Shown: one piece after another, positions 1 through 64,000 of the stretch
Layout: each line of letters starts with the position of its first letter
How positions within the stretch are numbered: the first letter of the stretch is position 1
Notes under the pieces: model-generated
Seen by the model: the letters and a program-made list of their open reading frames with translations, nothing else
Told to the model about the DNA's origin: nothing
The model's database searches: none
Position numbers and translations under genes: made by a program
From: Iodidimonas nitroreducens
GTDB taxonomy: Bacteria > Pseudomonadota > Alphaproteobacteria > Sphingomonadales > Rhodothalassiaceae
Assembly: GCA_000710935.1 (NCBI GenBank)
Contig: BAYV01000012.1
Coordinates: 1-64,000 of the forward strand
Direction of reading: 5' to 3'
Length of the DNA stretch: 64,000 bases

Positions 1-267
1 CATCTGGCCAATTGGCTGCATCATGGGGTCTGCGATGCGGCGCAATTACGCAAAACACTGGAGCGGGTAGCCGCCCTTGTGGATCGCCAGAATGCGAGCG
101 ATCCGGCTTATCAACCCATGGCCCCGGATTTTGAGGGCTCCATTGCCTTTCAAGCCGCCTGTGATCTGATTTTCAAGGGCCGCGCCCAACCCGCTGGCTA
201 TACCGAGCCTGTTCTTCATGCCCGGCGGCAGGAAGCCAAAAAGCGCAGCAAAGCACAGGACGCCTGA
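1..267 (+). CDS. glcB: malate synthase G, C-terminal 88 residues (5' truncated by window edge)
   Basis: Frame 1 is open from the first base to a TGA at 265-267. The translation carries the end of the malate synthase G family: [18 protein letters not shown] followed by [14 protein letters not shown] and [11 protein letters not shown]. The enzyme condenses glyoxylate with acetyl-CoA to malate in the glyoxylate cycle; full-length members are about 720 residues, so only the C-terminal domain is here. The gene ends 145 bp before the next operon, which is on the opposite strand. The family call is secure because these C-terminal motifs are highly conserved; nothing can be said about its promoter. 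Confidence 0.93.
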
Positions 268-411
268 AGCTAAGGGCCTGAGTTTAAAGCTATCGCCCCA
301 AAGCCTTGAACCTTGGGCCTTCATGCTCCGGGGTTCAGGGTGGGATCATCAAATTTAAAATCTCAGATATCCCTTTCCCTTTATTAAGAAAAGACGTGGG
401 CTACCAAAAAG

Positions 412-846
412 CTATCTGATTTCTACATCCTGAAGGGACACATACCATTTTGCAGTCTGCTGCAGGCCACTGACTTGGTCGCGTCTAAAGCGGTTGGGGC
501 GAGGACTCCCCCACACCTCGCCATGAGAAGGATTGTCGGGAAGCGGATCATATCCAATCCACAATGCCAAAGCCCGCACGTCACAAGCTTTGAAAAAGAC
601 TGAACCCGTGAAAACGGGTGTCGTCACATATATTTTGGGATCGTGGCCTTCTGCACGTATCCGCGCCTCTAAATCGACCGACATGCCCCCATTCGGACCA
701 GAGGATGGTTTGAATGCCTTCGATGATATGCGGTTATAGCCCCGATTTTTATCGAAAACTATGTGCTGTTTTGGATTGATACGACGAATGATCTTATGAT
801 CTGCTTGAATTTCTATCGCATCATGCGGCGCCACGACCGACGACAT
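412..846 (-). CDS. conserved protein of unknown function, third gene of the TIGR04255 operon
   Basis: This 144-residue soluble protein has no signal peptide or membrane segment. Visible motifs are IIRRINPKQH near residue 19, SSKAFKPSSGP near residue 41, GGMSVD near residue 53, YVTTPVFTGSV near residue 73 and GYDPLPDNP near residue 98. Its ATG shares one base with the stop of the 167-residue gene upstream (TGATG), so the two are translationally coupled. A close paralogue of 146 residues lies inside the prophage at 34095-34535 with the same motifs. I do not recognise a catalytic family. The strong conservation between the copies argues that it is a real protein, and constant association with the two upstream genes suggests a shared, unknown job. 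Confidence 0.8.
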   Translation of the reverse strand: MSSVVAPHDAIEIQADHKIIRRINPKQHIVFDKNRGYNRISSKAFKPSSGPNGGMSVDLEARIRAEGHDPKIYVTTPVFTGSVFFKACDVRALALWIGYDPLPDNPSHGEVWGSPRPNRFRRDQVSGLQQTAKWYVSLQDVEIR

Positions 847-1349
847 CAGTTCGCTGCAGCCCGCAATGCTGAGCGATCATCTCCAAGCATCGCCACCCAA
901 ATTGCCAATCGGGTGAAATCAGTCCCAAGCTCCAATTCTTCTTCTGCGCCAGTCAGATGATCATAACGGGTGGCCATCACCTTATAGGGGGCAAGAATAT
1001 CGATTTCGATATCCAGATGATTCATGTGCCACTCGATCTGCACCGTTCCATCGGCACCGGGAACAAGCTGAGGCGCGTCAACACCATCCACATAAAGGCG
1101 CTCAATCAAATTAGCAGCAAAATCTGCACAACGGAACGAAACCGGGAGTCCCTCATAGCCATCCCATCCTCTAGGCAGGGAGGTCAGCTCATTCAAACGG
1201 CTCCCCAGTTCCCTTACCCATAAAGAATTGTGGGAGGGGACACGCAGTTGAGTTCCACTGGAAGGAAGAGACGAAATATTATCAGCATGAGACGCGTAAT
1301 TTGAAAAATCCGTCTGAAAGGCTGTGCTGAATTGCGCCAAGGCATTCAT
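846..1349 (-). CDS. conserved protein of unknown function, second gene of the TIGR04255 operon
   Basis: The protein has 167 residues. Its middle carries LPRGWDGYEG (about residue 58) and its second half GTVQIEWHMNHLDIEIDI (about residue 101). The pattern GWDGYG then VQLEWH is, from memory, typical of a family of short proteins often found beside TIGR04255 genes; no function is known to me. The ATG overlaps the upstream TIGR04255 stop by 4 bp (ATGA), and the stop shares one base with the next start. A truncated copy of its last 65 residues occurs at 34535-34735 in the prophage. It looks soluble and acidic, with no recognised catalytic motif. Confidence 0.8.
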   Translation of the reverse strand: MNALAQFSTAFQTDFSNYASHADNISSLPSSGTQLRVPSHNSLWVRELGSRLNELTSLPRGWDGYEGLPVSFRCADFAANLIERLYVDGVDAPQLVPGADGTVQIEWHMNHLDIEIDILAPYKVMATRYDHLTGAEEELELGTDFTRLAIWVAMLGDDRSALRAAAN

Positions 1350-2152
1350 TTTTGCTTCTCCCAGAATTTATGCGCTTTTTCCGTCGTTATGTCGCAAAAG
1401 CGGGTCACGATGGCCTGCCGTCCGGCGGCAAGAAATGCCATGGCAGACGCAATATTATTTCCCGCCGGTTTTCCCATAAAAGCTAAATTCAATCTGAATG
1501 CTTTATGTTTGCCATCTGCCGAATAGATGGAGTCTATCTCATGCCTTAACCGCGCGAAGGGCGTATCCGCACCATCCTTGATCACCTCACTAAAACCGGC
1601 ATTCACGCCCTCGATGTCAAACAAACAACCGTTCAAGATACGCAGCCATTCACCAATTTCCGAGAAATGATCGACAGGAATGATATTCACATAGGTAATT
1701 TTGGCCTGATCAATATCCAGATCATAGCCAAAATCCGCCGCAAAATGGCTGGCAAGCTTTGCCAGATTGTTCTCAAAGCCTTCAGCGATTCCTTCGAAGC
1801 GAGGATAGGGCGGGGAATTTTCTGCCTGCTTGCGCCAGTTTGCAATGAACCTGTTAGGCTGAAATTGGAGCAGGTTATTGCCATCTTTGGACAAGAACCA
1901 CAGCCTGCTCCCCAAAGGCGGTTCACCAAAGGATATCTTTGGTCCAGATTGAACATTGGCACCGCCAAAAGTTTCATATTGTGAGTCAAGCAAAGACTTT
2001 TCCTGCACTTCAGGAAACTCTCTTTCAAACAGACCCCAAATCTTTGCCGCATGAACGGGTTTATAACCGGGCACGGGTGCAAACTGCACCCCCAATACCA
2101 CCTCGTTCAAAGGCGGGTTCGTAAACTCAGGAAGATGATCCGGTCGCGTCAT
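1346..2152 (-). CDS. TIGR04255 family protein, first gene of a three-gene operon
   Basis: The 268-residue protein starts with FTNPPLNEVVLGVQF, the N-terminal hallmark (PPL.E...GVQF) I associate with TIGR04255, a sporadically distributed family of roughly 250-270 residues with no established function. The rest has the family's mixed alpha/beta look (NLLQFQPNRFIANWR, then ITYVNIIPV). GTGAGG just upstream of the ATG is a plausible ribosome site, and a perfect 12-bp palindrome lies 14-25 bp upstream. The gene leads an operon of three with overlapping junctions. It sits between glcB and the prophage attL, a position typical of accessory islands. The family call is fairly sure; the function is unknown. 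Confidence 0.82.
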   Translation of the reverse strand: MTRPDHLPEFTNPPLNEVVLGVQFAPVPGYKPVHAAKIWGLFEREFPEVQEKSLLDSQYETFGGANVQSGPKISFGEPPLGSRLWFLSKDGNNLLQFQPNRFIANWRKQAENSPPYPRFEGIAEGFENNLAKLASHFAADFGYDLDIDQAKITYVNIIPVDHFSEIGEWLRILNGCLFDIEGVNAGFSEVIKDGADTPFARLRHEIDSIYSADGKHKAFRLNLAFMGKPAGNNIASAMAFLAAGRQAIVTRFCDITTEKAHKFWEKQK

Positions 2153-2165
2153 AACACCTCACTAA

Positions 2166-2177
2166 GCTACATGTAGC
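2166..2177. promoter_or_regulatory. 12-bp perfect palindrome upstream of the TIGR04255 operon
   Basis: GCTACATGTAGC is a perfect palindrome ending 14 bp before the operon's start codon. Its position between the likely promoter and the ribosome site fits an operator for a dimeric regulator, but no regulator gene is adjacent and the role is inferred. The rest of 2153-2355 shows no gene. Confidence 0.35.
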
Positions 2178-2355
2178 GAAACTGGAATCGCGTTTCCATA
2201 TTTTTCTGCAAAGCCTGTCTGAATTTTATGGAGAATTGCTTGACAGTGCGAAGAAACCGACTCTTTTTCAACGCAATAATGTAAATGAGAAAATTGGAAG
2301 GCTGATCCTTCCTGTGCAGATAAACTGCATTGGATTCAGATCATAATGATCATCA

Positions 2356-2425
2356 GGTGGGACAAAACCACCGCCTAAGACATTGAAATATAAGGGATCA
2401 AAAAAGAAGTGGTGCCCAGGGGCGG
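2356..2425. repeat. attL, 70-bp core direct repeat
   Basis: These 70 bases are identical to 37467-37536; the match breaks at 2355/37466 and at 2426/37537. The last 16 bases (2410-2425) are the 3' end of tRNA-Phe including the encoded CCA, left as a tRNA stub here. This is the usual product of tyrosine-recombinase integration at a tRNA 3' end. Confidence 0.95.
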
Positions 2426-2460
2426 GACGAACTTATTATTATATTTCATTATGTTAGATG

Positions 2461-2520
2461 CTGGTGGGACAACTTCTTGCCCCACCAGTTTCCTTTGGTT
2501 TTCACAAGGGAGTGTCCCAC
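2461..2520. promoter_or_regulatory. hairpin and candidate integrase arm sites inside attL
   Basis: Bases 2461-2488 form an inverted repeat, CTGGTGGG then CCCACCAG around a 12-base loop. The octamer GTGGGACA occurs at 2464-2471, and its complement TGTCCCAC at 2513-2520. The same octamer lies in the core (2357-2364) and, inverted, at 37439-37446 next to attR. Repeated short sites flanking the core are what lambda-type integrases use as arm sites. The hairpin could alternatively end transcription of the methylase gene, though no U-tract follows it. Confidence 0.45.
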
Positions 2521-2529
2521 TTCTTGCTC

Positions 2530-3366
2530 TCAAATCAGCCTGTTTTGTTTGCCAGACAGAAAGTGTTGATCGCTGGCAATAATGATTTCTCGTGCGGAAC
2601 ATCCGGATGATCGGCCAAGGCTATAATTCAAACTAACCTCCTTCACCGGCCATCCTGCAAAGGCCGCCCGCGTTTCCACACAATCATTGATGGTCAGTAG
2701 AAACCCTCCCTTCAGATTTTTCAAGCAATCTGCAAGGAGTAAAAAGTCAGCCTTCAAGAACAAATCCTTCCCGTAATAATCTTCGGACCCGTAATAGGGT
2801 GGGTCGAGGAAAAAGAGCGTCTCATCCGCATCATATCGGGATAGAAGCTGATCATATGGCAATCGCTCAATCACAACACCCGATAGCCTTTCGTGCAAAG
2901 CTTCCATGATAGGTCCGAGTCTGTACATGTTGAAAGCACTTGGCGAAGATGCATCAACACCAAAAGTACGGCCAGTCACCTTTCCACCATAGCTTGTCCG
3001 TTGCAGATATAAAAACCGTGCAGCCCGTTCCAAATCTGTCAGTGTCTCCGGGTCAACTTTGCACAGGCGATCAAACTCGGCTCGCGTCGTCAGATAAAAA
3101 CGCATCATATCAAGAAAAGCCGCATAGTGCCTTTGCAACACCCGAAACAGGGTCGCAATATCGCCACTGAGATCGTTGATTATTTCTACTCGCGGTCGGA
3201 GGGTGCGACGCAGAAATACGCCACCCATGCCAACAAATGGTTCAGCATAAGTTTTATGATCGATTGAATCGATCATATCCACCAGAGTAGATGCCAACGC
3301 ACGCTTGCCACCGACATAACCGGCAAGGGGCGAGATTGGCCGCACATGAGAATAACTGGACTCCAT
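2530..3366 (-). CDS. D12-class (Dam-like) N6-adenine DNA methyltransferase
   Basis: The N-terminus ISPLAGYVGGKRAL matches the D12 SAM-binding motif (K.R/GGK), AEPFVGMGGVFL is the FxGxG motif region, and FLDPPYYGSEDYYG holds the catalytic DPPY. Length (278 residues) is normal for Dam-like enzymes. It should methylate adenine N6 in a short DNA site, probably to shield phage DNA from host restriction or to tune gene expression. No restriction partner is adjacent. It is the last phage gene before attL, downstream of the lysis genes. An upstream GTG at 3387 would add seven residues; I chose the ATG because family similarity begins after it. Confidence 0.9.
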   Translation of the reverse strand: MESSYSHVRPISPLAGYVGGKRALASTLVDMIDSIDHKTYAEPFVGMGGVFLRRTLRPRVEIINDLSGDIATLFRVLQRHYAAFLDMMRFYLTTRAEFDRLCKVDPETLTDLERAARFLYLQRTSYGGKVTGRTFGVDASSPSAFNMYRLGPIMEALHERLSGVVIERLPYDQLLSRYDADETLFFLDPPYYGSEDYYGKDLFLKADFLLLADCLKNLKGGFLLTINDCVETRAAFAGWPVKEVSLNYSLGRSSGCSAREIIIASDQHFLSGKQNRLI

Positions 3367-3391
3367 ATTCAATCCATTGATACACACACCC

Positions 3392-3430
3392 CGCCAGTGG
3401 CCCTGGCGCGGGGATGGCCGTAAGACGGCC
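3392..3430. other. two tandem GC-rich hairpins in the holin-methylase gap
   Basis: CGCCAG/CTGGCG (3392-3408, 5-base loop) and GGCCGT/ACGGCC (3416-3430, 3-base loop) are perfect inverted repeats in the 178-bp gap 3367-3544. Further short inverted GC blocks follow to about 3483. They may slow or end late transcription, or structure the methylase leader. No U-tract follows, so a simple intrinsic terminator is not supported. Confidence 0.35.
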
Positions 3431-3544
3431 GATTATGGCCATGGGCGACACCACGCCCGGTTCGTGGCGTTGGCGCGCCACGTCCCCCCGCTCGGTCGCA
3501 AGGGAAATTCTGTTTCTTAAAAGGCTGGAATCAAGGGGGTTTGT

Positions 3545-3949
3545 TTATTTATCCCTGCACACGCCGGCGCGTTTTTCGTATGTCCTCAGCCCTGCCATCC
3601 CCAGCATGGCAAGCACCAGCTCCATCAGCCGATTGCTTGCGATATCCGGGAGGCTATAGGTCAGTTCAAGGCCCCAAAGGATCAATGCCCAGTTGCCAAC
3701 CGGCTGCCCGATGAATTCCCATGCCAATGCCACGCCACACACCCAGCCGATAAAGGGGCGCCATCCGGCTACGAAAATCGACTTATGCGCGGCTTCGGCT
3801 TTATTGACATCGATCTGGCCCACATTAAGAGCCAGCAGATGATCAAGAACCTGCGTTTTCGCCTTCAGTTTCTGATCTTTGTCCACAATGAACTTGTCCA
3901 GAATGCCATCGATGGCACCGGCAATATCTCCGATCAATGGAAATCCCAT
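3545..3949 (-). CDS. phage holin (3TM holin family)
   Basis: The 134-residue protein has an amphipathic N-terminus, then hydrophobic segments around residues 58-80 (IFVAGWRPFIGWVCGVALAW), 85-100 and 105-125 (LVLAMLGMAGL). The GWRPF...G motif after a lysine-rich helix is typical of the GTA_holin_3TM family. It should form pores in the inner membrane that release or activate the endolysin encoded just upstream. GGAGAGGCG precedes the ATG. It lies directly downstream of the endolysin in the late operon, the usual lysis-cassette arrangement. Confidence 0.85.
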   Translation of the reverse strand: MGFPLIGDIAGAIDGILDKFIVDKDQKLKAKTQVLDHLLALNVGQIDVNKAEAAHKSIFVAGWRPFIGWVCGVALAWEFIGQPVGNWALILWGLELTYSLPDIASNRLMELVLAMLGMAGLRTYEKRAGVCRDK

Positions 3950-3982
3950 CGCCTCTCTCCGTCCTGAAAATGAATCACACCA

Positions 3983-4510
3983 TCACCGCTCACCGTACCC
4001 GCCCATAGCCAAAGTCCGTTTTACCCAGCCATAGGCGAACCGCACCTGATCAGGCTTTTGACGAATGCGCTCCACATGCAGCGCCAGGCGCTCGATCATC
4101 AAAAAATCTTTTATGGTATGAACATTCGCGTCCCTCACCGCCGCCACGGTTTGCGGGCCGATGATTCCATCACCAGCCAGCCTATAGCCCGCCAGACCCA
4201 GAGCGGCTTGCAGCGCTTTGGCGGCACGATGCGGGCCAAACAACACCCCCATATCCACCACCGGCTCCTGCAGCCCGGGGGGCAAGCGGTCAAAGCCGGG
4301 ACTTTCAATGTAGTTTTTTTGGTAGATCGCCCGCGCTTCCTCGCGCTTCAGCGCACGCACATCACTTTCCGTTACGGCATCCACGCCGCGCGCATGTGCC
4401 AAAGTGCGCATGGTTATGCCCATATTGGTCGCCCCACCATGATCAAGCGGGTCATTCACGAAGCCGCCTTCCCGATCGATGATCCGATCAATAATTTCGT
4501 CAAGGCTCAT
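3983..4510 (-). CDS. endolysin, GH108 family N-acetylmuramidase with C-terminal peptidoglycan-binding domain
   Basis: The N-terminus (REGGFVNDPLDHGGATNMGIT, residues 13-33) is the signature of glycosyl hydrolase family 108, with Glu14 as the expected catalytic acid. Residues about 105-175 match the PG_binding_3 domain (LAGDGIIGPQTVAAV). It should cut the glycan backbone of peptidoglycan at lysis. There is no signal peptide, so export depends on the holin encoded downstream. Its ATG overlaps the stop of the upstream gene by 4 bp. At 175 residues it has the usual length. Confidence 0.92.
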   Translation of the reverse strand: MSLDEIIDRIIDREGGFVNDPLDHGGATNMGITMRTLAHARGVDAVTESDVRALKREEARAIYQKNYIESPGFDRLPPGLQEPVVDMGVLFGPHRAAKALQAALGLAGYRLAGDGIIGPQTVAAVRDANVHTIKDFLMIERLALHVERIRQKPDQVRFAYGWVKRTLAMGGYGER

Positions 4511-4932
4511 AACGTCTTCTCCCTGTTCATTGCATCAAGGCGCTCATCCCGCCTGCCATTGGCGTAACTATCTTCCAGCCGCCATTTATCGATATCGTCC
4601 AGTCGCTTCTCGGCACGCACCCCGGCCTGCCAGACCGGCCACAATGCTGCGGATCCCATGGCCATCATCAGGCCGACAGCAGCAATCAAAACCTGCCATT
4701 GCGGCCTCTCGCGGGCCGCCACCCGATCACGCAGCCTTTCCATATCGCTGCGGTTTTCGGCGGCGATACGATCGATCGACTCTTTCGTAGACAAACTGGA
4801 GCGCCCCACCGTTTCAGCGAGGGAGGACACAGCGTCGGTCACATGCTTGATGTCTGTCACGAGACTGGCCACGGTCGATTCAATCTTGGTCACGCGGCCA
4901 TGCGGCACGCCTGTCTCATGGATATCGGTCAT
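4507..4932 (-). CDS. coiled-coil/single-TM phage protein, XhlA-like lysis accessory
   Basis: The 141-residue product has a long predicted coiled coil (about residues 10-75; heptad-like SLVTDIKHVTDAVSSLAETV), one membrane segment near residues 80-102 (VLIAAVGLMMAMGSAALWPVW) and a charged tail. That layout resembles XhlA-type proteins that work with holins. It sits immediately before the endolysin and overlaps it by 4 bp. I chose the ATG at 4932 over an in-frame GTG one codon earlier because GGGGATC lies at suitable spacing. A role in lysis is inferred from context; a tail-associated role cannot be excluded. Confidence 0.6.
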   Translation of the reverse strand: MTDIHETGVPHGRVTKIESTVASLVTDIKHVTDAVSSLAETVGRSSLSTKESIDRIAAENRSDMERLRDRVAARERPQWQVLIAAVGLMMAMGSAALWPVWQAGVRAEKRLDDIDKWRLEDSYANGRRDERLDAMNREKTL

Positions 4933-4950
4933 CACTGATCCCCAAATATT

Positions 4951-5727
4951 TCAGATCATGCTCAAAAGACGTGTGCGCCATTCCCACCGGTCGTAATGCC
5001 GCTGCGGGATTTCGATATCTTCATCCAAAAATCCCCAGAACATGCGCCGAGCAAGGTTCTGGTCCTCCAGCGGGTCCGTCACCACCAGCACGCTCCCCGT
5101 TTGACCAAGTCTTTCCAAAACAGGCATCAGGGATTCCTGCACATCCATTTGCGAAATATTTGACCAGGCAATCTCCAAGGTCCGCAGCCGCGCGCCGATG
5201 CGCCGGTCGAGCGTGCCGAATGTCGTGATGCTGGCCCGGCCAAGGTCCCGGATCCCGGGTGCCATCCCAAAATTGAAATTGCGTTTGAAGGCGAGCCTGC
5301 GCCCGATCACCAAACGGCCAGCTGCAAAAGGCTGAGATAGGCCAGAAAAATCAAACCGCCACCAACGGTAAGGCTGAGTGTCATCAGCACGCCACCAGCT
5401 ATGGACCGCCCCAAAAGCCCCCGATCTGCCTGCAGAAAAATTTACCAGGCCGGAGTCAAAACCAGGGGAAACGGTCAGGCCTGCGCGGGAAGACGCGCCC
5501 CGCACCCTTTGGCTTGCTGCCTGTCCCTCTGTGCTGAGAAAAGATGCAAAATCCACAGAACGCACATCCCCCAGATCCACTTCAACCCAACCAAGAGGGG
5601 CCGTAACGCCGCGATGGACAACACCGATCATATCGTCATTGATTGCCTGCGGCTCCGTCCCCGCTGCCGATCCATCAGCAAAAGCTGCAACAATCGGATA
5701 GGGTTCAACGAGAAAAGCATGCGCCAT
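4951..5727 (-). CDS. phage tail-tip/minor tail protein of unknown fold
   Basis: The protein has 258 residues, no membrane segment and many aromatic/Arg-rich strands (SWWRADDTQPYRWWRFDF near residues 110-127). It lies between the receptor-binding genes and the lysis cassette, where distal tail proteins are common. The ATG shares one base with the stop of the upstream gene (TGATG). I do not recognise a named family; the assignment as a tail protein rests on position and on its beta-rich composition. Confidence 0.6.
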   Translation of the reverse strand: MAHAFLVEPYPIVAAFADGSAAGTEPQAINDDMIGVVHRGVTAPLGWVEVDLGDVRSVDFASFLSTEGQAASQRVRGASSRAGLTVSPGFDSGLVNFSAGRSGAFGAVHSWWRADDTQPYRWWRFDFSGLSQPFAAGRLVIGRRLAFKRNFNFGMAPGIRDLGRASITTFGTLDRRIGARLRTLEIAWSNISQMDVQESLMPVLERLGQTGSVLVVTDPLEDQNLARRMFWGFLDEDIEIPQRHYDRWEWRTRLLSMI

Positions 5728-6104
5728 CAAACCTGCCCTCGAAACAATTCCAGCGCCGTTGTTCCCGCTTCGAGATCAACGGCCATTCTGGAAACAATGA
5801 AATCCACATCCACCAGATGCAGCTCAGCATCACTCAGGCGGGCGCCAGGCGCTTTAGTTGGTTTAGGCAGATCGATCAGGGCACCGGAAACTGACACAGA
5901 CAACCTCTGAGGCAGCGCCATCAACAATGCGGCCCGCTCGGCATTCACCGCCTGCGCCTGAGCCAGATCATCAAAAAAGCTCACCCGCGGGCGGTCAGCA
6001 GTATCGCGGGCATCTGGATGTATGGCGCGGATTTCCGGTATTTGCTGTGTGACGAGCCGCATGTCGCGGGTTGCAAAAGCGGCCCGATCCGGACTGGCGG
6101 GCAT
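5727..6104 (-). CDS. phage late-operon protein of unknown function
   Basis: This 125-residue soluble protein starts at an ATG that overlaps the upstream stop (ATGA); the longer open frame to 6167 lies inside the neighbouring gene and is not needed. It contains an acidic helical middle (FFDDLAQAQAVNAERAALLMALPQ) and a C-terminal strand region. No known motif is visible. Its tight coupling to both neighbours makes it a genuine member of the late operon, probably structural or assembly-related. Confidence 0.65.
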   Translation of the reverse strand: MPASPDRAAFATRDMRLVTQQIPEIRAIHPDARDTADRPRVSFFDDLAQAQAVNAERAALLMALPQRLSVSVSGALIDLPKPTKAPGARLSDAELHLVDVDFIVSRMAVDLEAGTTALELFRGQV

Positions 6105-6409
6105 CAGATGATCAGCCCGCGTAAAATTACCAACGCCAAAACCAGAACAAAGCCGCCTTCCAGCCATTCGCGGATATCACCCCGCCAATTGAAACGTCGG
6201 ATCATTTCTTTGCTGACCCCGCGCCCGCCCTGTTTCGCCTGCTCTTCTGTCAGTTCTCGCAAAATCCCAAGCGAGGCTGCCCCCAAGCCAATAAGGACAA
6301 CGCCCAAGACCGCGAACGGAGCCGAGGCCAGAAGCAAAAGCGCCGATCCGGCCACAAAAAAACCGCCAATGAAGGCGGTTCCAAGTCGGTGTAAATGTGC
6401 ATCTTTCAT
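6104..6409 (-). CDS. small phage membrane protein
   Basis: The protein (101 residues) has a hydrophobic hairpin at about residues 8-47 (two helices, AFIGGFFVAGSALLLL and LGVVLIGLGAASLGIL), a charged middle, and a C-terminal hydrophobic helix (GGFVLVLALVIL). AAGGAG lies six bases before the ATG at 6409, which I prefer to the in-frame ATG at 6415 that touches the Shine-Dalgarno sequence. It follows the tail-fibre gene and precedes the lysis region, so a holin/antiholin-like or superinfection-related role is possible, but unproven. An intrinsic-terminator-like hairpin is embedded in its coding sequence near the 5' end. Confidence 0.7.
   Translation of the reverse strand: MKDAHLHRLGTAFIGGFFVAGSALLLLASAPFAVLGVVLIGLGAASLGILRELTEEQAKQGGRGVSKEMIRRFNWRGDIREWLEGGFVLVLALVILRGLII
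6356..6380 (-). terminator. intrinsic-terminator-like hairpin inside a coding sequence
   Basis: On the minus strand AACCGCC and GGCGGTT pair around a six-base loop, followed by a run of seven T. It lies about 30 bp into the small membrane-protein gene. The structure is canonical; whether translation of the gene prevents it from acting is unknown. Confidence 0.55.
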
Positions 6410-6411
6410 GA

Positions 6412-8199
6412 TCATCTCCTTAATCTCCTCACTTCCATACGTCCTCTTCTGATCTCCAGCGCTGGTGGCATCGATGCGTTGCCGGAGCTTGCCGCTGATA
6501 CGCGCACCTGCACGCTCAACACATTATTGCCGCCTGTGCCTCCATAGCGGGCTTGAAAAGGGGTCGCGATACTGATGGTGCCGCTCGCGATGCTATCCCA
6601 TTCCATCAGCACACCGCTGTTTGCGATCGGCACGCCATCGCGCAAAAGCCGTGCCGCGATCAGCCAGGCGCTGCCACCGGCATTATTGGCCCAAGGGGTA
6701 AGGGTCGTGCTGATCTCGACCACATCTCCTGAATCGCTCTGCACACTGGCGGAAAGCCCCGGAACGCTCGTCCACGTCCCGAACCCACCGGAAACGAGGC
6801 TAATGGCTGAAGTGCTGTCTCGTTCTGCGGTGATTGTCACAGCGCCGGATCGAATGCTGTTTGTAACGACAAGCTCGCCGCAAACCTCCAGTTTGCCATT
6901 CTCCACCTGCATAATGGGTTTGGCACTTGTGCCGTCGAAAAAGCGAATTGTAGTGGCTTCAAAGTCGAGATTAGCCGTCCCGTTGGTTCCGGTTAGGTCG
7001 ATGCGTCCGATAACTCTGCCGTCTTGGTTTATACGGAGTCCGATACCCGTTTCGACCTTCGTAACGCGACCATCGATCACCGTAATAGCCGTTTGTTGCA
7101 TAATCTGTGACGACCCCTGCGCAACGACCGTTCCGCTTAGAGTGGTGAGTTGAGCAGCGGTGCTTAATTGGGCGTCAGATAAAATATCTAAATCGTCACC
7201 CTGTGCGCTCACCTGAGACTGAAGGCTTAGTTGGGCATTACCAAGCCCAGAAACACTGTTTTGGAGATTGTTAATCTGGGCTGATGTTATGATATCAGCC
7301 TCCGATAGCGCTGTAATTTGACCCCCTTGGGACGTGACCTGAGATTGAAGATTAATCTGCCCTGTCGAGAGCCCAGAAACGTTATTCTGGAGATCGTTGA
7401 TTTGGGAATTTATGCCGATGTTCGCGTTAGACAGGGCTGTAATTTGGCCATTCTGGATCGATACGGCATTAGACAACTGTACGATGCCATCCGCAACGAG
7501 AGCAATATCATCGAAGATAAGTTCGACGTTCGTCGTTCCCAGAATGTCTACATCTTCATTGCGAATAGCAACATCTGACCGAAAGCTATCGAGCCTTAAA
7601 GCACCTTCAATACCCTCCTCCGCGATAATGACAACCTGAGCCGTGGCAGCGCCCGCAGGGGCTGTGGCCAGCAAGCGCACAGGCTCATAGCGCTCAGCCG
7701 GGAAAAAGGCATCCGCAAGCGCCCCGCCCAGGCTATATCCATAAACGAGACCCATCGGGGCCAGTGCCTGCACCTGCACAAAATCAGGCTGAGCTATACG
7801 ATAAGGAGCGGTAACACCCGCACCGGCTAGATCATGTATTTGCGCAAGTGCGGGTTCGCTGATGACCACAGGATAAGCAAGGGCATCAGGGGCAAGCGCG
7901 TTGACGATGGTCTGGCCTAAAAACGGCCGCGCCAACTGCCACCCCGCAGTCATCCTGTTGGCGGCCAGATCATGGCGACCTGCCAGTGATCCTGTGCCGA
8001 TCTGCGTGGCTAAAACAAGGGGATGGCCATTAAGAACATGGACCTGCCCGGATGCGGGGCGCGAGAGCCGTGGTGCAAAGACAATCCCCTCAGGAGAAAG
8101 GGCGACCTTCCCACCAGCCAATCCGAATAGAAAAAATTGGGCTTGCGTCAGCACAATAGGATCACTCGTCAAACAAGAGTGTGAGTTTACCCGATCCAC
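6412..8199 (-). CDS. tail fibre / tail-tip protein with coiled-coil repeats
   Basis: The protein has up to 595 residues. Residues 1-200 are a beta-rich head. Residues about 225-375 contain repeated heptad-like blocks of the type NGQITALSNANIGINSQIND, each ending in a variant of LQSQVTSQG, which predict a trimeric coiled coil. Then comes a segment like the gpJ C-terminal region (TIRFFDGTSAKPIMQVENGKL, about residue 415), and a beta-sandwich C-terminus. It should link the tail tip to receptor binding. The frame overlaps the upstream adhesin gene by 38 bp; a TTG at 8172 is a possible later start. The repeat blocks may allow length variation. Confidence 0.75.
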   Translation of the reverse strand: MDRVNSHSCLTSDPIVLTQAQFFLFGLAGGKVALSPEGIVFAPRLSRPASGQVHVLNGHPLVLATQIGTGSLAGRHDLAANRMTAGWQLARPFLGQTIVNALAPDALAYPVVISEPALAQIHDLAGAGVTAPYRIAQPDFVQVQALAPMGLVYGYSLGGALADAFFPAERYEPVRLLATAPAGAATAQVVIIAEEGIEGALRLDSFRSDVAIRNEDVDILGTTNVELIFDDIALVADGIVQLSNAVSIQNGQITALSNANIGINSQINDLQNNVSGLSTGQINLQSQVTSQGGQITALSEADIITSAQINNLQNSVSGLGNAQLSLQSQVSAQGDDLDILSDAQLSTAAQLTTLSGTVVAQGSSQIMQQTAITVIDGRVTKVETGIGLRINQDGRVIGRIDLTGTNGTANLDFEATTIRFFDGTSAKPIMQVENGKLEVCGELVVTNSIRSGAVTITAERDSTSAISLVSGGFGTWTSVPGLSASVQSDSGDVVEISTTLTPWANNAGGSAWLIAARLLRDGVPIANSGVLMEWDSIASGTISIATPFQARYGGTGGNNVLSVQVRVSAASSGNASMPPALEIRRGRMEVRRLRR

Positions 8200-10618
8200 C
8201 CTTGCCGGACCCTAAGAACCCTGCGCCAGAGCCACTGCCACGAACGGCGTCTGCACTGATGCCGGATGTGCTCCCGTCTGTGCCACCGTCTTGTCCTCGC
8301 CCTTTTGTGCCATTGGCTGTGATGGCACCACCCCCGCCCGCACAGCCGTTTTTGCCGATGCCGCCATGTCCTGCTTGAAGACTGTTGGGACCACGAGCAT
8401 CACCCCCTGCATGTTGCGTGCCCGGACCCCCAGCACGACTGAAGCCGGTAGGACTGCTCACGCCGTCGCCACCCTTTGAACCGGCACCCGCACCGCCACC
8501 AGCGGCAATCCCGGATGATAAGATCACATCCGAGAGATCGAGCGAGGTCGCGCCTAAAAGAAGGTCTGGAAGAGGGTCGTCGCGGACGAGCACAGCCCCA
8601 CCAACAAGCGTGTTCGGCGTATTGAGGCGATAGGTTCTGATGCTGTTCGTGGTGCTGATTAACACATGGAGAAATGTGCCATCTTCCGATAGGGCGAGAC
8701 CTGTTGACTCGAATGCACTTGTAAATGTTGGATCAAGATCAATTCTTTGGCCGGTGCTGCCATTCACAACCAGTGTTCCACCAACAGGACCATTGACTTC
8801 ACGAATGCGCGAGAAAGCTGTTGCGCTCCAATCCGCAATGAAGAAGCGTTCATCGCTGACTTGAATGCCCGCTGATATAAGGCTGGAAAATCCCGACAGA
8901 GTTGATGTCGCTGAAAAGCTGACGCGACGCGCGTCATTCGGCCCGTTGAGCAAAATGATTTTGTGAATTGTAAGTGTGGTTGTCCCCGCGATCAGAAAAG
9001 CGCTTGTTTCGTCATCACCGATGATGATTTCTCGCAGATTTAAAACCGTCCCCGTAAAATCTTCAAAATCAGAAACCGTCACTTTATTGACCATATCGGG
9101 TCTAAAAGGGACTGTTAGATCAAGAATAATCAGACGATCGCTTGTATCATCATAAAGCCAGATATGGCGGCCATCTTTTGTGTATTTTGCCGCGACGAGG
9201 TTAGTAAAGGGGGTGCCCAGAGTCGCTTCTTCGGCACTGGTAATCGGCCCGGTTTCGGTAAGGAAATCAAGCGCAGGGATACGGAAAACCTTGAGGTCTG
9301 TGACTAGAGAGTCCGCGCCTACACCTCCTGCAACATTCCCGGCCGACCCGAAGTAAAAATCCCCAGAGAGATCAGGCGAACCAAGAAAACCCGGCCACTG
9401 GTTAGAAATATTTGCGTCCAGCGTGAAGGTGTTCACGAAGGTTCGTGTTGTCTCATCCCAAGGCGTTGAAAGGGCGTAGACTTCAGCGATCCATGTGTTC
9501 GCGGTCGCATCACTTTGCCATCCGATGATGTGTGTGCCGTCGCGGGTGAATTGTGGGTGGACGACAGTATTTCCACCCACGACGGACGAAGTGATCACCG
9601 TGTTAACATCTCGACGCAGAGTCATGCCTATGATGTTCCACGCCGTCGGCAAATCCCATAGTGCCCAAAGGGTACTGCTTTGCATCAGATAAAGGATCAG
9701 GCCGTCGTCTGAGATCATGACTTTTGACGGTTGAAGCGAAACGCTATCAAAAATCGTCACGCCGCCTAAATTGCTCCACGCACCCGCGATGTCCCATGGC
9801 GCGGATAGATCAAACTGACGAACGGTATTATTGTTTGAACTCGCCCCATCGTAAACAACCCAAAGGCGCGTTCCATCAGGTGAGAGATCGAAACCAGTGA
9901 CTGGGTTTGTGTTAGCGGTGAATTTCGCGCTCACATCCGCAACTTGATCGAGGGCGCCAAGCTCCGATAAGTCACTAACTCCCGCGAGCGGGAAGCGCAG
10001 CAGATGTGCGCGGCTCACACCCGCGCCGTTTGGTCGCATACCCATCACAAACAAATAAGGTCCCGCAGCGCGAACATGGATGATGCTTGTCAAAACGCCG
10101 CCCAATATTCCCGAATAAGCAACTTCGGTTGCCGTTGAAAAATCCTGCGGACTTTCAAGGCGCAATGCGCGCATCACCGTCAAATGATCAGGATCGGCTG
10201 TATCAAGTATGAGAGCGTGTTGAGCGGGTTGAGGATCATCCGCAGAGCCACCCCCATTGCCACCCTCTCCGCCGTCAGGAGAGCCGGGACCTGCTCCCCG
10301 CCCGCCACCTTTGAGAGTGAGGGAGAGCGCCCCGGACATCACAAGATCGCCACCTTTCTCCCCCGGTCCCTCTACCGTCACGCCCGCGCCCGGTTCTGGA
10401 ATTGTGATCGTCAGATCGGGTTGACTGCCATCGACGATCAGCACACCCTCAAAATATTCCCCTGCGCCACCGCCACCGGCAGGAGCCAGCTTCCCGCCAG
10501 CACAGCCCCCGCTACCCCCAGGCGCATAGCCGGTGACATGAATAGCCTTGCCATCTTCCCATGAAGTGGGTCTGGGGATTGCGGTGCTTTCCGAAAAAGT
10601 GAGTGTTTTTAAAGCCAT
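8162..10618 (-). CDS. putative receptor-binding adhesin: split glycine-rich domain with a propeller-like insert
   Basis: The 818-residue protein begins with a beta strand region, then a glycine-rich stretch at about residues 33-130 (GGSGGCAGGK, GGGGAGEYF, GGGRGAGPGS). A central region (about 135-725) has repeated strand motifs of propeller type (GFDLSPDGTRLWVVYDG, ALSEDGTFLHVLIS, PQFTRDGTHIIGW). The C-terminus (about 735-818) returns to glycine-rich sequence (GGGAGAGSKGGDG, GHGGIGKNG, GSGKGGSGKL). The two glycine-rich ends could pack together as polyglycine-II helices, as in T-even gp38 adhesins, with the propeller presented outward. AAAGGG precedes the ATG. This is the most likely host-recognition protein. 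Confidence 0.72.
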   Translation of the reverse strand: MALKTLTFSESTAIPRPTSWEDGKAIHVTGYAPGGSGGCAGGKLAPAGGGGAGEYFEGVLIVDGSQPDLTITIPEPGAGVTVEGPGEKGGDLVMSGALSLTLKGGGRGAGPGSPDGGEGGNGGGSADDPQPAQHALILDTADPDHLTVMRALRLESPQDFSTATEVAYSGILGGVLTSIIHVRAAGPYLFVMGMRPNGAGVSRAHLLRFPLAGVSDLSELGALDQVADVSAKFTANTNPVTGFDLSPDGTRLWVVYDGASSNNNTVRQFDLSAPWDIAGAWSNLGGVTIFDSVSLQPSKVMISDDGLILYLMQSSTLWALWDLPTAWNIIGMTLRRDVNTVITSSVVGGNTVVHPQFTRDGTHIIGWQSDATANTWIAEVYALSTPWDETTRTFVNTFTLDANISNQWPGFLGSPDLSGDFYFGSAGNVAGGVGADSLVTDLKVFRIPALDFLTETGPITSAEEATLGTPFTNLVAAKYTKDGRHIWLYDDTSDRLIILDLTVPFRPDMVNKVTVSDFEDFTGTVLNLREIIIGDDETSAFLIAGTTTLTIHKIILLNGPNDARRVSFSATSTLSGFSSLISAGIQVSDERFFIADWSATAFSRIREVNGPVGGTLVVNGSTGQRIDLDPTFTSAFESTGLALSEDGTFLHVLISTTNSIRTYRLNTPNTLVGGAVLVRDDPLPDLLLGATSLDLSDVILSSGIAAGGGAGAGSKGGDGVSSPTGFSRAGGPGTQHAGGDARGPNSLQAGHGGIGKNGCAGGGGAITANGTKGRGQDGGTDGSTSGISADAVRGSGSGAGFLGSGKGGSGKLTLLFDE

Positions 10619-10629
10619 GTTAAATCCCT

Positions 10630-11013
10630 TTACGCGCTAACGGACGGCAAGGCCTCAATGGTCAAGGCTGATAATGTCCATACATTGCCCGCAGTCACGG
10701 TCTGTGCTGCCGATAGGGCATTTGATGCCACCAGCTTTGTATCATCAATCAGCGCCCAGAATGCAGCGGTCCCATCTGCTGTCACGGCTCCATCCATGAT
10801 GGGACCGATGGTGATCAAACGATCCTCGTTCGAAGTTTCGTCTGTTCCATCTGCAGGGGCGCTCACTGACGGGCCGATTTTTTCTCCGAGGCTTCCTGCA
10901 ATCGTCTCATCTCGATCCGCTGGCGCGATCTCTAAGATGTGCAGTTCTAGTCCCGTCAAGCCAGCAACGCTGGCAAGGCCGTTATCCCGGATATCGGGGT
11001 GCAGAAAAGACAT
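10630..11013 (-). CDS. small phage tail-associated protein
   Basis: The product has 127 residues, is acidic and beta-rich, with no membrane segment. I chose the ATG at 11013 because AGAGG lies seven bases upstream; the longer frame begins at a TTG. It is located between a large tail-hub-like gene and the adhesin gene, 11 bp before the latter. I do not recognise the family; a fibre-connector or chaperone role is only a guess from position. Confidence 0.6.
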   Translation of the reverse strand: MSFLHPDIRDNGLASVAGLTGLELHILEIAPADRDETIAGSLGEKIGPSVSAPADGTDETSNEDRLITIGPIMDGAVTADGTAAFWALIDDTKLVASNALSAAQTVTAGNVWTLSALTIEALPSVSA

Positions 11014-11015
11014 GA

Positions 11016-12737
11016 TCAAACCTCTTGTGTGATGGTATCGATGATTTGGCCCAAAGCATCGCGATAGCGGATGCCGATCCGGGCGGTGCCGCCTAGAAGA
11101 TTGGTTTTATTTGCCCAGCACTCCAAAATGGTCCGATTGCCCGGCTGCACGGGGCTGATGCGGCTATTATGCGTTTCCCCCGGATCGGTGATGGTGATAT
11201 GCGCCGCCGCCGATAAGCTGTTTGCAACATCCCCTGTGGTGACTGTCGCCCCATCCCACCCCCGCTGGCCCAGCCGAAAATCAGGATTATCAATGGCCAG
11301 GCTAATAAAGGCGGTGGATGCCTGCGCCTCCACATCTTCGGCAGGGGTCGAGCCAACGGGCGTGCCGGGCGGTGCCCCGATGGTACCTGTGGATGCAGGT
11401 GCAGCTTCAAACACTGCCCAGAAAGCGACATCGGGCGGGGCGTTTCCCGCCGTCGGCGTGGGACTGATATACAGATAACGGGCACCATCGCCAGCGCGGA
11501 TGATATTGCCTTCACGGTAAGTCTCACCCATGTTGAAATCGCCGCGATCAACAAGCGGCGTGGCAAAGGCCACCTCATCAAAGCTATGAACGCGCCAGTT
11601 TCGCTCGGCCCCCATCTGCAGCCGCCAAAAAGGCGGACCCACATCCAGCTCTTCAATGTCCAAAACCGCAGGACGGGCACGACCGTCCGACCGTAAAATC
11701 AGGTCGGGTGATAAATCTCCAATAATGCGCGGAGCGATAAACTTCCCGCGCCAATCCACGCCCGCAGCGGCATTGCAGCTCTGAGCAATCTCCTGCAAAA
11801 GCTGTCGTGCCGGGATTTTGTCACGTTGATAAAGCGACACAGCAATTGATGCCTGCGGATCGAGCGCCGCCAAGCCTGCATCCAGCGCCGCAAGGGAGGG
11901 TAGATCAACGCGGTCTGACGCACCGGCAAGCCCGGCCAGCGCGGCCATAACCTCGCCTGGTGTCCGCAGATCAACACGCGGCACCACGTCCAAAGTCAAA
12001 ACACCAGAGGGCGGCGCGCCGAAGCCGATGAAGCCCTGTGCAGGGACCACGGCGTAGAATCCCGGAGGAATATCACCGCTATCCAGTGCCTGAGCCAAAC
12101 TGTCGTAACTGCCAAACGTCGCCGCCGGCGCAGGAAAGGCTACCGCCCGCTCGAATGCCGCCGCCACGCCACCGGTCATGCCATACGCATCATACTGAAA
12201 AATAGACCGGGCAATATCTACAGCCACCGGCTCCACGCCGCGCGGTGCGCCAATGGACAAGGGCTTTGCTATTCCCCTCAGATCTGCGCCCCCCTCCGCA
12301 CCGCCAGTGCCCGCATAATCATCAGGCAGGATCGGTCTGTCCATCCAAGCATCATCCACCGTCAACCGTAAAATCAGGCGGCCATCGCGTAAGGTCGCGC
12401 TATCGACAAGCCCCACAAACCATGGATCCAGTCCTGTCGGGTCATCGCCGGGTTCGCCCGCCCAAATGCGGCAAGCCCGCCGACCCCATGCCAACGGCGG
12501 CAGATCCCCCAAGGCCGAAAGTGATAGTTCCATCTCCCCCGCGCCTGAGCTGATCTGGCCCGAAAAAGCGCCATCAAATAGATCCAGCGTCAGACCGGGG
12601 CGCCTGGTCACTGCAGGCCGCCAGACCACCCCCCCGGCGCTGGTTATCCTGCGATCATTATGGCTGGTGATCCGCAATGTCCGCGCAAGGCCGGTCAGCC
12701 GGTCGATAGGTAAAACTTCAGCCCAGATCACCGTCAT
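11016..12737 (-). CDS. phage tail tip / hub-like protein
   Basis: A 573-residue protein whose ATG overlaps the tape-measure stop by 4 bp, the usual place for distal tail or hub proteins. Residues 1-180 contain strand motifs common in tail-tip proteins (PGLTLDLFDGAFSGQ, LILRLTVDDAWMDRPI). The C-terminal 130 residues (NPDFRLGQRGWDGATVT ... ECWANKTN) resemble a carbohydrate-binding jelly-roll domain. There is no peptidase motif. It should form part of the tail tip that carries the fibres encoded just downstream. Confidence 0.65.
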   Translation of the reverse strand: MTVIWAEVLPIDRLTGLARTLRITSHNDRRITSAGGVVWRPAVTRRPGLTLDLFDGAFSGQISSGAGEMELSLSALGDLPPLAWGRRACRIWAGEPGDDPTGLDPWFVGLVDSATLRDGRLILRLTVDDAWMDRPILPDDYAGTGGAEGGADLRGIAKPLSIGAPRGVEPVAVDIARSIFQYDAYGMTGGVAAAFERAVAFPAPAATFGSYDSLAQALDSGDIPPGFYAVVPAQGFIGFGAPPSGVLTLDVVPRVDLRTPGEVMAALAGLAGASDRVDLPSLAALDAGLAALDPQASIAVSLYQRDKIPARQLLQEIAQSCNAAAGVDWRGKFIAPRIIGDLSPDLILRSDGRARPAVLDIEELDVGPPFWRLQMGAERNWRVHSFDEVAFATPLVDRGDFNMGETYREGNIIRAGDGARYLYISPTPTAGNAPPDVAFWAVFEAAPASTGTIGAPPGTPVGSTPAEDVEAQASTAFISLAIDNPDFRLGQRGWDGATVTTGDVANSLSAAAHITITDPGETHNSRISPVQPGNRTILECWANKTNLLGGTARIGIRYRDALGQIIDTITQEV

Positions 12738-15700
12738 CGTGCAAACGCCCGGTCCGGAAAGGCGACACCGATGGTGTTTGCCAAAGCACCGCCGCCAAGC
12801 GTCCGATTAATGGAGGCTAAAGTATCATTGGCCCGCTCAAGCAAATCCCGCATAGCCGAAGTTTCGCGTGCCGTGGCACTGGTAGCGTCTTCAACCAACC
12901 CCATATCTGGGAACGGATTAGCGACATCCTCGACCCCGGACCCTCCCCGCTCGCTGTTTTGAATGGCCATCTCCGTCAATTCCCGCACGTCATCAAAGAG
13001 GGCGAAAAACCCCGCCGTTGAGCCTGACAATTGCCGCTCGATATCAAGAAGCTGCGAGGCCACGCGGGTAAATTCAGCCTGATCAACTTGTTGGCCTGAG
13101 GCAATCTGGGCTTCAAACGCCTCGAATTGCGGGGCAATCAAGGCCCGCTGATCCCGCAAGGAAAGCGGTGAACTTTCACCGATTTGAAGTGTTTCGAGAA
13201 AATCCCGTAGAACCCGGCTTTGAGCGTCGGCCTGATCTTTCAAGATTCGCTCACGTTCCAAAACAAACAACTCTTCAAGCGCCGCCAATTCCGACGTGCT
13301 TGCACCCACCGCCAGAAACGTGTTTTGCAGATCCGTAAATTCTCGGTTCAGATCATCCAGCGCCGCTCCCAAAGGATCGGTCAGCGCCTTCAGACGGCGC
13401 GGCACACTTTCCAGCTTTGCCGCATCCTCAATCACTTGCTCAATCGTCGTCGCTGTGGCCGAGCGCAAAATCCGGCCTGCTGTCGCGCCCACGCCATCAA
13501 CAATGCCGCGGCTGAGTGCTGTGGACAGCTGTGCGGCCAAAGCCTCTTCCTGCGTGCCAAATTGGAAAACACCATCCCCCTTGGTTCGCCCCTGCCCTGC
13601 CGGATCGAACGTGAATTTCTTGCCCCGCGTGCCAATCGTTCCAAGATTAATCCCGGATGCAATCTGGCCGCCAATCCCGGAAACAATTTGCTCAATGGTG
13701 GATATTGTCTGATTGGCAAAGGTGATGGCCTGATTCTCGCGCCCACTGCCGCGCCCGAAACTATCAATCCCAAAGCGCCCAAATTGTTCAGAGTTGACTG
13801 TCGCCACGCCAAACGGTGTTGATTTCAGCAAGCCGCCAAGCACACTGCCCAGCAGCCCACCAAAAATCTCTGCACCCGGGATCGGCACGAAAGAGCCAAT
13901 GCCCCCCCCAATGGCCCCACCGGTCTGGCTACCTTCAATGCCAAGCCCCTTTAAAACGGACGCCGCCGCAAAACCCGTGGCCGCACCACCACCAACCTGC
14001 CCCAATGTTTCCGAAATACCCTTGGTGGCATCGCCAAAATCAAGGCCCAGGCTTCCGAAGACATCAGTGGCAAGGGTTCCAAATTCCTTAAACGATCCTT
14101 TAAAGGTATCGCTGAAAGACCGGCCCAACGTGCCGAGAAAATCGTCATCGGTCAGGGCCTTCGACACCCCCTTTGCAGCTCCATCCGGATCGAACACATT
14201 TGGAAGAGCACCGGGAACCGTCCCGGCCAGAAGATTTGGTACCCCCCGCGCAAAAACGCCCGCAGGCACAGGCGATGCTGAAGCCTGCGCACCCGCTGGT
14301 GCTCGCCCACCCAGCAAACCTGATAGCACGCCGCCCAGCGGACCGCTTCTCCGCGCAGCGGACTGCCCTGCAACCGCATCCCCAAGAACGGCGGCGGCCG
14401 CCAGATCAGATAAAGCCGACAATCCTGCCGCTTTGAATGCCTGCCAAAAGCTTGTGCCCTGATCCGAAAACAGATTGAAGAAATTGCGCGACAGGTCGCG
14501 AAAATCCTGTTCGCGTTGCCGCGCCAATTCCTTAGAGGCTGTCTGAGCCGCCCGCGCGGCTTGTTCCTGGGCGCGTTGTGCGGCGACCTGTTCTTTATTT
14601 CGAGCAGTCAAAAGCTGCTGCTGGCGAACCACCTCACGGGTTTGCGCCTCCAGAAAAAACAGCGCTTCGCCATCAATATCCTTACCGCGCGCGCGTAGAT
14701 CGTTCAGCGCCTTAATAACCTCGGCTTCATCATCCCGACCCGCGAGTTTGAGCTTGATAATAGTGAGTTGAGATTCAAGATCATCGCTAATGCGCCGCTC
14801 CAGCTGAGCCGATTTCAAGGCTGCATCGGCTTCCTCTTTACGGGCTTGGGCGATGGCTGACCGCACATCCGCCGACGTCCGCTCCACCTCCAGTTTGCGC
14901 GCATCCAACGCCGCCGCTTTTTCAGCTTCAAAACGATCAGCCTCATCAAATTGAAGTTGCTCGCCCCGCAATTGCTGGATTCTTTGAATCTTCTGCTTTT
15001 CGAGCTCGATTTCTCGATTGTTCCTCAAGATAATCCGCTGATTAAAATCCGGCACTCTCGCATTACCATCGTCACCAACCGGCCCACGAAGAGAGGCATT
15101 CTCCCGCTCAAGCTCAAAAATCTTTTTGGCAGCATCCTGCGCCTGCCCCAAAAGGCTGGCCGAACGTTCCGCTTCGTCGTTGAGTCGGCCCAAAAACAGG
15201 CCAGCCGCACGCTGAAGGCCCCCGCCTGAAAACACCAATACTGCTTGTTCCAGCAAGGAAAGATCAGCCACGGCTTCTTGCGGAATTTTATTCCCCAAGA
15301 TCGTTAAAAGCCGATCCCATTCATCTGCAAGCGCATTGACAGCGCCGGTCAGCCCCTGCTGTTGAGCGCCTGCAGATCCCCCCACCGCGCGCCTGAGATC
15401 ATCCATCAAAACGCGGGTGGCTTCAGCCGTTTCCCCTGCATTTGCCAGTTCAGTCACCGTGCGAATGGTGGCTGTGCCCAGAAATTCCATGCCGTCACGT
15501 AGATCGGTCACGGTACCGGACGCAATATCCTGAAGCGCCCGCCCAACGCGCCTGGCATTGGTTTGAAGATCGCCTCCAAATGAGGCGCTCAAATCTGCCG
15601 ATAATGTAATGACCTCTCGAAACGTATCGCTCGCGACACCTCGGAAACTGGATAGAACCGATATGGCGCCCAAAGCCTGCTCGCGGGTCTGCAGGGAATT

Positions 15701-16030
15701 TTGCTCGATGCTGGTGGCCAGCCCATCCATCTCTTTTCGTGTCAGGCCCGTGGTATTTCCCGTTGATCGCAATGTCGCATCCAACGCTCGGAAAGCGACG
15801 GCCTCATCTTCCGCGGCGCGGCTGGCACCGCGCAGGGATAGGGCCAGCCCCCCTAAGGCCGCTCCAGACACCAAAGCTGTGCTGGAAAAACCCCCCAGCA
15901 GTCCGCCGACCACTGGAATTTGGTTTGAGAGACTTTGCAGCCCCCCCCTCATCTGCCCGATCGCATCATCAAACGCTTTCAGATCAGCGCTGGCAGCGAT
16001 ACGGATATCAACATCATTGCGCTGCATCAT
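12734..16030 (-). CDS. tail tape measure protein
   Basis: At 1,098 residues this is the longest phage gene. It starts with a helical region (DVDIRIAASADLKAFDDAIGQM), a hydrophobic glycine/alanine patch (residues about 40-70), TMP-type helices (LDATLRSTGNTTGLTRKEMDGLA, LQTNARRVGRALQDI), long coiled coils at about 300-520 and glycine-rich hydrophobic segments at about 540-720. It should set tail length and enter the host envelope during DNA injection. By the usual 1.5 angstrom per residue rule the tail would be about 160 nm. AAGGGAGGCG precedes the ATG. Confidence 0.88.
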   Translation of the reverse strand: MMQRNDVDIRIAASADLKAFDDAIGQMRGGLQSLSNQIPVVGGLLGGFSSTALVSGAALGGLALSLRGASRAAEDEAVAFRALDATLRSTGNTTGLTRKEMDGLATSIEQNSLQTREQALGAISVLSSFRGVASDTFREVITLSADLSASFGGDLQTNARRVGRALQDIASGTVTDLRDGMEFLGTATIRTVTELANAGETAEATRVLMDDLRRAVGGSAGAQQQGLTGAVNALADEWDRLLTILGNKIPQEAVADLSLLEQAVLVFSGGGLQRAAGLFLGRLNDEAERSASLLGQAQDAAKKIFELERENASLRGPVGDDGNARVPDFNQRIILRNNREIELEKQKIQRIQQLRGEQLQFDEADRFEAEKAAALDARKLEVERTSADVRSAIAQARKEEADAALKSAQLERRISDDLESQLTIIKLKLAGRDDEAEVIKALNDLRARGKDIDGEALFFLEAQTREVVRQQQLLTARNKEQVAAQRAQEQAARAAQTASKELARQREQDFRDLSRNFFNLFSDQGTSFWQAFKAAGLSALSDLAAAAVLGDAVAGQSAARRSGPLGGVLSGLLGGRAPAGAQASASPVPAGVFARGVPNLLAGTVPGALPNVFDPDGAAKGVSKALTDDDFLGTLGRSFSDTFKGSFKEFGTLATDVFGSLGLDFGDATKGISETLGQVGGGAATGFAAASVLKGLGIEGSQTGGAIGGGIGSFVPIPGAEIFGGLLGSVLGGLLKSTPFGVATVNSEQFGRFGIDSFGRGSGRENQAITFANQTISTIEQIVSGIGGQIASGINLGTIGTRGKKFTFDPAGQGRTKGDGVFQFGTQEEALAAQLSTALSRGIVDGVGATAGRILRSATATTIEQVIEDAAKLESVPRRLKALTDPLGAALDDLNREFTDLQNTFLAVGASTSELAALEELFVLERERILKDQADAQSRVLRDFLETLQIGESSPLSLRDQRALIAPQFEAFEAQIASGQQVDQAEFTRVASQLLDIERQLSGSTAGFFALFDDVRELTEMAIQNSERGGSGVEDVANPFPDMGLVEDATSATARETSAMRDLLERANDTLASINRTLGGGALANTIGVAFPDRAFAR

Positions 16031-16658
16031 CGCCTCCCTTCAACGTCCTGTATCTGTCGCTATAGGCCTGTAAGAAACGGCGGTTCACCTTCGACAGTGC
16101 CGCCGGTATCGAAAATCCGGCCCGAATTCTTGTTTTTCTAACCAAAACGAAAACTGGATCCGACGCCACGGGGCGACCGTTGATCGTGCGCCGCAGGCCG
16201 GGAAGGGTTGGCCGCACAAGCAAAGCCAAACCACTCTTTAACGGCACGAAAACCAACCGCGCACCGATACGCTTTTCAAACTCTTCCGGTGTCGGACGCT
16301 TTCGCCCGGATCGGCCCGCAGCGGGCAGTGGAATAGCCAACCAGCCACCGCGTGCAGATCGGATGGTGGCTCCAAATGCAAAAGCGCGCATGGCGGATCG
16401 TGTACGCTCACCGCCCCTTGGAAAAACCAGCGCTGCCGGATTGCTTGAAAGCCCGCGCTCGGGGAACAGCTTACGGCTCCACGCCCGCCACAATTTACCC
16501 CGCACGGCTCGCTTGGTCGCCTGCTCCAGATCCTGTTCCAACCGCCGACTGGCGCTATCGAGTCCAAAGCGCACGGACCGAAGCACACGCCTACGCTCTT
16601 GGCGCAATCGGCTATCAATGCGCGCTTGATCGGCGCGCACTGTCAGGGCTGCACGCAT
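16014..16658 (-). CDS. DUF6441-type minor tail protein
   Basis: The 214-residue basic protein has an Arg-rich helical N-terminus (RIDSRLRQERRRVLRSVRFGLDSA), a WSRKLFPERGLSSNPAALVFPRG segment and a C-terminal strand region. It directly precedes the tape-measure gene, overlapping its start by 17 bp. From memory this matches DUF6441, a family annotated in alphaproteobacterial siphophages at this position. The ATG at 16658 has GGGGA eight bases upstream; a GTG at 16685 is an alternative. Its function (probably tail completion) is not established. Confidence 0.65.
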   Translation of the reverse strand: MRAALTVRADQARIDSRLRQERRRVLRSVRFGLDSASRRLEQDLEQATKRAVRGKLWRAWSRKLFPERGLSSNPAALVFPRGGERTRSAMRAFAFGATIRSARGGWLAIPLPAAGRSGRKRPTPEEFEKRIGARLVFVPLKSGLALLVRPTLPGLRRTINGRPVASDPVFVLVRKTRIRAGFSIPAALSKVNRRFLQAYSDRYRTLKGGDDAAQ

Positions 16659-16744
16659 AGGCAAATCCCCGGAGGGTTTCCCCACCGCTGGTCCCGATGA
16701 TAATCAAATATGTGATTTAGCAGGCAGACCGGCCCGCAACCGGA

Positions 16745-16855
16745 TCAGGAAATGAGCAGAAGATAGGCCGCAAAAGACCCAGCACCAGCCCCTGTAGCAA
16801 TAAGAAGCAAGGATTCCAGAAAAGTCCGCCTGCGCCGACGACGACGATGAAGCAT
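16745..16855 (-). CDS. 36-residue single-TM peptide between tail genes
   Basis: An ATG at 16853-16855 with AAAGGA seven bases upstream opens a 36-codon frame: MLHRRRRRRRTFLESLL followed by a hydrophobic helix ending AAYLLLIS. The poly-arginine N-terminus and a single helix predict an N-in inner-membrane peptide. It lies between the tail-chaperone region and the DUF6441 gene, where gene spacing would otherwise leave a gap of 257 bp. No relatives are known to me. Support is a good ribosome site and the membrane-like pattern; length makes this tentative. Confidence 0.42.
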   Translation of the reverse strand: MLHRRRRRRRTFLESLLLIATGAGAGSFAAYLLLIS

Positions 16856-16915
16856 CGAAAAATCCTTTCAGTCTGCTTCCCATAGATAGAAACGCCGCCG
16901 CCGCCCGTCAAGATT

Positions 16916-17098
16916 TTATGGACGGCCATTGGCTGATGACAAAGCCTTGAAAGCGCGCCCGATAGAAACAAAGGCATCCATCAACCAGGCGGGTTGATCG
17001 CCCACCCCCCCGGCTGCGGGCAGGCGCGCAGACATTTGATGACATTGGCACATCGACCACAAGTCGATCACCCGCCATGTCCATAAAGGCAATGTCAA
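16916..17098 (-). CDS. small tail-assembly protein, DUF1799-like second ORF
   Basis: A 60-residue frame begins at a TTG overlapping the stop of the upstream chaperone-like gene (TTGA). It contains VIDLWSMCQCHQM and DAFVSIGRAFKAL, short helical motifs like the small second product seen beside tail-assembly chaperones. It is in the -1 frame relative to the upstream gene, the geometry used for gpG-gpGT type frameshift fusions, but I see no canonical slippery heptamer at the junction (the sequence there is AAGAAAACC). Coupled re-initiation is therefore as likely as frameshifting. Length is short, so confidence is moderate. Confidence 0.5.
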   Translation of the reverse strand: MTLPLWTWRVIDLWSMCQCHQMSARLPAAGGVGDQPAWLMDAFVSIGRAFKALSSANGRP

Positions 17099-17787
17099 TC
17101 GCGGGTTTTCTTCGAAGATTTCCTGACCTGCCCCTGTGTCGAGGACCCAGCCTTTGCCGCCTGCGCTTTTCCGTCCTCCGACAAAATGCGCCGGTCGGGT
17201 TCGGACGAAGACGGCGCGGATGAGTTTTTTTCCTCTTCCGGCCTCAGATACATCATGCGCCGCAGTTCTGTCCCGATAGCCAAAAGGTCGGCTGGCGGGA
17301 TCAGATTAAGCATTTCATTGGGCACCATACCATCCGCGCCCATGCGGAATTCACAAGGGCCGTTCTCCCACCCCTTCAAAAAACGTCGCGCAGCGCATAA
17401 AGGCATCAATCGCACATAGCGAGAGCGCATCGCCACCATTTCACGGTAAGCTGGCCAGTCCTCTACCAACGACCGCTCAAGGCGATCCCAACGCTGGCGC
17501 TGGTTATCGTCAAGCGAGTCTGGGACCATCTGTACTTGATCGACAAGATCAAACAATAGCGCCACATCACCGCCCGATGCCTTCAAAGCCGCACGGGCCT
17601 CATCGAACAGCTCCGTATCAGAGTGGAACCGGCACCCGAATCGATCCATATCACTTTCATATAACGCTCGCTCGAACACATCGGCGGGCTTCAAAAGATA
17701 CACGGTCGCAGGCTTTTCGCCACCACCGCCTTGCCGGTGCGGCGGCGTGTAGCGCACCAGATGGGTTGATAGAGAGGGGATCATCAT
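17095..17787 (-). CDS. putative tail assembly chaperone
   Basis: The 230-residue soluble protein lies between the tail-tube gene and the tape-measure region, where tail-assembly chaperones are encoded. It is mainly helical, with YLLKPADVFERALYESDM near residue 29 and RLMPLCAARRFLKGWENGPCEF near residue 125. The C-terminus is a charged, low-complexity tail (KSSKKTRD). GGAGCT lies just before the first ATG. I assign it by position and composition; no domain signature is certain. Confidence 0.55.
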   Translation of the reverse strand: MMIPSLSTHLVRYTPPHRQGGGGEKPATVYLLKPADVFERALYESDMDRFGCRFHSDTELFDEARAALKASGGDVALLFDLVDQVQMVPDSLDDNQRQRWDRLERSLVEDWPAYREMVAMRSRYVRLMPLCAARRFLKGWENGPCEFRMGADGMVPNEMLNLIPPADLLAIGTELRRMMYLRPEEEKNSSAPSSSEPDRRILSEDGKAQAAKAGSSTQGQVRKSSKKTRD

Positions 17788-17836
17788 AGCTCCTTCAATT
17801 AAAAACGATCAAAGCCGGATCAAAACCGTAAGAGTT

Positions 17837-19033
17837 TCAGGCGAATGTCAAATTGACAGCTGCTCCGGCTGTCCCCGTGGCATCCACGGTCAGTTGTTCA
17901 GCCTGAAGTCCATCGCTTTCAGATTCATCACGTCCGACAATTTTCCCTTGAGGGATAGACAGATAAATCCGACTGCCCGCCATCAGACCCCATTGGATCG
18001 CTACCGGCTGTTTACGCTGGGACTCCAGATCAGCCAGAGTGTCGCGGGTCGCAAGATCGGTGGTCTGAGGATCGATGGTCAGACGCACATCACGGCCATT
18101 TACGATGGCCGCGCCAAAACCCTGAAGGCTGTTTGGATCGGGTGGGCTGGCCACCGTATTGCCGCCGGTGAGCGTGACACGACTGACAGCGGCAAGTCCG
18201 CGATCGATCAGGAACGCCGGGCTGGGGTTGATGCCTTGACGGAAAAACGGCGTAGGTGCCCCGCCAAACACTGCATCACTGGGCATACCCGGTTCTGACC
18301 GTCCTGCAAAAACACCAGTCAAAGTGAAGGTGAAAAAGCCAACACCGCCGCTGGTCACTTCAAGCGTGAAATCTCCGCGACAATCCAGATATTTGTATAG
18401 ATGCCCATCCTCGTATACATAAGCCGTCCCAATCTTCATAGGGTCAGCATCGTCGTCGGTAAAAGGGCTATAGCGATAATTGGCCGGGATGCTCGATCCG
18501 TTCGACGTGCCAAGGGCCGGTGAAAAGCTTTCCGATAGAGTTGCAACCTTTGCGTCACTGTAATCAAGAATGATCGGGGTTCGACCTGCCACCCCCGTGC
18601 CAGATAAAATCAGCGGCATGCCGCGATACGCCTGCGCCGTCGCGGAAAAAGACGCGCCCAAAGTGGCATCGATGGCCGTTCCTGAAACCAGCGCTTCATT
18701 GGCAATGGCCTCGGTGAACTTTTCCTTCCACCCGCAAACCTCTAAAAGCCTGCCCAGAACAGGCTTGATCATATCCGTATAAGTTGTCCCTGCTCCACGC
18801 ACACGCGTGCGGAAGCTGATCGTTGCGGGCTCACCCACCACCAGCGGTTCCCCGGCATCAAGCGACCCGGTCACTTCGGTGACGTCTTCAACACGAAAGC
18901 CCGATGTCTTGGAAAAGCCATCCTGCTCAATGGGAATGGCATCGGTGCTGGCAGCGGGTGCCGCATCAACGCCGATCACCGACTGATGTTTGAACAAGAA
19001 CAGCCTGTTGCGCACGCGCACCTGCTTGCCCAT
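17837..19033 (-). CDS. major tail (tube) protein
   Basis: The 398-residue protein starts MGKQVRVRNRLFLFKHQS after a clear AAGGAGAG site; the longer frame to 19108 lacks a site. The N-terminal half has the beta-rich pattern of tail-tube proteins (AGEPLVVGEPATISFRTRVRG), and the C-terminal region has an Ig-like strand layout (VRLTIDPQTTDLATRDT). It is larger than lambda gpV, implying an extra surface domain in the middle. It precedes the chaperone and tape-measure genes, as expected for the tube subunit. Confidence 0.75.
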   Translation of the reverse strand: MGKQVRVRNRLFLFKHQSVIGVDAAPAASTDAIPIEQDGFSKTSGFRVEDVTEVTGSLDAGEPLVVGEPATISFRTRVRGAGTTYTDMIKPVLGRLLEVCGWKEKFTEAIANEALVSGTAIDATLGASFSATAQAYRGMPLILSGTGVAGRTPIILDYSDAKVATLSESFSPALGTSNGSSIPANYRYSPFTDDDADPMKIGTAYVYEDGHLYKYLDCRGDFTLEVTSGGVGFFTFTLTGVFAGRSEPGMPSDAVFGGAPTPFFRQGINPSPAFLIDRGLAAVSRVTLTGGNTVASPPDPNSLQGFGAAIVNGRDVRLTIDPQTTDLATRDTLADLESQRKQPVAIQWGLMAGSRIYLSIPQGKIVGRDESESDGLQAEQLTVDATGTAGAAVNLTFA

Positions 19034-19070
19034 AGCGTCTCTCCTTAAATGATTCTGTTCTGAAATGTGA

Positions 19071-19514
19071 TCAGATAGCGACGCGAGGGTTTCCCGGTGC
19101 AGTCTCATAGGTGATGAGAAGATCGAAGCTCATTTCTCCGATCCGTCTGGAAGCATCACGCACGACCCGCTGTTCCGAAAGATCGCCCTCATTGATCAGC
19201 GCCATTTGCTGCAGAACCGGATCACTGTGGATCGCGGTAAGTGTCTGAGCGTAAAGCTCGTTCAATAAACTGGATAAGGCAGCGCCCGATGATGCTTTTG
19301 CGATGATGGTGACCGTCATCCGCATCTGGTAACGCACAAACGCCGCAGTTTCCGATAGCACCGCCTGCCCCTGATCGTCGATCAGCAAAGCAGGCAGCAG
19401 GCTATCCGACACATCGGAATCTCTTGCCCGCTCTACTAAAGCCACGAGAGGCAGCGCCGATAGAAGGTCTGTTACTGAAACAAGCAACCGTTCACGAACA
19501 GCCAGTTCAGTCAC
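19071..19514 (-). CDS. tail terminator / minor tail protein U-like
   Basis: The protein has 147 residues when begun at the GTG that overlaps the upstream stop (GTGACTGA); the longer frame runs back into that gene. Motifs: VTDLLSALPLVALVERARDSD, RYQMRMTVTIIAKASSGAAL, RRIGEMSFDLLITYET. This strand-helix pattern and the position between the head-tail connector and the tail tube fit a tail-terminator protein, which caps the tube and docks it to the head. Confidence 0.6.
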   Translation of the reverse strand: MTELAVRERLLVSVTDLLSALPLVALVERARDSDVSDSLLPALLIDDQGQAVLSETAAFVRYQMRMTVTIIAKASSGAALSSLLNELYAQTLTAIHSDPVLQQMALINEGDLSEQRVVRDASRRIGEMSFDLLITYETAPGNPRVAI

Positions 19515-19818
19515 CAGACACCTCCACCAGCAGATGCACTTCATTAAGATCGGTGCGCCGGTCCACGGATTTTACATACCAGGCATCACCAGCTTCATCC
19601 GTTAGAATGTCCCCCTCAAAGGCCAAGGGTAGATCATCGGACCGCACCATGAAGATAACAGACCGACTAATGCCGCTATGGCCCAGATCGGGCAGATCCC
19701 GAAAAATGCGGACGGCGCGGAAGGCTCGGATCGCTTCACCTTCTCGCTCATGGGTGACAGGCTCCGATCTGGGCGAGCGGAAGAGCACTGACCGAAGCCT
19801 GTCAAGCCCGTACCCCAT
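19507..19818 (-). CDS. head-tail joining / stopper protein
   Basis: This 103-residue beta-rich protein ends GDAWYVKSVDRRTDLNEVHLLVEVS, the kind of C-terminal strand pattern seen in FII/stopper-like connectors. It starts 3 bp after the cement-protein gene and overlaps the next gene by 8 bp. It probably seals the portal channel and forms the docking ring for the tail. Assignment rests mostly on gene order (capsid, cement, connector, terminator, tube). Confidence 0.55.
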   Translation of the reverse strand: MGYGLDRLRSVLFRSPRSEPVTHEREGEAIRAFRAVRIFRDLPDLGHSGISRSVIFMVRSDDLPLAFEGDILTDEAGDAWYVKSVDRRTDLNEVHLLVEVSGD

Positions 19819-19821
19819 TAT

Positions 19822-20148
19822 TCAGAACGACCCGTTGAGCCGCACGCGGGCTGTGGCATCGCCGCTCGCCGCAGCCGCAACCGCGACCCCGATCAGGATA
19901 TTTCCGCTAGCAGTGCCAGTGACGTTCTTGCTGGCCGCCGCCCAATAAACCTTCTGCCCTTGCGTAAACGCACTGGTGGATTTGGTGATATCGAAAACCC
20001 CTTGCGTTACCACCTCAACCTCGGCACCCGCCGTGGCGTCGCTCGCGGAAACGCCGAACAGGCTCCCCACCAAGACCCCATCTCCCGACAGAACATCCTC
20101 CGGCGCGGTCACCGTCACAGTGGCGCCATGCTGCACAAAATTTTTCAT
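19822..20148 (-). CDS. DUF2190-type capsid cement protein
   Basis: The 108-residue beta-rich protein (MKNFVQHGATVTVTAPEDV ... DVLSGDGVLVGSLFGV) matches DUF2190, a family of capsid-decorating or cement proteins encoded after the major capsid gene. FDITK and QKVYWAAA are typical strand motifs. GGAGAGG precedes the ATG. An intrinsic terminator sits downstream, between this gene and the capsid gene in genome coordinates (the capsid gene is transcribed first, so the terminator lies between them in the mRNA). Confidence 0.85.
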   Translation of the reverse strand: MKNFVQHGATVTVTAPEDVLSGDGVLVGSLFGVSASDATAGAEVEVVTQGVFDITKSTSAFTQGQKVYWAAASKNVTGTASGNILIGVAVAAAASGDATARVRLNGSF

Positions 20149-20171
20149 TAAGCCTCTCCAAATTTGGATAT

Positions 20172-20193
20172 AAAAAAAGCAGCCATTGGCTGC
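20172..20193 (-). terminator. intrinsic terminator between capsid and cement genes
   Basis: On the minus strand GCAGCC and GGCTGC pair around a three-base loop, followed by seven T. It falls after the capsid fusion stop (20220) and before the cement start (20148), inside the late operon, so it may set the ratio of capsid to downstream products. Confidence 0.75.
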
Positions 20194-20219
20194 CCGTCAC
20201 GGTGAAAGAGATGCCCTCA

Positions 20220-22271
20220 TCAGGCTCCGGGATTTTTCCAGAACCCTCGGTGATCAATGGCAGCGGCAGCAAAATCAAGCGATGCCTTGAACTCCACGCC
20301 ATCCACATTGAACCCAATACGGCTGGACAATTGCACCCCTTCAGCGCCATCCAGATAGGCATATTCGATCGTATCCACCTGCGCTGAATCGGCTGCCAAA
20401 TACCAGGCTTTATCCGAATGACCATCCAGCACTGCTTCAACGATCGGTTCCAGTGCCGTACGCCCACCAGCGCGAAATTCGTTAACATCCGTAGCTTTGG
20501 CCGGAACGAACTGTGTACTGGTAAACTGGTAGGACAATTGTTCCAGATCCGTTGGCACAATAAGATAGCGCGGTGCGATATTGAGCTCTTCTTTTTGAAG
20601 ACCCTTTTGTTTTCGCAAAGCAGCGCGGCCCGCGCCCAGTGTTGTGGCATTGATCGTGGTTCCGGATTCAGCCAGATTGCCATTCTGGGTGGTAAACAGG
20701 TCACCACCGCCATAGGTGCCGCTTCCCGCCAACTGCGCGTAGACTGTGCGATTTTCAAGCCGTGCGGCAGCGGCAGCATAGCCGGTGGTCAGGCGATCAA
20801 GGGCCCGCAAATCATCATTGACCAATGTCTGGCGCGTCACGCCGAGAATACGTCCATAGGTCAATACCGAGTAGCTGATCTTCCCATCCGATGCCGTTCC
20901 ATATTTGAATTCTCCCGCCTCATTTGTGCGTAGAAGATCGGGCATGGCCGACATCTGGACAACGTCGATGGGCTTGAAATCCGGCGCATTGGGGGCACGC
21001 CGCGCCCATAGGCGATAGCTGGGCTGGCTTTCTTCATAAGCCTGACGCAACCGCTTGTTCAAAACATTCGAGAGAATATTGGGAAAGTCGCTAGAGCTGT
21101 GCAATGCGCGCTCGGCCAATTCCACCGGTGACATTCCGCGCACCCGGACATTCTCTCGCAAAAGCGTTTCCTCGGCCAACCGCATCAGACTCATACCGCG
21201 ATAATCCCGCGCCGCATCGGTGATCGTATTCGATGCTGGCGCCATCCGACACAGGATGGCATCGGTCATAGCCGACCGCCGGGTTACCGCTTCATCGCGA
21301 GTCACTGAGACACGACTGACGGTCTGCGCCGGTGTATCCCGCTCAGCAAACCGACGCCCGATTTCCGCCATCAGAGCAGTGTGGTCCAGCGCCGTATTTT
21401 CGTGGCGTTCGATGATGTCCATGGCATTGTCGGCAGTCAAACCGGCATTACGGCAAGCAGCGCGGATCGCCGCGACTGTGACGCAAGATGCAGCCATTTC
21501 TGTCTGCTCTGTCAGTTGGTTTTCCTGCGATCGCCGCCCCATATCCGGAATGGATGTAGAGACAGAAGCTGGCGCATCGGTAGCGCGCATCTGGTCGGAT
21601 TCGGGGCCGGTGTGCCCATAATTATTCGGCATGGCGATATCATCCTTATGTGTCTGAGATTGTTCAGTGGATCGACTGATTATGGTGCAGGGCACCGCCT
21701 GCGAGTTCGCGCTATTATCGCGAATCTGTGCACCCGGGTCAGCGGGTATTGGTACAAGGGAAATCTCCCATGGCTCCCAATCGACAGCCAGTAGGGAGCG
21801 CCGCTCTCCCGGAACGACGATTTCCTGAAATCTGTGCACCACATAGCCCACAGAGATATTGCGAATATGCCCGGCTTTAACCTTGGCTGCGATGATGGCG
21901 ACATCTTCAGTATCAGCAAGCCGCACCCGTGCGGTCCCCCCCGCATCCCCAAGTTCCACACTTCCCGGCACGATCGAGCCAATCACATTGGCTAGGTCAT
22001 AATGAGCATGAGTGTTCAAAAGCGGCGCGCCACCGTTTAAGCGACCCAGCCGAACATGTGCCGGATCCGTTGACAGCGTTTCATCCACATATTCGTCGTG
22101 ATACCAATCGAAACGGCGGACCGTGGCCCCTGTGGTCCACACCACATCAAAGCTTAGATCCTCATCGTTAAATGTTGCCGGAGCAACATCGGCCATGCGC
22201 TGGATCACAGGGGTCGTAAGCCGCCTCTCATCCTCAGCTTTCGGCGGACGCGTCGTCGTCTTTTGCAGCAT
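20220..22271 (-). CDS. prohead protease-major capsid protein fusion
   Basis: One 683-residue frame joins two proteins usually encoded separately. Residues about 30-185 match the HK97-type prohead protease: the catalytic triad would be His in NTHAHY (88 or 90), Ser140 in RNISVGY, and Glu169 in WEISLVPIPADP. After a low-complexity linker (about 190-260) residues 330-683 match a phage major head protein (ENRTVYAQLAGSGTYGGGDLF, APRYLIVPTDLEQL, EAVLDGHSDKAWYL). The protease probably cuts itself from the capsid subunit during maturation. It overlaps the portal gene by 38 bp. Fusions of this type are annotated in other proteobacterial phages. Confidence 0.88.
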   Translation of the reverse strand: MLQKTTTRPPKAEDERRLTTPVIQRMADVAPATFNDEDLSFDVVWTTGATVRRFDWYHDEYVDETLSTDPAHVRLGRLNGGAPLLNTHAHYDLANVIGSIVPGSVELGDAGGTARVRLADTEDVAIIAAKVKAGHIRNISVGYVVHRFQEIVVPGERRSLLAVDWEPWEISLVPIPADPGAQIRDNSANSQAVPCTIISRSTEQSQTHKDDIAMPNNYGHTGPESDQMRATDAPASVSTSIPDMGRRSQENQLTEQTEMAASCVTVAAIRAACRNAGLTADNAMDIIERHENTALDHTALMAEIGRRFAERDTPAQTVSRVSVTRDEAVTRRSAMTDAILCRMAPASNTITDAARDYRGMSLMRLAEETLLRENVRVRGMSPVELAERALHSSSDFPNILSNVLNKRLRQAYEESQPSYRLWARRAPNAPDFKPIDVVQMSAMPDLLRTNEAGEFKYGTASDGKISYSVLTYGRILGVTRQTLVNDDLRALDRLTTGYAAAAARLENRTVYAQLAGSGTYGGGDLFTTQNGNLAESGTTINATTLGAGRAALRKQKGLQKEELNIAPRYLIVPTDLEQLSYQFTSTQFVPAKATDVNEFRAGGRTALEPIVEAVLDGHSDKAWYLAADSAQVDTIEYAYLDGAEGVQLSSRIGFNVDGVEFKASLDFAAAAIDHRGFWKNPGA

Positions 22272-23742
22272 TTCTCTGCCCTCTCAGTTGTTTGCGGGGG
22301 TCACCATCGAACAGGGAGCCGGATGGCAAAACTGCGTCCGCAGCTGCCATGTCGTCGGATACCTGTTGCAGATGATCCAGATAATCGACACCACGACCTT
22401 CCACGATCTGAGACAGGGTCTTTTTACCCATCCGCAGATCCGCCAAATCGGCTTTCGCATCTTTTTCGGGATCAACCGACAGAAATGGTGGTGGCGTGAA
22501 ATGCCAAACAAAATCTGCGTTGCTAATCAGCCCGGCAGCAAGGGCGGCTTCATGCCACCGGCGCATGATGCGCAGCAGAAGCCGTGGCTTGATATTCAGA
22601 TCCTGAATGCTCTCTACATTGCGGCGAAACCCATGATGCCCGGCGCGAAAGCTGCTGTAATTGACATGGCTGAAATCACCGGTGAGCTGCTCATACATGA
22701 TGCCCACGCCGCAAGCCATTTCCCGCAAATAGACTTCTGCGAACTGCGCAATACCTGATGTTCCCGCCGGTGCGGCGATACGTATATCCTCACCTTCGCG
22801 CAGGCGCATCAACATGCCCGGTTCAAATTTCTCTGCCAGCCGTCCCGCGCCGGACTGCGGGTTTTTACCGGCATCCGCATCGATGGGGAAATCCTGATTG
22901 GGTGACACGATGAAACCCGCGAGACAGGCTTCAATTTTTTTACGAACAAGCTCCGCCTCAAAATATTGATCCAGATCTCGTGCTGCCATAATCACCGGTG
23001 CAAAAATCGATATTCCCCGTGCCTGCCCGGGCCGATGCTTTTCATACAGATGAATGATTTCATCGGCTGGCACCCGGCTTGGGCCTTCTCTTTTGCGAAC
23101 AAAGCGGGTCATTTCACCGGGATGGACCGGCAAAATCCAATATGCCACTTTCCGACCTAGCCCATCATATTCGATGCCACGGTCGATTTCCCCACCACCA
23201 GCCAAAGTGCGGTTAAGGGTGCTATCAATAAAATCCGCCTCAAGCACCTGCAGTTTCAAGGGCACCACATGTGTCCTGGAATCAAATTCCTGACGGCGCA
23301 GCCGGATCAGCACTTCACCGCTTTCAAGCATGAACCGCAAAGCCAATTTCTGGATTCCATAAAAATCCAGATCACCATCCCAATCTGCTTCACTCGACCA
23401 ATCCTGGAAGGCACGCGCAATGCGCAATCGGTGCGCTGCGGATGACCCGCGCGCAGACACCATAATTCCTGTACCAATAATATGATCAGACAGGGTAGCC
23501 AAAGCCTTGCGGGCATAGCCGTTATTGCGCACGAGATCCCGCGCCCGATCCCGGACGATATCCCCACTCATGGCGATCTCGGAATCTGCCGATGCCCCCG
23601 TGGTGCGCCAGCTCATCGTGCGGTGATCGCGCCGCGCTGCATCATAGGCCCGGCTGTGCAGTTCCACAGCCCGCCTTGCCGCCAAGCGCCGCGCGCCGCG
23701 CACGGGATCTATACTGGCGATAAGGCGATCCATCCACTGCAT
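22234..23742 (-). CDS. portal protein, lambda family
   Basis: The 502-residue protein has the Phage_portal_2 layout: an N-terminal helix region with ARDLVRNNGYARKALATLSDHIIGTGI, then YDGLGRKVAYWILPVHPG, EIIHLYEKHRPGQARGIS near residue 230, and a C-terminal stem/crown region. It forms the dodecameric ring through which DNA enters and leaves. It follows the gpW-like gene by 3 bp and overlaps the protease-capsid fusion, the order seen in lambda-like packaging modules. Confidence 0.92.
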   Translation of the reverse strand: MQWMDRLIASIDPVRGARRLAARRAVELHSRAYDAARRDHRTMSWRTTGASADSEIAMSGDIVRDRARDLVRNNGYARKALATLSDHIIGTGIMVSARGSSAAHRLRIARAFQDWSSEADWDGDLDFYGIQKLALRFMLESGEVLIRLRRQEFDSRTHVVPLKLQVLEADFIDSTLNRTLAGGGEIDRGIEYDGLGRKVAYWILPVHPGEMTRFVRKREGPSRVPADEIIHLYEKHRPGQARGISIFAPVIMAARDLDQYFEAELVRKKIEACLAGFIVSPNQDFPIDADAGKNPQSGAGRLAEKFEPGMLMRLREGEDIRIAAPAGTSGIAQFAEVYLREMACGVGIMYEQLTGDFSHVNYSSFRAGHHGFRRNVESIQDLNIKPRLLLRIMRRWHEAALAAGLISNADFVWHFTPPPFLSVDPEKDAKADLADLRMGKKTLSQIVEGRGVDYLDHLQQVSDDMAAADAVLPSGSLFDGDPRKQLRGQRNAAKDDDASAES

Positions 23743-23745
23743 CCG

Positions 23746-23934
23746 TCAGAACCCCGCAACTGTAACGCGGGATTTAGGCCGCCCGGCGAGACTCTCTTCC
23801 ATATCCGCACGGATCGCTCGCATCTCCGACAAGGATCGATAGCGGATCACGCTGCCATCAGGATAGCGCACCTCAATGGTGCCACTCGCTATGGCCTCAT
23901 CAATCCGATCAATATCAGTTTGCGAAAATGCCAT
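23746..23934 (-). CDS. gpW-like head-tail joining protein
   Basis: The 62-residue protein (QTDIDRIDEAIASGTIEVRY then DGSVIRYRSLSEMRAIRADM) has the helix-beta hairpin-helix pattern of lambda gpW and the same length class. AGGAG lies six bases before the ATG. It sits between TerL and portal, as gpW does in lambda. gpW stabilises DNA in the packaged head and helps tail attachment. Confidence 0.8.
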   Translation of the reverse strand: MAFSQTDIDRIDEAIASGTIEVRYPDGSVIRYRSLSEMRAIRADMEESLAGRPKSRVTVAGF

Positions 23935-23943
23935 GATTTACTC

Positions 23944-26079
23944 CTAAAGCCACTGGCCGGTTGTTCCAATCCATCCGCCACTTCCCGCTTGGGTGTGCCG
24001 CGATTCACGGACAACAGACTCACCCGTCGCTGATGGCTCGGGGTTCACCTGTTCTCGCTCGCCGTTAGCCTTGGCTGGCATGGATTGATAGTCTTCAAGC
24101 TTGAGTGCCGCTGCTGACGCATTGGGCGGATTATCCGTCACTTCGATCGGCGCTCTAAAGGCGGCTGGCACCCACCCCATATTAGCGCGCGTTCCGGCAA
24201 AGGGTGCGCGCATAAGGGCAGTATAATTGTAAACCATCAAATCGAGCGTTTCGTTTCGAGAGCGGATTTTGATCCATTTTCCTCGGCGCAATTCTTCCGC
24301 CGTCAATTCATCAAACCATTCCTCACGCCAGTTGGCGGGCCAATGGATATAGCCTGGGCCGGGTTTTTCACGCCTCAGACGAGCGTCGACGATCGATTTC
24401 ATGGCGTTCACATTCGGAACCCACAATCGAGGCCCTGCTTTTTCCGGTCCGCCACGGGACTTTACGTCCAGAAAGCTGGGAGCTGGAAGCAGCTTTCCTT
24501 TCGGATTGCTCCCACCCTTCACGAGGGTGATGCGATGGGCATGCACACCTGCCAGTCTCGCTGCATGCCAGAATTTCACAGCATTGTCCTTCACTCCATC
24601 CTCACCACCTGTATCAATTGCGGTAGTAAGGATGGGCACGGACTGCGATGGATCAACCGCGCTTGGATAGCGTCGCATGACCACCTGGTTGATCAAAGTC
24701 AGCCAATGTTCAGGATATCTGGCTGGTTCCACCAATGTCGATCTGTCTTCCAACAGATGTATATCGAACCGATCAATAGGCCAGCATTCCAGCCCGTCGC
24801 CCCAGCCAACCACCATGACTTCAAAGCGATTAGCCTGGATATCCACCGCCGCCGTCAAAACCCGAACACCAGCAGGCACGGTCTGCATCTGCCAGCTTTC
24901 GCGACGTGCCATCAGAACATTAATATCCACAGGCTTTTCAGCCGTCAGCATCGACCTGTAATTCTTGCCACCCTTCACGTTCCAAAAGGCACGCAATTCA
25001 CTTTCGTCCTGCCGCATCTCCAATGTAATCTGAGCCAAGCGCCAAGCCCGCGCCAGTTTCGGCCAGCTGGTGAACCCCATAAGACCATCAACACGAAAGG
25101 TTCGCCAACGCACTGAAATCCAGTCGCCCTCTACCCTGCTGTCATCAAAAGGTTTTTGATGAGGCTGCAGCCAGCCATTATGAGGCAGATCAAGGGCCGA
25201 TAAGAGCATCTGTCTTTTGTGCACGGGATCAATAATACAGCCATTGTGCGGGCAGGTCAGATGCGCCGTACGTTCGGCGTCATCCGCGCTTCCTTTAGTG
25301 TCAAACCGGAGATGCTTATCGAACTCTGGCGAAAAATATTCGTTGCATTGAGGGCAGCGCCAATAGAAGCGCTCATTAGATCCCGCCTCGCAGATTGCCT
25401 CAATCCCGCCGCCGCCGTCACGCGACGGTGACGAGGACACATAGGTCTTTTCGGCCCCTTCGAAGGTTGTCTGGCGTCCTTCTAAAAGTGATAGCGCGGA
25501 ACCCTGACCATCAATGTCTTCAGGGAAATCATCGTAATCGTCCAGCCATCCCCATGGAACCGGTCGAGCGCGGAATTGTGCTCCAACTGGCCAAATATGA
25601 GTACTGAGCATACCTCTGAAGCGCTTCAGAAAAATATTATCACTGGACCCACCCGGCAGCATCTTTTCCTTGAGCACCCTATGCTGATCAATCAACGGCT
25701 CCAATCGCCGCACAACAAAATCCTGCATCATCGCCTTATCAGGCTGACAAATCATAAAATCGGTCGGCTGCTGGTGAATGGTCGCACCCCACCAGTTCAA
25801 GCCGATATCGGATTTTCCGGACTGCGCTGGGCCCTGAAGGCCGACGAGTGACACCGATGGGTCCGACAACGCATTCATAGGTTCGATCAGATGCGGAGCG
25901 ATATCATGCCGCCAAGGACCAGAATACCCGCCCTTTGGGTTTTTAAGCTTGCGATAGCGCTCCGCCCATTTCGGCACCGATAGAGGCTTGACCGGACGCA
26001 GGAGATGGGCCGCTTCCGATAAGATTGTGCGTGCTTTTCTGAATGGACGGATCTGTTGAATTTGGCGCAGATCCCTCAT
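23944..26079 (-). CDS. terminase large subunit, GpA family
   Basis: The 711-residue protein carries the GpA ATPase: Walker A-like GLQGPAQSGKS at residues 80-90, Walker B-like WGWLDDYDDFPED at about 177-189, and a zinc-binding pair CPQC (242-245) and CPHNGC (276-281). The C-terminal half has nuclease-type motifs (TAAVDIQANRFEVMVVGWG, TAIDTGGEDG). It packages DNA into the prohead and cuts concatemers. GGAGG sits nine bases before the ATG, supporting this start although it overlaps TerS by 137 bp. Confidence 0.93.
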   Translation of the reverse strand: MRDLRQIQQIRPFRKARTILSEAAHLLRPVKPLSVPKWAERYRKLKNPKGGYSGPWRHDIAPHLIEPMNALSDPSVSLVGLQGPAQSGKSDIGLNWWGATIHQQPTDFMICQPDKAMMQDFVVRRLEPLIDQHRVLKEKMLPGGSSDNIFLKRFRGMLSTHIWPVGAQFRARPVPWGWLDDYDDFPEDIDGQGSALSLLEGRQTTFEGAEKTYVSSSPSRDGGGGIEAICEAGSNERFYWRCPQCNEYFSPEFDKHLRFDTKGSADDAERTAHLTCPHNGCIIDPVHKRQMLLSALDLPHNGWLQPHQKPFDDSRVEGDWISVRWRTFRVDGLMGFTSWPKLARAWRLAQITLEMRQDESELRAFWNVKGGKNYRSMLTAEKPVDINVLMARRESWQMQTVPAGVRVLTAAVDIQANRFEVMVVGWGDGLECWPIDRFDIHLLEDRSTLVEPARYPEHWLTLINQVVMRRYPSAVDPSQSVPILTTAIDTGGEDGVKDNAVKFWHAARLAGVHAHRITLVKGGSNPKGKLLPAPSFLDVKSRGGPEKAGPRLWVPNVNAMKSIVDARLRREKPGPGYIHWPANWREEWFDELTAEELRRGKWIKIRSRNETLDLMVYNYTALMRAPFAGTRANMGWVPAAFRAPIEVTDNPPNASAAALKLEDYQSMPAKANGEREQVNPEPSATGESVVRESRHTQAGSGGWIGTTGQWL

Positions 26080-26626
26080 GCCTCAAATCCTCCAACCGGT
26101 CTGCCAAGTCATTCAACAGATCGCTGCAGGCAGATGACAGAACGTCGCGCTGTTCCCGGCTCATATCCATCTGCTTTGAAAGCCGGTCAGGAAGCCCAAC
26201 CATCGATTGCTGAAACCACACGAAGATTTGCCCCACTTCGGATTCGATGTCGGCAGCGCGAACGAAATCTCCACGCAGCTGGCCCAACTTGATCGCCGCA
26301 ATTTCCGCTTCAAGCGCTGCCTTTTGCTCTGCAGGAGTTAATCCGTTCAGACCTTGCGCTACTGCGGCATCCTCACCCAACAGCGCCAAACCCATCTGGC
26401 GAATATCGTTGCCCCGGCGCCGGGCCTCGTCTTCTTCTCGGGCCCGGTGGCCCTTCCACCATGCCACTGCCCGCTCCAAGGGGATTTCATAACCCTGCCC
26501 GTTTTTCCCCCGTGCGATTAGCGGAAAATCTGAATGTTGATCGATGATCTTTCGCATCGTCGGTTCGGATGGCATCCCTGGGATCGAAACCAGTTCTCCT
26601 AAGGTGACAACTGTTTCCGCACCCAT
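25943..26626 (-). CDS. terminase small subunit (Nu1-like)
   Basis: The 227-residue protein has an N-terminal winged-helix-like region (SIPGMPSEPTMRKIIDQHSDFPLI ... PLERAVAWWKGH), a central coiled helix (QKAALEAEIAAIKLGQLRGDFV) and a helical end. That is the plan of Nu1-type small terminases, which recognise the packaging site. The ATG at 26626 has a G-rich stretch upstream; the longer frame to 26686 runs into a T-rich tract. It precedes TerL. The packaging site itself may lie in 26627-26944, but I could not identify it. Confidence 0.82.
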   Translation of the reverse strand: MGAETVVTLGELVSIPGMPSEPTMRKIIDQHSDFPLIARGKNGQGYEIPLERAVAWWKGHRAREEDEARRRGNDIRQMGLALLGEDAAVAQGLNGLTPAEQKAALEAEIAAIKLGQLRGDFVRAADIESEVGQIFVWFQQSMVGLPDRLSKQMDMSREQRDVLSSACSDLLNDLADRLEDLRHEGSAPNSTDPSIQKSTHNLIGSGPSPASGQASIGAEMGGALSQA

Positions 26627-26805
26627 ATGCCTGCCCCCGGACTTAGCAAAAACAAAACAAAAACAAAAGGTTATATGAAAAAACAAAATCCTCTCATAAG
26701 CCGGGCCTCAGGCCACCGTATAGCTTTTTTGAGCGCGGAAGGACCCGGCAGGGGATATTTCTCTGGCACGAGGACCAAAATACCTTCATTTTTCGTGAAA
26801 CCCAC

Positions 26806-26836
26806 AAAAAGGCCCGCCACCGTCTCCGGTGCGGGC
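26806..26836 (-). terminator. intrinsic terminator upstream of the terminase genes
   Basis: On the minus strand GCCCGCACCGG and CGGTGGCGGGC pair with one bulge around a short loop and are followed by five T. It ends transcription after the gene at 26945-27484. The 318-bp interval 26627-26944 otherwise holds no gene and should contain the late promoter, and perhaps the packaging site. Confidence 0.75.
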
Positions 26837-26944
26837 ACATTTCCTTGGAATAGTTCATTTGTAATATCGACCGCTCTCATAAGTCAAGCGGGGTTATGAA
26901 CGTTTCCGAAATACCTACATAAATATCAATCACTTACAAGACTT

Positions 26945-27484
26945 TCATTGGCTGACGTTTTTCGAAATCCTCAGATAGTCCGCAACGATATCGCACCCGG
27001 CGCGGAGCAATACGAGCGCCGCCGTTGCGGCCCTCGCGCCCATATACCCCTCATTGGCACCAACGCTAGACGCGTCATCGGCATCAATCACCATGGCTTC
27101 AAAGGGAGCACGGATCGGCCGAGGCAAAACCTCCCGAGCCGCCAACCATTTCCGCCGCGCCGCCCATTGCGCCTCGGTCGGTTCAGTGCCGCGCCTACCG
27201 CCGTCCACCGGGACATTCATAGAGGCCACCACCCGCTGTGTAAGACCCGCCCGTTCATATTGTTCGCGATACCAAGTCGCGGCCTCATGCTGGCGTTCAG
27301 TCAGCATTTTTCGGTTCCGCAGCCGATCCACTGGCCAAGCCATCAGGTTTCGATGCACCCGCACCGGCTTGCGCCACCCATCCTCAATCATCACGGTATC
27401 AACGATGCCGCCCCGTGCCACCCGTTCTGGCGTCGCACCCAGACCCGTCAACTCCTTGGTCCTTCCCGTCTTGCGCCGTGCCAT
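26945..27484 (-). CDS. phage regulator-like protein of unknown function (possible DUF6456 relative)
   Basis: The 179-residue protein starts MARRKTGRTKELTGLGATPE after GGGAGTTGCATA. It has a basic N-terminus and a helical core (LTERQHEAATWYREQYERAGL, then MGARAATAALVLLRAGCDIVADYL). The pattern of 'residue pair-AATWYREQYERAG ... VDGG ... alanine-rich helix' recalls DUF6456 proteins of alphaproteobacteria, but I am not certain. It stands alone between the iteron-like array and a terminator, the position of a late-gene regulator. A role in switching on late transcription or binding the repeats is inference. Confidence 0.55.
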   Translation of the reverse strand: MARRKTGRTKELTGLGATPERVARGGIVDTVMIEDGWRKPVRVHRNLMAWPVDRLRNRKMLTERQHEAATWYREQYERAGLTQRVVASMNVPVDGGRRGTEPTEAQWAARRKWLAAREVLPRPIRAPFEAMVIDADDASSVGANEGYMGARAATAALVLLRAGCDIVADYLRISKNVSQ

Positions 27485-27592
27485 TATGCAACTCCCATTT
27501 GTTTCAATATTTCGGGTAAATTCATCATAGGATAGTTGGATAGTTATCCTGTCACGCACATGCGCGCACGCACACAAGCACCACCGTGAAAA

Positions 27593-27769
27593 AACTGTCC
27601 GAACTGTCCGAACTGTCCTTATGTTTTTGTTTTGGAATGTTGTTTGCTACGGACGGTTTCGGATGGTTCGGACAGTTAAAGGAGAGAAAAACAGGAATAT
27701 CCACCCCCGCCCCCGCGTCTTTCTCGATCTGCAATGCGCCCAACTGTCCGAACTGTCCGCAACTGTCCG
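27593..27769. repeat. iteron-like array: nine 9-bp AACTGTCCG units in 3 direct + 3 inverted + 3 direct groups
   Basis: Group 1 is at 27593-27619 (two exact units, one ending in T). Group 2 is the complement, CGGACGGTTT, CGGATGGTT and CGGACAGTT, at 27650-27677. Group 3 is at 27742-27769 (three exact units, one base between the last two). The 30-bp spacer 27620-27649 is T-rich. The array lies between the replicative helicase and the packaging-side genes in a 313-bp gap with no other gene. It fits a replication origin bound by an initiator, or an operator cluster; which one is unknown. Confidence 0.7.
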
Positions 27770-27797
27770 ACACGCTCTAGGTGCACATGCCAAATCA

Positions 27798-29366
27798 TCA
27801 CATAGCATAAGGGTCATAGTCGTCTCCCAGCATGCTTCCCTGCATTGGCGGTTTATCTGGTGACGGCGCAGACGAGCCTGCCGTAGGATCGTAATCATGG
27901 GACTTCAACCTTACGCCCCGGCGAAAAATACGTCCCCCAGCGCCCTTGCGTCGGATCACCTGTCGGTCACCCAGCGCCCGACCAAATGCAGTGTTGGAGA
28001 TGGGCTCATAATTACCTGCCTCGCACCATGTCTGATAATCTCGATAGAGGTCAGCAGCGCTTTCCTCGGCCCGTTCATCGCGCTCGCACCTGTCGTAAAA
28101 CCATTCGGAAAAAGGGTTGCTGGCCGCTCGGTAATCGGCCACCGCCTCCCGCACCGGTTCAGGGCGGACCAACCCCTCGGCCATCCACATAGCCAGCCCC
28201 TCAAGCGCCCAGTTCAAAATGCCCGGTCCCTCGGTTTCCACGAGCCGATCTTCCAGTGTGCGGTCAATCTCATTGTCCGGGATCTTGCGGGTGAAAGGGA
28301 TGGGCACGATGCGCCGCCATACCCCGTCGTCACCGCCCATCACGCGGGGACGGTCATTTACCTCCATCACAATCTTGAAGCGCGGCGAATATTCAAAGGG
28401 ATCTCGGTTCAAATGCCGTGCGGTGATCGGTGCTCCACCCGTAATGCCTTTCAACAAAGCCTCGTTAAGCTTTGCGCCTCGTGGTGGCTCCGAACAGCTC
28501 ACCAGCCGTACATCGCCCGATAGCCGCGCCAGATCGGGCGAGGCATCGGCTCCAGAGCGCTGCCCCAGATCAAGAAACGTTTTCACGTCCGCCACCGCCG
28601 CATAGCCGCCCATGACCCGTCTGATGATGTTCATAGTCGTCGATTTCCCGTCTTGCCCAGGGCCTTGCAGCATGAAAAAACACTGCTCTGAAACATGGCC
28701 GGAAAAAGCATAGCCGATCATCTTTTGGAAAAAGTCTGACATCTCCAAGTTCGGCAGGCATCGGGCAATATGCGCCCGCCAACCGGGGCATTGGGCTGAT
28801 GGATCATAGGCCACTGCGGCCTCGCGGGTTATGGCATCGGCGGGATCGTGGTTTTTCAAATGAAAGTCCACACCGCGCGATGCACAGTCCCGTATCTTCA
28901 GCGTTCCATTCGATAAGGTGATCGCCATGCGGTCCCGATCCAGTTGATCAGGCGCAACCCGCATATAATGCTTGCCTTGGGCCAGCATCGCCACCGTGCG
29001 TCCGGCATTACCCGCTTGGACGGCCCAACCAAACAGATCATCCGCCCTCTCCCGTGCCATGGCCGAGGCTTCAGCTTTTCCATCTGACGCCAGCCGCTTG
29101 GCGTGCTCTACCAAAGCCTGCGCTTCAATACGTATCCCTTGTGCTGTTTCATGGGCTAGCCGATGTGCCAGCATCTCGCCTTCCTCTGCCGACCAGCAAT
29201 GCCCGTTGAAAGCCAGCCAGCCGATCGATGGGCTAAACATCAGCCTACCCTGACCGCGTGCAACCAAGCGCTGGGAATTGCCCAGGTCACTCATATCACA
29301 ATAGGCCAATTGCAAGGGGTCCACGCCCTCTGCCTCAATCATCATGTCTTGTGACGGCTCGCTCAT
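27798..29366 (-). CDS. phage/plasmid-type SF3 helicase (D5/P4 primase-helicase family)
   Basis: The 522-residue protein contains the SF3 core: Walker A GPGQDGKST at about residue 235, FKIVMEVNDRPRVMGGDDGVWRRI (motif C and arginine finger region) at about 330, and a C-terminal winged region (SNTAFGRALGDRQVIRRKG). The N-terminal half corresponds to the D5 N-terminal domain (WLAFNGHCWSAEEG). It should unwind DNA at the phage origin, working with the Toprim primase encoded upstream. The ATG shares one base with the upstream stop. The iteron-like array follows it directly. Confidence 0.9.
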   Translation of the reverse strand: MSEPSQDMMIEAEGVDPLQLAYCDMSDLGNSQRLVARGQGRLMFSPSIGWLAFNGHCWSAEEGEMLAHRLAHETAQGIRIEAQALVEHAKRLASDGKAEASAMARERADDLFGWAVQAGNAGRTVAMLAQGKHYMRVAPDQLDRDRMAITLSNGTLKIRDCASRGVDFHLKNHDPADAITREAAVAYDPSAQCPGWRAHIARCLPNLEMSDFFQKMIGYAFSGHVSEQCFFMLQGPGQDGKSTTMNIIRRVMGGYAAVADVKTFLDLGQRSGADASPDLARLSGDVRLVSCSEPPRGAKLNEALLKGITGGAPITARHLNRDPFEYSPRFKIVMEVNDRPRVMGGDDGVWRRIVPIPFTRKIPDNEIDRTLEDRLVETEGPGILNWALEGLAMWMAEGLVRPEPVREAVADYRAASNPFSEWFYDRCERDERAEESAADLYRDYQTWCEAGNYEPISNTAFGRALGDRQVIRRKGAGGRIFRRGVRLKSHDYDPTAGSSAPSPDKPPMQGSMLGDDYDPYAM

Positions 29367-29812
29367 CAATGCACACTCCGCCTAAGGATATCTGGTGACC
29401 CCGCCCCGGCATCAGCGGCGGCTTGGGCAAGCGCCTGTTCCCGCCATGCCCGGCTTTTCTTCAAGGCCAGCATCGCTCCCTCCCTTTGTGCCCTGCTGTG
29501 CAAATCCAGCGCCGCGGCCGCCAACGCAGACACACGATCCGCCGCCGTTTCGGCATCCGGGGGCGGAGCCTGCCCCGCGGCTGCGGCATAAACCGCAAGC
29601 AGCGCTTCCGACTCTTCCAACACTTGCGGATCAGCCAGCATGCGTTTCAAAACTGCCCTCAATACCTTCGGATCAAAGCCCATGGCCTTTATCTCCGCGT
29701 CCAGTTCTCTGGCATCCGCATTGATAGCCTCGCGGGCCTTAGCAATATTTTCCAACCGCTCCAGATAACGTCGAATCAGGTCCGGTGCCTTTGCATTGTC
29801 CGCACCCATCAT
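29366..29812 (-). CDS. GapR-like DNA-binding domain protein with a C-terminal extension
   Basis: Residues about 10-75 (LIRRYLERLENIAKAREAINADARELDAEIKAMGFDPKVLRAVLKRM) follow the GapR/DUF2312 pattern, including ...EIKA.GFD.K.LR..L and EALLAVY. GapR proteins in alphaproteobacteria bind overtwisted DNA and promote replication. Here the protein is 148 residues, with an extra alanine-rich helical tail not found in chromosomal GapR (about 85-90 residues). It overlaps its neighbours by 1-4 bp in the primase-helicase operon, which supports a role in phage replication. Confidence 0.75.
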   Translation of the reverse strand: MMGADNAKAPDLIRRYLERLENIAKAREAINADARELDAEIKAMGFDPKVLRAVLKRMLADPQVLEESEALLAVYAAAAGQAPPPDAETAADRVSALAAAALDLHSRAQREGAMLALKKSRAWREQALAQAAADAGAGSPDILRRSVH

Positions 29813-31038
29813 GCCTTCTCCCTGATCTGATCATTGAAATCCGCGCCCATTCTAGGGCGTACCACACGCACCGATCTTGCCCCCACCCGGCGCCATGCCT
29901 GACGGGCAAGGCTGGCACACAAAGCGGCCCGCCCACCCGCATCCAGCATCGTCTCTGTGCGCCGGCGCATCGGCCCACGCGCAAAAATCCGCACAGGGGC
30001 CATATCGGCATCAATTGCCACAATCACATCGCCGGGATCGGGCAAAAGCCAGGGCGGCGAGGCCGGGTCGGAAATCGGCGCATGGGGGTCAAAGCAACCG
30101 TCTCGATCCCGCAACCAACCCCCTTGAAAATTGGCCAGGGATAAAACCGCCGCGACCCGCATAGGGCCGTGCTGTTCCATCAGCATCTGTGCCACCGCCC
30201 ATGTGCTCTCAAGCCCCTCACCCACCAGCAATGGCCCCATCCGAGCATCGGACAAAAGTGCCGGAGGCCCGAGCGGCGCAACTGCCCCTATGGGGTGCCC
30301 GTAGATTCGGCGCGATGGCAAAGGATCCCCGGTGTCGGGATCGCGCAAATCAGCCTTATCCGCACCATCGGCGGCCAAATAGGTCACATGAATGGCTGCC
30401 AGCCGCCATGCAATTTGGCCATGGCCCAGAGCCACCATCTTTGCCATGCCTACCACCATGGCAGGGGCGATCAGACGCACCTGCCCGCCCGCCCAAAGGG
30501 CCGGGCAGGCAGGGTGATATCGCAAAGCATCCAATCCGCCGGGCAGAGCTGCAGGGTCGAGATCGCGCGATTTCAACCAACGCTCTACCAAGCTGTTGCG
30601 CGCTGGCCGGGCATCGCGCCAGATCATGGCGGCAATGGGAAAAGTAGAACGGGAACGCGGTGCCGGTGGCAGGCGATGAACGGAATTTCGCGCAGGCGCA
30701 CGCGGGATCGCCTGCGCCTCTAAATCCCCGACCAATCGCTGCGCGGCATCTCGCGGTGATCCTCCCCGCAGGGCCATTTCCAGATCCACCGGACCGCCGC
30801 CTGCCACGCGCTTTCCCGGTGGCGGTGGGCAGGCAAAACAAGCCCAGACATTACGCGACAAGTGCACCGTAAACCGACCCGATCGAGCGGACCCACCACA
30901 TAATGGGCACGGCCCGGCCATACGCCCTGCACCGGACCGGCGCAGGCCCGCCACCCCATCCACATCCATCACCGACACTTGCCTGGCCCGATCGAATAGA
31001 TCATGGCGACGATGATCGCTTCTCTGGGGCCTGCTCAT
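29809..31038 (-). CDS. Toprim-domain DNA primase with zinc finger
   Basis: The 409-residue protein has a CHC2-like zinc ribbon (CPLCGG at 44-49, CFAC at 67-70), a DUF7146-like linker region, and a C-terminal Toprim domain with GEGLES (273-278), AIDAD (341-345) and a final DFND motif. It should make RNA primers for phage DNA synthesis with the SF3 helicase encoded two genes downstream. Both junctions are ATGA overlaps. Alanine- and arginine-rich segments reflect the high GC of the region. Confidence 0.88.
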   Translation of the reverse strand: MSRPQRSDHRRHDLFDRARQVSVMDVDGVAGLRRSGAGRMAGPCPLCGGSARSGRFTVHLSRNVWACFACPPPPGKRVAGGGPVDLEMALRGGSPRDAAQRLVGDLEAQAIPRAPARNSVHRLPPAPRSRSTFPIAAMIWRDARPARNSLVERWLKSRDLDPAALPGGLDALRYHPACPALWAGGQVRLIAPAMVVGMAKMVALGHGQIAWRLAAIHVTYLAADGADKADLRDPDTGDPLPSRRIYGHPIGAVAPLGPPALLSDARMGPLLVGEGLESTWAVAQMLMEQHGPMRVAAVLSLANFQGGWLRDRDGCFDPHAPISDPASPPWLLPDPGDVIVAIDADMAPVRIFARGPMRRRTETMLDAGGRAALCASLARQAWRRVGARSVRVVRPRMGADFNDQIREKA

Positions 31039-31673
31039 AAAACCACCCCCGGCATCACGCCAGAGACTGAAAATTTGTCGGTTTCATTTCCCCAGACTTG
31101 CCAGCCCGGTGCGGACTGACGTGCGAACATCTCCAGATAAGGACCATCCACCAGCGTCTGAATGCGATCACGCACCCCGTCCGGCTTGCGGCTGTGCTGC
31201 CGCCGCGGCTCAAAAATAACCTGACGGACGCCCCCTGATTTTCGCCGGGGAGCCCCTCGCGTAAACAGCAGGCACAGCTCCATCTCCTGCCGGGTCCAAT
31301 ACCCCATTCCCATGCGGGTAACCGGTGGCATCATCGCGTCAAGAGAGAGAAACCCCTGCGCCTCCGCTGCCGCGCGCGTTTTAACCCAGCAAAAAGCAAT
31401 CGTCTTGAAATCAAAGCCCCAGACTCTCCCCAAAGTGATCGCCTGATCCAGATGTGACGATACGATCCACATGAAAAGCGCGCAGTCCTTGGCTGCGCTA
31501 CGCTCCACCGGGATCGCTGCAAGACTGGGCGCATCCATGGTCCGATAATGGTCATGGGCGGACCGGTGAGGCGTGCTCTCCCCACCGCTATAGGTTCTAA
31601 ACGACCAGGGTGGGTCAGCATAAATGCACCCAAAGGGCCCATCAGGCAACAAAACACCCGATCCATGCACCAT
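31035..31673 (-). CDS. MT-A70 family adenine methyltransferase
   Basis: Begun at the ATG after the cupin gene, the protein has 212 residues. CIYADPPWSF (residues 16-25) holds the catalytic DPPW; FMWIVSSHLDQAI, FCWVKTRA and MGYWTRQEMELCLLFTRG are standard MT-A70 blocks. Phage MT-A70 enzymes methylate adenine N6 in DNA, probably to evade restriction. The longer frame to 31886 runs back through the cupin gene; a GTG at 31679 is an alternative start. It overlaps the primase by 4 bp. With the D12 enzyme at the other end, this phage has two adenine methylases. Confidence 0.88.
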   Translation of the reverse strand: MVHGSGVLLPDGPFGCIYADPPWSFRTYSGGESTPHRSAHDHYRTMDAPSLAAIPVERSAAKDCALFMWIVSSHLDQAITLGRVWGFDFKTIAFCWVKTRAAAEAQGFLSLDAMMPPVTRMGMGYWTRQEMELCLLFTRGAPRRKSGGVRQVIFEPRRQHSRKPDGVRDRIQTLVDGPYLEMFARQSAPGWQVWGNETDKFSVSGVMPGVVL

Positions 31674-31680
31674 GCGCACT

Positions 31681-32190
31681 CTATGAATCACCGCAGCCGG
31701 GGCCTGTCGAACCCGGATTCTTGGGGTCTGTGAAATCTCGCCAATGCCGCCAGCCCTGCGGGCAGTGAAATCCCCATGCACGAACATGAGGGCCGGTGAA
31801 AAACACCGTCCACACTGGTCCTTCATTTTTGGGAATCTCGATCCGGTGCGCCAATTTGGCGCGGCGAAATACCAGATCGCCTGCACATATCCTGTCGCGA
31901 TGATGAACGCCCCCGGCCGCGATCCGGTGTTCGATATAGCTGCCCAAAACGATCAACGAACACGATATCCAAGGGTGATCGTGCAATGCGCGATCATCAT
32001 CAGACCGGTGAAATCTGTGCAAATAAATATTGAACAAAGGGTTGCGCGGGATCATGTACCAGCGCTCCAGATAAGTCTCACCCTGCCCGATCACGCCCTG
32101 CCCAATCACTAAATCCGGACGTGGGCGGCCCACCAAAAAGCGATTAATGCGTCTCAAGCAGAAAGTCCGCAGGCGTTCAGGTATTTTCAT
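31681..32190 (-). CDS. cupin-fold phage protein
   Basis: The 169-residue protein starts after AAAGGAGACGGTG. It has cupin-type motifs: HRFHRSDDDRALHDHPW (metal-binding His cluster near residue 58-74), then RICAGDLVFRRAKLAHRIE (second cupin motif near residue 105), then WTVFFTGPHVRAWGFHCP. Similar small cupins occur in many phages without a known substrate. It lies in the early operon between the tiny membrane-peptide gene and the MT-A70 gene. It may be a dioxygenase or sugar-binding protein; neither is supported further here. Confidence 0.7.
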   Translation of the reverse strand: MKIPERLRTFCLRRINRFLVGRPRPDLVIGQGVIGQGETYLERWYMIPRNPLFNIYLHRFHRSDDDRALHDHPWISCSLIVLGSYIEHRIAAGGVHHRDRICAGDLVFRRAKLAHRIEIPKNEGPVWTVFFTGPHVRAWGFHCPQGWRHWRDFTDPKNPGSTGPGCGDS

Positions 32191-32210
32191 CACCGTCTCC
32201 TTTCTCTGGC

Positions 32211-32321
32211 TCACAGGCAAAGCCCGATCACCGCCCAAAGCCACAGGTTCACGCCAAAAATCAGCAGCGCCGCATTGCGCTTGCGCATCCGCGCGCGCGG
32301 CAGCAGAAATGATCGTGTCAT
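32211..32321 (-). CDS. 36-residue single-TM early peptide
   Basis: An ATG overlapping the upstream stop by 4 bp (ATGA) opens a 36-codon frame: MTRSFLLPRARMRKRNAALL, then a hydrophobic segment with two Trp ending VIGLCL. GAGGAAAGC lies at ribosome-site distance. A basic N-terminus followed by one helix predicts an inner-membrane peptide. It fits exactly between two coupled early genes (the cupin start follows 20 bp later), which argues that it is translated. No family is known to me; a superinfection-exclusion or host-modulating role is possible but unproven. Confidence 0.6.
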   Translation of the reverse strand: MTRSFLLPRARMRKRNAALLIFGVNLWLWAVIGLCL

Positions 32322-32614
32322 GATGCTTTCCTCGTGATGTGGCGGCGCTTGATGGCCAGATAGTCAAAGCCACCAAAGCGATTGCGCCTTTGCGCCAGTT
32401 CAACCACACCGCCGCGCAAAAGCTTGCGCGCCAATGCTGCCTCAGCACCGGACGGCAGCCATGGGCCCACGCAATAAACAATGCGATCGCCGGGGTCGGC
32501 AGATCGGACCCAATCCTCAAAACTGGTTATCGAGCATAGAGCGGAATACTGGACCTGCCTCAACGCAGGTTGGGATTCGCGGTACATATCCTCATTTCCA
32601 TGGTGTCCGGTCAT
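32318..32614 (-). CDS. phage early protein of unknown function
   Basis: GGAGGAATT directly precedes the ATG at 32614, so I start here rather than at 32662. The 98-residue product has CSITSFEDWVRSADPGDRIVYCVGPWL (about residues 26-52) followed by a helix (EAALARKLLRGGVVELAQRR) and a basic end (AIKRRHITRK). The layout suggests a small DNA- or RNA-binding protein (winged-helix-like), but no family is recognised. It is the first gene after the CII-like gene and is coupled to the downstream peptide gene. Confidence 0.65.
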   Translation of the reverse strand: MTGHHGNEDMYRESQPALRQVQYSALCSITSFEDWVRSADPGDRIVYCVGPWLPSGAEAALARKLLRGGVVELAQRRNRFGGFDYLAIKRRHITRKAS

Positions 32615-32681
32615 AATTCCTCCGTGGCGGGAAACGGCATCCCGCAAACAATGATCATCCAAAAAGAAATCGGTGCGGCGC

Positions 32682-33161
32682 TCAGCCGCTGTCGAGACGC
32701 CCCAAGGCCGCGTTCAGATCCACCAGCACCTGAATGGCTTCACGCACCTCCCCGTGCAGGTCCCGGCGCACAACATCGGCAGCAGAGACACGTCCATCTT
32801 CGGCCAGCGAATCTGCCAAATGCGCCGCCACGTCGCCGGCTTCACGAATCAGATCCGCAAGCCGCCCGGCCCAGGGCCTGTCCTCTTTCGATGCCACACC
32901 CAGCGGCACCAGCGCATAGCCCGAAGCATGGGCCAACAGCCGCGTCACATATGGGATGCCCGTAAGGGGCTCCAGCCGAACCAGAATGTCGGCGGGGATG
33001 AATTCCGCGGCCATGGCGGGATTGGTGGTATTGCAATAATGGGACAATCGGCTTTGCGAGCGGCCGGCAAAGTCTGCGGCCACTTCCTGTCCACCCAACG
33101 CACGATAAAGATCACGAGTGGCAAGCTTCAGGGCACGGGCTGTCACACTCAAATCGGTCAT
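32682..33161 (-). CDS. phage regulatory protein CII-like (CP76 family)
   Basis: The 159-residue protein has the CP76/CII-type pattern: helix ATRDLYRALGGQEVAADFAGRSQSRLSHYCN (residues about 14-44, a helix-turn-helix), then FIPADILVRLEPLTGIPYVTRLLAH. GAGGAGGGTGGGGGA precedes the ATG, an unusually strong ribosome site. It overlaps the Cro-like gene by 4 bp. By analogy with P2/186-type CII it would activate lysogeny or integration functions. The call is by family pattern and position next to the Cro-like gene. Confidence 0.75.
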   Translation of the reverse strand: MTDLSVTARALKLATRDLYRALGGQEVAADFAGRSQSRLSHYCNTTNPAMAAEFIPADILVRLEPLTGIPYVTRLLAHASGYALVPLGVASKEDRPWAGRLADLIREAGDVAAHLADSLAEDGRVSAADVVRRDLHGEVREAIQVLVDLNAALGRLDSG

Positions 33162-33400
33162 TCCCCCACCCTCCTCATAATCGGATTATTTTTAGAAGAT
33201 GACGGAGCAGCACCATCTGATGCACTTTGCTCATCCAAGGCCAGCCGCGCTTCATAGGCCGTCAAAAGCCGCTCGCGGTGCCAACGGGGAACCCGCCGGG
33301 ACGTCTTCCAGTGTTGCACGGTAGACGGGGCCACATCGCAGGCGCGTGCGGTTTTGCGCACCCCGCCCAAGGTCATGATTATGTGCTCAATATCTGCCAT
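33158..33400 (-). CDS. Cro-like helix-turn-helix regulator (carph-isopro domain)
   Basis: The 80-residue protein has IMTLGGVRKTARACDVAPSTVQHWKTSRRVPRWHRERLL, a helix-turn-helix of the carph-isopro/YdaS-like kind. GGAG lies three bases before the ATG at 33400; the in-frame ATG at 33418 has no site. It is divergent from CI, with operator-like repeats between the two, the classic immunity layout. It should repress CI and steer to lytic growth. It heads the early leftward operon and is coupled to the CII-like gene. Confidence 0.82.
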   Translation of the reverse strand: MADIEHIIMTLGGVRKTARACDVAPSTVQHWKTSRRVPRWHRERLLTAYEARLALDEQSASDGAAPSSSKNNPIMRRVGE

Positions 33401-33409
33401 GGCTCCAAT

Positions 33410-33489
33410 ATGTGCCATTTTAGACCATTCAACGCAAGCAAAAATGTGCGATTTTAGTTCTCGATCAAAAACAGCGAATTTCGCACATT
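33410..33489. promoter_or_regulatory. operator cluster between Cro-like and CI genes
   Basis: Three related sites lie in the divergent gap: ATGTGCCATTTTAG (33410-33423), AATGTGCGATTTTAG (33443-33457) and, inverted, AATGTGCGAAATT (complement of 33477-33489). A TAAAAT box on the minus strand overlaps the first site and may be the -10 of the Cro-side promoter. The same 15-mer recurs exactly at 35402-35416. Confidence 0.7.
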
Positions 33490-33494
33490 AGGGT

Positions 33495-34067
33495 ATGGAT
33501 ATTATCAAGCAGATACGCGCAGCAAAGCGGGACCAGAATCTGACCGATCAACAGATTGGCGATATGGTGGGCCTGCCTCGCTACACCATCACCAAGATCC
33601 TGAACGGGCGGCGCAGGGTACTGGCGGAAGAAGCCGATGAATTCGTAAAGAAACTCGGGCTGATAAGCCAGGGTCAGGCCTCGGACCCATCGCCAATACG
33701 GCGCATCCCCATCGCAGGTGCCATCGCGGCAGGGAACTGGCGTGAGGCGCTGGAGGATCCGCAAGGACACATGTATTGTGATGTAGGTGGGCCCAACACT
33801 TTTGGCCTGCGCGTCGCAGGCGATAGCATGGACATGGTGGTGGAAGATGGCGGCTACATTGCCGTGGACCCCGATGACACCGACCTGATCACTGGTCGCA
33901 TCTACGCCGTTATGAATGGCAGTTCAGAAACCACCTTCAAAAAATACCGGGAGGACCCTGCGCGCTTGGAACCGCTCAGTTCCAACCCTCGGCACAAGCC
34001 GATCCGCATCGGCAGTGAAGACTTCCGCATCATCGGGCGGGTGATCTGGCGCGCATCCCTGCTCTAA
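33495..34067 (+). CDS. CI-like repressor, XRE-type HTH plus S24/LexA peptidase domain
   Basis: The 190-residue protein has an N-terminal helix-turn-helix (LTDQQIGDMVGLPRYTITKILNG, residues 16-38) and a C-terminal S24 domain: cleavage-type AG dipeptides near 74-80, catalytic Ser111 in GDSMDM and Lys149 or 150 in TTFKKYRED. It should hold lysogeny and self-cleave when RecA is activated. It is the only immunity-region gene on the plus strand. AGGG touches the ATG with almost no spacing, so translation may be leaderless, as for lambda cI from its maintenance promoter. Confidence 0.93.
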   Translation: MDIIKQIRAAKRDQNLTDQQIGDMVGLPRYTITKILNGRRRVLAEEADEFVKKLGLISQGQASDPSPIRRIPIAGAIAAGNWREALEDPQGHMYCDVGGPNTFGLRVAGDSMDMVVEDGGYIAVDPDDTDLITGRIYAVMNGSSETTFKKYREDPARLEPLSSNPRHKPIRIGSEDFRIIGRVIWRASLL

Positions 34068-34094
34068 GGCTGCAAGCCAACGAAGATAATGAAA

Positions 34095-34535
34095 TTATCT
34101 AATCTCAATGCCTTCAAGCCGCACGTACCAGGTCGCAGCATTATGCAGCCCTCTCTCTTGGCCACGCCTGAACCGGTTGGGGCGATCACGATCACTGTTC
34201 CACACCTCTCCATGATAAGGATTGTCGGGAAGTGGGTCATACCCAACCCACAATCCCAATGCCCGCGCTTCGCCAGCGCAAAAAGCAACTGAACCCGTGA
34301 ACACAGGGGTTGTCACATATTTTTGGGGATTGTGCCCGTCCTCGATGATCTGCGCCTCAATATCAACCGACATTCCTCCCTTCGGGCCAGAGGATGGTTT
34401 GAATGCCTTGGAAGATACCCTCGAGCAGTCCTTATTTTTATCCCAAACTACATGCTGTTTTGGATTGATACGGCGAATGATCCGCTGATCTGCCCGAATT
34501 TCTTCCGCATCATGCGGCTCTACAGCCGACGGCAT
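34095..34535 (-). CDS. paralogue of the third TIGR04255-operon protein, inside the prophage
   Basis: This intact 146-residue frame matches the protein at 412-846 along its whole length: IIRRINPKQH, SSKAFKPSSGP, GGMSVD, YVTTPVFTGSV, GYDPLPDNP and PNRFRR are shared. It shares one base with the upstream fragment's stop, preserving the junction seen in the full operon. Its two upstream partners are lost or truncated. It sits between CI and the xis-int operon, the usual place for accessory (moron) genes. Without its partners it may be inactive or act as a partial module. Function unknown. Confidence 0.78.
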   Translation of the reverse strand: MPSAVEPHDAEEIRADQRIIRRINPKQHVVWDKNKDCSRVSSKAFKPSSGPKGGMSVDIEAQIIEDGHNPQKYVTTPVFTGSVAFCAGEARALGLWVGYDPLPDNPYHGEVWNSDRDRPNRFRRGQERGLHNAATWYVRLEGIEIR

Positions 34536-34735
34536 CAGTTCACTGCAGCCCGCAATGCTGAGCGATCTCTTCCAAGGTCAGCCACCCAAATCGCTAATTG
34601 AGTGAAATCACTCCCAAGCTCCACTTCTTCGTCTTCGCCGGTCAGATGGTCATAGCGGGTAGCAATCACCCTATAGGGGGCAAGAATATCGATTTCGATA
34701 TCCAAATGGTTCATATGCCATTCGATCTGCACCGC
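34535..34735 (-). pseudogene. truncated copy of the second TIGR04255-operon gene
   Basis: The last 65 codons match residues 103-167 of the protein at 846-1349 (QIEWHMNHLDIEIDILAPY, ATRYDHLTG, SDFTQLAIWV). At 34735 the similarity stops abruptly, exactly where an IS1595-type transposase remnant begins on the opposite strand. The N-terminal half and the whole TIGR04255 gene are missing, so this is a decayed operon copy. Confidence 0.85.
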
Positions 34736-34870
34736 TATGCAGCGGGGTTTGAATTCCGTTATAAAAATCGGATTGCAACCGGTGTTGACGATGCCGAACG
34801 GGCGAAGCGCACCCTTTTCGGTTTCGCGGGCAAGCGCCTGACGTACGAAAGGGCTGGTGAAACGGTATAA
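34736..34870 (+). pseudogene. IS1595-type transposase remnant, C-terminal end
   Basis: The plus-strand frame reads RYAAGFEFRYKNRIATG, then DDAERAKRTLF and FAGKRLTY before a TAA at 34868. FxFRYNxR, DDAERA and GKRLTY are the C-terminal signature of IS1595/ISXO2-type transposases. Only about 45 residues remain and no terminal repeats are recognised, so the element is dead. It has replaced the upstream part of the duplicated operon, so the loss was probably caused by its insertion followed by deletion. Confidence 0.78.
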
Positions 34871-34875
34871 CTAAG

Positions 34876-35103
34876 TCAGGCAGCCCGATACTGTGGCTGA
34901 TTGACTTGCCTTTCCCGAACTTGGGAGGGTAGACGCAAGCCTTTCGAGGCGATCAGTAGTTCGGTGCCTTTCCGTTTGGTTTCAACTGAATAATTGATAT
35001 CGAACTCAAACTGACGGCGTGAACGATACAGATGCCCGATGGTATCGACATTGTCATAGGTAACGATCCGGAGGAAGCGGAAAAGACTGGCGCCTGTTTC
35101 AGG
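34876..35103 (-). pseudogene. C-terminal remnant of an unrecognised protein
   Basis: A 75-codon open stretch on the minus strand has protein-like composition: FRFLRIVTYDNVDTIGHLY, RRQFEFDINYSVETKRKG, ELLIASKGLRLP. It has no start and is closed upstream by TAA at 35104-35106. In another frame upstream (to about 35230) a stretch beginning PCHVIVKSEAANNPDHRLVV also looks coding, so the original gene is probably frameshifted. I cannot name the family. The remainder of 34876-35380 has no intact gene. Confidence 0.4.
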
Positions 35104-35378
35104 TTACCAAAATATCCGGACTGGTCATAACGCCAGAAGTGTTCGAGAGAGCGCGACCGAAGTATAACCCGAACGACAAGGCGATGGTCCGGATTGTTTG
35201 CCGCCTCTGATTTCACAATCACATGGCATGGACCGCCTAGCAGGTAATGCTCTTCTCGCCCGACCTGGTGCGGACGCCTGTAAGGTAATAAACACTGCCC
35301 ACCACCCCGCAACACTCGGCAAGCGCTGGGACTTCGGGCCAGATGATGCTCTCGACATACTTCAACCTCGAATGATCT

Positions 35379-35441
35379 ATTTTCGCACAATTATTCTTGA
35401 CAATGTGCGATTTTAGCTCCATTGATGGCCCGTCGCACAAT
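35379..35441 (+). promoter_or_regulatory. second operator cluster with promoter ahead of the xis-int operon
   Basis: ATTTTCGCACAAT (35379-35391), AATGTGCGATTTTAG (35402-35416) and CGTCGCACAAT (35431-35441) carry the same TGTGCGA half-sites as the CI/Cro gap; the middle site is identical over 15 bases to 33443-33457. TTGACA at 35397-35402 is a perfect -35 hexamer that overlaps the middle site. No strong -10 is seen. CI or the Cro-like protein probably represses the operon here. Confidence 0.65.
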
Positions 35442-35545
35442 GAAGCCGGTCCCATAGGCATCCCCCGGCGTGACGGATCTCCGCTTTTCTCGTTTGGCGG
35501 TTTTGTGGGCAACCCCACAGTCAGAACCATCCTTGTGCACATCGT

Positions 35546-35584
35546 CTGGCGGGCCTCATCCCCCTCTCCCCCGAGGCCCGCCAG
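35546..35584 (+). promoter_or_regulatory. 12-bp stem hairpin in the leader of the xis-int operon
   Basis: CTGGCGGGCCTC (35546-35557) and GAGGCCCGCCAG (35573-35584) are a perfect 12-bp inverted repeat with a C-rich 15-base loop, between the putative promoter and the first gene at 35614. It is followed by CACTCATTTAAGG, a poor U-tract, so attenuation or RNA stability control is as likely as termination. Confidence 0.5.
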
Positions 35585-35613
35585 CACTCATTTAAGGATA
35601 GGAGCAAACGCAT

Positions 35614-35808
35614 ATGTCTAATGTCAGCCGCATCTATTCCCGTCCACGGGTCATTATTCCCGTTCAACGCCCTCCTCTAACCAAGTCCAGGCCGTTAAGC
35701 CAGTTTGAGGCAGCCTGCCTGGGCGGCACCGTTGTCGCCCTTAGCAGCCCTTGGTGGCTGGGCATCGCAGAGCGTCTGTGGTTGATCCTATCCGGCGGCA
35801 CGGCATGA
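35614..35808 (+). CDS. small protein with a hydrophobic C-terminal segment, first gene of the xis-int operon
   Basis: AGGAG lies ten bases before the ATG. The 64-residue product has a basic N-terminus (IYSRPRVIIPVQRPPLTKSR) and a hydrophobic end (GTVVALSSPWWLGIAERLWLIL) that could be a membrane helix. The stop overlaps the next ATG (ATGA). No family is recognised; similar small genes precede integrase operons in other alphaproteobacterial prophages. The tight coupling makes it likely to be translated. Confidence 0.6.
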   Translation: MSNVSRIYSRPRVIIPVQRPPLTKSRPLSQFEAACLGGTVVALSSPWWLGIAERLWLILSGGTA

Positions 35809-36008
35809 AAGACGATAGCGTAACCATTTGGTGCCGCCTTCTATCAGAAGACCCATCTGGATCCGCCATTGAGATTGAGATGGAGGCAGGCACAAAACAT
35901 TGGCTCCCGACCTCGCAAATTGGTCACATCCCTGATGCAGTCCACTGGCCACGCCCTGTGCCGTTGATCGTACCCGACTGGCTAGCCAAACAAGAGGGAC
36001 TGATCTAA
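35805..36008 (+). CDS. small soluble protein of unknown function
   Basis: The ATG overlaps the upstream stop. The 67-residue acidic product has VTIWCRLLSEDPSGSAIEIE, then AGTKHWLPTSQI and PLIVPDWLAKQEGL. The strand-helix pattern (W...LP.SQI at the centre, V.VP.WLA...GL at the end) recalls small proteins annotated only as hypothetical that precede phage integrases, and is seen widely in alphaproteobacterial prophages. No function is known. Its stop TAA shares one base with the ATG of a 27-codon frame. Confidence 0.65.
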   Translation: MKDDSVTIWCRLLSEDPSGSAIEIEMEAGTKHWLPTSQIGHIPDAVHWPRPVPLIVPDWLAKQEGLI

Positions 36009-36091
36009 TGGCAACATTGTTCACCAGTGCACCGGATCAAGCCGCCTTAAGTTCGAAGCCAAGCTTCTCGACCATCAAGCACGCACGATGA
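36008..36091 (+). CDS. 27-residue coupled peptide ORF
   Basis: ATG at 36008 shares its A with the upstream TAA, and the stop TGA at 36089-36091 overlaps the ATG at 36088 of the excisionase-like gene. The peptide begins MATLFTSAPDQAALSSKP and ends TIKHAR. It may exist mainly to couple translation through the operon. There is no homology evidence, so it is a tentative gene. Confidence 0.35.
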   Translation: MATLFTSAPDQAALSSKPSFSTIKHAR

Positions 36092-36354
36092 GGGATCGTG
36101 ACATGGCTATTTCATCGCACAAAGTCCAGATTCCAGCAGTCTCGCCACCCACCCGGCGGGGGCTCTCGCGCATCCTGTCGGCGGGATATGTCGGCGTATC
36201 GCCGAACAAATTCGACCAGATGGTCACGGATGGTCGCATGCCAAAGGCAAAACGGATCGATGGCCGGAAAGTATGGGATGTGCGTGCCCTCGATCAATTT
36301 TTCGAAGCCTTGCCTTCCGATGGCGATTTAGAGAACAATCCCTGGGACGAGTAA
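36088..36354 (+). CDS. excisionase-like helix-turn-helix protein
   Basis: The 88-residue protein has SRILSAGYVGVSPNKFDQMVTDGRMPKAKRIDGRKVWDVRAL, a MerR/AlpA-type winged helix (pattern AAxYxGVS...F..MV..G..P...RI.GR..WD...LD). It lies directly before the integrase, the usual place for Xis/RDF proteins, and should bend DNA at attachment sites and direct excision. Start choice: the ATG at 36088 overlaps the previous stop; the ATG at 36103 has GAGGG eight bases upstream and is equally possible. Confidence 0.78.
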   Translation: MRDRDMAISSHKVQIPAVSPPTRRGLSRILSAGYVGVSPNKFDQMVTDGRMPKAKRIDGRKVWDVRALDQFFEALPSDGDLENNPWDE

Positions 36355-36356
36355 TC

Positions 36357-37430
36357 ATGCCCGGGGCTCCCATGAAAATCCGATTAAAATATGTGGTGGA
36401 AGATATAGACCGCCACGGCAATGTACGCCTCTATTTCAGGCGCAATGGTAAGAAAATCCGGTTGCCGGGACCTGTTGGCTCGCAGGATTTTCTCGCCGCT
36501 TACCAGACAGCCCTCGCTGGGGAATCACGGCCCAATCTCCAACCATCCAAGAAGCTGGGGCATATCGTGCCAGGGTCGGTGCGGGCGCTTTGCATCGAGT
36601 ATTTCAAGTCCGCCATGTTTCGGGAGTTGGATCCACGTACCCAGAAAGTCCGACGCAGCATCCTCGAAAGGTTTTGCGAACACAAAAGCGACGGTGAGAA
36701 ACCTTTCGCCCTCCTGCAGCCCAAACATATTCGCAAGCTCCGTGACGAGATGATGGACCGCGCCGCAGCGGCCAATGGGATGGTGAAAGCCCTCCGCCAG
36801 CTTTATACATTTGCAGTCCGTTATGATCTGCATGACCGAAATCCAGCGTCGGACGTTGAATATCTCGCCAGCAAAAACCCCGACGGCTTCCATTCTTGGA
36901 GCTTGGACGAAATCGAGAAATATGAAGAGAAGCACCCAGTGGGGACTATGGCGCGGCTAGCGCTCGCCCTCGCGCTTTACACGGGGCAACGGCGGTCAGA
37001 TCTCGTGCAAATGGGCAAACAGCATGTCCGCGACGGTTGGCTGATCTTCACCCAGCACAAAAACCGGAACCGCCATCCGGTCCGACAGGAAATCCCGATT
37101 GTCCCCGAGTTGCAAAGAATCATTGATCGCACCCATGGCACGGGCGATCTGACGTTCATGGTCACGGCGTTCAATCGCCCCTTCACATCGAACGGTTTTG
37201 GCAATCGATTCCGAAAATGGTGTAACGAGGCCGAACTTCCCCAATGCTCTGTCCACGGCCTGCGCAAAGCCGCCGCCGCACGTCTGGCGGAACAGGGCTG
37301 CACCGAGTTCGAAATCATGGCGATCACCGGGCACCGCACATCGAAAGAGGTCACCAGATACACCCGTGCCGCCAGCCAGAAAACCCGGGCCGAAAGCGCA
37401 TTAAAACGAATTACGGGAGAACGGAACTAG
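36357..37430 (+). CDS. int: tyrosine recombinase (phage integrase)
   Basis: The 357-residue protein has an N-terminal arm-binding region (VRLYFRRNGKKIRLPG), a SAM-like core-binding domain, and a catalytic domain with Arg in TGQRRSDL (about residue 212), Lys in FTQHKNR (235), HGLR (300-303), His in ITGHRTS (326) and Tyr in EVTRYTRAA (335). All catalytic residues are present. It catalyses integration at tRNA-Phe and excision. Its stop is 36 bp from attR. An ATG at 36372 is an alternative start. Confidence 0.95.
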   Translation: MPGAPMKIRLKYVVEDIDRHGNVRLYFRRNGKKIRLPGPVGSQDFLAAYQTALAGESRPNLQPSKKLGHIVPGSVRALCIEYFKSAMFRELDPRTQKVRRSILERFCEHKSDGEKPFALLQPKHIRKLRDEMMDRAAAANGMVKALRQLYTFAVRYDLHDRNPASDVEYLASKNPDGFHSWSLDEIEKYEEKHPVGTMARLALALALYTGQRRSDLVQMGKQHVRDGWLIFTQHKNRNRHPVRQEIPIVPELQRIIDRTHGTGDLTFMVTAFNRPFTSNGFGNRFRKWCNEAELPQCSVHGLRKAAAARLAEQGCTEFEIMAITGHRTSKEVTRYTRAASQKTRAESALKRITGERN

Positions 37431-37466
37431 GACAAAACTGTCCCACTTTCCGTGGTGATGGCACCC

Positions 37467-37536
37467 GGTGGGACAAAACCACCGCCTAAGACATTGAAAT
37501 ATAAGGGATCAAAAAAGAAGTGGTGCCCAGGGGCGG
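37467..37536. repeat. attR, 70-bp core direct repeat
   Basis: Identical to 2356-2425 over all 70 bases. Bases 37521-37536 are the 3' end of the intact tRNA-Phe, so integration rebuilt a complete tRNA. The octamer GTGGGACA is at 37468-37475 and its complement lies just outside at 37439-37446. Confidence 0.95.
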
Positions 37537-37596
37537 AATCGAACCACCGACACTGCGATTTTCAGTCGCATGCTCTACCAACTGAGCTACCTGGGC
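37521..37596 (-). tRNA. tRNA-Phe (anticodon GAA)
   Basis: On the minus strand the gene reads GCCCAGGTAGCTC ... GACTGAAAATC ... GGTTCGATTCC ... CTGGGCACCA. It is 76 bases with encoded CCA; the acceptor arms pair (GCCCAGG with CCTGGGC), the anticodon loop CTGAAAA gives GAA, and the T-loop is GGTTCGATTCC. It lies downstream of yacG in the host cluster. Its 3' end is the integration target of the prophage, and it remains intact. Confidence 0.97.
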
Positions 37597-37678
37597 ACAA
37601 ACCTCGAGAAAAACCGCCGAACCGTTGATGAAGGCAAAGCCCCCGCAAACACAGCCGAAAAGCGTTTCTGGTGGCCGC

Positions 37679-37906
37679 TTATAGGCAATCGGATCGCCCC
37701 TGTCCAGAGGCTGTTGATGGAAAAAGTCCATCCTCGTCATCAAAGCCGTTTATGGGGGTAACGCCCGCCACAACATAATGTTCGCCAAACCAGCGCGACA
37801 AATCGATTTTGGCGCAGCGATCCGAACAAAAGGGCTTGTGTTCGCCCGAACAAATCGTCTTGCAGATGGGGCAGCGCCCCTTTTTGGGGGCCTTTGATGC
37901 GGTCAT
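37679..37906 (-). CDS. yacG: DNA gyrase inhibitor YacG
   Basis: The 75-residue protein has the four-cysteine zinc site CPICKTIC...FCSDRC (CxxC, 15 residues, CxxC) followed by AKIDLSRWFGEHYVV, the YacG signature. It binds gyrase subunit B and blocks its activity. AGGAC and a typical start MTASKAPKKGRCP support the ATG at 37906; the frame continues to a GTG at 37936. It follows the RNase G/E gene by 31 bp, as in many alphaproteobacteria, and is followed by tRNA-Phe. Confidence 0.93.
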   Translation of the reverse strand: MTASKAPKKGRCPICKTICSGEHKPFCSDRCAKIDLSRWFGEHYVVAGVTPINGFDDEDGLFPSTASGQGRSDCL

Positions 37907-37937
37907 GATCCGTTCTGTCCTCTCGCTTGCGGTCACT

Positions 37938-39395
37938 CTAGCCTATATGACAAAGGGGCTGATCGGATGGAACGCTTTCATCCATCCGCAGATCAATCAC
38001 CCGGCCGGTTCTTTCAGACAGCCGGGCCAGCCAATCGGGCCCCTCGAACAATTGGCCCAGGGCCGGAGACAGAGACAGGACCAAAGTCCCCGGACGCGGA
38101 TCCATGATCGCCGTGCGCTCCGCCCGGCGCAACAGATCATGGGCAAGGCTATAAAGGCTTAAGCGCGGCCCGGGCGCCTGAAGCAGCATTTCGCGCACCG
38201 AAGGGCCCAGGCGCTTGCGGGTGAGGGTGAGAATCCCATGCGCGTTGATCCCCGATAAGCGCACGGGCAAAGGATCATCGGCCAAAGCGGCATCGAAAGC
38301 CGCGATCAGCGCATCCTTATGATCTTTTTTCTGCATATCGATGAAATCGATCACCACAAGCCCGCCGATTCTGCCAAAGCGCAAGAGCCGGGCAATAGCC
38401 CGCGCCGCTTCGCAATTCACATCGAAAGCCGCCCGGCCCCAGGCCCGGCCACTCCCTGCTCCCGATTGGCCCCCCGATTGACCCACCGTGGCTTTGGCCG
38501 AATCCACATCGATCACTGTGGCCGCCCGCGTTTCATCGATGCTGATCATCCCCCCCGATGGCAAGGTGATATGGCCATCGATCAGGGCATCGAGGGCTTC
38601 CTCCACCCCATGATCGGCAAATAATCCCATCTCCGTTTTCGGCACATCGAGCAAAGGCAAAAGATCCGGCCACTGCTTCAGACAGGATTGGGCCTGCGCC
38701 AACAGATCGCGATCCGAAAGATATATCCTGCCAAGATCGGGGGGCGCATCGCGCAGGCTGTTTTTCAAGGCTGAAGCGGCGGCCAGAATCTGCCGCGCCC
38801 CGCCCCCGGCTGTTCGGATCGCCCGAATCTGCCCTAAAAGGCGCGCGGCTTCGGCCATCAGCACATCATCACCAATGCCCCGCGCCGGAGCATGGACCGC
38901 AACTCCGCTTTCCTTCAAAATCGGCGTCAGGGCATCCCCCAGACGGTTTTTGCCCTCAAGATCAAAACCATCATCAAAACGCAGACCGGGCCTGAACGGG
39001 GTGAGGGTCAAATAACGGCCCTTGCGCGCATAATCGGCCCGCACCACCCAGCTTTTGCTCTCTTCGTTGGGGGCCATCACCAATTCAACACAGAATTTCT
39101 GCCCCACATGCACGGCATCGCCAATGCGTTTAGGCCGCGCGCTGCCCGGCTCGAAAGGGGCATAATGGCAGGGTAAAAGCCCCGAAAGCGGGCAGGATGC
39201 CCCCCCCTCGACGCCGCCTTCCAATTCCACAAAGGCACTATTGATATCAGGGGCAAGGGCGCTGACCCGGGCCAGAACAATCGCTTCACGATGAAGATCA
39301 CGGCCACGATGAAAGCCGATCTCAAGGGGGCCGGTTTCATCCACCAGCGCTGTGCGAATCTCACCCGCACTGGCTTCGATGAGCAGATCAGCCAT
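37938..39395 (-). CDS. ribonuclease G/E family protein
   Basis: The 485-residue protein begins MADLLIEASAGEIRTALVDE and has the RNase E/G core (HVGQKFCVELVMAPNEESK S1-like region; INGLVVIDFIDMQKKDHK and LTRKRLGPSVRE in the catalytic domain). It is closer to the short RNase G-like form than to full RNase E, since it lacks a long C-terminal scaffold. The S1 and 5'-sensor regions look shorter than in E. coli Rng. It should process rRNA or mRNA. The gene overlaps maf by 8 bp and precedes yacG. Confidence 0.88.
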   Translation of the reverse strand: MADLLIEASAGEIRTALVDETGPLEIGFHRGRDLHREAIVLARVSALAPDINSAFVELEGGVEGGASCPLSGLLPCHYAPFEPGSARPKRIGDAVHVGQKFCVELVMAPNEESKSWVVRADYARKGRYLTLTPFRPGLRFDDGFDLEGKNRLGDALTPILKESGVAVHAPARGIGDDVLMAEAARLLGQIRAIRTAGGGARQILAAASALKNSLRDAPPDLGRIYLSDRDLLAQAQSCLKQWPDLLPLLDVPKTEMGLFADHGVEEALDALIDGHITLPSGGMISIDETRAATVIDVDSAKATVGQSGGQSGAGSGRAWGRAAFDVNCEAARAIARLLRFGRIGGLVVIDFIDMQKKDHKDALIAAFDAALADDPLPVRLSGINAHGILTLTRKRLGPSVREMLLQAPGPRLSLYSLAHDLLRRAERTAIMDPRPGTLVLSLSPALGQLFEGPDWLARLSERTGRVIDLRMDESVPSDQPLCHIG

Positions 39396-40041
39396 GATCG
39401 GATGTCCAGCCTTTCATCACCTTCACCCCTTGGCCTTGCAGCATCTGGGCCAGCTCATAGAGCGGCAGGCCCACCACATTGCTGTAGGAACCCGAAAGAT
39501 GCCGCACAAAAGCCGCCGCCAGCCCCTGAATGCCATAGCCACCGGCTTTGCCATGCCAATCTTTGCTGGCGAGATAGGCCTGGCATTCTTCACGGGATAA
39601 TGACTTAAAAGCCACCACCGTTTCAACCACCCGAATGCGCACTTTCCCATCGGGGCCCAACAGCGCCACACCGGTTCTCACCCGGTGGCGGCGGCCCGAA
39701 AGAAGGGCAAGGCACTGCGCTGCCGTGGCCGCATCAAGGGCTTTTGGCAGGATCCGGCGGCCAACCGATACCACGCTATCGGCCCCCAGAACCCAATCAT
39801 CGGGATGGAGCGATGCGATCTTCAACGCTTTTTCATAAGCCATCCGCCGGGCATAAAGGCGGGGCTTTTCAGCGGGATGGGGGGTTTCATCAAGATCGGC
39901 GGGCACCACCAGATCCGGGATCACCCCGATCTGGGCCAGCAATTGAAGCCGCCGCGGAGAGGCCGAGGCCAGCACCAGACGCGGGCGCCCCTCACCCCCA
40001 TGGGAGCCGGGCGATCCAACCGTTTTTTGCTGGTCGGCCAA
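39388..40041 (-). CDS. maf: Maf family nucleoside triphosphate pyrophosphatase
   Basis: The 217-residue protein has LVLASASPRRLQLLAQIG (the Maf N-terminal S-x-S-P-R-R motif), DLDETPHPAEKP, and ALGADSVVSVG with the catalytic Asp. It hydrolyses non-canonical or pyrimidine nucleoside triphosphates and may act in cell-division control. It lies between infA and the RNase G/E gene, the conserved arrangement. Confidence 0.92.
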   Translation of the reverse strand: MADQQKTVGSPGSHGGEGRPRLVLASASPRRLQLLAQIGVIPDLVVPADLDETPHPAEKPRLYARRMAYEKALKIASLHPDDWVLGADSVVSVGRRILPKALDAATAAQCLALLSGRRHRVRTGVALLGPDGKVRIRVVETVVAFKSLSREECQAYLASKDWHGKAGGYGIQGLAAAFVRHLSGSYSNVVGLPLYELAQMLQGQGVKVMKGWTSDHG

Positions 40042-40051
40042 ACCAATCGCC

Positions 40052-40270
40052 CTATTTAAAACGATAGGTAATACGACCCTTGGTCAGATCATAAGGCGTC
40101 AATTCAACCAGAACATCATCACCCGCCAGCACACGGATGCGGTTTTTGCGCATTTTACCAGCGGTATGACCGAGCACTTCATGCCCGTTTTCAAGTTTTA
40201 CGCGGAACATGGCATTGGGAAGGAGCTCCATGACCGTGCCGCGCATTTCAAGTGTTTCTTCTTTCACCAT
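40052..40270 (-). CDS. infA: translation initiation factor IF-1
   Basis: The 72-residue product [19 protein letters not shown] ... [14 protein letters not shown] ... [16 protein letters not shown] is a standard IF-1 with the S1/OB fold. It blocks the A site during initiation. Exact family length supports the ATG at 40270. An 11-bp gap separates it from maf. The upstream interval 40271-40411 probably holds its promoter. Confidence 0.98.
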
Positions 40271-40411
40271 GAACTGCTCGAACTTCTTTTCATTAAAATA
40301 AGGGATTGCGTGCCATAAATGATTGAGACTGACGCTAAATGCAAGCGTCTCGAACATCCGCAGCCCGAAAACACCTGCGCTGATGGGTTCCAGATCGCCT
40401 TTAGGGGTCTT

Positions 40412-40897
40412 TTATAGATGCCCGGGGCCGGATATTTCAAAGCGCGCCTTGATCCGGGCCGCCAATTTATCCCGCACCGCGCGATAGGCATCCAGCCTTT
40501 GTTCCCGATTGCCTTCGCACAAAGTGGGATCGATGGTCGGCCAATATTCGGTCAGGCAGGCGCGATTGCCAATCATCCCCAGGGTGCGGTGATGGGCTTC
40601 CGGGGTGAGGCTGATGATCAGATCGGGAACATCATGTTCCCCCAAACTTTCCAGATGGCCCGATGGCAACAGGCTGTGGGGCTGATGGCCGCTGATGTCA
40701 AAGCCCGCCTCATCCATCACCGCCACCGCAAAAGGATCGAGCGTGCCCGCATCCAGCCCCGCCGAAGACACCCTGATCCGATGGCGGCCATGGCGTTCGG
40801 CCAAAGCCTGCGCCATGGGCGAGCGCACGGCATTGCGATTGCAGATGAACAGGATATGGCGCGGGGGCGGTGCCGGATCAGCGGGGGATGCGATCAT
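40412..40897 (-). CDS. low-molecular-weight phosphatase family protein
   Basis: The 161-residue protein has the P-loop CNRNAVRSPM (CX5RS, Cys about residue 19) and VSSAGLDAGTLDPFAVAVMDEAGFDISGH, both LMW-PTP/arsenate-reductase-fold hallmarks. The later LISLTPEAHHRTL fits the general-acid loop region, although the typical DP.Y dyad is not obvious. It is the usual partner of the UPF0262 gene in alphaproteobacteria, three bases away. Substrate unknown; protein tyrosine phosphatase or arsenate-reductase-like activity are both possible. Confidence 0.85.
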   Translation of the reverse strand: MIASPADPAPPPRHILFICNRNAVRSPMAQALAERHGRHRIRVSSAGLDAGTLDPFAVAVMDEAGFDISGHQPHSLLPSGHLESLGEHDVPDLIISLTPEAHHRTLGMIGNRACLTEYWPTIDPTLCEGNREQRLDAYRAVRDKLAARIKARFEISGPGHL

Positions 40898-40900
40898 CTG

Positions 40901-41419
40901 TCATCCTCGGATATGCAGAACACAGATGAGCGTAAACAGACGCCGGGCCGTGTTTTGGTCCACCAGCACTTTATCCTTCAGGCGTTCGGCCAAAAGGGCC
41001 GAGCCATCATTGTGCAGCCCCCGCCGCCCCATATCAATGGCTTCGATCTGGCCGGGGCTGGCTGTTTTGATGGCCTGAAAATAGGAATCGCAAACGGCGA
41101 AATAGTCCTTGATCACCCGGCGGAAAGGGGTGAGCGGCAAGCGAAAGGCTTCCAGAAAATGATCATCCTGATCGGAAAGTTCGAATAAAAGCCGGCCTTC
41201 CTCCAAACGCAGCAAAAGCCTGTAGGGCCCTTCATAGCCGCCGGGCATGGGCAGAACCGGATCGAAATAATTTTGCTGCAAAAGATCAAAGATCGCCACC
41301 CGGCGTTCATGATCGATATCGGCATTCCAGCGCACGATGCTGGCTTCATCCAAAGCCACATCGATCAGCCTGCATAAGGGATCGCCATCCTCAAAGCCCA
41401 TGCCATCCTCATTCTTCAT
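40901..41419 (-). CDS. UPF0262 family protein
   Basis: The 172-residue protein has CRLIDVALDEASIVRWNADIDHERRVAIFDLL and GPYRLLLRLEEGRLLFEL, with RLPLTPFRRVIKDYF and EAIDMGRRGLHNDGS at the end, all typical of UPF0262, an alphaproteobacterial family of unknown function. Its ATG overlaps the hisD stop by 4 bp. The constant hisD-UPF0262-LMW phosphatase order suggests a shared role, not known. Confidence 0.92.
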   Translation of the reverse strand: MKNEDGMGFEDGDPLCRLIDVALDEASIVRWNADIDHERRVAIFDLLQQNYFDPVLPMPGGYEGPYRLLLRLEEGRLLFELSDQDDHFLEAFRLPLTPFRRVIKDYFAVCDSYFQAIKTASPGQIEAIDMGRRGLHNDGSALLAERLKDKVLVDQNTARRLFTLICVLHIRG

Positions 41420-42729
41420 GCCGGGTTTTCCGCCTTGGTTTCCAAGCGGATAAGCACTGATCGTTCATGGGCACCCAGCCCTTCGGCCCGGGCCAAAAGC
41501 GCCGCCGCCGGGCCGATCCGGGCAAGGCTTTGGGGATCGCAGCCCACAAGAGTGGTGCGCTTCATGAAATCAAGCACCGACAAGCCGCTGGAAAAACGCG
41601 CCGCCCGCGAAGTGGGCAAAACATGATTGGGGCCAGCCACATAATCGCCAATGGCTTCGGGGGTATAGCGGCCCAGAAAAATCGCCCCGGCATGGCGGAT
41701 TTTACCGGCCATCCCATGGGGATCGTCCACCGCCAGTTCCAGATGCTCAGGTGCGAGACGATTGACCAAAGCGGGGGCATCCGCCATCAGATCGCCCACC
41801 ACGATCACCGCCCCATGATCGGCCCAGCTTTGGCTGGCGATGGCTGCCCGGGGCAGGGTTTCCAGATGCCCCGCGATGGCCGCCTTCACCGCATCGGCAA
41901 AGGCTTTGTCATCGGTGATCAGAATGGATTGGGCGGCACTGTCATGTTCGGCCTGGCTCAAAAGATCAGCAGCGATAAAGGCGGGATCATTCGCCCCATC
42001 GGCCACCACCAGAATTTCCGATGGCCCGGCGATGGTATCGATCCCCACCCGGCCAAAAACCTGCCGCTTGGCTTCAGCAACATAGGCATTGCCGGGGCCG
42101 ACGATCTTATCGACAGGGGCAATCACCGCCGTGCCATAGGCCAGAGCCGCCACCGCCTGCGCCCCGCCGATGCGATAGATTTCATCCACCCCGGCCAAAG
42201 CCGCCGCCGCCAGAACCAATGGATTGATCAGCCCATCGGGGCTGGGCACCACCATCACCAGCCGATCCACCCCGGCCACCTTGGCGGGGATCGCATTCAT
42301 CAAAACCGATGAAGGATAGCTGGCCCGCCCGCCGGGCACATAAAGCCCCGCCGCCTCGATCGCCGTCCAGCGATAGCCAAGCTCCACCCCCTCGGCATCG
42401 CGATGATGATGATCTTTGGGCTTTTGGATTTCATGAAAGGCCCGGATGCGCGCTGCCGCCATTTCTAAAGCGGCTAAGGTTTCTCTATCACAAGCCGCCC
42501 GTGCGGCGGCGATTTCATCGGCCCCAAAGCGCATGGTTTCCGGCGTAAGAGTCATGCGATCAAAGCGCTGGGTATAGTCGATCACAGCGGCATCGCCATG
42601 GGCCGCCACATCCGCCAGAATCGCCTCGACCACCCCCCGCACGGAGTGTTCCTGATCGCGGCCATGGGCCAGAAAGGCTTCAAAGGCGGTGGCGAAATCC
42701 GCTTGCTGCAGATCGAGTTCAAGCGGCAT
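41416..42729 (-). CDS. hisD: histidinol dehydrogenase
   Basis: The 437-residue protein has the HisD signature regions [53 protein letters not shown] and [15 protein letters not shown], with a C-terminal [17 protein letters not shown]. It oxidises L-histidinol to L-histidine in two NAD-dependent steps. The ATG at 42729 is preferred to the GTG at 42732. It overlaps hisG by 11 bp and UPF0262 by 4 bp. Confidence 0.97.
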
Positions 42730-43417
42730 CACGACCCTCCAGACTTTGACGGAAGCGGGTGATCCAGCCGCTCATCACATCGGGCCGGGTTTTGAAAGCC
42801 GCCCGATTAACGATCAATCGCGATGTGATCTCGGTCAGCACCGCCACTTCGCGCAGGCCATTGGCGCGCAGGGTGGAGCCAGTAGACACCAGATCGACGA
42901 TCCGGGGACACAGGCCCAGAACCGGGGCCAGTTCCATCGCACCATTCAGCTTCACACATTCCGCCTGCACCCCACGGGCGGCAAAATAGCGCCGGGTGAT
43001 GCCGGGATATTTGGTCGCCACCCGGATATGCGACCAACCGGCCATATCATCATCACGAGCCATATCGTCCGGCTCGGCCAAAGACAGGCGACAATGGCCG
43101 ATATCGAGATCAAGGGGGGCATAGATTTCGGGATAATCAAATTCCATCAAAACATCATTGCCCGCCACCCCCAGATGCGCCGCCCCAAATGCCACGAATG
43201 TCGCCACATCGAACGCGCGGACGCGAATGATGCTCAGCCCTTCGATATTGGTGTCAAATTGCAGCTTGCGGCTATCATCATCATCAAAGGCTGCTTCCGG
43301 CTCGATCCCGGCCGCCCGCACCAGCGGCATCACTTCCTTCAGGATGCGGCCTTTCGGCAGGGCCATCACAAGGCCGGGCTTCGGGCTAGCCGGTTGATCG
43401 AGGCCAATATGGGCCAT
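42719..43417 (-). CDS. hisG: ATP phosphoribosyltransferase, short form
   Basis: The 232-residue protein has [17 protein letters not shown] at the start and [22 protein letters not shown] (PRPP-binding loop) near the end. It lacks the C-terminal regulatory ACT-like domain, so it is the short form (HisG-S) that normally needs HisZ for activity and feedback control. No hisZ is in this window. GGAG eight bases before the ATG at 43417 supports this start. It catalyses the first step of histidine synthesis. Confidence 0.95.
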
Positions 43418-43486
43418 TGCAGTCTCCACATCGATTGAGATTGGTCGGTTCTAAATTGTGAATGAAACGCCGCGCCAAAGCCACGC

Positions 43487-43942
43487 TCATGATAGATTAT
43501 GATCGGGCACCCTGAGCGCCGGCCAATCATCGGACAGGTCGCTCAAAACAGCATCCACACATTCCGCTTCCAACCGAATATGGGCACCGCCCGCGAAAAT
43601 CAGATTGATCACCGCCGAACCATCGGCACCGGGCTCAAGCTCGATGGCCAAAAGCGCAATCACCTGATCGGGCTGATCGAGCGCAATGTTTTTCACCTGC
43701 ACCTTCAAAATGCCATCGAAATGCAAACCCGCCCGCACCCGCTGGCCACGACCGGATTTGCGGGCCTTTTGTCCCCGCCCGGCGATTTTTTCCCAGCGAT
43801 AGCGATTCGCCACTGCGGCAAAGCGATGCTGGCCCGGCAGCCAGGCCATATCCCCCACCCGCAGCACGCTATCTTGTAAAGCCGCCGAGATGATGCCGAG
43901 ATCTTCGGGGCTATGCGCCATCAATTTCAATTTTTCAGTCAT
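43487..43942 (-). CDS. DUF2948 family protein
   Basis: The 151-residue protein KLMAHSPEDLGIISAALQDSVLRVGDMAW ... RYRWEK ... GGAHIRLEAECVDAVLSDLSDDWP matches DUF2948, small alphaproteobacterial proteins nearly always encoded between murA and hisG. Function unknown. The arrangement here, 31 bp after murA, is the usual one. Confidence 0.9.
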   Translation of the reverse strand: MTEKLKLMAHSPEDLGIISAALQDSVLRVGDMAWLPGQHRFAAVANRYRWEKIAGRGQKARKSGRGQRVRAGLHFDGILKVQVKNIALDQPDQVIALLAIELEPGADGSAVINLIFAGGAHIRLEAECVDAVLSDLSDDWPALRVPDHNLS

Positions 43943-43973
43943 GTCACAACTTTGGGCAATAAATTCACAAATC

Positions 43974-45272
43974 TCAAGCCGCTACGCGCTCCACATCCGC
44001 GCCCAGAGCCAGAAGTTTTTCTTCTATACGCTCATAGCCGCGATCAAGATGATAAAGCCGATGCACTTCGGTCACCCCTTTGGCCGCCAGACCGGCCAGC
44101 GCCAGACCCATGCTGGCCCGCAGATCGGTGGCCATCACCGGCGCACCGGTCAGCCGTTCAACGCCGCGCACGGTGGCCGTGGCACCATTGGCGGTAATAT
44201 CAGCCCCCATCCGCGCCAGTTCCTGCACATGCATGAAGCGATTTTCAAAAATCGCCTCGGTAATCACCGAAGCCCCCGATGCCACACACATCAAGGCCAT
44301 CATCTGCGCCTGCATATCGGTAGGAAAGCCGGGATAAGGCTGGGTAACAAGGGTGATCGGCTGCAAAGGCCCATCACGGAACACCCGCAGGCCATCGGCT
44401 TTGACCTCGATCCCCACCCCGGCTTCACGAAGCATGGTGATCACCGCTTCCATCGCCGCAGGATCAGCCCCGGCGAGCATCACATCACCCCCGGTGATCG
44501 CCGCCGCCACGGCATAGGAACCGGCTTCGATCCGATCCGCCATACACAGATGATCCGCGCCATTGAGGGTGGTTTGCCCCGCAATTTCGATGCGGTCCGT
44601 TCCCAAACCCTCGATCCGTGCCCCCATGGCCTGCAGGCACCGGCCCAGATCCACCACTTCGGGCTCGCGCGCGGCATTTTCCAAAAGCGTTTCCCCGCGC
44701 GCCAAACACGCCGCCATCATCAGATTCTCCGTGGCTCCCACCGAAACTTTGGGAAACACCACGCGATTGCCGATAAGGCCGCCCTTCGGCGCCCGGGCGG
44801 TGACGTACCCCGCGCTGAGATCGACATCCGCCCCCAAAGCCTTCAGCCCCTTCAGATGCAGATCGATGGGCCGGGTGCCAATGGCACAGCCCCCGGGCAA
44901 TGAGACCCGGGCCTGGCCTTCGCGAGCGAGAATGGGGCCAAGCACCAGAATCGAGGCGCGCATCTTGCGCACGATATCATAAGGTGCTGTGCTATCGGCG
45001 ATCCGCCGGGCGGTCAGTAACAGGCTCCGCCCGGATGGCTGACCATCCAGCGCTTCAGCCCCCACCGCGCCTTCAAGGGTGATAGACGCGCCATGATGAT
45101 TGAGCAGATCGCCCATGGTGGCAATATCGGCCAAACGCGGCAGATTGGATAAACGCAAGGGTTCATCGATCAGCAAACAGGCGGCCATCAGGGGCAAGGC
45201 GGCATTTTTGGCACCCGAGACCCGAACCGTTCCCGAAAGGGCCCGCCCGCCCCGGATTATCAGCTTATCCAT
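43974..45272 (-). CDS. murA: UDP-N-acetylglucosamine 1-carboxyvinyltransferase
   Basis: The 432-residue protein starts [34 protein letters not shown] and has the catalytic Cys in [19 protein letters not shown] (around residue 120). It catalyses the first committed step of peptidoglycan synthesis, adding enolpyruvate to UDP-GlcNAc. GGATGATG precedes the ATG. Presence of the Cys suggests normal fosfomycin sensitivity. Confidence 0.97.
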
Positions 45273-45321
45273 GAAATGATCATCATCCTTTTTGAGGCTC
45301 GTTCACCAGATTGGGGCGGCT

Positions 45322-45876
45322 CTAAAGCTTTGGCAGCGTCACGCCGCGCTGGCCCATATATTTTCCCGCCCGATCGGCATAGCTGATTTCGCACGGTTCA
45401 TTGCCTTGTAAAAACAGGAACTGGCAGGCCCCTTCATTGGCATAGATCTTGGCGGGCAGGGGCGTTGTATTGGAAAATTCCAAAGTCACATGGCCTTCCC
45501 AGCCCGGTTCCAGCGGGGTGACATTGACAATGATCCCGCAGCGCGCATAGGTCGATTTACCCAAACAGATCACCAGAACATCTTTGGGCACCCGGAAATA
45601 TTCCACCGTCCGCGCCAAAGCAAAGGAATTGGGCGGAATGATGCACACATCCACAGTGCGATCCACAAAGCTTTTCGGGGAAAATTCCTTGGGGTCCACA
45701 AGGGCATTATCGACATTGGTGAAAATCTTGAATTCATTGGCCACACGCGCATCATAGCCATAGGAACTGAGCCCATAAGAAATTGTTCCGGCCCGCTTCT
45801 GACGATCTTCAAAGGGTTCGATCATCGCTTCGTTCAGGCTTTTTTCTCTGATCCAGCGATCCGACATGATTGCCAT
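45322..45876 (-). CDS. dcd: dCTP deaminase
   Basis: With the start at ATG 45876 the protein has 184 residues ([22 protein letters not shown]), family length. [54 protein letters not shown] and [10 protein letters not shown] are Dcd motifs, with active-site Glu in LEFSN context. It deaminates dCTP to dUTP, supplying dUMP for dTMP. GAGG nine bases upstream supports the second ATG over 45885. Confidence 0.95.
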
Positions 45877-46076
45877 CCGGCTCATCCTCTCATTCAGGCG
45901 TCTTTTACAAACGTCTTTGGGCTTTTAGGTTTTTTCCAAATTTTCCGGTTTTTTTAAGGCGCGCCCCAAAGGCCGCTTTTAAAATGAGAAAGAGCCCGTG
46001 ACAAGGGAGGCAAAGCCTTTCATCTTCCTATATCCTGACCCTGACCCCATCAGCGCGACCGCAAACAGGTCCTATC

Positions 46077-47540
46077 ATGAAGCAGGCCGATAAAGACAGC
46101 CCGAAGGCAGAGAAACAAGGAGGATGGCCCCGGCGCCTCACCGCCCTTTGGCCCGAGGGAGAGGGGCTGAAGCTTGCTGTGCCTGCCCTGATCATGGTGA
46201 TCATCGCCTTTATCGCCGCCCATCAGTTTGTCAAACCCGCGCCACCCGATCGGCTGATCATTCTGGCCGGGCCGCAAAGCGGCACATATTTCCAGATCGC
46301 CCAGCGCTATCAAACCGCTTTGGCCGCCCATGGAATCGCAGCCGAGATCATCAAAACATCAGGATCGGTGGACAATCTCAATCGTCTTCGGCTGAATGAA
46401 AGGGAAGCGATGATCGCCTTTGCCCAAGCCGGGATTTCCCCGCAAATGCTTGTGGCCGCCAGCAATAGGAACAGCGATGGGGATGGCGATAGCCCCGCTG
46501 CCATCGAAGCGCTGGCCAGCCTTTATTATGAACCGGCCTGGCTGTTTTTGCGCGATGATGTGCAGATCACCGATTTTCGCGATCTGGCCGCCTTGCGCAT
46601 TGCCAAAGGCCCCTTGGGCTCGGGCAGCCGGGCTTTGGCCGAAACCCTTTATGCCTTGAATGATCTGCCTTTCGAGACGGGAGCCGAGCAAAAGGCCCCC
46701 GATCAACTCAGCGGCGATGATGCCCTGGCCGCCCTTGTTCTGGGGCAGATCGATGGGGTGTTCACGGTTGGCAGCGCCCATAGCCCCAGCATCAAGGCTT
46801 TGGTGGCCCAGCCCGGATTATCGCTTTTCAGCCTGCCGCGCAGCCATGCTTATGCCCGAAGACTGCCCTATATCGATGCGCTGGAATTACCCCAGGGCAC
46901 GCTGGATCTGGCCCGCAATATCCCCCAACAGGATACCGCCCTGATCGCCACCACAGCCATGCTGGTCACCACCGCCGATCTACACCCGGCGTTGATCGAT
47001 CTGCTGCTGATGACCGCCCAATCCTTACATGATCAGGCCGGGCTTTTTGAAGACGCCGGGCAATTCCCATCGGCCCATAAGCTGTCTTTGCCCCTGAATG
47101 AGGACGCCGCCCGCTTTCACCGGCGCGGACCATCTTTTTTGCAAAGAGTGCTGCCTTTCTGGGCAGCGACCCTGCTTGATCGCTGGCTGGTGATGGCCCT
47201 GCCGCTTTTAACCCTGCTGATCCCTTTATTGCGCATTTTCCCGCCCCTTTATGGCTGGCGCATTCGGGCAAAAATCAGCCGTCCCTATCGCCTTTTGCAT
47301 GAGATCGAGCACGCCTGTTCTGATCCCACCCTCAAACAAAGCCCGGGCAAGACGCCAGCCATGGATCGAGACGATGCCTTGAAACGCCTATCTGCACTGG
47401 ATAAAAGCGTTGAAAATTTGCGCGTGCCCGCCACCTATCAGGCCGATCTTCATGCCTTGAAATTCCATATCCAGCGGGTCCGGGACAATCTGCTGAACGC
47501 GCAAAAAAACGACTCGGATGAACCGCCGCTATCGGGATAA
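46077..47540 (+). CDS. TAXI family TRAP transporter solute-binding-like protein, membrane anchored
   Basis: The 487-residue protein has an N-terminal membrane anchor (residues about 32-50, LAVPALIMVIIAFIAAHQF) and the TAXI-family binding domain (IILAGPQSGTYFQIAQRY; FAQAGISPQM; FRDLAALRIAKGPLGSGSRALAETL; VFTVGSAHSPSIKAL). A second membrane segment is at about 365-390, followed by a helical tail. It should bind a small molecule in the periplasm. No TRAP permease gene is adjacent. It stands alone, divergent from dcd. The two membrane segments suggest it is tethered rather than soluble. Confidence 0.82.
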   Translation: MKQADKDSPKAEKQGGWPRRLTALWPEGEGLKLAVPALIMVIIAFIAAHQFVKPAPPDRLIILAGPQSGTYFQIAQRYQTALAAHGIAAEIIKTSGSVDNLNRLRLNEREAMIAFAQAGISPQMLVAASNRNSDGDGDSPAAIEALASLYYEPAWLFLRDDVQITDFRDLAALRIAKGPLGSGSRALAETLYALNDLPFETGAEQKAPDQLSGDDALAALVLGQIDGVFTVGSAHSPSIKALVAQPGLSLFSLPRSHAYARRLPYIDALELPQGTLDLARNIPQQDTALIATTAMLVTTADLHPALIDLLLMTAQSLHDQAGLFEDAGQFPSAHKLSLPLNEDAARFHRRGPSFLQRVLPFWAATLLDRWLVMALPLLTLLIPLLRIFPPLYGWRIRAKISRPYRLLHEIEHACSDPTLKQSPGKTPAMDRDDALKRLSALDKSVENLRVPATYQADLHALKFHIQRVRDNLLNAQKNDSDEPPLSG

Positions 47541-47559
47541 GGCAGGACCATTGCCCCCC

Positions 47560-48006
47560 TCATTTGAAGCCCTGATCTGAACCCTTGATCTGATCGCCGG
47601 CCGCCGCGCTGAAGTTGCCGATTTCGCAGGAAAAGCCAGCACGGGTCATGATATGATCAATCTCCGCACAGAGCTGGCCCATGGTCGGCTCATAGCTGAA
47701 AAAATCATGAAAGGCCAACTGCGGGCAGCTGTATTTCAGATGCATCAAAAGATCACCCCCCGAGAGCATCTTCAGAAGGATGGTCTGATCATCGATGATG
47801 TCGCTCCGGCTGATCTGATCGATGGAAACACACAGCGCACCCGCCTCCTGATCCGTTTCCATATCTTCCTGCGGTGCCCGGTCTTCTTGCCCTGCATGGG
47901 TTTTGGCCGCTCCGTGCAACATCATGATAGCCATGATCAAGGCTATCATCCCCGCCAATATGAAACCCCGTGCCACAACAAAGCCGCTCCTAAATCCCTT
48001 GATCAT
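47560..48006 (-). CDS. small secreted protein of unknown function (possible DUF6491 relative)
   Basis: The 148-residue protein has an N-terminal signal-like hydrophobic segment (residues 8-32), then ALCVSIDQISRSDIIDDQTILLKM ... YSCPQLAFHDFF ... GQLCAEIDHIMTRAGFSCEIGNF. The pattern of Cys-strand, 'IDDQTILF' and 'LC..D.I' near a final Cys resembles small periplasmic proteins of the DUF6491 kind, but I am not sure. It is probably periplasmic with two disulfides. Function unknown. Confidence 0.65.
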   Translation of the reverse strand: MIKGFRSGFVVARGFILAGMIALIMAIMMLHGAAKTHAGQEDRAPQEDMETDQEAGALCVSIDQISRSDIIDDQTILLKMLSGGDLLMHLKYSCPQLAFHDFFSYEPTMGQLCAEIDHIMTRAGFSCEIGNFSAAAGDQIKGSDQGFK

Positions 48007-48054
48007 TAAGGGCTGTGATCATGGGGATGATGCCCTGAACCGGGGCTGAACAGT

Positions 48055-50841
48055 TCAAATAGTAAAGCCGGTGCCGCCGATGCCCCCCCCCTGCAAACGC
48101 TGCAGGGCGGCGCTATAATTGCCAATCTGGTTTTGCAGCCGGGTGGGCACAGTGCCACCGCCGGGCCGATTGAGCAGATCATCAAGCGGGCTGGGGGATA
48201 AAGACCGGAAAGCCCGCTTGGCGGTTTCAATCGATTCCTGAATCCGGGTCAGGGTGAAGGCCGCCTGCTGCTTGTTTGATAGCCCCAAAGCCCCCCCCAG
48301 ATTGAAGGCGAAAACCCCGCCCAATCGCGCATCGGCGGAGGTTTCATCATCAAGATTGAACAAGGCTGTGGTGCCTAAAAGCCGTTGCGGTTCGATCCCC
48401 ATCTTGCCCAGAAGATCGCGTTCAGCCGATCCGGCAAACACATCCACCTGATTGCTGCCGGTCGCCCGGATCAGCAGCTTGTTATTGCTGCCCTCGGCCT
48501 GCACTTCATCACGAAAAGACAGGCGATTGATCTTCCGCGCCAGATCCAGAAGATTATCGCCTTCCGATAGCGTGACCCGCTGGCGTCGGCCGCCATTGAT
48601 CGAAATTTCAAAAAAATCGCCCGCCCGCGCCGTGGTCTGATCTTCTATGGTGCGGGTCACAAAGCGATCCACCATCCCCATCGGCAATCCCAAACGATCA
48701 AGCACCGATGGACCATTATTGACAAAGGCAATGCCGCTGGCATCCACATTGGTGAGCATCTCACCAAATTGCTGCACTTCGCTGATGGCCCCGCTGGCCA
48801 TATCGATCCGCGCCACAAAGCCATCGCGCGGGCCCACCCGGCCATTGGCTTCCAGATCGCCCCGCGTGGTGCCGGTGACAAAAACCTCACTGCCCCCCAG
48901 CGCCACATCGTTGATTTCATCGAAAGCCACCGTGCCGACAAAGCTGATGAAATCTGCTGTCGCCGATGCGCCCTGATCGGCGAGCTTCAACACAAAGCCT
49001 TCGCGTCCCCCCGATGAAGCATTGGCAACCGTGGCCGCCGTGCCGGTGAAATTGCCATTATCGGTGCTGCCAACCAGAAAAATATCATTGCCAGAAACCT
49101 TCAGGCCGCTGATCTCGCCGCTGCGGTCGATGGCCCCCAAATCCTGCTCGAACAAAACCGAAGAGAAATCATTGGCATCCACCTTGCGCAGGATGACACG
49201 CCCCCCTTCATTGGAAGCAAGGAGGATATTGCCATCCCCGGCAATCGCCACGGCATTGCCCTGCTGATCATTTTGATCCCCGATCAGGGTGGCATCAAGG
49301 CGCTGGCCGCTGCTGCCATCGATCTTCAACAGCATGGCATCCCGGCCACCCGCCGAAGGGTTATTCACATCCAAAGCCCCACGGCTGAAGCCGCTGACGA
49401 TGATATTATCATCCTGATCGATGGTGATCGCCTGCACACGATCTTCCGAGGCGCTATTTACCTGAAAGGTAAAAAGCTCATCACCTCTGGAGCTGAATTT
49501 GGTGACGAAGCTATCAACCCCCGAAATCACTGCATTCTCGCCGATATTGTCTGCCGTGCTGCCTGCGATCACCACATTATTCTGGCTGTCGATGGCAAGG
49601 GAAAAGGCCTCAGCCCCGGTGGAACTGCCCAAAAGCCGGGAAAACACCACATTGCCAAGGCTATCCATCTTGGTGAGCACCACATCCGATGCCGCACCCG
49701 CCAGATTGCGCTGATTGCCAAAATCACCGGTGCTGCTGCCCAGGGTATAGATGAAGCCATCCCCATCCACTGCCACCGCCGTGCTGCTGGTTGAAGCCGC
49801 GACCGTCGCCCCATCGTCTTCGGCACTGGCAATCTCGGTCGCCAAACGATCCACGCCGGCCATATCTGCGGTGCTTTTTTGCACCAATGTGCCATCCGAT
49901 TGATCGAAACGAGTGATGCCGGTGCGCACAACATCATCACCGATCAGCGCCGATTTATTGCTGGCAATGAACAGGCTGGGCTCGGCGACCGCAGGGATCA
50001 GCCGCACCTCTTCAAACAGGGTGGTATTGATGCGCAGGCTATGATCGAAATTGGCATCGGTGCTGACCGCAAAACGCGAGGTGAATTTCGGGGCCGGATC
50101 GCCCGAAGCTGTGAAGATGGGATCGCCATTCTGATCCGTGCCCTGCACCGATGTGATCTGTTCATTGATGAAACTGACCAATGAATCGACGGTGATCGGG
50201 CCATCGATCTGCGCCAGATCGATCGTGAGATCAGTACGCTCGCCCAAACGGGTGATCGCCAGCGTAAACACCTCATCGCCCACAATGCCGGGGATCGGCT
50301 GATCGCGGCCTTCGGTGGCAATGGTGCGGCCGATAAAGCTTTCGCTATTGGATTTCATCTCAAAGGGCGAGGTGAGGCTTGATGCGCGGGCGCCCGAAAG
50401 CAAGGTAAGCTTATCGGTTTCAGCCGAGGCGATATAAGCGGAAATCTCCGCCAGATTTTGCTGGAACTGAGCATCGAGCCGGGAAAGCGAACTGGCGGGC
50501 GTGGAATTTTCAGCGGCAAAGCGGGCGAGGGTTTCAAGCTTTGTCAGCGCATCGAACGCCACGAAGGTCGCCCGCTGATCAGGCCCTACCCCCACTGATT
50601 CCACACCCGGCGCATTTTCATCGATGAAGCTGCGTAGATTGCGCACATCATTGAATTGTGAAACAAGGGTTTGGCTGGCCTGTGGAATCTGCCAGGGCGG
50701 GATAACCGCCGGGCCGCGATTGCTGTTTTGCAGTTGAGCAACATCAAGAGGCGGGCGAAAACGCAGCACCGACAGATCAATCGCCGTGATCTGCGATTGA
50801 AATGGAGACGCCCCCCCTGTGCCCAAACCAAAAAATGCCAT
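48055..50841 (-). CDS. FlaEY-like protein: flagellar-type ends enclosing SBBP beta-propeller repeats
   Basis: The 928-residue protein has an N-terminal helical region (residues about 50-150; TKLETLARFAAENS...LDAQFQQNLAEISAYI) and a C-terminal region with DNLLDLARKINRLSFRD and FTLTRIQESIETAKRAF, both flagellin/FlgL-like. Between them (about 340-720) are repeats of seven-bladed SBBP type (GFIYTLGSSTGDFG, NNVVIAGSTADN, DNIIVSGFSRG, IFLVGSTDNGNF, EVFVTGTTRGDLEA). Caulobacter FlaEY, which affects flagellin expression, has this plan. No other flagellar gene is in the window. Alternatives: a surface adhesin or secreted flagellin-like protein. Confidence 0.7.
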   Translation of the reverse strand: MAFFGLGTGGASPFQSQITAIDLSVLRFRPPLDVAQLQNSNRGPAVIPPWQIPQASQTLVSQFNDVRNLRSFIDENAPGVESVGVGPDQRATFVAFDALTKLETLARFAAENSTPASSLSRLDAQFQQNLAEISAYIASAETDKLTLLSGARASSLTSPFEMKSNSESFIGRTIATEGRDQPIPGIVGDEVFTLAITRLGERTDLTIDLAQIDGPITVDSLVSFINEQITSVQGTDQNGDPIFTASGDPAPKFTSRFAVSTDANFDHSLRINTTLFEEVRLIPAVAEPSLFIASNKSALIGDDVVRTGITRFDQSDGTLVQKSTADMAGVDRLATEIASAEDDGATVAASTSSTAVAVDGDGFIYTLGSSTGDFGNQRNLAGAASDVVLTKMDSLGNVVFSRLLGSSTGAEAFSLAIDSQNNVVIAGSTADNIGENAVISGVDSFVTKFSSRGDELFTFQVNSASEDRVQAITIDQDDNIIVSGFSRGALDVNNPSAGGRDAMLLKIDGSSGQRLDATLIGDQNDQQGNAVAIAGDGNILLASNEGGRVILRKVDANDFSSVLFEQDLGAIDRSGEISGLKVSGNDIFLVGSTDNGNFTGTAATVANASSGGREGFVLKLADQGASATADFISFVGTVAFDEINDVALGGSEVFVTGTTRGDLEANGRVGPRDGFVARIDMASGAISEVQQFGEMLTNVDASGIAFVNNGPSVLDRLGLPMGMVDRFVTRTIEDQTTARAGDFFEISINGGRRQRVTLSEGDNLLDLARKINRLSFRDEVQAEGSNNKLLIRATGSNQVDVFAGSAERDLLGKMGIEPQRLLGTTALFNLDDETSADARLGGVFAFNLGGALGLSNKQQAAFTLTRIQESIETAKRAFRSLSPSPLDDLLNRPGGGTVPTRLQNQIGNYSAALQRLQGGGIGGTGFTI

Positions 50842-50900
50842 CGCCCGGGGTCGTTACCTTTCAAAAAAAATCGGGGCACATCAATCTATAAGGAGCGGAC

Positions 50901-51041
50901 ATGATAAACCCATGGCGCGCTGCCGGATACAACAATTCCATCCTGCACAATAGCCGCCCTGGCCTTAAGATCCCGTTAACTTCACAGCCCCGAAAGCCCG
51001 GATATCAGGCCCGAAAATCCGGCCTCATGGCAGGGGATTAA
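50901..51041 (+). CDS. tentative 46-residue ORF in a 292-bp intergenic region
   Basis: AAGGAG lies five bases before an ATG that opens a 46-codon frame (MINPWRAAGYNNSIL ... GLMAGD). It has no recognisable pattern and no neighbours in an operon. The interval 50842-51133 otherwise holds no gene, only promoters for the divergent genes. It is listed because of the good ribosome site; it may be chance. Confidence 0.2.
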   Translation: MINPWRAAGYNNSILHNSRPGLKIPLTSQPRKPGYQARKSGLMAGD

Positions 51042-51133
51042 AGCCCCGCACAAAACCCTGCGCGGTCTTGCGTCTGATGCCGGGCGCGGCTACATCTAGG
51101 GCCAAATGGGAATGAACACTGCAAAGGATGATG

Positions 51134-51430
51134 ATGAGCGCCCTCATATATCTGATAAATTCGGTGATCGATATCTATAAATGGCTGCTGATCATTTGGG
51201 TGATCATGAGTTGGCTGGTGTCTTTCAATGTCATCAATACCCATAATCAGTTCGTTGGCACGGTGATGAATTTTCTCTATCGTATCACCGAACCGGCGCT
51301 TCGCCCCATTCGCAGGATCGTTCCCGATCTGGGGGGGATCGATATTTCTCCTCTGATCCTGCTTTTGCTGGTGCAGGCCTTGCAGATTTTGTTCAATGAC
51401 AGCATCGTCCCCCTGCTTTACGGCTATTGA
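51134..51430 (+). CDS. YggT family membrane protein
   Basis: The 98-residue protein has two YggT repeats: LIYLINSVIDIYKWLLIIWVIMSWLV at the start and ALRPIRRIVPDLGGIDISPLILLLLVQALQIL at the end, with PIRRI...GG.D.SP as hallmark. It is an inner-membrane protein with a suggested role in membrane or osmotic adaptation or cell division. AAAGG six bases before the ATG at 51134 supports this start over 51128. Confidence 0.92.
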   Translation: MSALIYLINSVIDIYKWLLIIWVIMSWLVSFNVINTHNQFVGTVMNFLYRITEPALRPIRRIVPDLGGIDISPLILLLLVQALQILFNDSIVPLLYGY

Positions 51431-51752
51431 TCTGCTGAGCCGCCAGCCTTTCGGGGTGCGGCTGCGGGTAAAGCTCAGCCCCAAGGCATCGGCCAATCGA
51501 ATCGACAGGATCGAATTGGATGAAACGGGGGCGGCGCGCCTGCGTTTAAGCGTGACCGCCGTGGCTGAAAAGGGTAAGGCCAATAAGGCCATGATCGCCC
51601 TTTTGGCCCGCAATTTAGGGCTGGTGCGATCCCAGATCACCATCAGCGCGGGCACCACAACACAGATCAAGACCATCGATATCACCGGCGATCCCCCCGA
51701 TCTTGCCGAACGCATCACGAAAGCCCTGCACCAACAGGGGATATGGATCTGA
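51396..51752 (+). CDS. DUF167 (YggU) family protein
   Basis: The 118-residue protein has [18 protein letters not shown] ... [27 protein letters not shown], the DUF167 pattern (V.V.P.A....G......L.V.V.APP..GKAN..L). Function unknown; nearly always downstream of yggT. It overlaps yggT by 35 bp; the true start may be a little further in, at the FGVRLRV region. Confidence 0.88.
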
Positions 51753-51765
51753 TGAAAGCAAAACC

Positions 51766-52674
51766 ATGACCACAGAAACCGGCCATAGGGCAAAACTCAT
51801 CGATGGCAAGGGATTTGCCGCCGGCCTGCGCCAACAGGTGGCCAATCGGGTGGCCGCCCTGAAAGCCAGCCATGGCATCGTCCCCGGGCTTGCAGTGGTG
51901 CTGGTGGGGGATGATCCCGCCAGCGAGATTTATGTTCGCAATAAAGGCCGCCAAACCCTTGAAGTGGGGATGCAATCCTTCGAGCATCGTTTGGGCGCCG
52001 AAACATCCCAACAGGCCCTGCTCGATCTGGTGGCCCGGCTCAATGCCGATCCGGCTGTGCATGGCATTCTGGTGCAATTACCCCTGCCCCCCCATATCGA
52101 AAGCGCGGCGGTGATCGCGGCCATCGATCCGGCAAAGGATGTGGATGGCTTTCATATCCAGAATGCCGGATTGCTGGCCACCGGGGGCCGGGGGCTGGTG
52201 CCCTGCACCCCCCTTGGCTGCCTGATGCTTTTAAAAGAAGAATTGGGCGATCTCAGCGGATTGGATGCGCTGGTGCTGGGCCGCTCGAATATCGTGGGGA
52301 AACCCATGGCGCATCTGCTTTTGGCTGAAAATTGCACGGTGACCATCGCCCATTCCCGCAGCCGCAATCTGCCCGATCTGTGCCGCCGCGCCGATATTCT
52401 GGTGGCGGCTGTGGGGCGTCCGCAGATGGTGAAGGGCGATTGGATCAAGCCCGGGGCAACGGTGATTGATGTGGGCATCAACCGGCTGCCCGCCCCGGAA
52501 AAAGGCCAAGATAAAACCCGGCTGGTGGGGGATGTGGATTTCGAGGCCGCAAGCCTTAAAGCCGCTGCCATCACCCCGGTGCCCGGAGGTGTGGGACCAA
52601 TGACCATTGCCGTGCTGCTGGCCAATAGCATCACCGCCGCCGAACGACAAAGCGCCCGAGAAAGCGGAGAATAG
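51766..52674 (+). CDS. folD: bifunctional methylenetetrahydrofolate dehydrogenase / cyclohydrolase
   Basis: The 302-residue protein has [20 protein letters not shown] (catalytic Lys at the end of the motif), [39 protein letters not shown] and [20 protein letters not shown]. It interconverts 5,10-methylene-, methenyl- and 10-formyl-tetrahydrofolate. The ATG at 51766 gives the usual length. Confidence 0.97.
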
Positions 52675-52676
52675 CG

Positions 52677-53300
52677 ATGCTGGATTTGTTCATCAGTGCC
52701 TTCGTCACCTTTTTCGTGGTGATTGATCCCATCGGCATCGCCCCGGTTTTTGCCAGCCTCACCCGGGGATCGGATGCCCGGCACAAAAAGCTGATGGCGA
52801 TCAAGGGCACGGTGATTGCGGTGATCATCCTCGCCTTTTTTGCCGCCGTGGGCGAGCCTTTCCTGACGGCTTTGGGCATCAGCCTCGATGCCCTGAAGGT
52901 GGCAGGGGGCATCATGCTGTTTCTCATCGCCCTTGAGATGGTCTTTGAAAAGCGCACCGAACGGCGCGAAGAAACCGCCGAGCGCACCCATCAGGAACAT
53001 CTGGAAGATATTTCCGTCTTTCCCATTGCCATTCCCCTGCTTGCGGGGCCGGGGGCGATTGCCTCGATCATCCTGCTGATGGCGAGCCATGAGGGCAATC
53101 TTCTGGCGCAGGGCAGCATTTTGGGGGCTTTGGGGCTGACCTTGCTGCTCACACTTCTGGCCTTTCTGGCGGCATCGAAATTAATGGCGGTGCTGGGGGC
53201 CACGGTATCGGCTGTGGTTTCACGGGTTTTGGGGATCATTCTGGCGGCTTTTGCCACCCAGTTCATCATGGATGGCATCCGGCTGTTTTTTGCTGCCTGA
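52677..53300 (+). CDS. MarC family integral membrane protein
   Basis: The 207-residue protein has six hydrophobic segments; the first contains FVTFFVVIDPIGIAPVFASLT, the MarC hallmark. EDISVFPIAIPLLAGPGAIASIILL is the second signature. Function is unclear; despite its name it is not shown to cause antibiotic resistance. It begins 2 bp after folD, with GGAGA as ribosome site. Confidence 0.93.
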   Translation: MLDLFISAFVTFFVVIDPIGIAPVFASLTRGSDARHKKLMAIKGTVIAVIILAFFAAVGEPFLTALGISLDALKVAGGIMLFLIALEMVFEKRTERREETAERTHQEHLEDISVFPIAIPLLAGPGAIASIILLMASHEGNLLAQGSILGALGLTLLLTLLAFLAASKLMAVLGATVSAVVSRVLGIILAAFATQFIMDGIRLFFAA

Positions 53301-53442
53301 AGCCATCGGCATGCCTTCGCATCTGTCAAGGAAATGTGATCTTGATGGGCCATATCTTTATGCTCGCCAACAGGTTATGGTGAATCCATCAGGGATTTGT
53401 CAGGCGGCATCCCATTATTCGTGGCATATTCGGAGAGCAATT

Positions 53443-54183
53443 ATGAATATTTCTAAATCTTTCTATCCATCATTGATTGCCACATCCTTTTTTGCCACAA
53501 CTGCCCTGTTTTCGGGTCTGTCATCTTCTGCCCAGGCCCAGCAACGCGAAAACCCATCCGGCTTTTATGTCTCGGCCTATGGGGGTTTAAGCATCCAGCA
53601 GGATCAATCCAGTGTGCGCCTTGATCAAGCGGATTTCAAAGCGGCCAGAATGACCTTTGATCCCGGCTTCGTGATGGGCGGCAGCATCGGCTATCGCCTT
53701 GCTGGCACGCCCTGGGGGCAATTTCGGCTGGAGCTCGATTTGTCCTATCGGGAAAACAGCATTGATGATGGCATCATCACCGATGAACCGGGCTTGAATT
53801 TCAGCGGCGATAACAGCTCTTTGGCCGGGATGGCCGTGGTTTTATATGATTTCACCAATATTTCCCGCCGCTTCATCCCCTATATCGGGGCGGGGGCCGG
53901 TTTAGCCGGGGTCGAATCCGATGTCTATTTCACCCCGGAAGCCAGCCCCAATTTTCAGCGCACCCAATTTGGCGGCCCCACGGATACCGAATTTGCCTGG
54001 CAGGCCATCATCGGCGTGACCATGCCCCTCAATAAGATGTTCGATCTTTTTGTTGATGGCCGCTATTATTCCACCGGTCGCCCCGATTGGTTGCGGGTCG
54101 AAGACAATGGCGCCATTCTCAGCCGTTTTCGCTCGGAATTCGATGCATGGCATCTGAATGCCGGTGTGCGCTTCAAATTCTAA
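53443..54183 (+). CDS. outer-membrane beta-barrel protein
   Basis: The 246-residue protein has a signal peptide (SLIATSFFATTALFSGLSSSAQA, cleavage after AQA near residue 32) and alternating strands ending with HLNAGVRFKF, whose terminal Phe is the barrel-assembly signal. GFYVSAYGGLSIQQD and GSIGYRLAGTPWGQFRLELDLSYR are typical OmpA-like/Opa-type small porin strands (about eight strands). GGAGAG precedes the ATG. It probably acts as a surface protein; substrate unknown. Confidence 0.88.
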   Translation: MNISKSFYPSLIATSFFATTALFSGLSSSAQAQQRENPSGFYVSAYGGLSIQQDQSSVRLDQADFKAARMTFDPGFVMGGSIGYRLAGTPWGQFRLELDLSYRENSIDDGIITDEPGLNFSGDNSSLAGMAVVLYDFTNISRRFIPYIGAGAGLAGVESDVYFTPEASPNFQRTQFGGPTDTEFAWQAIIGVTMPLNKMFDLFVDGRYYSTGRPDWLRVEDNGAILSRFRSEFDAWHLNAGVRFKF

Positions 54184-54200
54184 CAAAGATGATCAGGCAT

Positions 54201-54221
54201 GAGGGGGGCACAACCCCCCTC
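54201..54221. terminator. hairpin between convergent barrel-protein and argG genes
   Basis: GAGGGGGG and CCCCCCTC form a perfect 8-bp stem around CACAA. It lies between convergent genes and probably ends transcription from both sides, although no U-tract follows. Confidence 0.6.
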
Positions 54222-54259
54222 GATGTTCGCGACCCTCTCAAGCTCCTCTCAAACCCCTC

Positions 54260-55471
54260 TCAACCCCCGCGGCGGGCCAGAAGGCGCAGGCGCAGGGCAT
54301 TCAGCTTGATGAAGCCTTCAGCATCGCGCTGATCATAAACCGCATCTTCCTCGAAGGTCACATGCTCTAGGCTGTAGAGCGATTTGGGTGAGCTGCGCCC
54401 AATGATATGCACCCCGCCCTTATAAAGCTTCAAGGTCACATGGCCTTCCACATGGCGCTGGCTGTGATCAATGGCGGCTTGCAGCATCTCGCGCTCGGGC
54501 GTGAACCACAGGCCGTTATAAATCAATTCGGCATAGCGCGGCATCAGTTCATCTTTCAGATGCGCCGCCCCGCGATCAAGGGTGATCTGTTCGATCCCCC
54601 GATGTGCAGCCAATAGAATGGTGCCACCCGGTGTTTCATAAATGCCCCGCGATTTCATCCCCACAAAGCGATTTTCCACCAGATCAAGGCGGCCAATGCC
54701 ATGAATACGGCCCAATTCATTGAGGGCCGTGAGCAATGCGGCAGGCGACAAAGCCTCGCCATCAAGGGAGGTGGCATCGCCCCGTTCAAAGCCGATGTCG
54801 ATGATCTGAGCTTCATCAGGGGCCATTTCCGGGGATTGGGTGCGGGAATAAACGAATTCTTCCGCGGCCACAGCCGGATCTTCCAGTGCCTTCCCCTCGG
54901 ATGAGGTGTGCAACAGATTGGCATCCACCGAAAAAGGCGCTTCGCCGCGCTTGTCTTTTGCCACCGGGATCTGATGGCGTTCGGCAAATTCGATGAGCTT
55001 GGTGCGGGAATTGAGATCCCATTCCCGCCATGGTGCGATCACCTTGATATCGGGTTCCAGCGCATAATAAGACAGCTCGAACCGCACCTGATCATTGCCC
55101 TTTCCGGTGGCGCCATGGCACACCGCATCGGCCCCGGTTTCCCGGGCAATTTCAATCTGGCGTTTGGCGATCAGGGGGCGGGCGATGGATGTGCCCAAAA
55201 GATACAGCCCTTCATAAAGGGCATTGGCGCGCATCATGGGATAAACATAATCGCGCACGAATTCTTCGCGCAAATCTTCGATATAGATATCCTTGATGCC
55301 GAGCATTTCCGCTTTTTTGCGGGCTTCATCAAGCTCGGCCCCCTGCCCCAGATCAGCGGTAAAGGTAACCACTTCGCAGCCATAGGTCACCTCAAGCCAT
55401 TTCAAAATGACCGAGGTATCAAGACCACCGGAATAGGCGAGAACGACTTTTTTGGGAGCGGAATGCGACAT
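54260..55471 (-). CDS. argG: argininosuccinate synthase
   Basis: The 403-residue protein has the ATP-binding [15 protein letters not shown] at residues 11-25 and [17 protein letters not shown]-type aspartate/citrulline loop ([20 protein letters not shown]). It joins citrulline and aspartate in arginine synthesis. The ATG at 55471 ([13 protein letters not shown]) is used; the longer frame begins with a TTG. Confidence 0.97.
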
Positions 55472-55581
55472 GATCAACGACCTTCGGCTGGGAACTGAGA
55501 CAGATTGAAGCTGTCCTAAGCCATCCGAGCGCCTATGAAAAGGGGCTTTGCCTACCAGACCCCCCCTACCAGACTCCCCGC

Positions 55582-56028
55582 CTACCAGACACCCGTGTTT
55601 TCCATCGAGGACCAGGGCTGCCGCGCCGGCAAGGGATCGCCGCGCTGCAATAATTCGATGGAAATGCCATCGGGGGAACGGACGAAAGCCATATGGCCAT
55701 CGCGTGGGGGGCGATTGATGATCACCCCATGATCATGCAAATGCTGGCACAGGGCATAGATATCATCCACCAAAAAGGCCAGATGGCCGAAATTGCGGCC
55801 GCCTTCATAGGTTTCGGGGTCCCAGTTCCAGGTCAGTTCCAAAAGCGGCGCATGGCGGGTGCGGGCCTCGTCCACATTGCCCGGTGCCGCCAGAAACACC
55901 AGCGTGAAGCGGCCCTTCTCGCTGTCTTTCCGATCAACCTCCACCAGCCCCAGCTTGGTGCAGTAAAAATCGAGGGCGGCATCCAGATCAGCCACCCGCA
56001 CCATGGTGTGAAGATACTCCATTGCCAT
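55582..56028 (-). CDS. VOC superfamily protein, glyoxalase I-like
   Basis: The 148-residue protein has [28 protein letters not shown] (first metal-ligand strand, His), [10 protein letters not shown] (second His), and [10 protein letters not shown] (Glu ligand). It matches lactoylglutathione lyase, which detoxifies methylglyoxal with glutathione and a divalent metal. GGAGAGAGCA precedes the ATG. It could be a related dioxygenase-fold enzyme, but the ligand set fits GloA. It lies 12 bp after rlmN in the same direction. Confidence 0.85.
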
Positions 56029-56040
56029 TGCTCTCTCCGA

Positions 56041-57261
56041 TCAGATTTGGGCCAAAGCGGCCTGCTCACGTAAGGTTTCGCTTTTGCGCTTTTTCTCGCT
56101 GGTTGATTTAAGCTGTCCGCAGGCGGCCATGATATCGCGGCCCCGGGGGGTGCGGATAGGGGCGGAAATGCCTGCCTTGAACACCAGATCGGAAAAACGT
56201 TCGATCCGATCCCAATCCGAACATTCATAAGGGCTGCCGGGCCACGGATTGAACGGGATCAGATTAACCTTGGCGGGCAATTTATAGCGGGTGAGCAGGC
56301 GCACCAGATCCCGCGCATCGGCATCGGAATCATTGACCCCCTTCAGCATCACATATTCAAAGGTAATGCGCCGGGCATTATGGGTGCCGGGATAGGCGGC
56401 ACAGGCTTCCATCAACTGTTCAAGCCGGTATTTGCGATTGAGCGGCACGATTTCATCACGCGTTTCATTATTCACAGCATGCAGCGAAACCGCGAGATTG
56501 ACCCCGATTTCCTGACCACAGCGCAGCATCATCGGCACCACACCGGCGGTGGACAAGGTGATGCGGCGGCGGGAAAGCTGGATGCCTTCCTTATCCATCA
56601 CGATCTGCAGGGCTTTTTTCACATGATCGAAATTATAAAGCGGCTCGCCCATGCCCATCATCACGATATTGGTGACCCGGCGATTATCGGTGCTGGCAGG
56701 CCATTCCCCCAGATCATCGCGGGCCACCATCATTTGCGCCACAATTTCACCGGGGGTGAGATTGCGCACCAGCTTCATCGTGCCGGTATGGCAAAAGCGG
56801 CAATTAAGGGTGCAGCCCACCTGACTTGAAATGCACAGGGTGCCGCGATCCTCATCGGGGATATAAACCGCTTCCGCCTCTGTGCCATCGCCAAAGCGCA
56901 GCAGATATTTGCGGGTGCCGTCGCTGGAATATTGGGCATCCACAATCTCGGGCCGGGAAATGCGAAAATGCTCGGTCAAACGGGCACGCACATCTTTCGC
57001 CACATTGCTCATGGCCTCGAAATCGGTGACGCCGCGATGATAAACCCATTGCCAGATCTGCTTGGCGCGCATATTCGCCTGCCGATCCGGCACCCCGATG
57101 GCCAGCAGGGCCATCCGCAGGTCTTCGCGCGCGAGGCCCAGAATATCCTGACGGGGATCGGTATCGGCAGCACGGGGGGAAACCACCGGCACCATTGGCC
57201 CCAGGCTTGCCATGGGGGCGCCGATATGGTCGCCATCGGAATGCATTTGCGTCATCTTCAT
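56041..57261 (-). CDS. rlmN: dual-specificity 23S rRNA (A2503-C2)/tRNA methyltransferase
   Basis: The 406-residue protein has the radical-SAM [11 protein letters not shown] (CX3CX2C) and [22 protein letters not shown] and the later Cys in [11 protein letters not shown] context. It methylates adenine 2503 of 23S rRNA and adenine 37 of tRNAs. The chosen ATG is 57261; others at 57255 are close by. It is followed by the VOC gene. The length is longer than in E. coli because of an N-terminal extension of about 30 residues. Confidence 0.96.
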
Positions 57262-57346
57262 CAACTCTTGAAATCTGCCATTCCTGAAAATGGCTCATCT
57301 AAACTGGCCCGTGCCCTAACACTTTCAGCGGTAAAAGGCGAGGGCT

Positions 57347-57874
57347 TCACTGATTGCAGGCGCGGCTGATGGCATTATGGGCGGCGGTAAAACCCGATAG
57401 GGAATAGCGATCCGTGGTCACCGTTCCCCGTGCTGAGGTGCCTTCAACAACCAGACTATTGCCCCGGCGCATGGCTGCGACCATGGATTGATCGTCCTTT
57501 GATGTATAAAGCCAGGCGCCATCCCCCTGGGTGAACAGGGTAAAGCGGGATTTGCCATCGACCACGGCTTTCGCCTCGGACCCGTTTTTAAAGGGATAGC
57601 CCACCACCGCATTCACCTGATCGCGCACATCCGCCTTGGGCCGGTGGGTAACCGTGATATAAATCTCACCCCGGCTCACATCATCCTTGCTGGCTTTCCA
57701 TGATTTAGGAACCGATACCATATAGCACATCAATTCCCCCCCCGGTTTTTTAAGGGTGAAGGCATCCCAATCATTGTAGCCGCCAATCAGATCGATCTTG
57801 TCTTGTGCTTTGGCCGGGTTCATGAAAACCAGCCCGACCAACAGAATGGCGGCAAAGAACAAAGATTTCAGCAT
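57347..57874 (-). CDS. invasion-associated locus B (IalB) family protein
   Basis: GGAGAGAC precedes the ATG; the 175-residue product has a signal peptide (MLKSLFFAAILLVGLVFMNPAKA). Then WDAFTLKKPGGELMCYMVSVPKS, DVSRGEIYITVTHRP, and a C-terminal DRYSLSGFTAAHNAISRAC with paired Cys fit the IalB family of small periplasmic proteins of alphaproteobacteria. First described in Bartonella invasion; here it is a general periplasmic protein of unknown role. The frame's longer N-terminus is rejected because it lacks a site. Confidence 0.85.
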   Translation of the reverse strand: MLKSLFFAAILLVGLVFMNPAKAQDKIDLIGGYNDWDAFTLKKPGGELMCYMVSVPKSWKASKDDVSRGEIYITVTHRPKADVRDQVNAVVGYPFKNGSEAKAVVDGKSRFTLFTQGDGAWLYTSKDDQSMVAAMRRGNSLVVEGTSARGTVTTDRYSLSGFTAAHNAISRACNQ

Positions 57875-57941
57875 ATAAAGTCTCTCCAATCCGGTCTTGT
57901 CTCGTCGGTCCTTCAAATAGCCCGGCACCGCTTGCCCGCCA

Positions 57942-58487
57942 TCACGGTTTCAATGGCTTGCGCAGGCGTGGCCCCCCATGCACATGCGGGGGTTCGGGCT
58001 CAACCGGCCCCCCTGCACGCAAAGGCCGGGGGGCATAGCGCCCGCGCGCCAGCAGCCGATCATACATCACGATTGCCCCCGCAGTTGCCACATTAAGGGA
58101 GAATCGTGTGGGAATCCTGATCAGATGATCGCATCGGGCGCAGGTTTCCGCCGACAGGCTCATCCGTTCACCCCCCATAATATAAGCGGCATTGAGGGGA
58201 TGATGAAAGGATGGAAGATCAATGGCCTCATCGGTGATTTCAACCCCCACAAGCTGGCACCCCTTGGGCAAGGCAAGCTGATCAAGGGCTGTATATTCAA
58301 AATATGGCACGGATCGGGCGCTGCGGGCGGTATCGGCATGGCTTTGATGGGCGAGTTCACCCGGTTCGAGCCGCGCTAATATGGAAAAGACATAAGCCGC
58401 CCCAAAGCCATGGGCAGTGCGGATCAGATTGCCGATATTGCCGACTTTGGAAGGGCGTTCGATGCCAATCGCAAAATAGCCCCGCAT
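57942..58487 (-). CDS. TrmH/SpoU family RNA methyltransferase
   Basis: Begun at ATG 58487 the protein has 181 residues: MRGYFAIGIERPSKVGNIGNLIRTAHGFG (SpoU motif 1), YIMGGERMSLS (motif 2) and IRIPTRFSLNVATAGAIVMYDRLL (motif 3). It transfers a methyl group to a ribose 2'-OH in rRNA or tRNA; substrate not clear. The longer frame to 58589 lacks a clear site. It lies upstream of the IalB-like gene on the same strand. Confidence 0.88.
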   Translation of the reverse strand: MRGYFAIGIERPSKVGNIGNLIRTAHGFGAAYVFSILARLEPGELAHQSHADTARSARSVPYFEYTALDQLALPKGCQLVGVEITDEAIDLPSFHHPLNAAYIMGGERMSLSAETCARCDHLIRIPTRFSLNVATAGAIVMYDRLLARGRYAPRPLRAGGPVEPEPPHVHGGPRLRKPLKP

Positions 58488-58587
58488 GTCCATACCCAAT
58501 CCCCGTGCCGCGACCATGCCTTGACCTTCGATGCATCGCAGCATAGAGCATAAATGATCGAACATGTAAAAAGGGAAAGGCACCGCC

Positions 58588-59292
58588 ATGGCTCAGAAAC
58601 GATATGAAAGCGCCGCCGAGGCCCTTGATGGCCTGTTATTTGACGGCATGACCATCATGGCGGGCGGCTTTGGCCTCTGTGGCATTCCGGAAAATCTGAT
58701 CCTCGCCATTCGCGAACATGGCACCAAAGATCTCACCGTCATTTCCAATAATTGCGGAATCGATGATTTTGGTCTGGGCATCTTGCTCGCCACTCGACAG
58801 ATCAAAAAAATGATCAGTTCCTATGTTGGGGAAAATAAGGAGTTTGAGCGCCAATATCTGAACAAGGAACTGGAGCTGGAATTCAACCCGCAAGGCACTT
58901 TGGCCGAACGCATCCGCGCGGGCGGCGCGGGCATCCCCGGTTTCTATACCAAAACCGGGCTTGGCACCCTTGTGGCCGAAGGCAAGGAACACAAGGATTT
59001 CAACGGCGAAACCTATATCCTTGAAACCGGGCTTGTAGCCGATCTTTCGCTGATCAAGGCATGGAAGGCGGATGAACAGGGCAATCTCATCTATCGAAAA
59101 ACAGCGCGCAATTTCAATCCGATGATGGCGATGGCCGGCAAAACCACCATTGCCGATGTGGAAGACATTCTGGCCCCCGGGGCGCTTTCCGCCGATCAGA
59201 TTCACACGCCGGGCATTTTTGTGCAAAGGCTGGTCAAAGGCCAGTTTGAAAAGCGGATCGAGCAGCGCACCACCCGCCCCCGCGCCGCCTGA
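58588..59292 (+). CDS. scoA: 3-oxoacid CoA-transferase subunit A
   Basis: The 234-residue protein has MTIMAGGFGLCGIPENLI (CoA-binding GGFG.CG.P), LTVISNNCGIDDFGLG and GTLVAEGKEHKDFNGETYILE. With subunit B it transfers CoA from succinyl-CoA to acetoacetate in ketone-body use. It is divergent from the RNA methyltransferase gene and followed by subunit B after 51 bp. Confidence 0.95.
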   Translation: MAQKRYESAAEALDGLLFDGMTIMAGGFGLCGIPENLILAIREHGTKDLTVISNNCGIDDFGLGILLATRQIKKMISSYVGENKEFERQYLNKELELEFNPQGTLAERIRAGGAGIPGFYTKTGLGTLVAEGKEHKDFNGETYILETGLVADLSLIKAWKADEQGNLIYRKTARNFNPMMAMAGKTTIADVEDILAPGALSADQIHTPGIFVQRLVKGQFEKRIEQRTTRPRAA

Positions 59293-59343
59293 TCAGGCGG
59301 CCATCCACGATGCCCAAACTATTCAAATATTTGGAGAGCTGAT

Positions 59344-59991
59344 ATGCCCTGGACCCGCGAACAAATGGCCGAACGGGCCGCCCAAGAACTGGAAGATGGA
59401 TTTTATGTCAATCTGGGCATCGGAATCCCCACTTTGGTCGCCAATTATATCCCCGAAGGCTATGATGTGACCCTGCAATCGGAAAATGGCATGCTGGGCA
59501 TGGGGCCTTTTCCTTTTGAGGGCGAAGAAGATGCCGATCTGATCAATGCCGGCAAGCAAACCATCACCGAGCTTGATCGCACCAGCTATTTCGATAGCGC
59601 CACCAGCTTTGCCATGATCCGGGGCGGGCATATCGATCTTTCGATTCTGGGGGCCATGCAGGTTTCAAAAACCGGCGATCTGGCCAATTGGATGATTCCC
59701 GGAAAAATGGTCAAGGGCATGGGCGGGGCCATGGATCTGGTGGCCGGGGTGAAACGGGTGGTGGTGATCATGGATCACACCGCCAAGGATGGCACCCCCA
59801 AAATCCTCGATCAATGCGATCTGCCCCTCACCGGGGTGGCCTGTGTTGATCGCATCATCACCGGCCTTGGGGTTTTCGATATTACCGAAAACGGGCTGGT
59901 GCTGGCTGAACTCGCCCCGGATGTCACCATCGATGAGGTGCGCGCCCAAACCGAGGCGGATTTCAGGCTGGCCGATCATCTGGCTGCCTAA
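59344..59991 (+). CDS. scoB: 3-oxoacid CoA-transferase subunit B
   Basis: The 215-residue protein has [19 protein letters not shown], the catalytic Glu in [13 protein letters not shown], and [30 protein letters not shown] precedes the ATG. It forms the active heteromer with subunit A; the Glu accepts CoA as a thioester. The gene is followed by a hairpin terminator. Confidence 0.95.
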
Positions 59992-60022
59992 AATCAAAGA
60001 CTGAGATCAAGAGCTGAAAATG

Positions 60023-60052
60023 CGCCGCCTGGCCCCCAAAGGCCAAGCGGCG
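60023..60052. terminator. hairpin between scoB and the FKBP gene
   Basis: CGCCGC-TGGCC and GGCCA-GCGGCG form a strong stem (one mismatch) with a six-base loop between convergent genes. Read on the minus strand it is followed by CATTTT, so it is a reasonable terminator for the FKBP gene. Confidence 0.6.
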
Positions 60053-60102
60053 ATCATCAAAAGGCGGACCAAAGACCTTATCAGGCCAAAGCTGAAACAG
60101 GA

Positions 60103-60690
60103 TCAGCCTTTGTCTTTGACATCGAGCAATTCAAGGGTGAACACCAGCGTTGAATTCGGCGGAATCCGTTCCCCCGCACCGCTGGCGCCATAGGCCAGAT
60201 CCGATGGAATGGCAATTTCCCATTTATCGCCCACATCCATCATCGGCAGGATTTCAACCCAACCCCGGATCAACCGGTCGCTTGGGAAGGTAGCCGGGGC
60301 ACCGCGCTGATAAGAGCTATCAAACACCGAGCCATCGATCAGCTTGCCTTCATAATGAACCGTGACGATATCGCCCGATACGGGGCTTGGGCCATCACCA
60401 TCCTCTAAAACTTTATAAAGCACGCCGCTGGGGCTTTGGCTGACCGCTTCGCCCTTCGCATAATCTTCCAGAAAGGCGATCTGGCTTTGACGCCATTCAG
60501 CCATGGTTTTTTGCAGGGTTTCAAGGGAGGGGGCCGTCTGATCGCCAGTCATATCGGTTTCGGCGGCATCCGTTGTCTGTTCATTCACGTTTTGGGTACT
60601 TTCTTCATCACCTTGCCCGCAGGCAGCCAGAGAAAAAACCGCCAGAAGCGCCAATCCCGGCAACATGTGGCGGCGGGACAATCCTGTCAT
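60103..60690 (-). CDS. FKBP-type peptidyl-prolyl isomerase, lipoprotein
   Basis: The 195-residue protein has a lipoprotein signal (LLAVFSLAAC, lipobox LAAC with Cys at about residue 24) and an FKBP domain from about residue 95 (GDIVTVHYEGKLIDGSVFDSS, LIRGWVEILPMMDVGDKWEIAIPSDLAYG, IPPNSTLVFTLELL). It catalyses Xaa-Pro isomerisation of exported proteins, anchored to the outer or inner membrane from the periplasm. An acidic linker follows the Cys. GAGGATG precedes the start. Confidence 0.92.
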   Translation of the reverse strand: MTGLSRRHMLPGLALLAVFSLAACGQGDEESTQNVNEQTTDAAETDMTGDQTAPSLETLQKTMAEWRQSQIAFLEDYAKGEAVSQSPSGVLYKVLEDGDGPSPVSGDIVTVHYEGKLIDGSVFDSSYQRGAPATFPSDRLIRGWVEILPMMDVGDKWEIAIPSDLAYGASGAGERIPPNSTLVFTLELLDVKDKG

Positions 60691-60841
60691 ATCACTTCAT
60701 CCTCATTCACAAAAAACCAGCTCTATCAGCCCATGTCATGGCATTAAGACGATAATCGGGCAAGACCCTAAAGCATTGTATGAAACCCGGCTTCATCTTA
60801 TTGTACAGGCGTGTTGCTGCCATCTGGATGGGCGCGGGGCC

Positions 60842-63800
60842 ATGGTCGATCCTTTATCAACGATGGGGCCGTGCCCCATTTTAGAGCAGAAATTAAACCT
60901 TGCCGCAGAAAAGCTGCGTTATGGCAGCTTCATTCATGCGTCTTTGGCCCTGATCATTGCGATCTGTTTTTATCGCTGGGGGCTGCCATCTTCGGCGCAT
61001 TTTCCCCTCATCATCTGGACCATCACCCTCATCAGCTGTGCCATGATGCGCGCTGCTGCCTGTTTTTGGTATATCAAGGCGAGGCCCGGCATTAAAATCG
61101 GGCGGCGGCTCCATATCGCCACCGGGCTTTTGGTGGGGCTTTCATGGGGGGCTTTGCCGATCTTGTTTTTCGATGTGGCAAGCCTTGAACAGCTTGTGCT
61201 GATCAGCTTTGCCATTGGCGGCATATCCATGGGATCGCTCGTTATTTCAGGCTATTATATCCCATCCTTTTATGCCGTTTTCCTGCCCGCCATGACCCCC
61301 CTCATCGGGCTTTATCTGTTATCCGGCCAACCCATGCTGGGCACCATGGGGCTGATGCTGGGCATCTTCTGGGCGGTGATTGCCTTTTTAGGCACAGCCT
61401 TTTCCCGGACCATTGATCAGATGCTCCATGCCAAGGCCAATCAGACCGATCTTTTGGAACGCCTGCAAAAAAACAGCGATATTCTGAAGGCGGCGCTCAA
61501 TGCCGGCTATGATGATTTCATCATGTTTGATCCCGATGATCGGTTGATAATCTGGAACCAAAGCTTTGCCAGCCGGGCGGAACCCGTAATCGGGCCGCTT
61601 GAAACCGGCCTCAGCTTTCACAGTATCATCAAACGCGCCGCCCGCCGCCATGCCACCCATGATCCCTATGGCAATGAAAACAGCTGGTATGCCGAACGCA
61701 TGAAACGCCATGAACAACTGGGCAAGCCTTTTGAAATCGCCTTGGCGGGCATGTGGCTGCTGGTTTTGGAAGTGCGCACCCACACCGGCCATCTGGTGGT
61801 AACCCATACCGATATCACCGATCTGAAAATGCGCGAGGCCCAATTGCGCGATCAGGAAGCCGCCAGATCGGGGATCATGCACGCCGCCCTTGATGGCATT
61901 ATCACCATCGATGAAGGCGGACGGGTGATCGATTATAATCATGCTGCATCGACCATTTTTGGCTGGGAACCTCTTGAGATCATTGGTCGCCCGGTTTTTG
62001 AAAAGCTGGTGCCCCCAAAAGCCCGGGCCGCTTTCGCGCAGGAATTGGCCAGCATCACCGACCACACCCCCAGCCGCTATATCGGCCAGCGCATAGAATT
62101 GACGGCCCAACGCCACGATGGCACCCCCTTTCCCGCTGAATTGAGCCTTGTTTCGGTCAAAACCGCCCGGGGCGCCCTTCTCACCGGCTTTATCCGCGAT
62201 ATTTCCGATCGCCTGGAAAGCGAAGATCGCCTGCGCACCGCCCGCGATGAAGCCGAAGCCGCCAATCGAGCGAAATCGGATTTTCTTGCCGCCATCAGCC
62301 ATGAAATCCGCACGCCGATGAATGGGGTTTTAGGGGCGCTCGATCTTTTGCTCGATACCCGCCTGATCAAAGATCGCGAAACGCTGACGCCCGCCCAGAC
62401 GAGGCTCGCCAGCATCGCCCGGGATGCCAGCGAATCCCTGCGTGGCCTGCTTGATGATCTGCTCGATTATTCCCGCCTTGAACAAGGGCAGCTCGATCTG
62501 AAGCCAGCCGATTTCTGCCCCATCGCCATCGCCCGATCCTGTTGCGATGCTTATGCCTTGCAATGCGAAACACAGGGCGTGCCCATCACGCTTTCTATCG
62601 ATGAGCGGGTGCCAACAGTGCTGCGCGGCGATAGCGCCCGCCTGCGCCAGATTTTGATGAACCTTTTGAGCAATGCTTTGAAATTCACCACCCATGGCCA
62701 CATCGACATGCATCTGGAAAAACGGGCGGGCAGTGCGGATTTTCATGTGATTCGCTTTGGGGTAAAGGATAGCGGGATCGGTATCCCCGATGCCTTTCGG
62801 GCGCATATCTTTTCCCGCTTCAGCCAGATGGACCCGGCCAATGCGCGGCTTCATGGCGGCTCGGGGCTGGGATTGGCCATCGTGCGCGATCTGGCGGCCT
62901 TGATGGGGGGTCTGGTGGATTATGAAAGCACGCCCGGAAAGGGCAGCTATTTCTGGTGCGATCTGCCCTTTCTGGCACCCGATCCCGCGCCGCAATCCGA
63001 TGAAACCAGCCCCAAAGCCACCCCTCCACCTTTTGCCAGAACGCTGGATACCGCCGGGCCCGATCTGCTGGCGGGGGCCCGGCTTTTAGTGGTGGATGAT
63101 AGCGAGACCAATCGGCTGGTAGCATCCGAAACCTTAAGGCGTGCGGGTGCCGTTGTCATGGAGGCCGAAAGCGGCCCTGATGCCATCGAGATCATCAAAA
63201 CCACCGCCATCGATCTGATCATCATGGATATTTCCATGCCGCAAATGGATGGCATCGAAACCATGCAGCGTATCCGGCAGCTGAATGGCCCCAAAAAACC
63301 GATCATCGCCCTGACTGCACAGGCGGGCACAGATGCCCGGGCGCATTTTGAAACTCTGGGCTTTGATGGATTTTTATCCAAACCCTTTCACCGCGAGATT
63401 TTTCTTCAGATGGTGCATCGGCTGTTGGGGGATCATCAGCGCTTCCTATCCGATCAGCCCATCGATGATGCGGCCACTGCCGAAGAAGACATGCCGAACA
63501 ACACCGCGCTCGATCTTGAAACACTGAAAATCCTGGCCGCAGACATCGGCCCGGCGCGGGTCAATCCGTTGATCACAACCTTCATCGATGAGGCGGAAAA
63601 TCGCCGAAGAACTATCAAACAGGCCCGGAAATCCGATGATCCGGGGCGCATTTCATTGCAGGCCCATGCGCTGAAAAGCGCCGCCGCAAATTTTGGCGCG
63701 CTTGCCCTTTCGGCGGCGGCCGCCCGGCTTGAAGCACAGGCCGCACATCAGGATCACGCAGCCCTTGATGAAGCGATCCAAGCGCTGGACACAGCCCTTG

Positions 63801-63850
63801 AGCAGGGTGTGAGGCTTTTGCACGCTTATGTGCAAAGGCCTGATAACTAA
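60842..63850 (+). CDS. hybrid sensor histidine kinase with MASE-like membrane domain, PAS, REC and HPt
   Basis: The 1,002-residue protein has about six membrane helices in residues 30-200, a PAS region (about 370-480, GIMHAALDGIITIDEGGRVIDYN), a HisKA box with phospho-acceptor His487 (AISHEIRTPMNG), an HATPase (LMNLLSNALKF, SGLGLAIVRDL), a receiver domain with Asp796 (DLIIMDISMPQMDG) and a C-terminal HPt with His942 (QAHALKSAAANFG). All phosphorelay residues are present, so it can run His-Asp-His internally. Start at ATG 60842; 60863 is possible. Output regulator unknown. Confidence 0.9.
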   Translation: MVDPLSTMGPCPILEQKLNLAAEKLRYGSFIHASLALIIAICFYRWGLPSSAHFPLIIWTITLISCAMMRAAACFWYIKARPGIKIGRRLHIATGLLVGLSWGALPILFFDVASLEQLVLISFAIGGISMGSLVISGYYIPSFYAVFLPAMTPLIGLYLLSGQPMLGTMGLMLGIFWAVIAFLGTAFSRTIDQMLHAKANQTDLLERLQKNSDILKAALNAGYDDFIMFDPDDRLIIWNQSFASRAEPVIGPLETGLSFHSIIKRAARRHATHDPYGNENSWYAERMKRHEQLGKPFEIALAGMWLLVLEVRTHTGHLVVTHTDITDLKMREAQLRDQEAARSGIMHAALDGIITIDEGGRVIDYNHAASTIFGWEPLEIIGRPVFEKLVPPKARAAFAQELASITDHTPSRYIGQRIELTAQRHDGTPFPAELSLVSVKTARGALLTGFIRDISDRLESEDRLRTARDEAEAANRAKSDFLAAISHEIRTPMNGVLGALDLLLDTRLIKDRETLTPAQTRLASIARDASESLRGLLDDLLDYSRLEQGQLDLKPADFCPIAIARSCCDAYALQCETQGVPITLSIDERVPTVLRGDSARLRQILMNLLSNALKFTTHGHIDMHLEKRAGSADFHVIRFGVKDSGIGIPDAFRAHIFSRFSQMDPANARLHGGSGLGLAIVRDLAALMGGLVDYESTPGKGSYFWCDLPFLAPDPAPQSDETSPKATPPPFARTLDTAGPDLLAGARLLVVDDSETNRLVASETLRRAGAVVMEAESGPDAIEIIKTTAIDLIIMDISMPQMDGIETMQRIRQLNGPKKPIIALTAQAGTDARAHFETLGFDGFLSKPFHREIFLQMVHRLLGDHQRFLSDQPIDDAATAEEDMPNNTALDLETLKILAADIGPARVNPLITTFIDEAENRRRTIKQARKSDDPGRISLQAHALKSAAANFGALALSAAAARLEAQAAHQDHAALDEAIQALDTALEQGVRLLHAYVQRPDN

Positions 63851-63857
63851 AAAGACT

Positions 63858-64000
63858 TCAGGGTTTTTCCTGAGCCAGATGCTGTTCCCAATCAAAAGCG
63901 GTTTTGATGATCTGATCCAGATCATCATATCGAGGCACCCAGCCAAGCTGCTGGCGCAAAGCGGAGGCATCGGAAATCAGCGCCGGCGGATCGCCCGGAC
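63858..64000 (-). CDS. galE: UDP-glucose 4-epimerase, C-terminal end (5' part beyond window)
   Basis: The minus-strand frame PGDPPALISDASALRQQLGWVPRYDDLDQII then KTAFDWEQHLAQ is the C-terminal signature of GalE (RPGDP..L.AD...A...LGW.P.Y.DL). It interconverts UDP-glucose and UDP-galactose. It converges on the kinase gene with only seven bases between the stops. The N-terminal NAD domain is outside the window. Confidence 0.88.
   Translation of the reverse strand, partial: PGDPPALISDASALRQQLGWVPRYDDLDQIIKTAFDWEQHLAQEKP

Follow-up and report, generated by a model that had tools for sequence, protein, structure and literature searches.

Short direct and inverted repeats directly behind a D5/P4-family helicase gene as the probable replication origin of a tailed prophage

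The stretch of DNA analysed here (hereafter the window; 64 kb) carries a complete tailed prophage of ~35 kb, as seen from its genes for the small and large terminase, portal, major head/protease, a CI-like repressor, and an integrase beside tRNA-Phe, together with perfect 70-bp direct repeats at 2356-2425 and 37467-37536, ~35 kb apart. These repeats, the second of which overlaps the end of the tRNA-Phe gene (37521-37596), are the att sites of the prophage, and the same prophage is present in IMG/VR as a 34,196-bp contig. Its replication operon lies on the minus strand and includes a toprim-type primase (409 aa, 29809-31038) and an SF3 helicase of the D5/P4 family (523 aa, 27798-29369; Pfam D5_N and DUF5906), the proposed initiator, whose upstream neighbour, running in the same direction, encodes a GapR-like protein (148 aa, 29366-29812). 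Upstream of the primase, the same strand carries a gene for an MT-A70-type DNA methyltransferase (31035-31886). The gap from the helicase stop to a 179-residue ORF with weak DUF6456 similarity (26945-27484, minus strand) is occupied by an array of short repeats, which separates the replication operon from the small terminase gene. A preliminary description had set this array beside an SF3 helicase gene, and it does indeed lie directly 3' of the D5/P4-family gene.

Nine units at 27593-27769, arranged as three direct, three inverted, and three direct copies, had been reported in that description. The nine units and their arrangement are real, but the count was incomplete and a fourth, degenerate inverted cluster had been overlooked: a weight-matrix scan gave 11 units in four clusters. 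Six copies of AACTGTCCG are exact (27593, 27602, 27669 on the minus strand, 27742, 27751, and 27761), the units at 27611 and 27650 (minus) have one mismatch, and that at 27660 (minus), CGGATGGTT, has two. Cluster G1 (27742-27769, plus strand), nearest the helicase stop, consists of the three exact units at 27742, 27751, and 27761; G2 (27650-27677, minus strand) holds the inverted units at 27650, 27660, and 27669; and G3 (27593-27619, plus strand) reads AACTGTCCG, AACTGTCCG, AACTGTCCT. The additional units, GGATAGTT GGATAGTT, form the degenerate cluster G4 (27530-27545, minus strand) with a spacing of 8 bp, and relatives match it in position and spacing. On the plus strand the order is therefore G4 (-), G3 (+), a T-rich spacer, G2 (-), and G1 (+), with orientation alternating. 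The 30-bp spacer, already noted as T-rich, was confirmed at 27620-27649 (18/30 T, 73% AT); of all 30-mers in the prophage region, it is among the 1% with the lowest stability, and it is a candidate melting site. Between G3 and G4 lies a 24-nt run of alternating purines and pyrimidines, CACGCACATGCGCGCACGCACACA (27553-27576).

The occurrence of the array is not due to chance. Its 7-mer count reached 7 within a 450-bp window, compared with a maximum of 5 in 2000 first-order Markov shuffles, and it was the highest among the 450-bp stretches of the 64-kb window, all others having counts of ≤5. Across the 3.08-Mb genome, the double unit (≤2 mismatches) is unique to this array. When the strict dyad symmetry of the array was compared with cluster-shuffled arrangements, it was unexceptional (p 0.73), and GC skew showed no sign switch at the array and was uninformative for locating the origin. 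An RNA-family element was rejected, as an Rfam search of the array region returned no match, and no nucleotide similarity to isolated phages was found for the region. The exact unit is rare, since a pattern search of 385 genomes of the class found it in this genome alone; a literature search with the unit as a string retrieved unrelated papers alone among the matches listed.

The helicase is of the initiator type, i.e., an SF3 helicase of the D5_N/Primase_Cterm family, with matches to Pfam D5_N (1e-17) and PHROG 1156 (4e-106). Its AlphaFold2 model (mean pLDDT 91) also matches the D5, E5, and C962R helicases, and the best solved structural match for the whole protein is the SaPI5 primase-helicase (PDB 7ola; Z 29.8, 395 residues, 5.2 Å rmsd). 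The C-terminal domain (residues 419-488, encoded at 27906-28115 on the minus strand), which we propose as the iteron-binding domain, gave a winged helix when predicted alone. The model of this domain resembles the RFX DNA-binding domain (Z 10.2-10.7) and the crystallised origin-binding domain of P4 alpha (1ka8; Z 8.7, 77 residues, 2.5 Å, 22% identity), and it is predicted to be a winged helix of the RFX type.

So as not to select on the array itself, we gathered 160 relatives of the helicase by protein similarity. The relatives came from alignment-based scans; a single-sequence scan of genome contigs with the helicase gave no match. Arrays were scored de novo as repeated 7-mers within 450 bp spanning the helicase stop codon. 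Before filtering, 106 of 156 loci were significant at the stop, compared with 3 of 154 upstream and 1-2 per control set. After removal of redundancy and of four contigs that had been found through their arrays, a significant array was present at the helicase stop in 74 of 107 loci, with corresponding figures of 2/106 upstream, 0/110 inside the gene, and 1/104 and 1/94 in control windows (3' vs. 5' enrichment, Fisher p 3e-28). The preliminary description had held that relatives keeping the replication genes and lacking the array would count against an origin; instead, an array is in the same place in most of them, and the origin proposal is strongly supported. About 30% of relatives had no significant array by the 7-mer test, which is blind to degenerate units. 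When viral contigs were scanned for the exact pattern, the array turned up adjoining helicases of just 43%, 30%, and 22% identity. Both position and the ~9-bp pitch are conserved among the relatives, unit spacing being mostly 8-11 bp with a sharp mode at 9 bp (80 loci).

Close relatives also repeat the G1-G2-G3-G4 order. Following the helicase stop they have three direct units, one or two inverted units, and a gap of ~34-36 bp, beyond which come two or three direct units at a 9-bp pitch, a gap of 62-85 bp, and two or three inverted units. In most of them the G2-G3 gap is not AT-rich (AT fraction 0.23-0.60). Near-perfect dyad arrays are frequent in distant relatives, with 20 of 80 loci significant at p < 0.05 vs. 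cluster-shuffled arrangements. The place between G3 and G4, ~180-260 bp behind the helicase stop, is taken in relatives by an alternating purine/pyrimidine run of the GCGCATGCG type, and this is where 17 of 22 close relatives have their longest alternating run (binomial p ~7e-10 vs. uniform placement).

The unit itself varies among relatives (CGGACA, CAGACA, GGGAGG, GGAAGG, TGTAGG, and others). It diverges with the helicase, and slightly more closely with the C-terminal domain than with the core, the correlation being modest: array similarity gave a partial rank correlation of 0.24 with C-terminal identity given the core and of 0.15 with core identity given the C-terminus, the pairs being non-independent in both cases. 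Since the unit changes in this manner, the set of loci permits a test of how a winged helix chooses its DNA sequence. At the start of the predicted recognition helix (helicase residues ~456-466), Thr, rather than Ser or Asn, goes with CAGACA units; in the aligned set it was found with 4/5 CAGACA and 1/16 CGGACA arrays (post hoc Fisher p 0.004).

The neighbours of 80 arrays were compared to identify a protein partner. A GapR homologue was near 7 of the 80, the 179-residue protein had no homologue near any of them, and both proteins were rejected as partners, whereas a primase homologue was near 43. On this co-occurrence the helicase, acting via its C-terminal domain, is most likely the partner of the array, rather than GapR or a separate protein. 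Judged from gene content, the GapR-like protein is dispensable for the array in relatives.

Several known replication systems resemble this arrangement in part. The type I iterons of P4 (ori1/crr) are short repeats in inverted groups, and P4 requires two elements, ori1 and crr, kilobases apart. The present array likewise has short repeats in inverted groups, and the P4 alpha origin-binding domain resembles the C-terminal domain of the window's helicase (Z 8.7, as above); however, here there is a single compact array and the unit sequence is different. A split origin of the P4 type was ruled out, as the 64-kb window contains no second array and the double unit is unique genome-wide. Another such system is that of Lactobacillus casei phage A2, whose homologous helicase shares 32% identity over 89% coverage and whose record (AJ251789) has a rep_origin annotated at 32208-32717, immediately behind the helicase gene; the comparison rests on this annotated record. 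Within that stretch, eight ACGGGA units form inverted clusters surrounding an A/T-rich centre, and the 7-mer ACGGGAG occurs seven times (p 0.002). A2 differs from the prophage in its unit, ACGGGA(G), in having eight copies and an A/T-rich centre, in a longer helicase product (ORF35, annotated as a primase), and in a host of a different phylum.

In staphylococcal islands, the C-terminal domain of SaPI Rep proteins recognises iterons directly downstream of their own gene, and repeats that lie downstream of the gene for Cch2, a D5-type helicase, are bound by the isolated C-terminal domain of that protein (PMC7581432). Origins of PICIs lie 3' of rep and have an AT-rich region between two iteron sets (PMC6092414). 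The array described here shares with SaPI and PICI rep-ori modules the position of the iterons immediately 3' of the initiator gene (PMC6092414, PMC7581432), and the helicase has the D5-type fold of SaPI5 PriRep (PDB 7ola/7om0) over residues 10-492. In contrast to SaPI5, the primase is a separate toprim protein, and in place of the two iteron sets of PICIs there are four clusters of CGGACAGTT units. Furthermore, SaPIs and PICIs are satellites, whereas this tailed prophage is complete and encodes its own terminase, portal, and capsid proteins; its identity as a helper-dependent PICI was ruled out because its own terminases, portal, and head/protease lie between the att repeats. Cch2 of SCCmec is similar in being a D5_N/Primase_Cterm helicase with repeats just downstream of its own gene, but it has just three AAGTG iterons and another primer-making system, CCPol-MP (PMC7581432). 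In the crenarchaeal plasmid pRN1, too, the primase-helicase gene is followed directly by the origin element; that element is a stem-loop, and its authors found no AT-rich, iteron-type origin there (PMC4234260).

The recurrence of the array in the same place across many bacteria and phages argues that it is the replication origin of the phage. We consider it very probable that the array is the vegetative origin of this prophage and that the helicase gene just upstream encodes its own initiator. Short direct and inverted repeats directly 3' of an initiator helicase gene are characteristic of origins served by self-loading helicases, and by analogy with SaPI/PICI, P4, and A2 we infer binding and replication of that kind here. 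The C-terminal winged helix would bind the ~9-bp units, probably with each unit occupied by a single domain, and helicase subunits could in this way be recruited to clusters of two or three units in close succession. A helicase ring, or probably two facing rings, may then assemble where the alternating clusters surround the T-rich spacer, melt it, and unwind outwards in both directions, after which the operon's primase and the host polymerase would copy the separated strands. Melting of the T-rich spacer is the weakest step of this scheme, since the G2-G3 gap of most close relatives is not AT-rich.

A mechanism of this type would be ordinary, and the interest lies in the breadth of such origins among tailed phages. 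In a broad collection of loci, viral and bacterial alike, most of the related D5-type helicases are followed at the same position by an array, so the origins of many unstudied temperate phages may be found by reading a few hundred bases behind the helicase gene.

Other roles for the array were weighed against that of an origin. The array precedes the 179-residue ORF and lies where the replication operon gives way to the small terminase gene, a location that would suit a transcriptional operator for the 179-residue protein or another late-gene regulator, acting in a switch from replication to packaging, and the gene that follows the array in one relative (L012) resembles, by eye, a NusG-type factor. 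The preliminary description had offered the 179-residue protein as an alternative, but none of the 80 arrays has a homologue of it nearby, the array keeps with the helicase while the downstream genes vary, and scanning the region for the sigma-70 consensus gave no promoter-like site. An array of nine to eleven units at a 9-bp pitch in inverted clusters would also be unusual for an operator, and we regard this role as very unlikely. We attach similarly little probability to an origin that works as an essential hairpin formed by pairing of G2 with G3, as proposed for pRN1, where a 3' stem-loop is required for replication (PMC4234260). In the window, G2 and G3 can pair over 20 bp, with 2 mismatches, to close a 45-nt loop, the region folds as RNA slightly better than shuffled sequences (z -2.3), and the pRN1 origin, with a 21-nt stem and a 58-nt loop at 75 °C, is likewise behind a primase-helicase gene. 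However, the longest stem in relatives uses other clusters and positions, so that its place is not constant, the spacings in clusters that face each other often do not line up (e.g., 8/11 vs. 9/9), and a hairpin has no need of direct repeats at a fixed pitch.

Least probable of all, in our estimate, is that the array is linked to replication without being the origin, e.g., as an incompatibility or copy-control locus or as the terminator of the replication operon. In favour of this idea, iteron arrays of plasmids also act in copy control, and the G3 units, on the strand of the operon, make a terminator-like hairpin with a T run. Against it, the annotated A2 origin occupies exactly this position and has such an array, the double unit is found nowhere else in the genome, and no comparable repeat exists in the other 450-bp stretches of the 64 kb.

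Arrays with a CGGACA core were also encountered near other replication genes, including DnaB and lambda-O-like genes of other phages. When viral contigs were searched for three closely spaced TGTCCG hexamers, 56 of 119 loci among the matches listed had mixed-orientation clusters, compared with 7 of 120 among those listed for a reversed-hexamer control. Among the matches listed, the genes adjoining the TGTCCG set showed an enrichment of AAA_25, Prim-Pol, DnaB, and D5 proteins, and those adjoining the control an enrichment of collagen-like and virion proteins. It is conceivable, though doubtful, that the CGGACA (TGTCCG) unit is part of an origin module common to unrelated replication systems; if so, origins and DNA-binding modules would be swapped between helicase engines, or a common factor would read them. 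A shared C-terminal domain of the D5 and AAA_25 helicases with CGGACA arrays was unsupported at the sequence level (hhalign probability 1.9%). In seven viral contigs (L050, L051, L070, L077, L097, L116, and L141), mixed-orientation CGGACA/TGTCCG arrays are found overlapping the 3' ends of AAA_25/PrimPol helicase genes or following them, and several of the arrays linked to such genes end in a unit hairpin with a short AT-rich loop. In others (L056, L064, L065, L082, L086, L087, L099, L117, and L148), the TGTCCG array lies within an ORF whose product looks, by eye, like a helix-turn-helix replication protein, an arrangement that recalls the lambda origin inside gene O.
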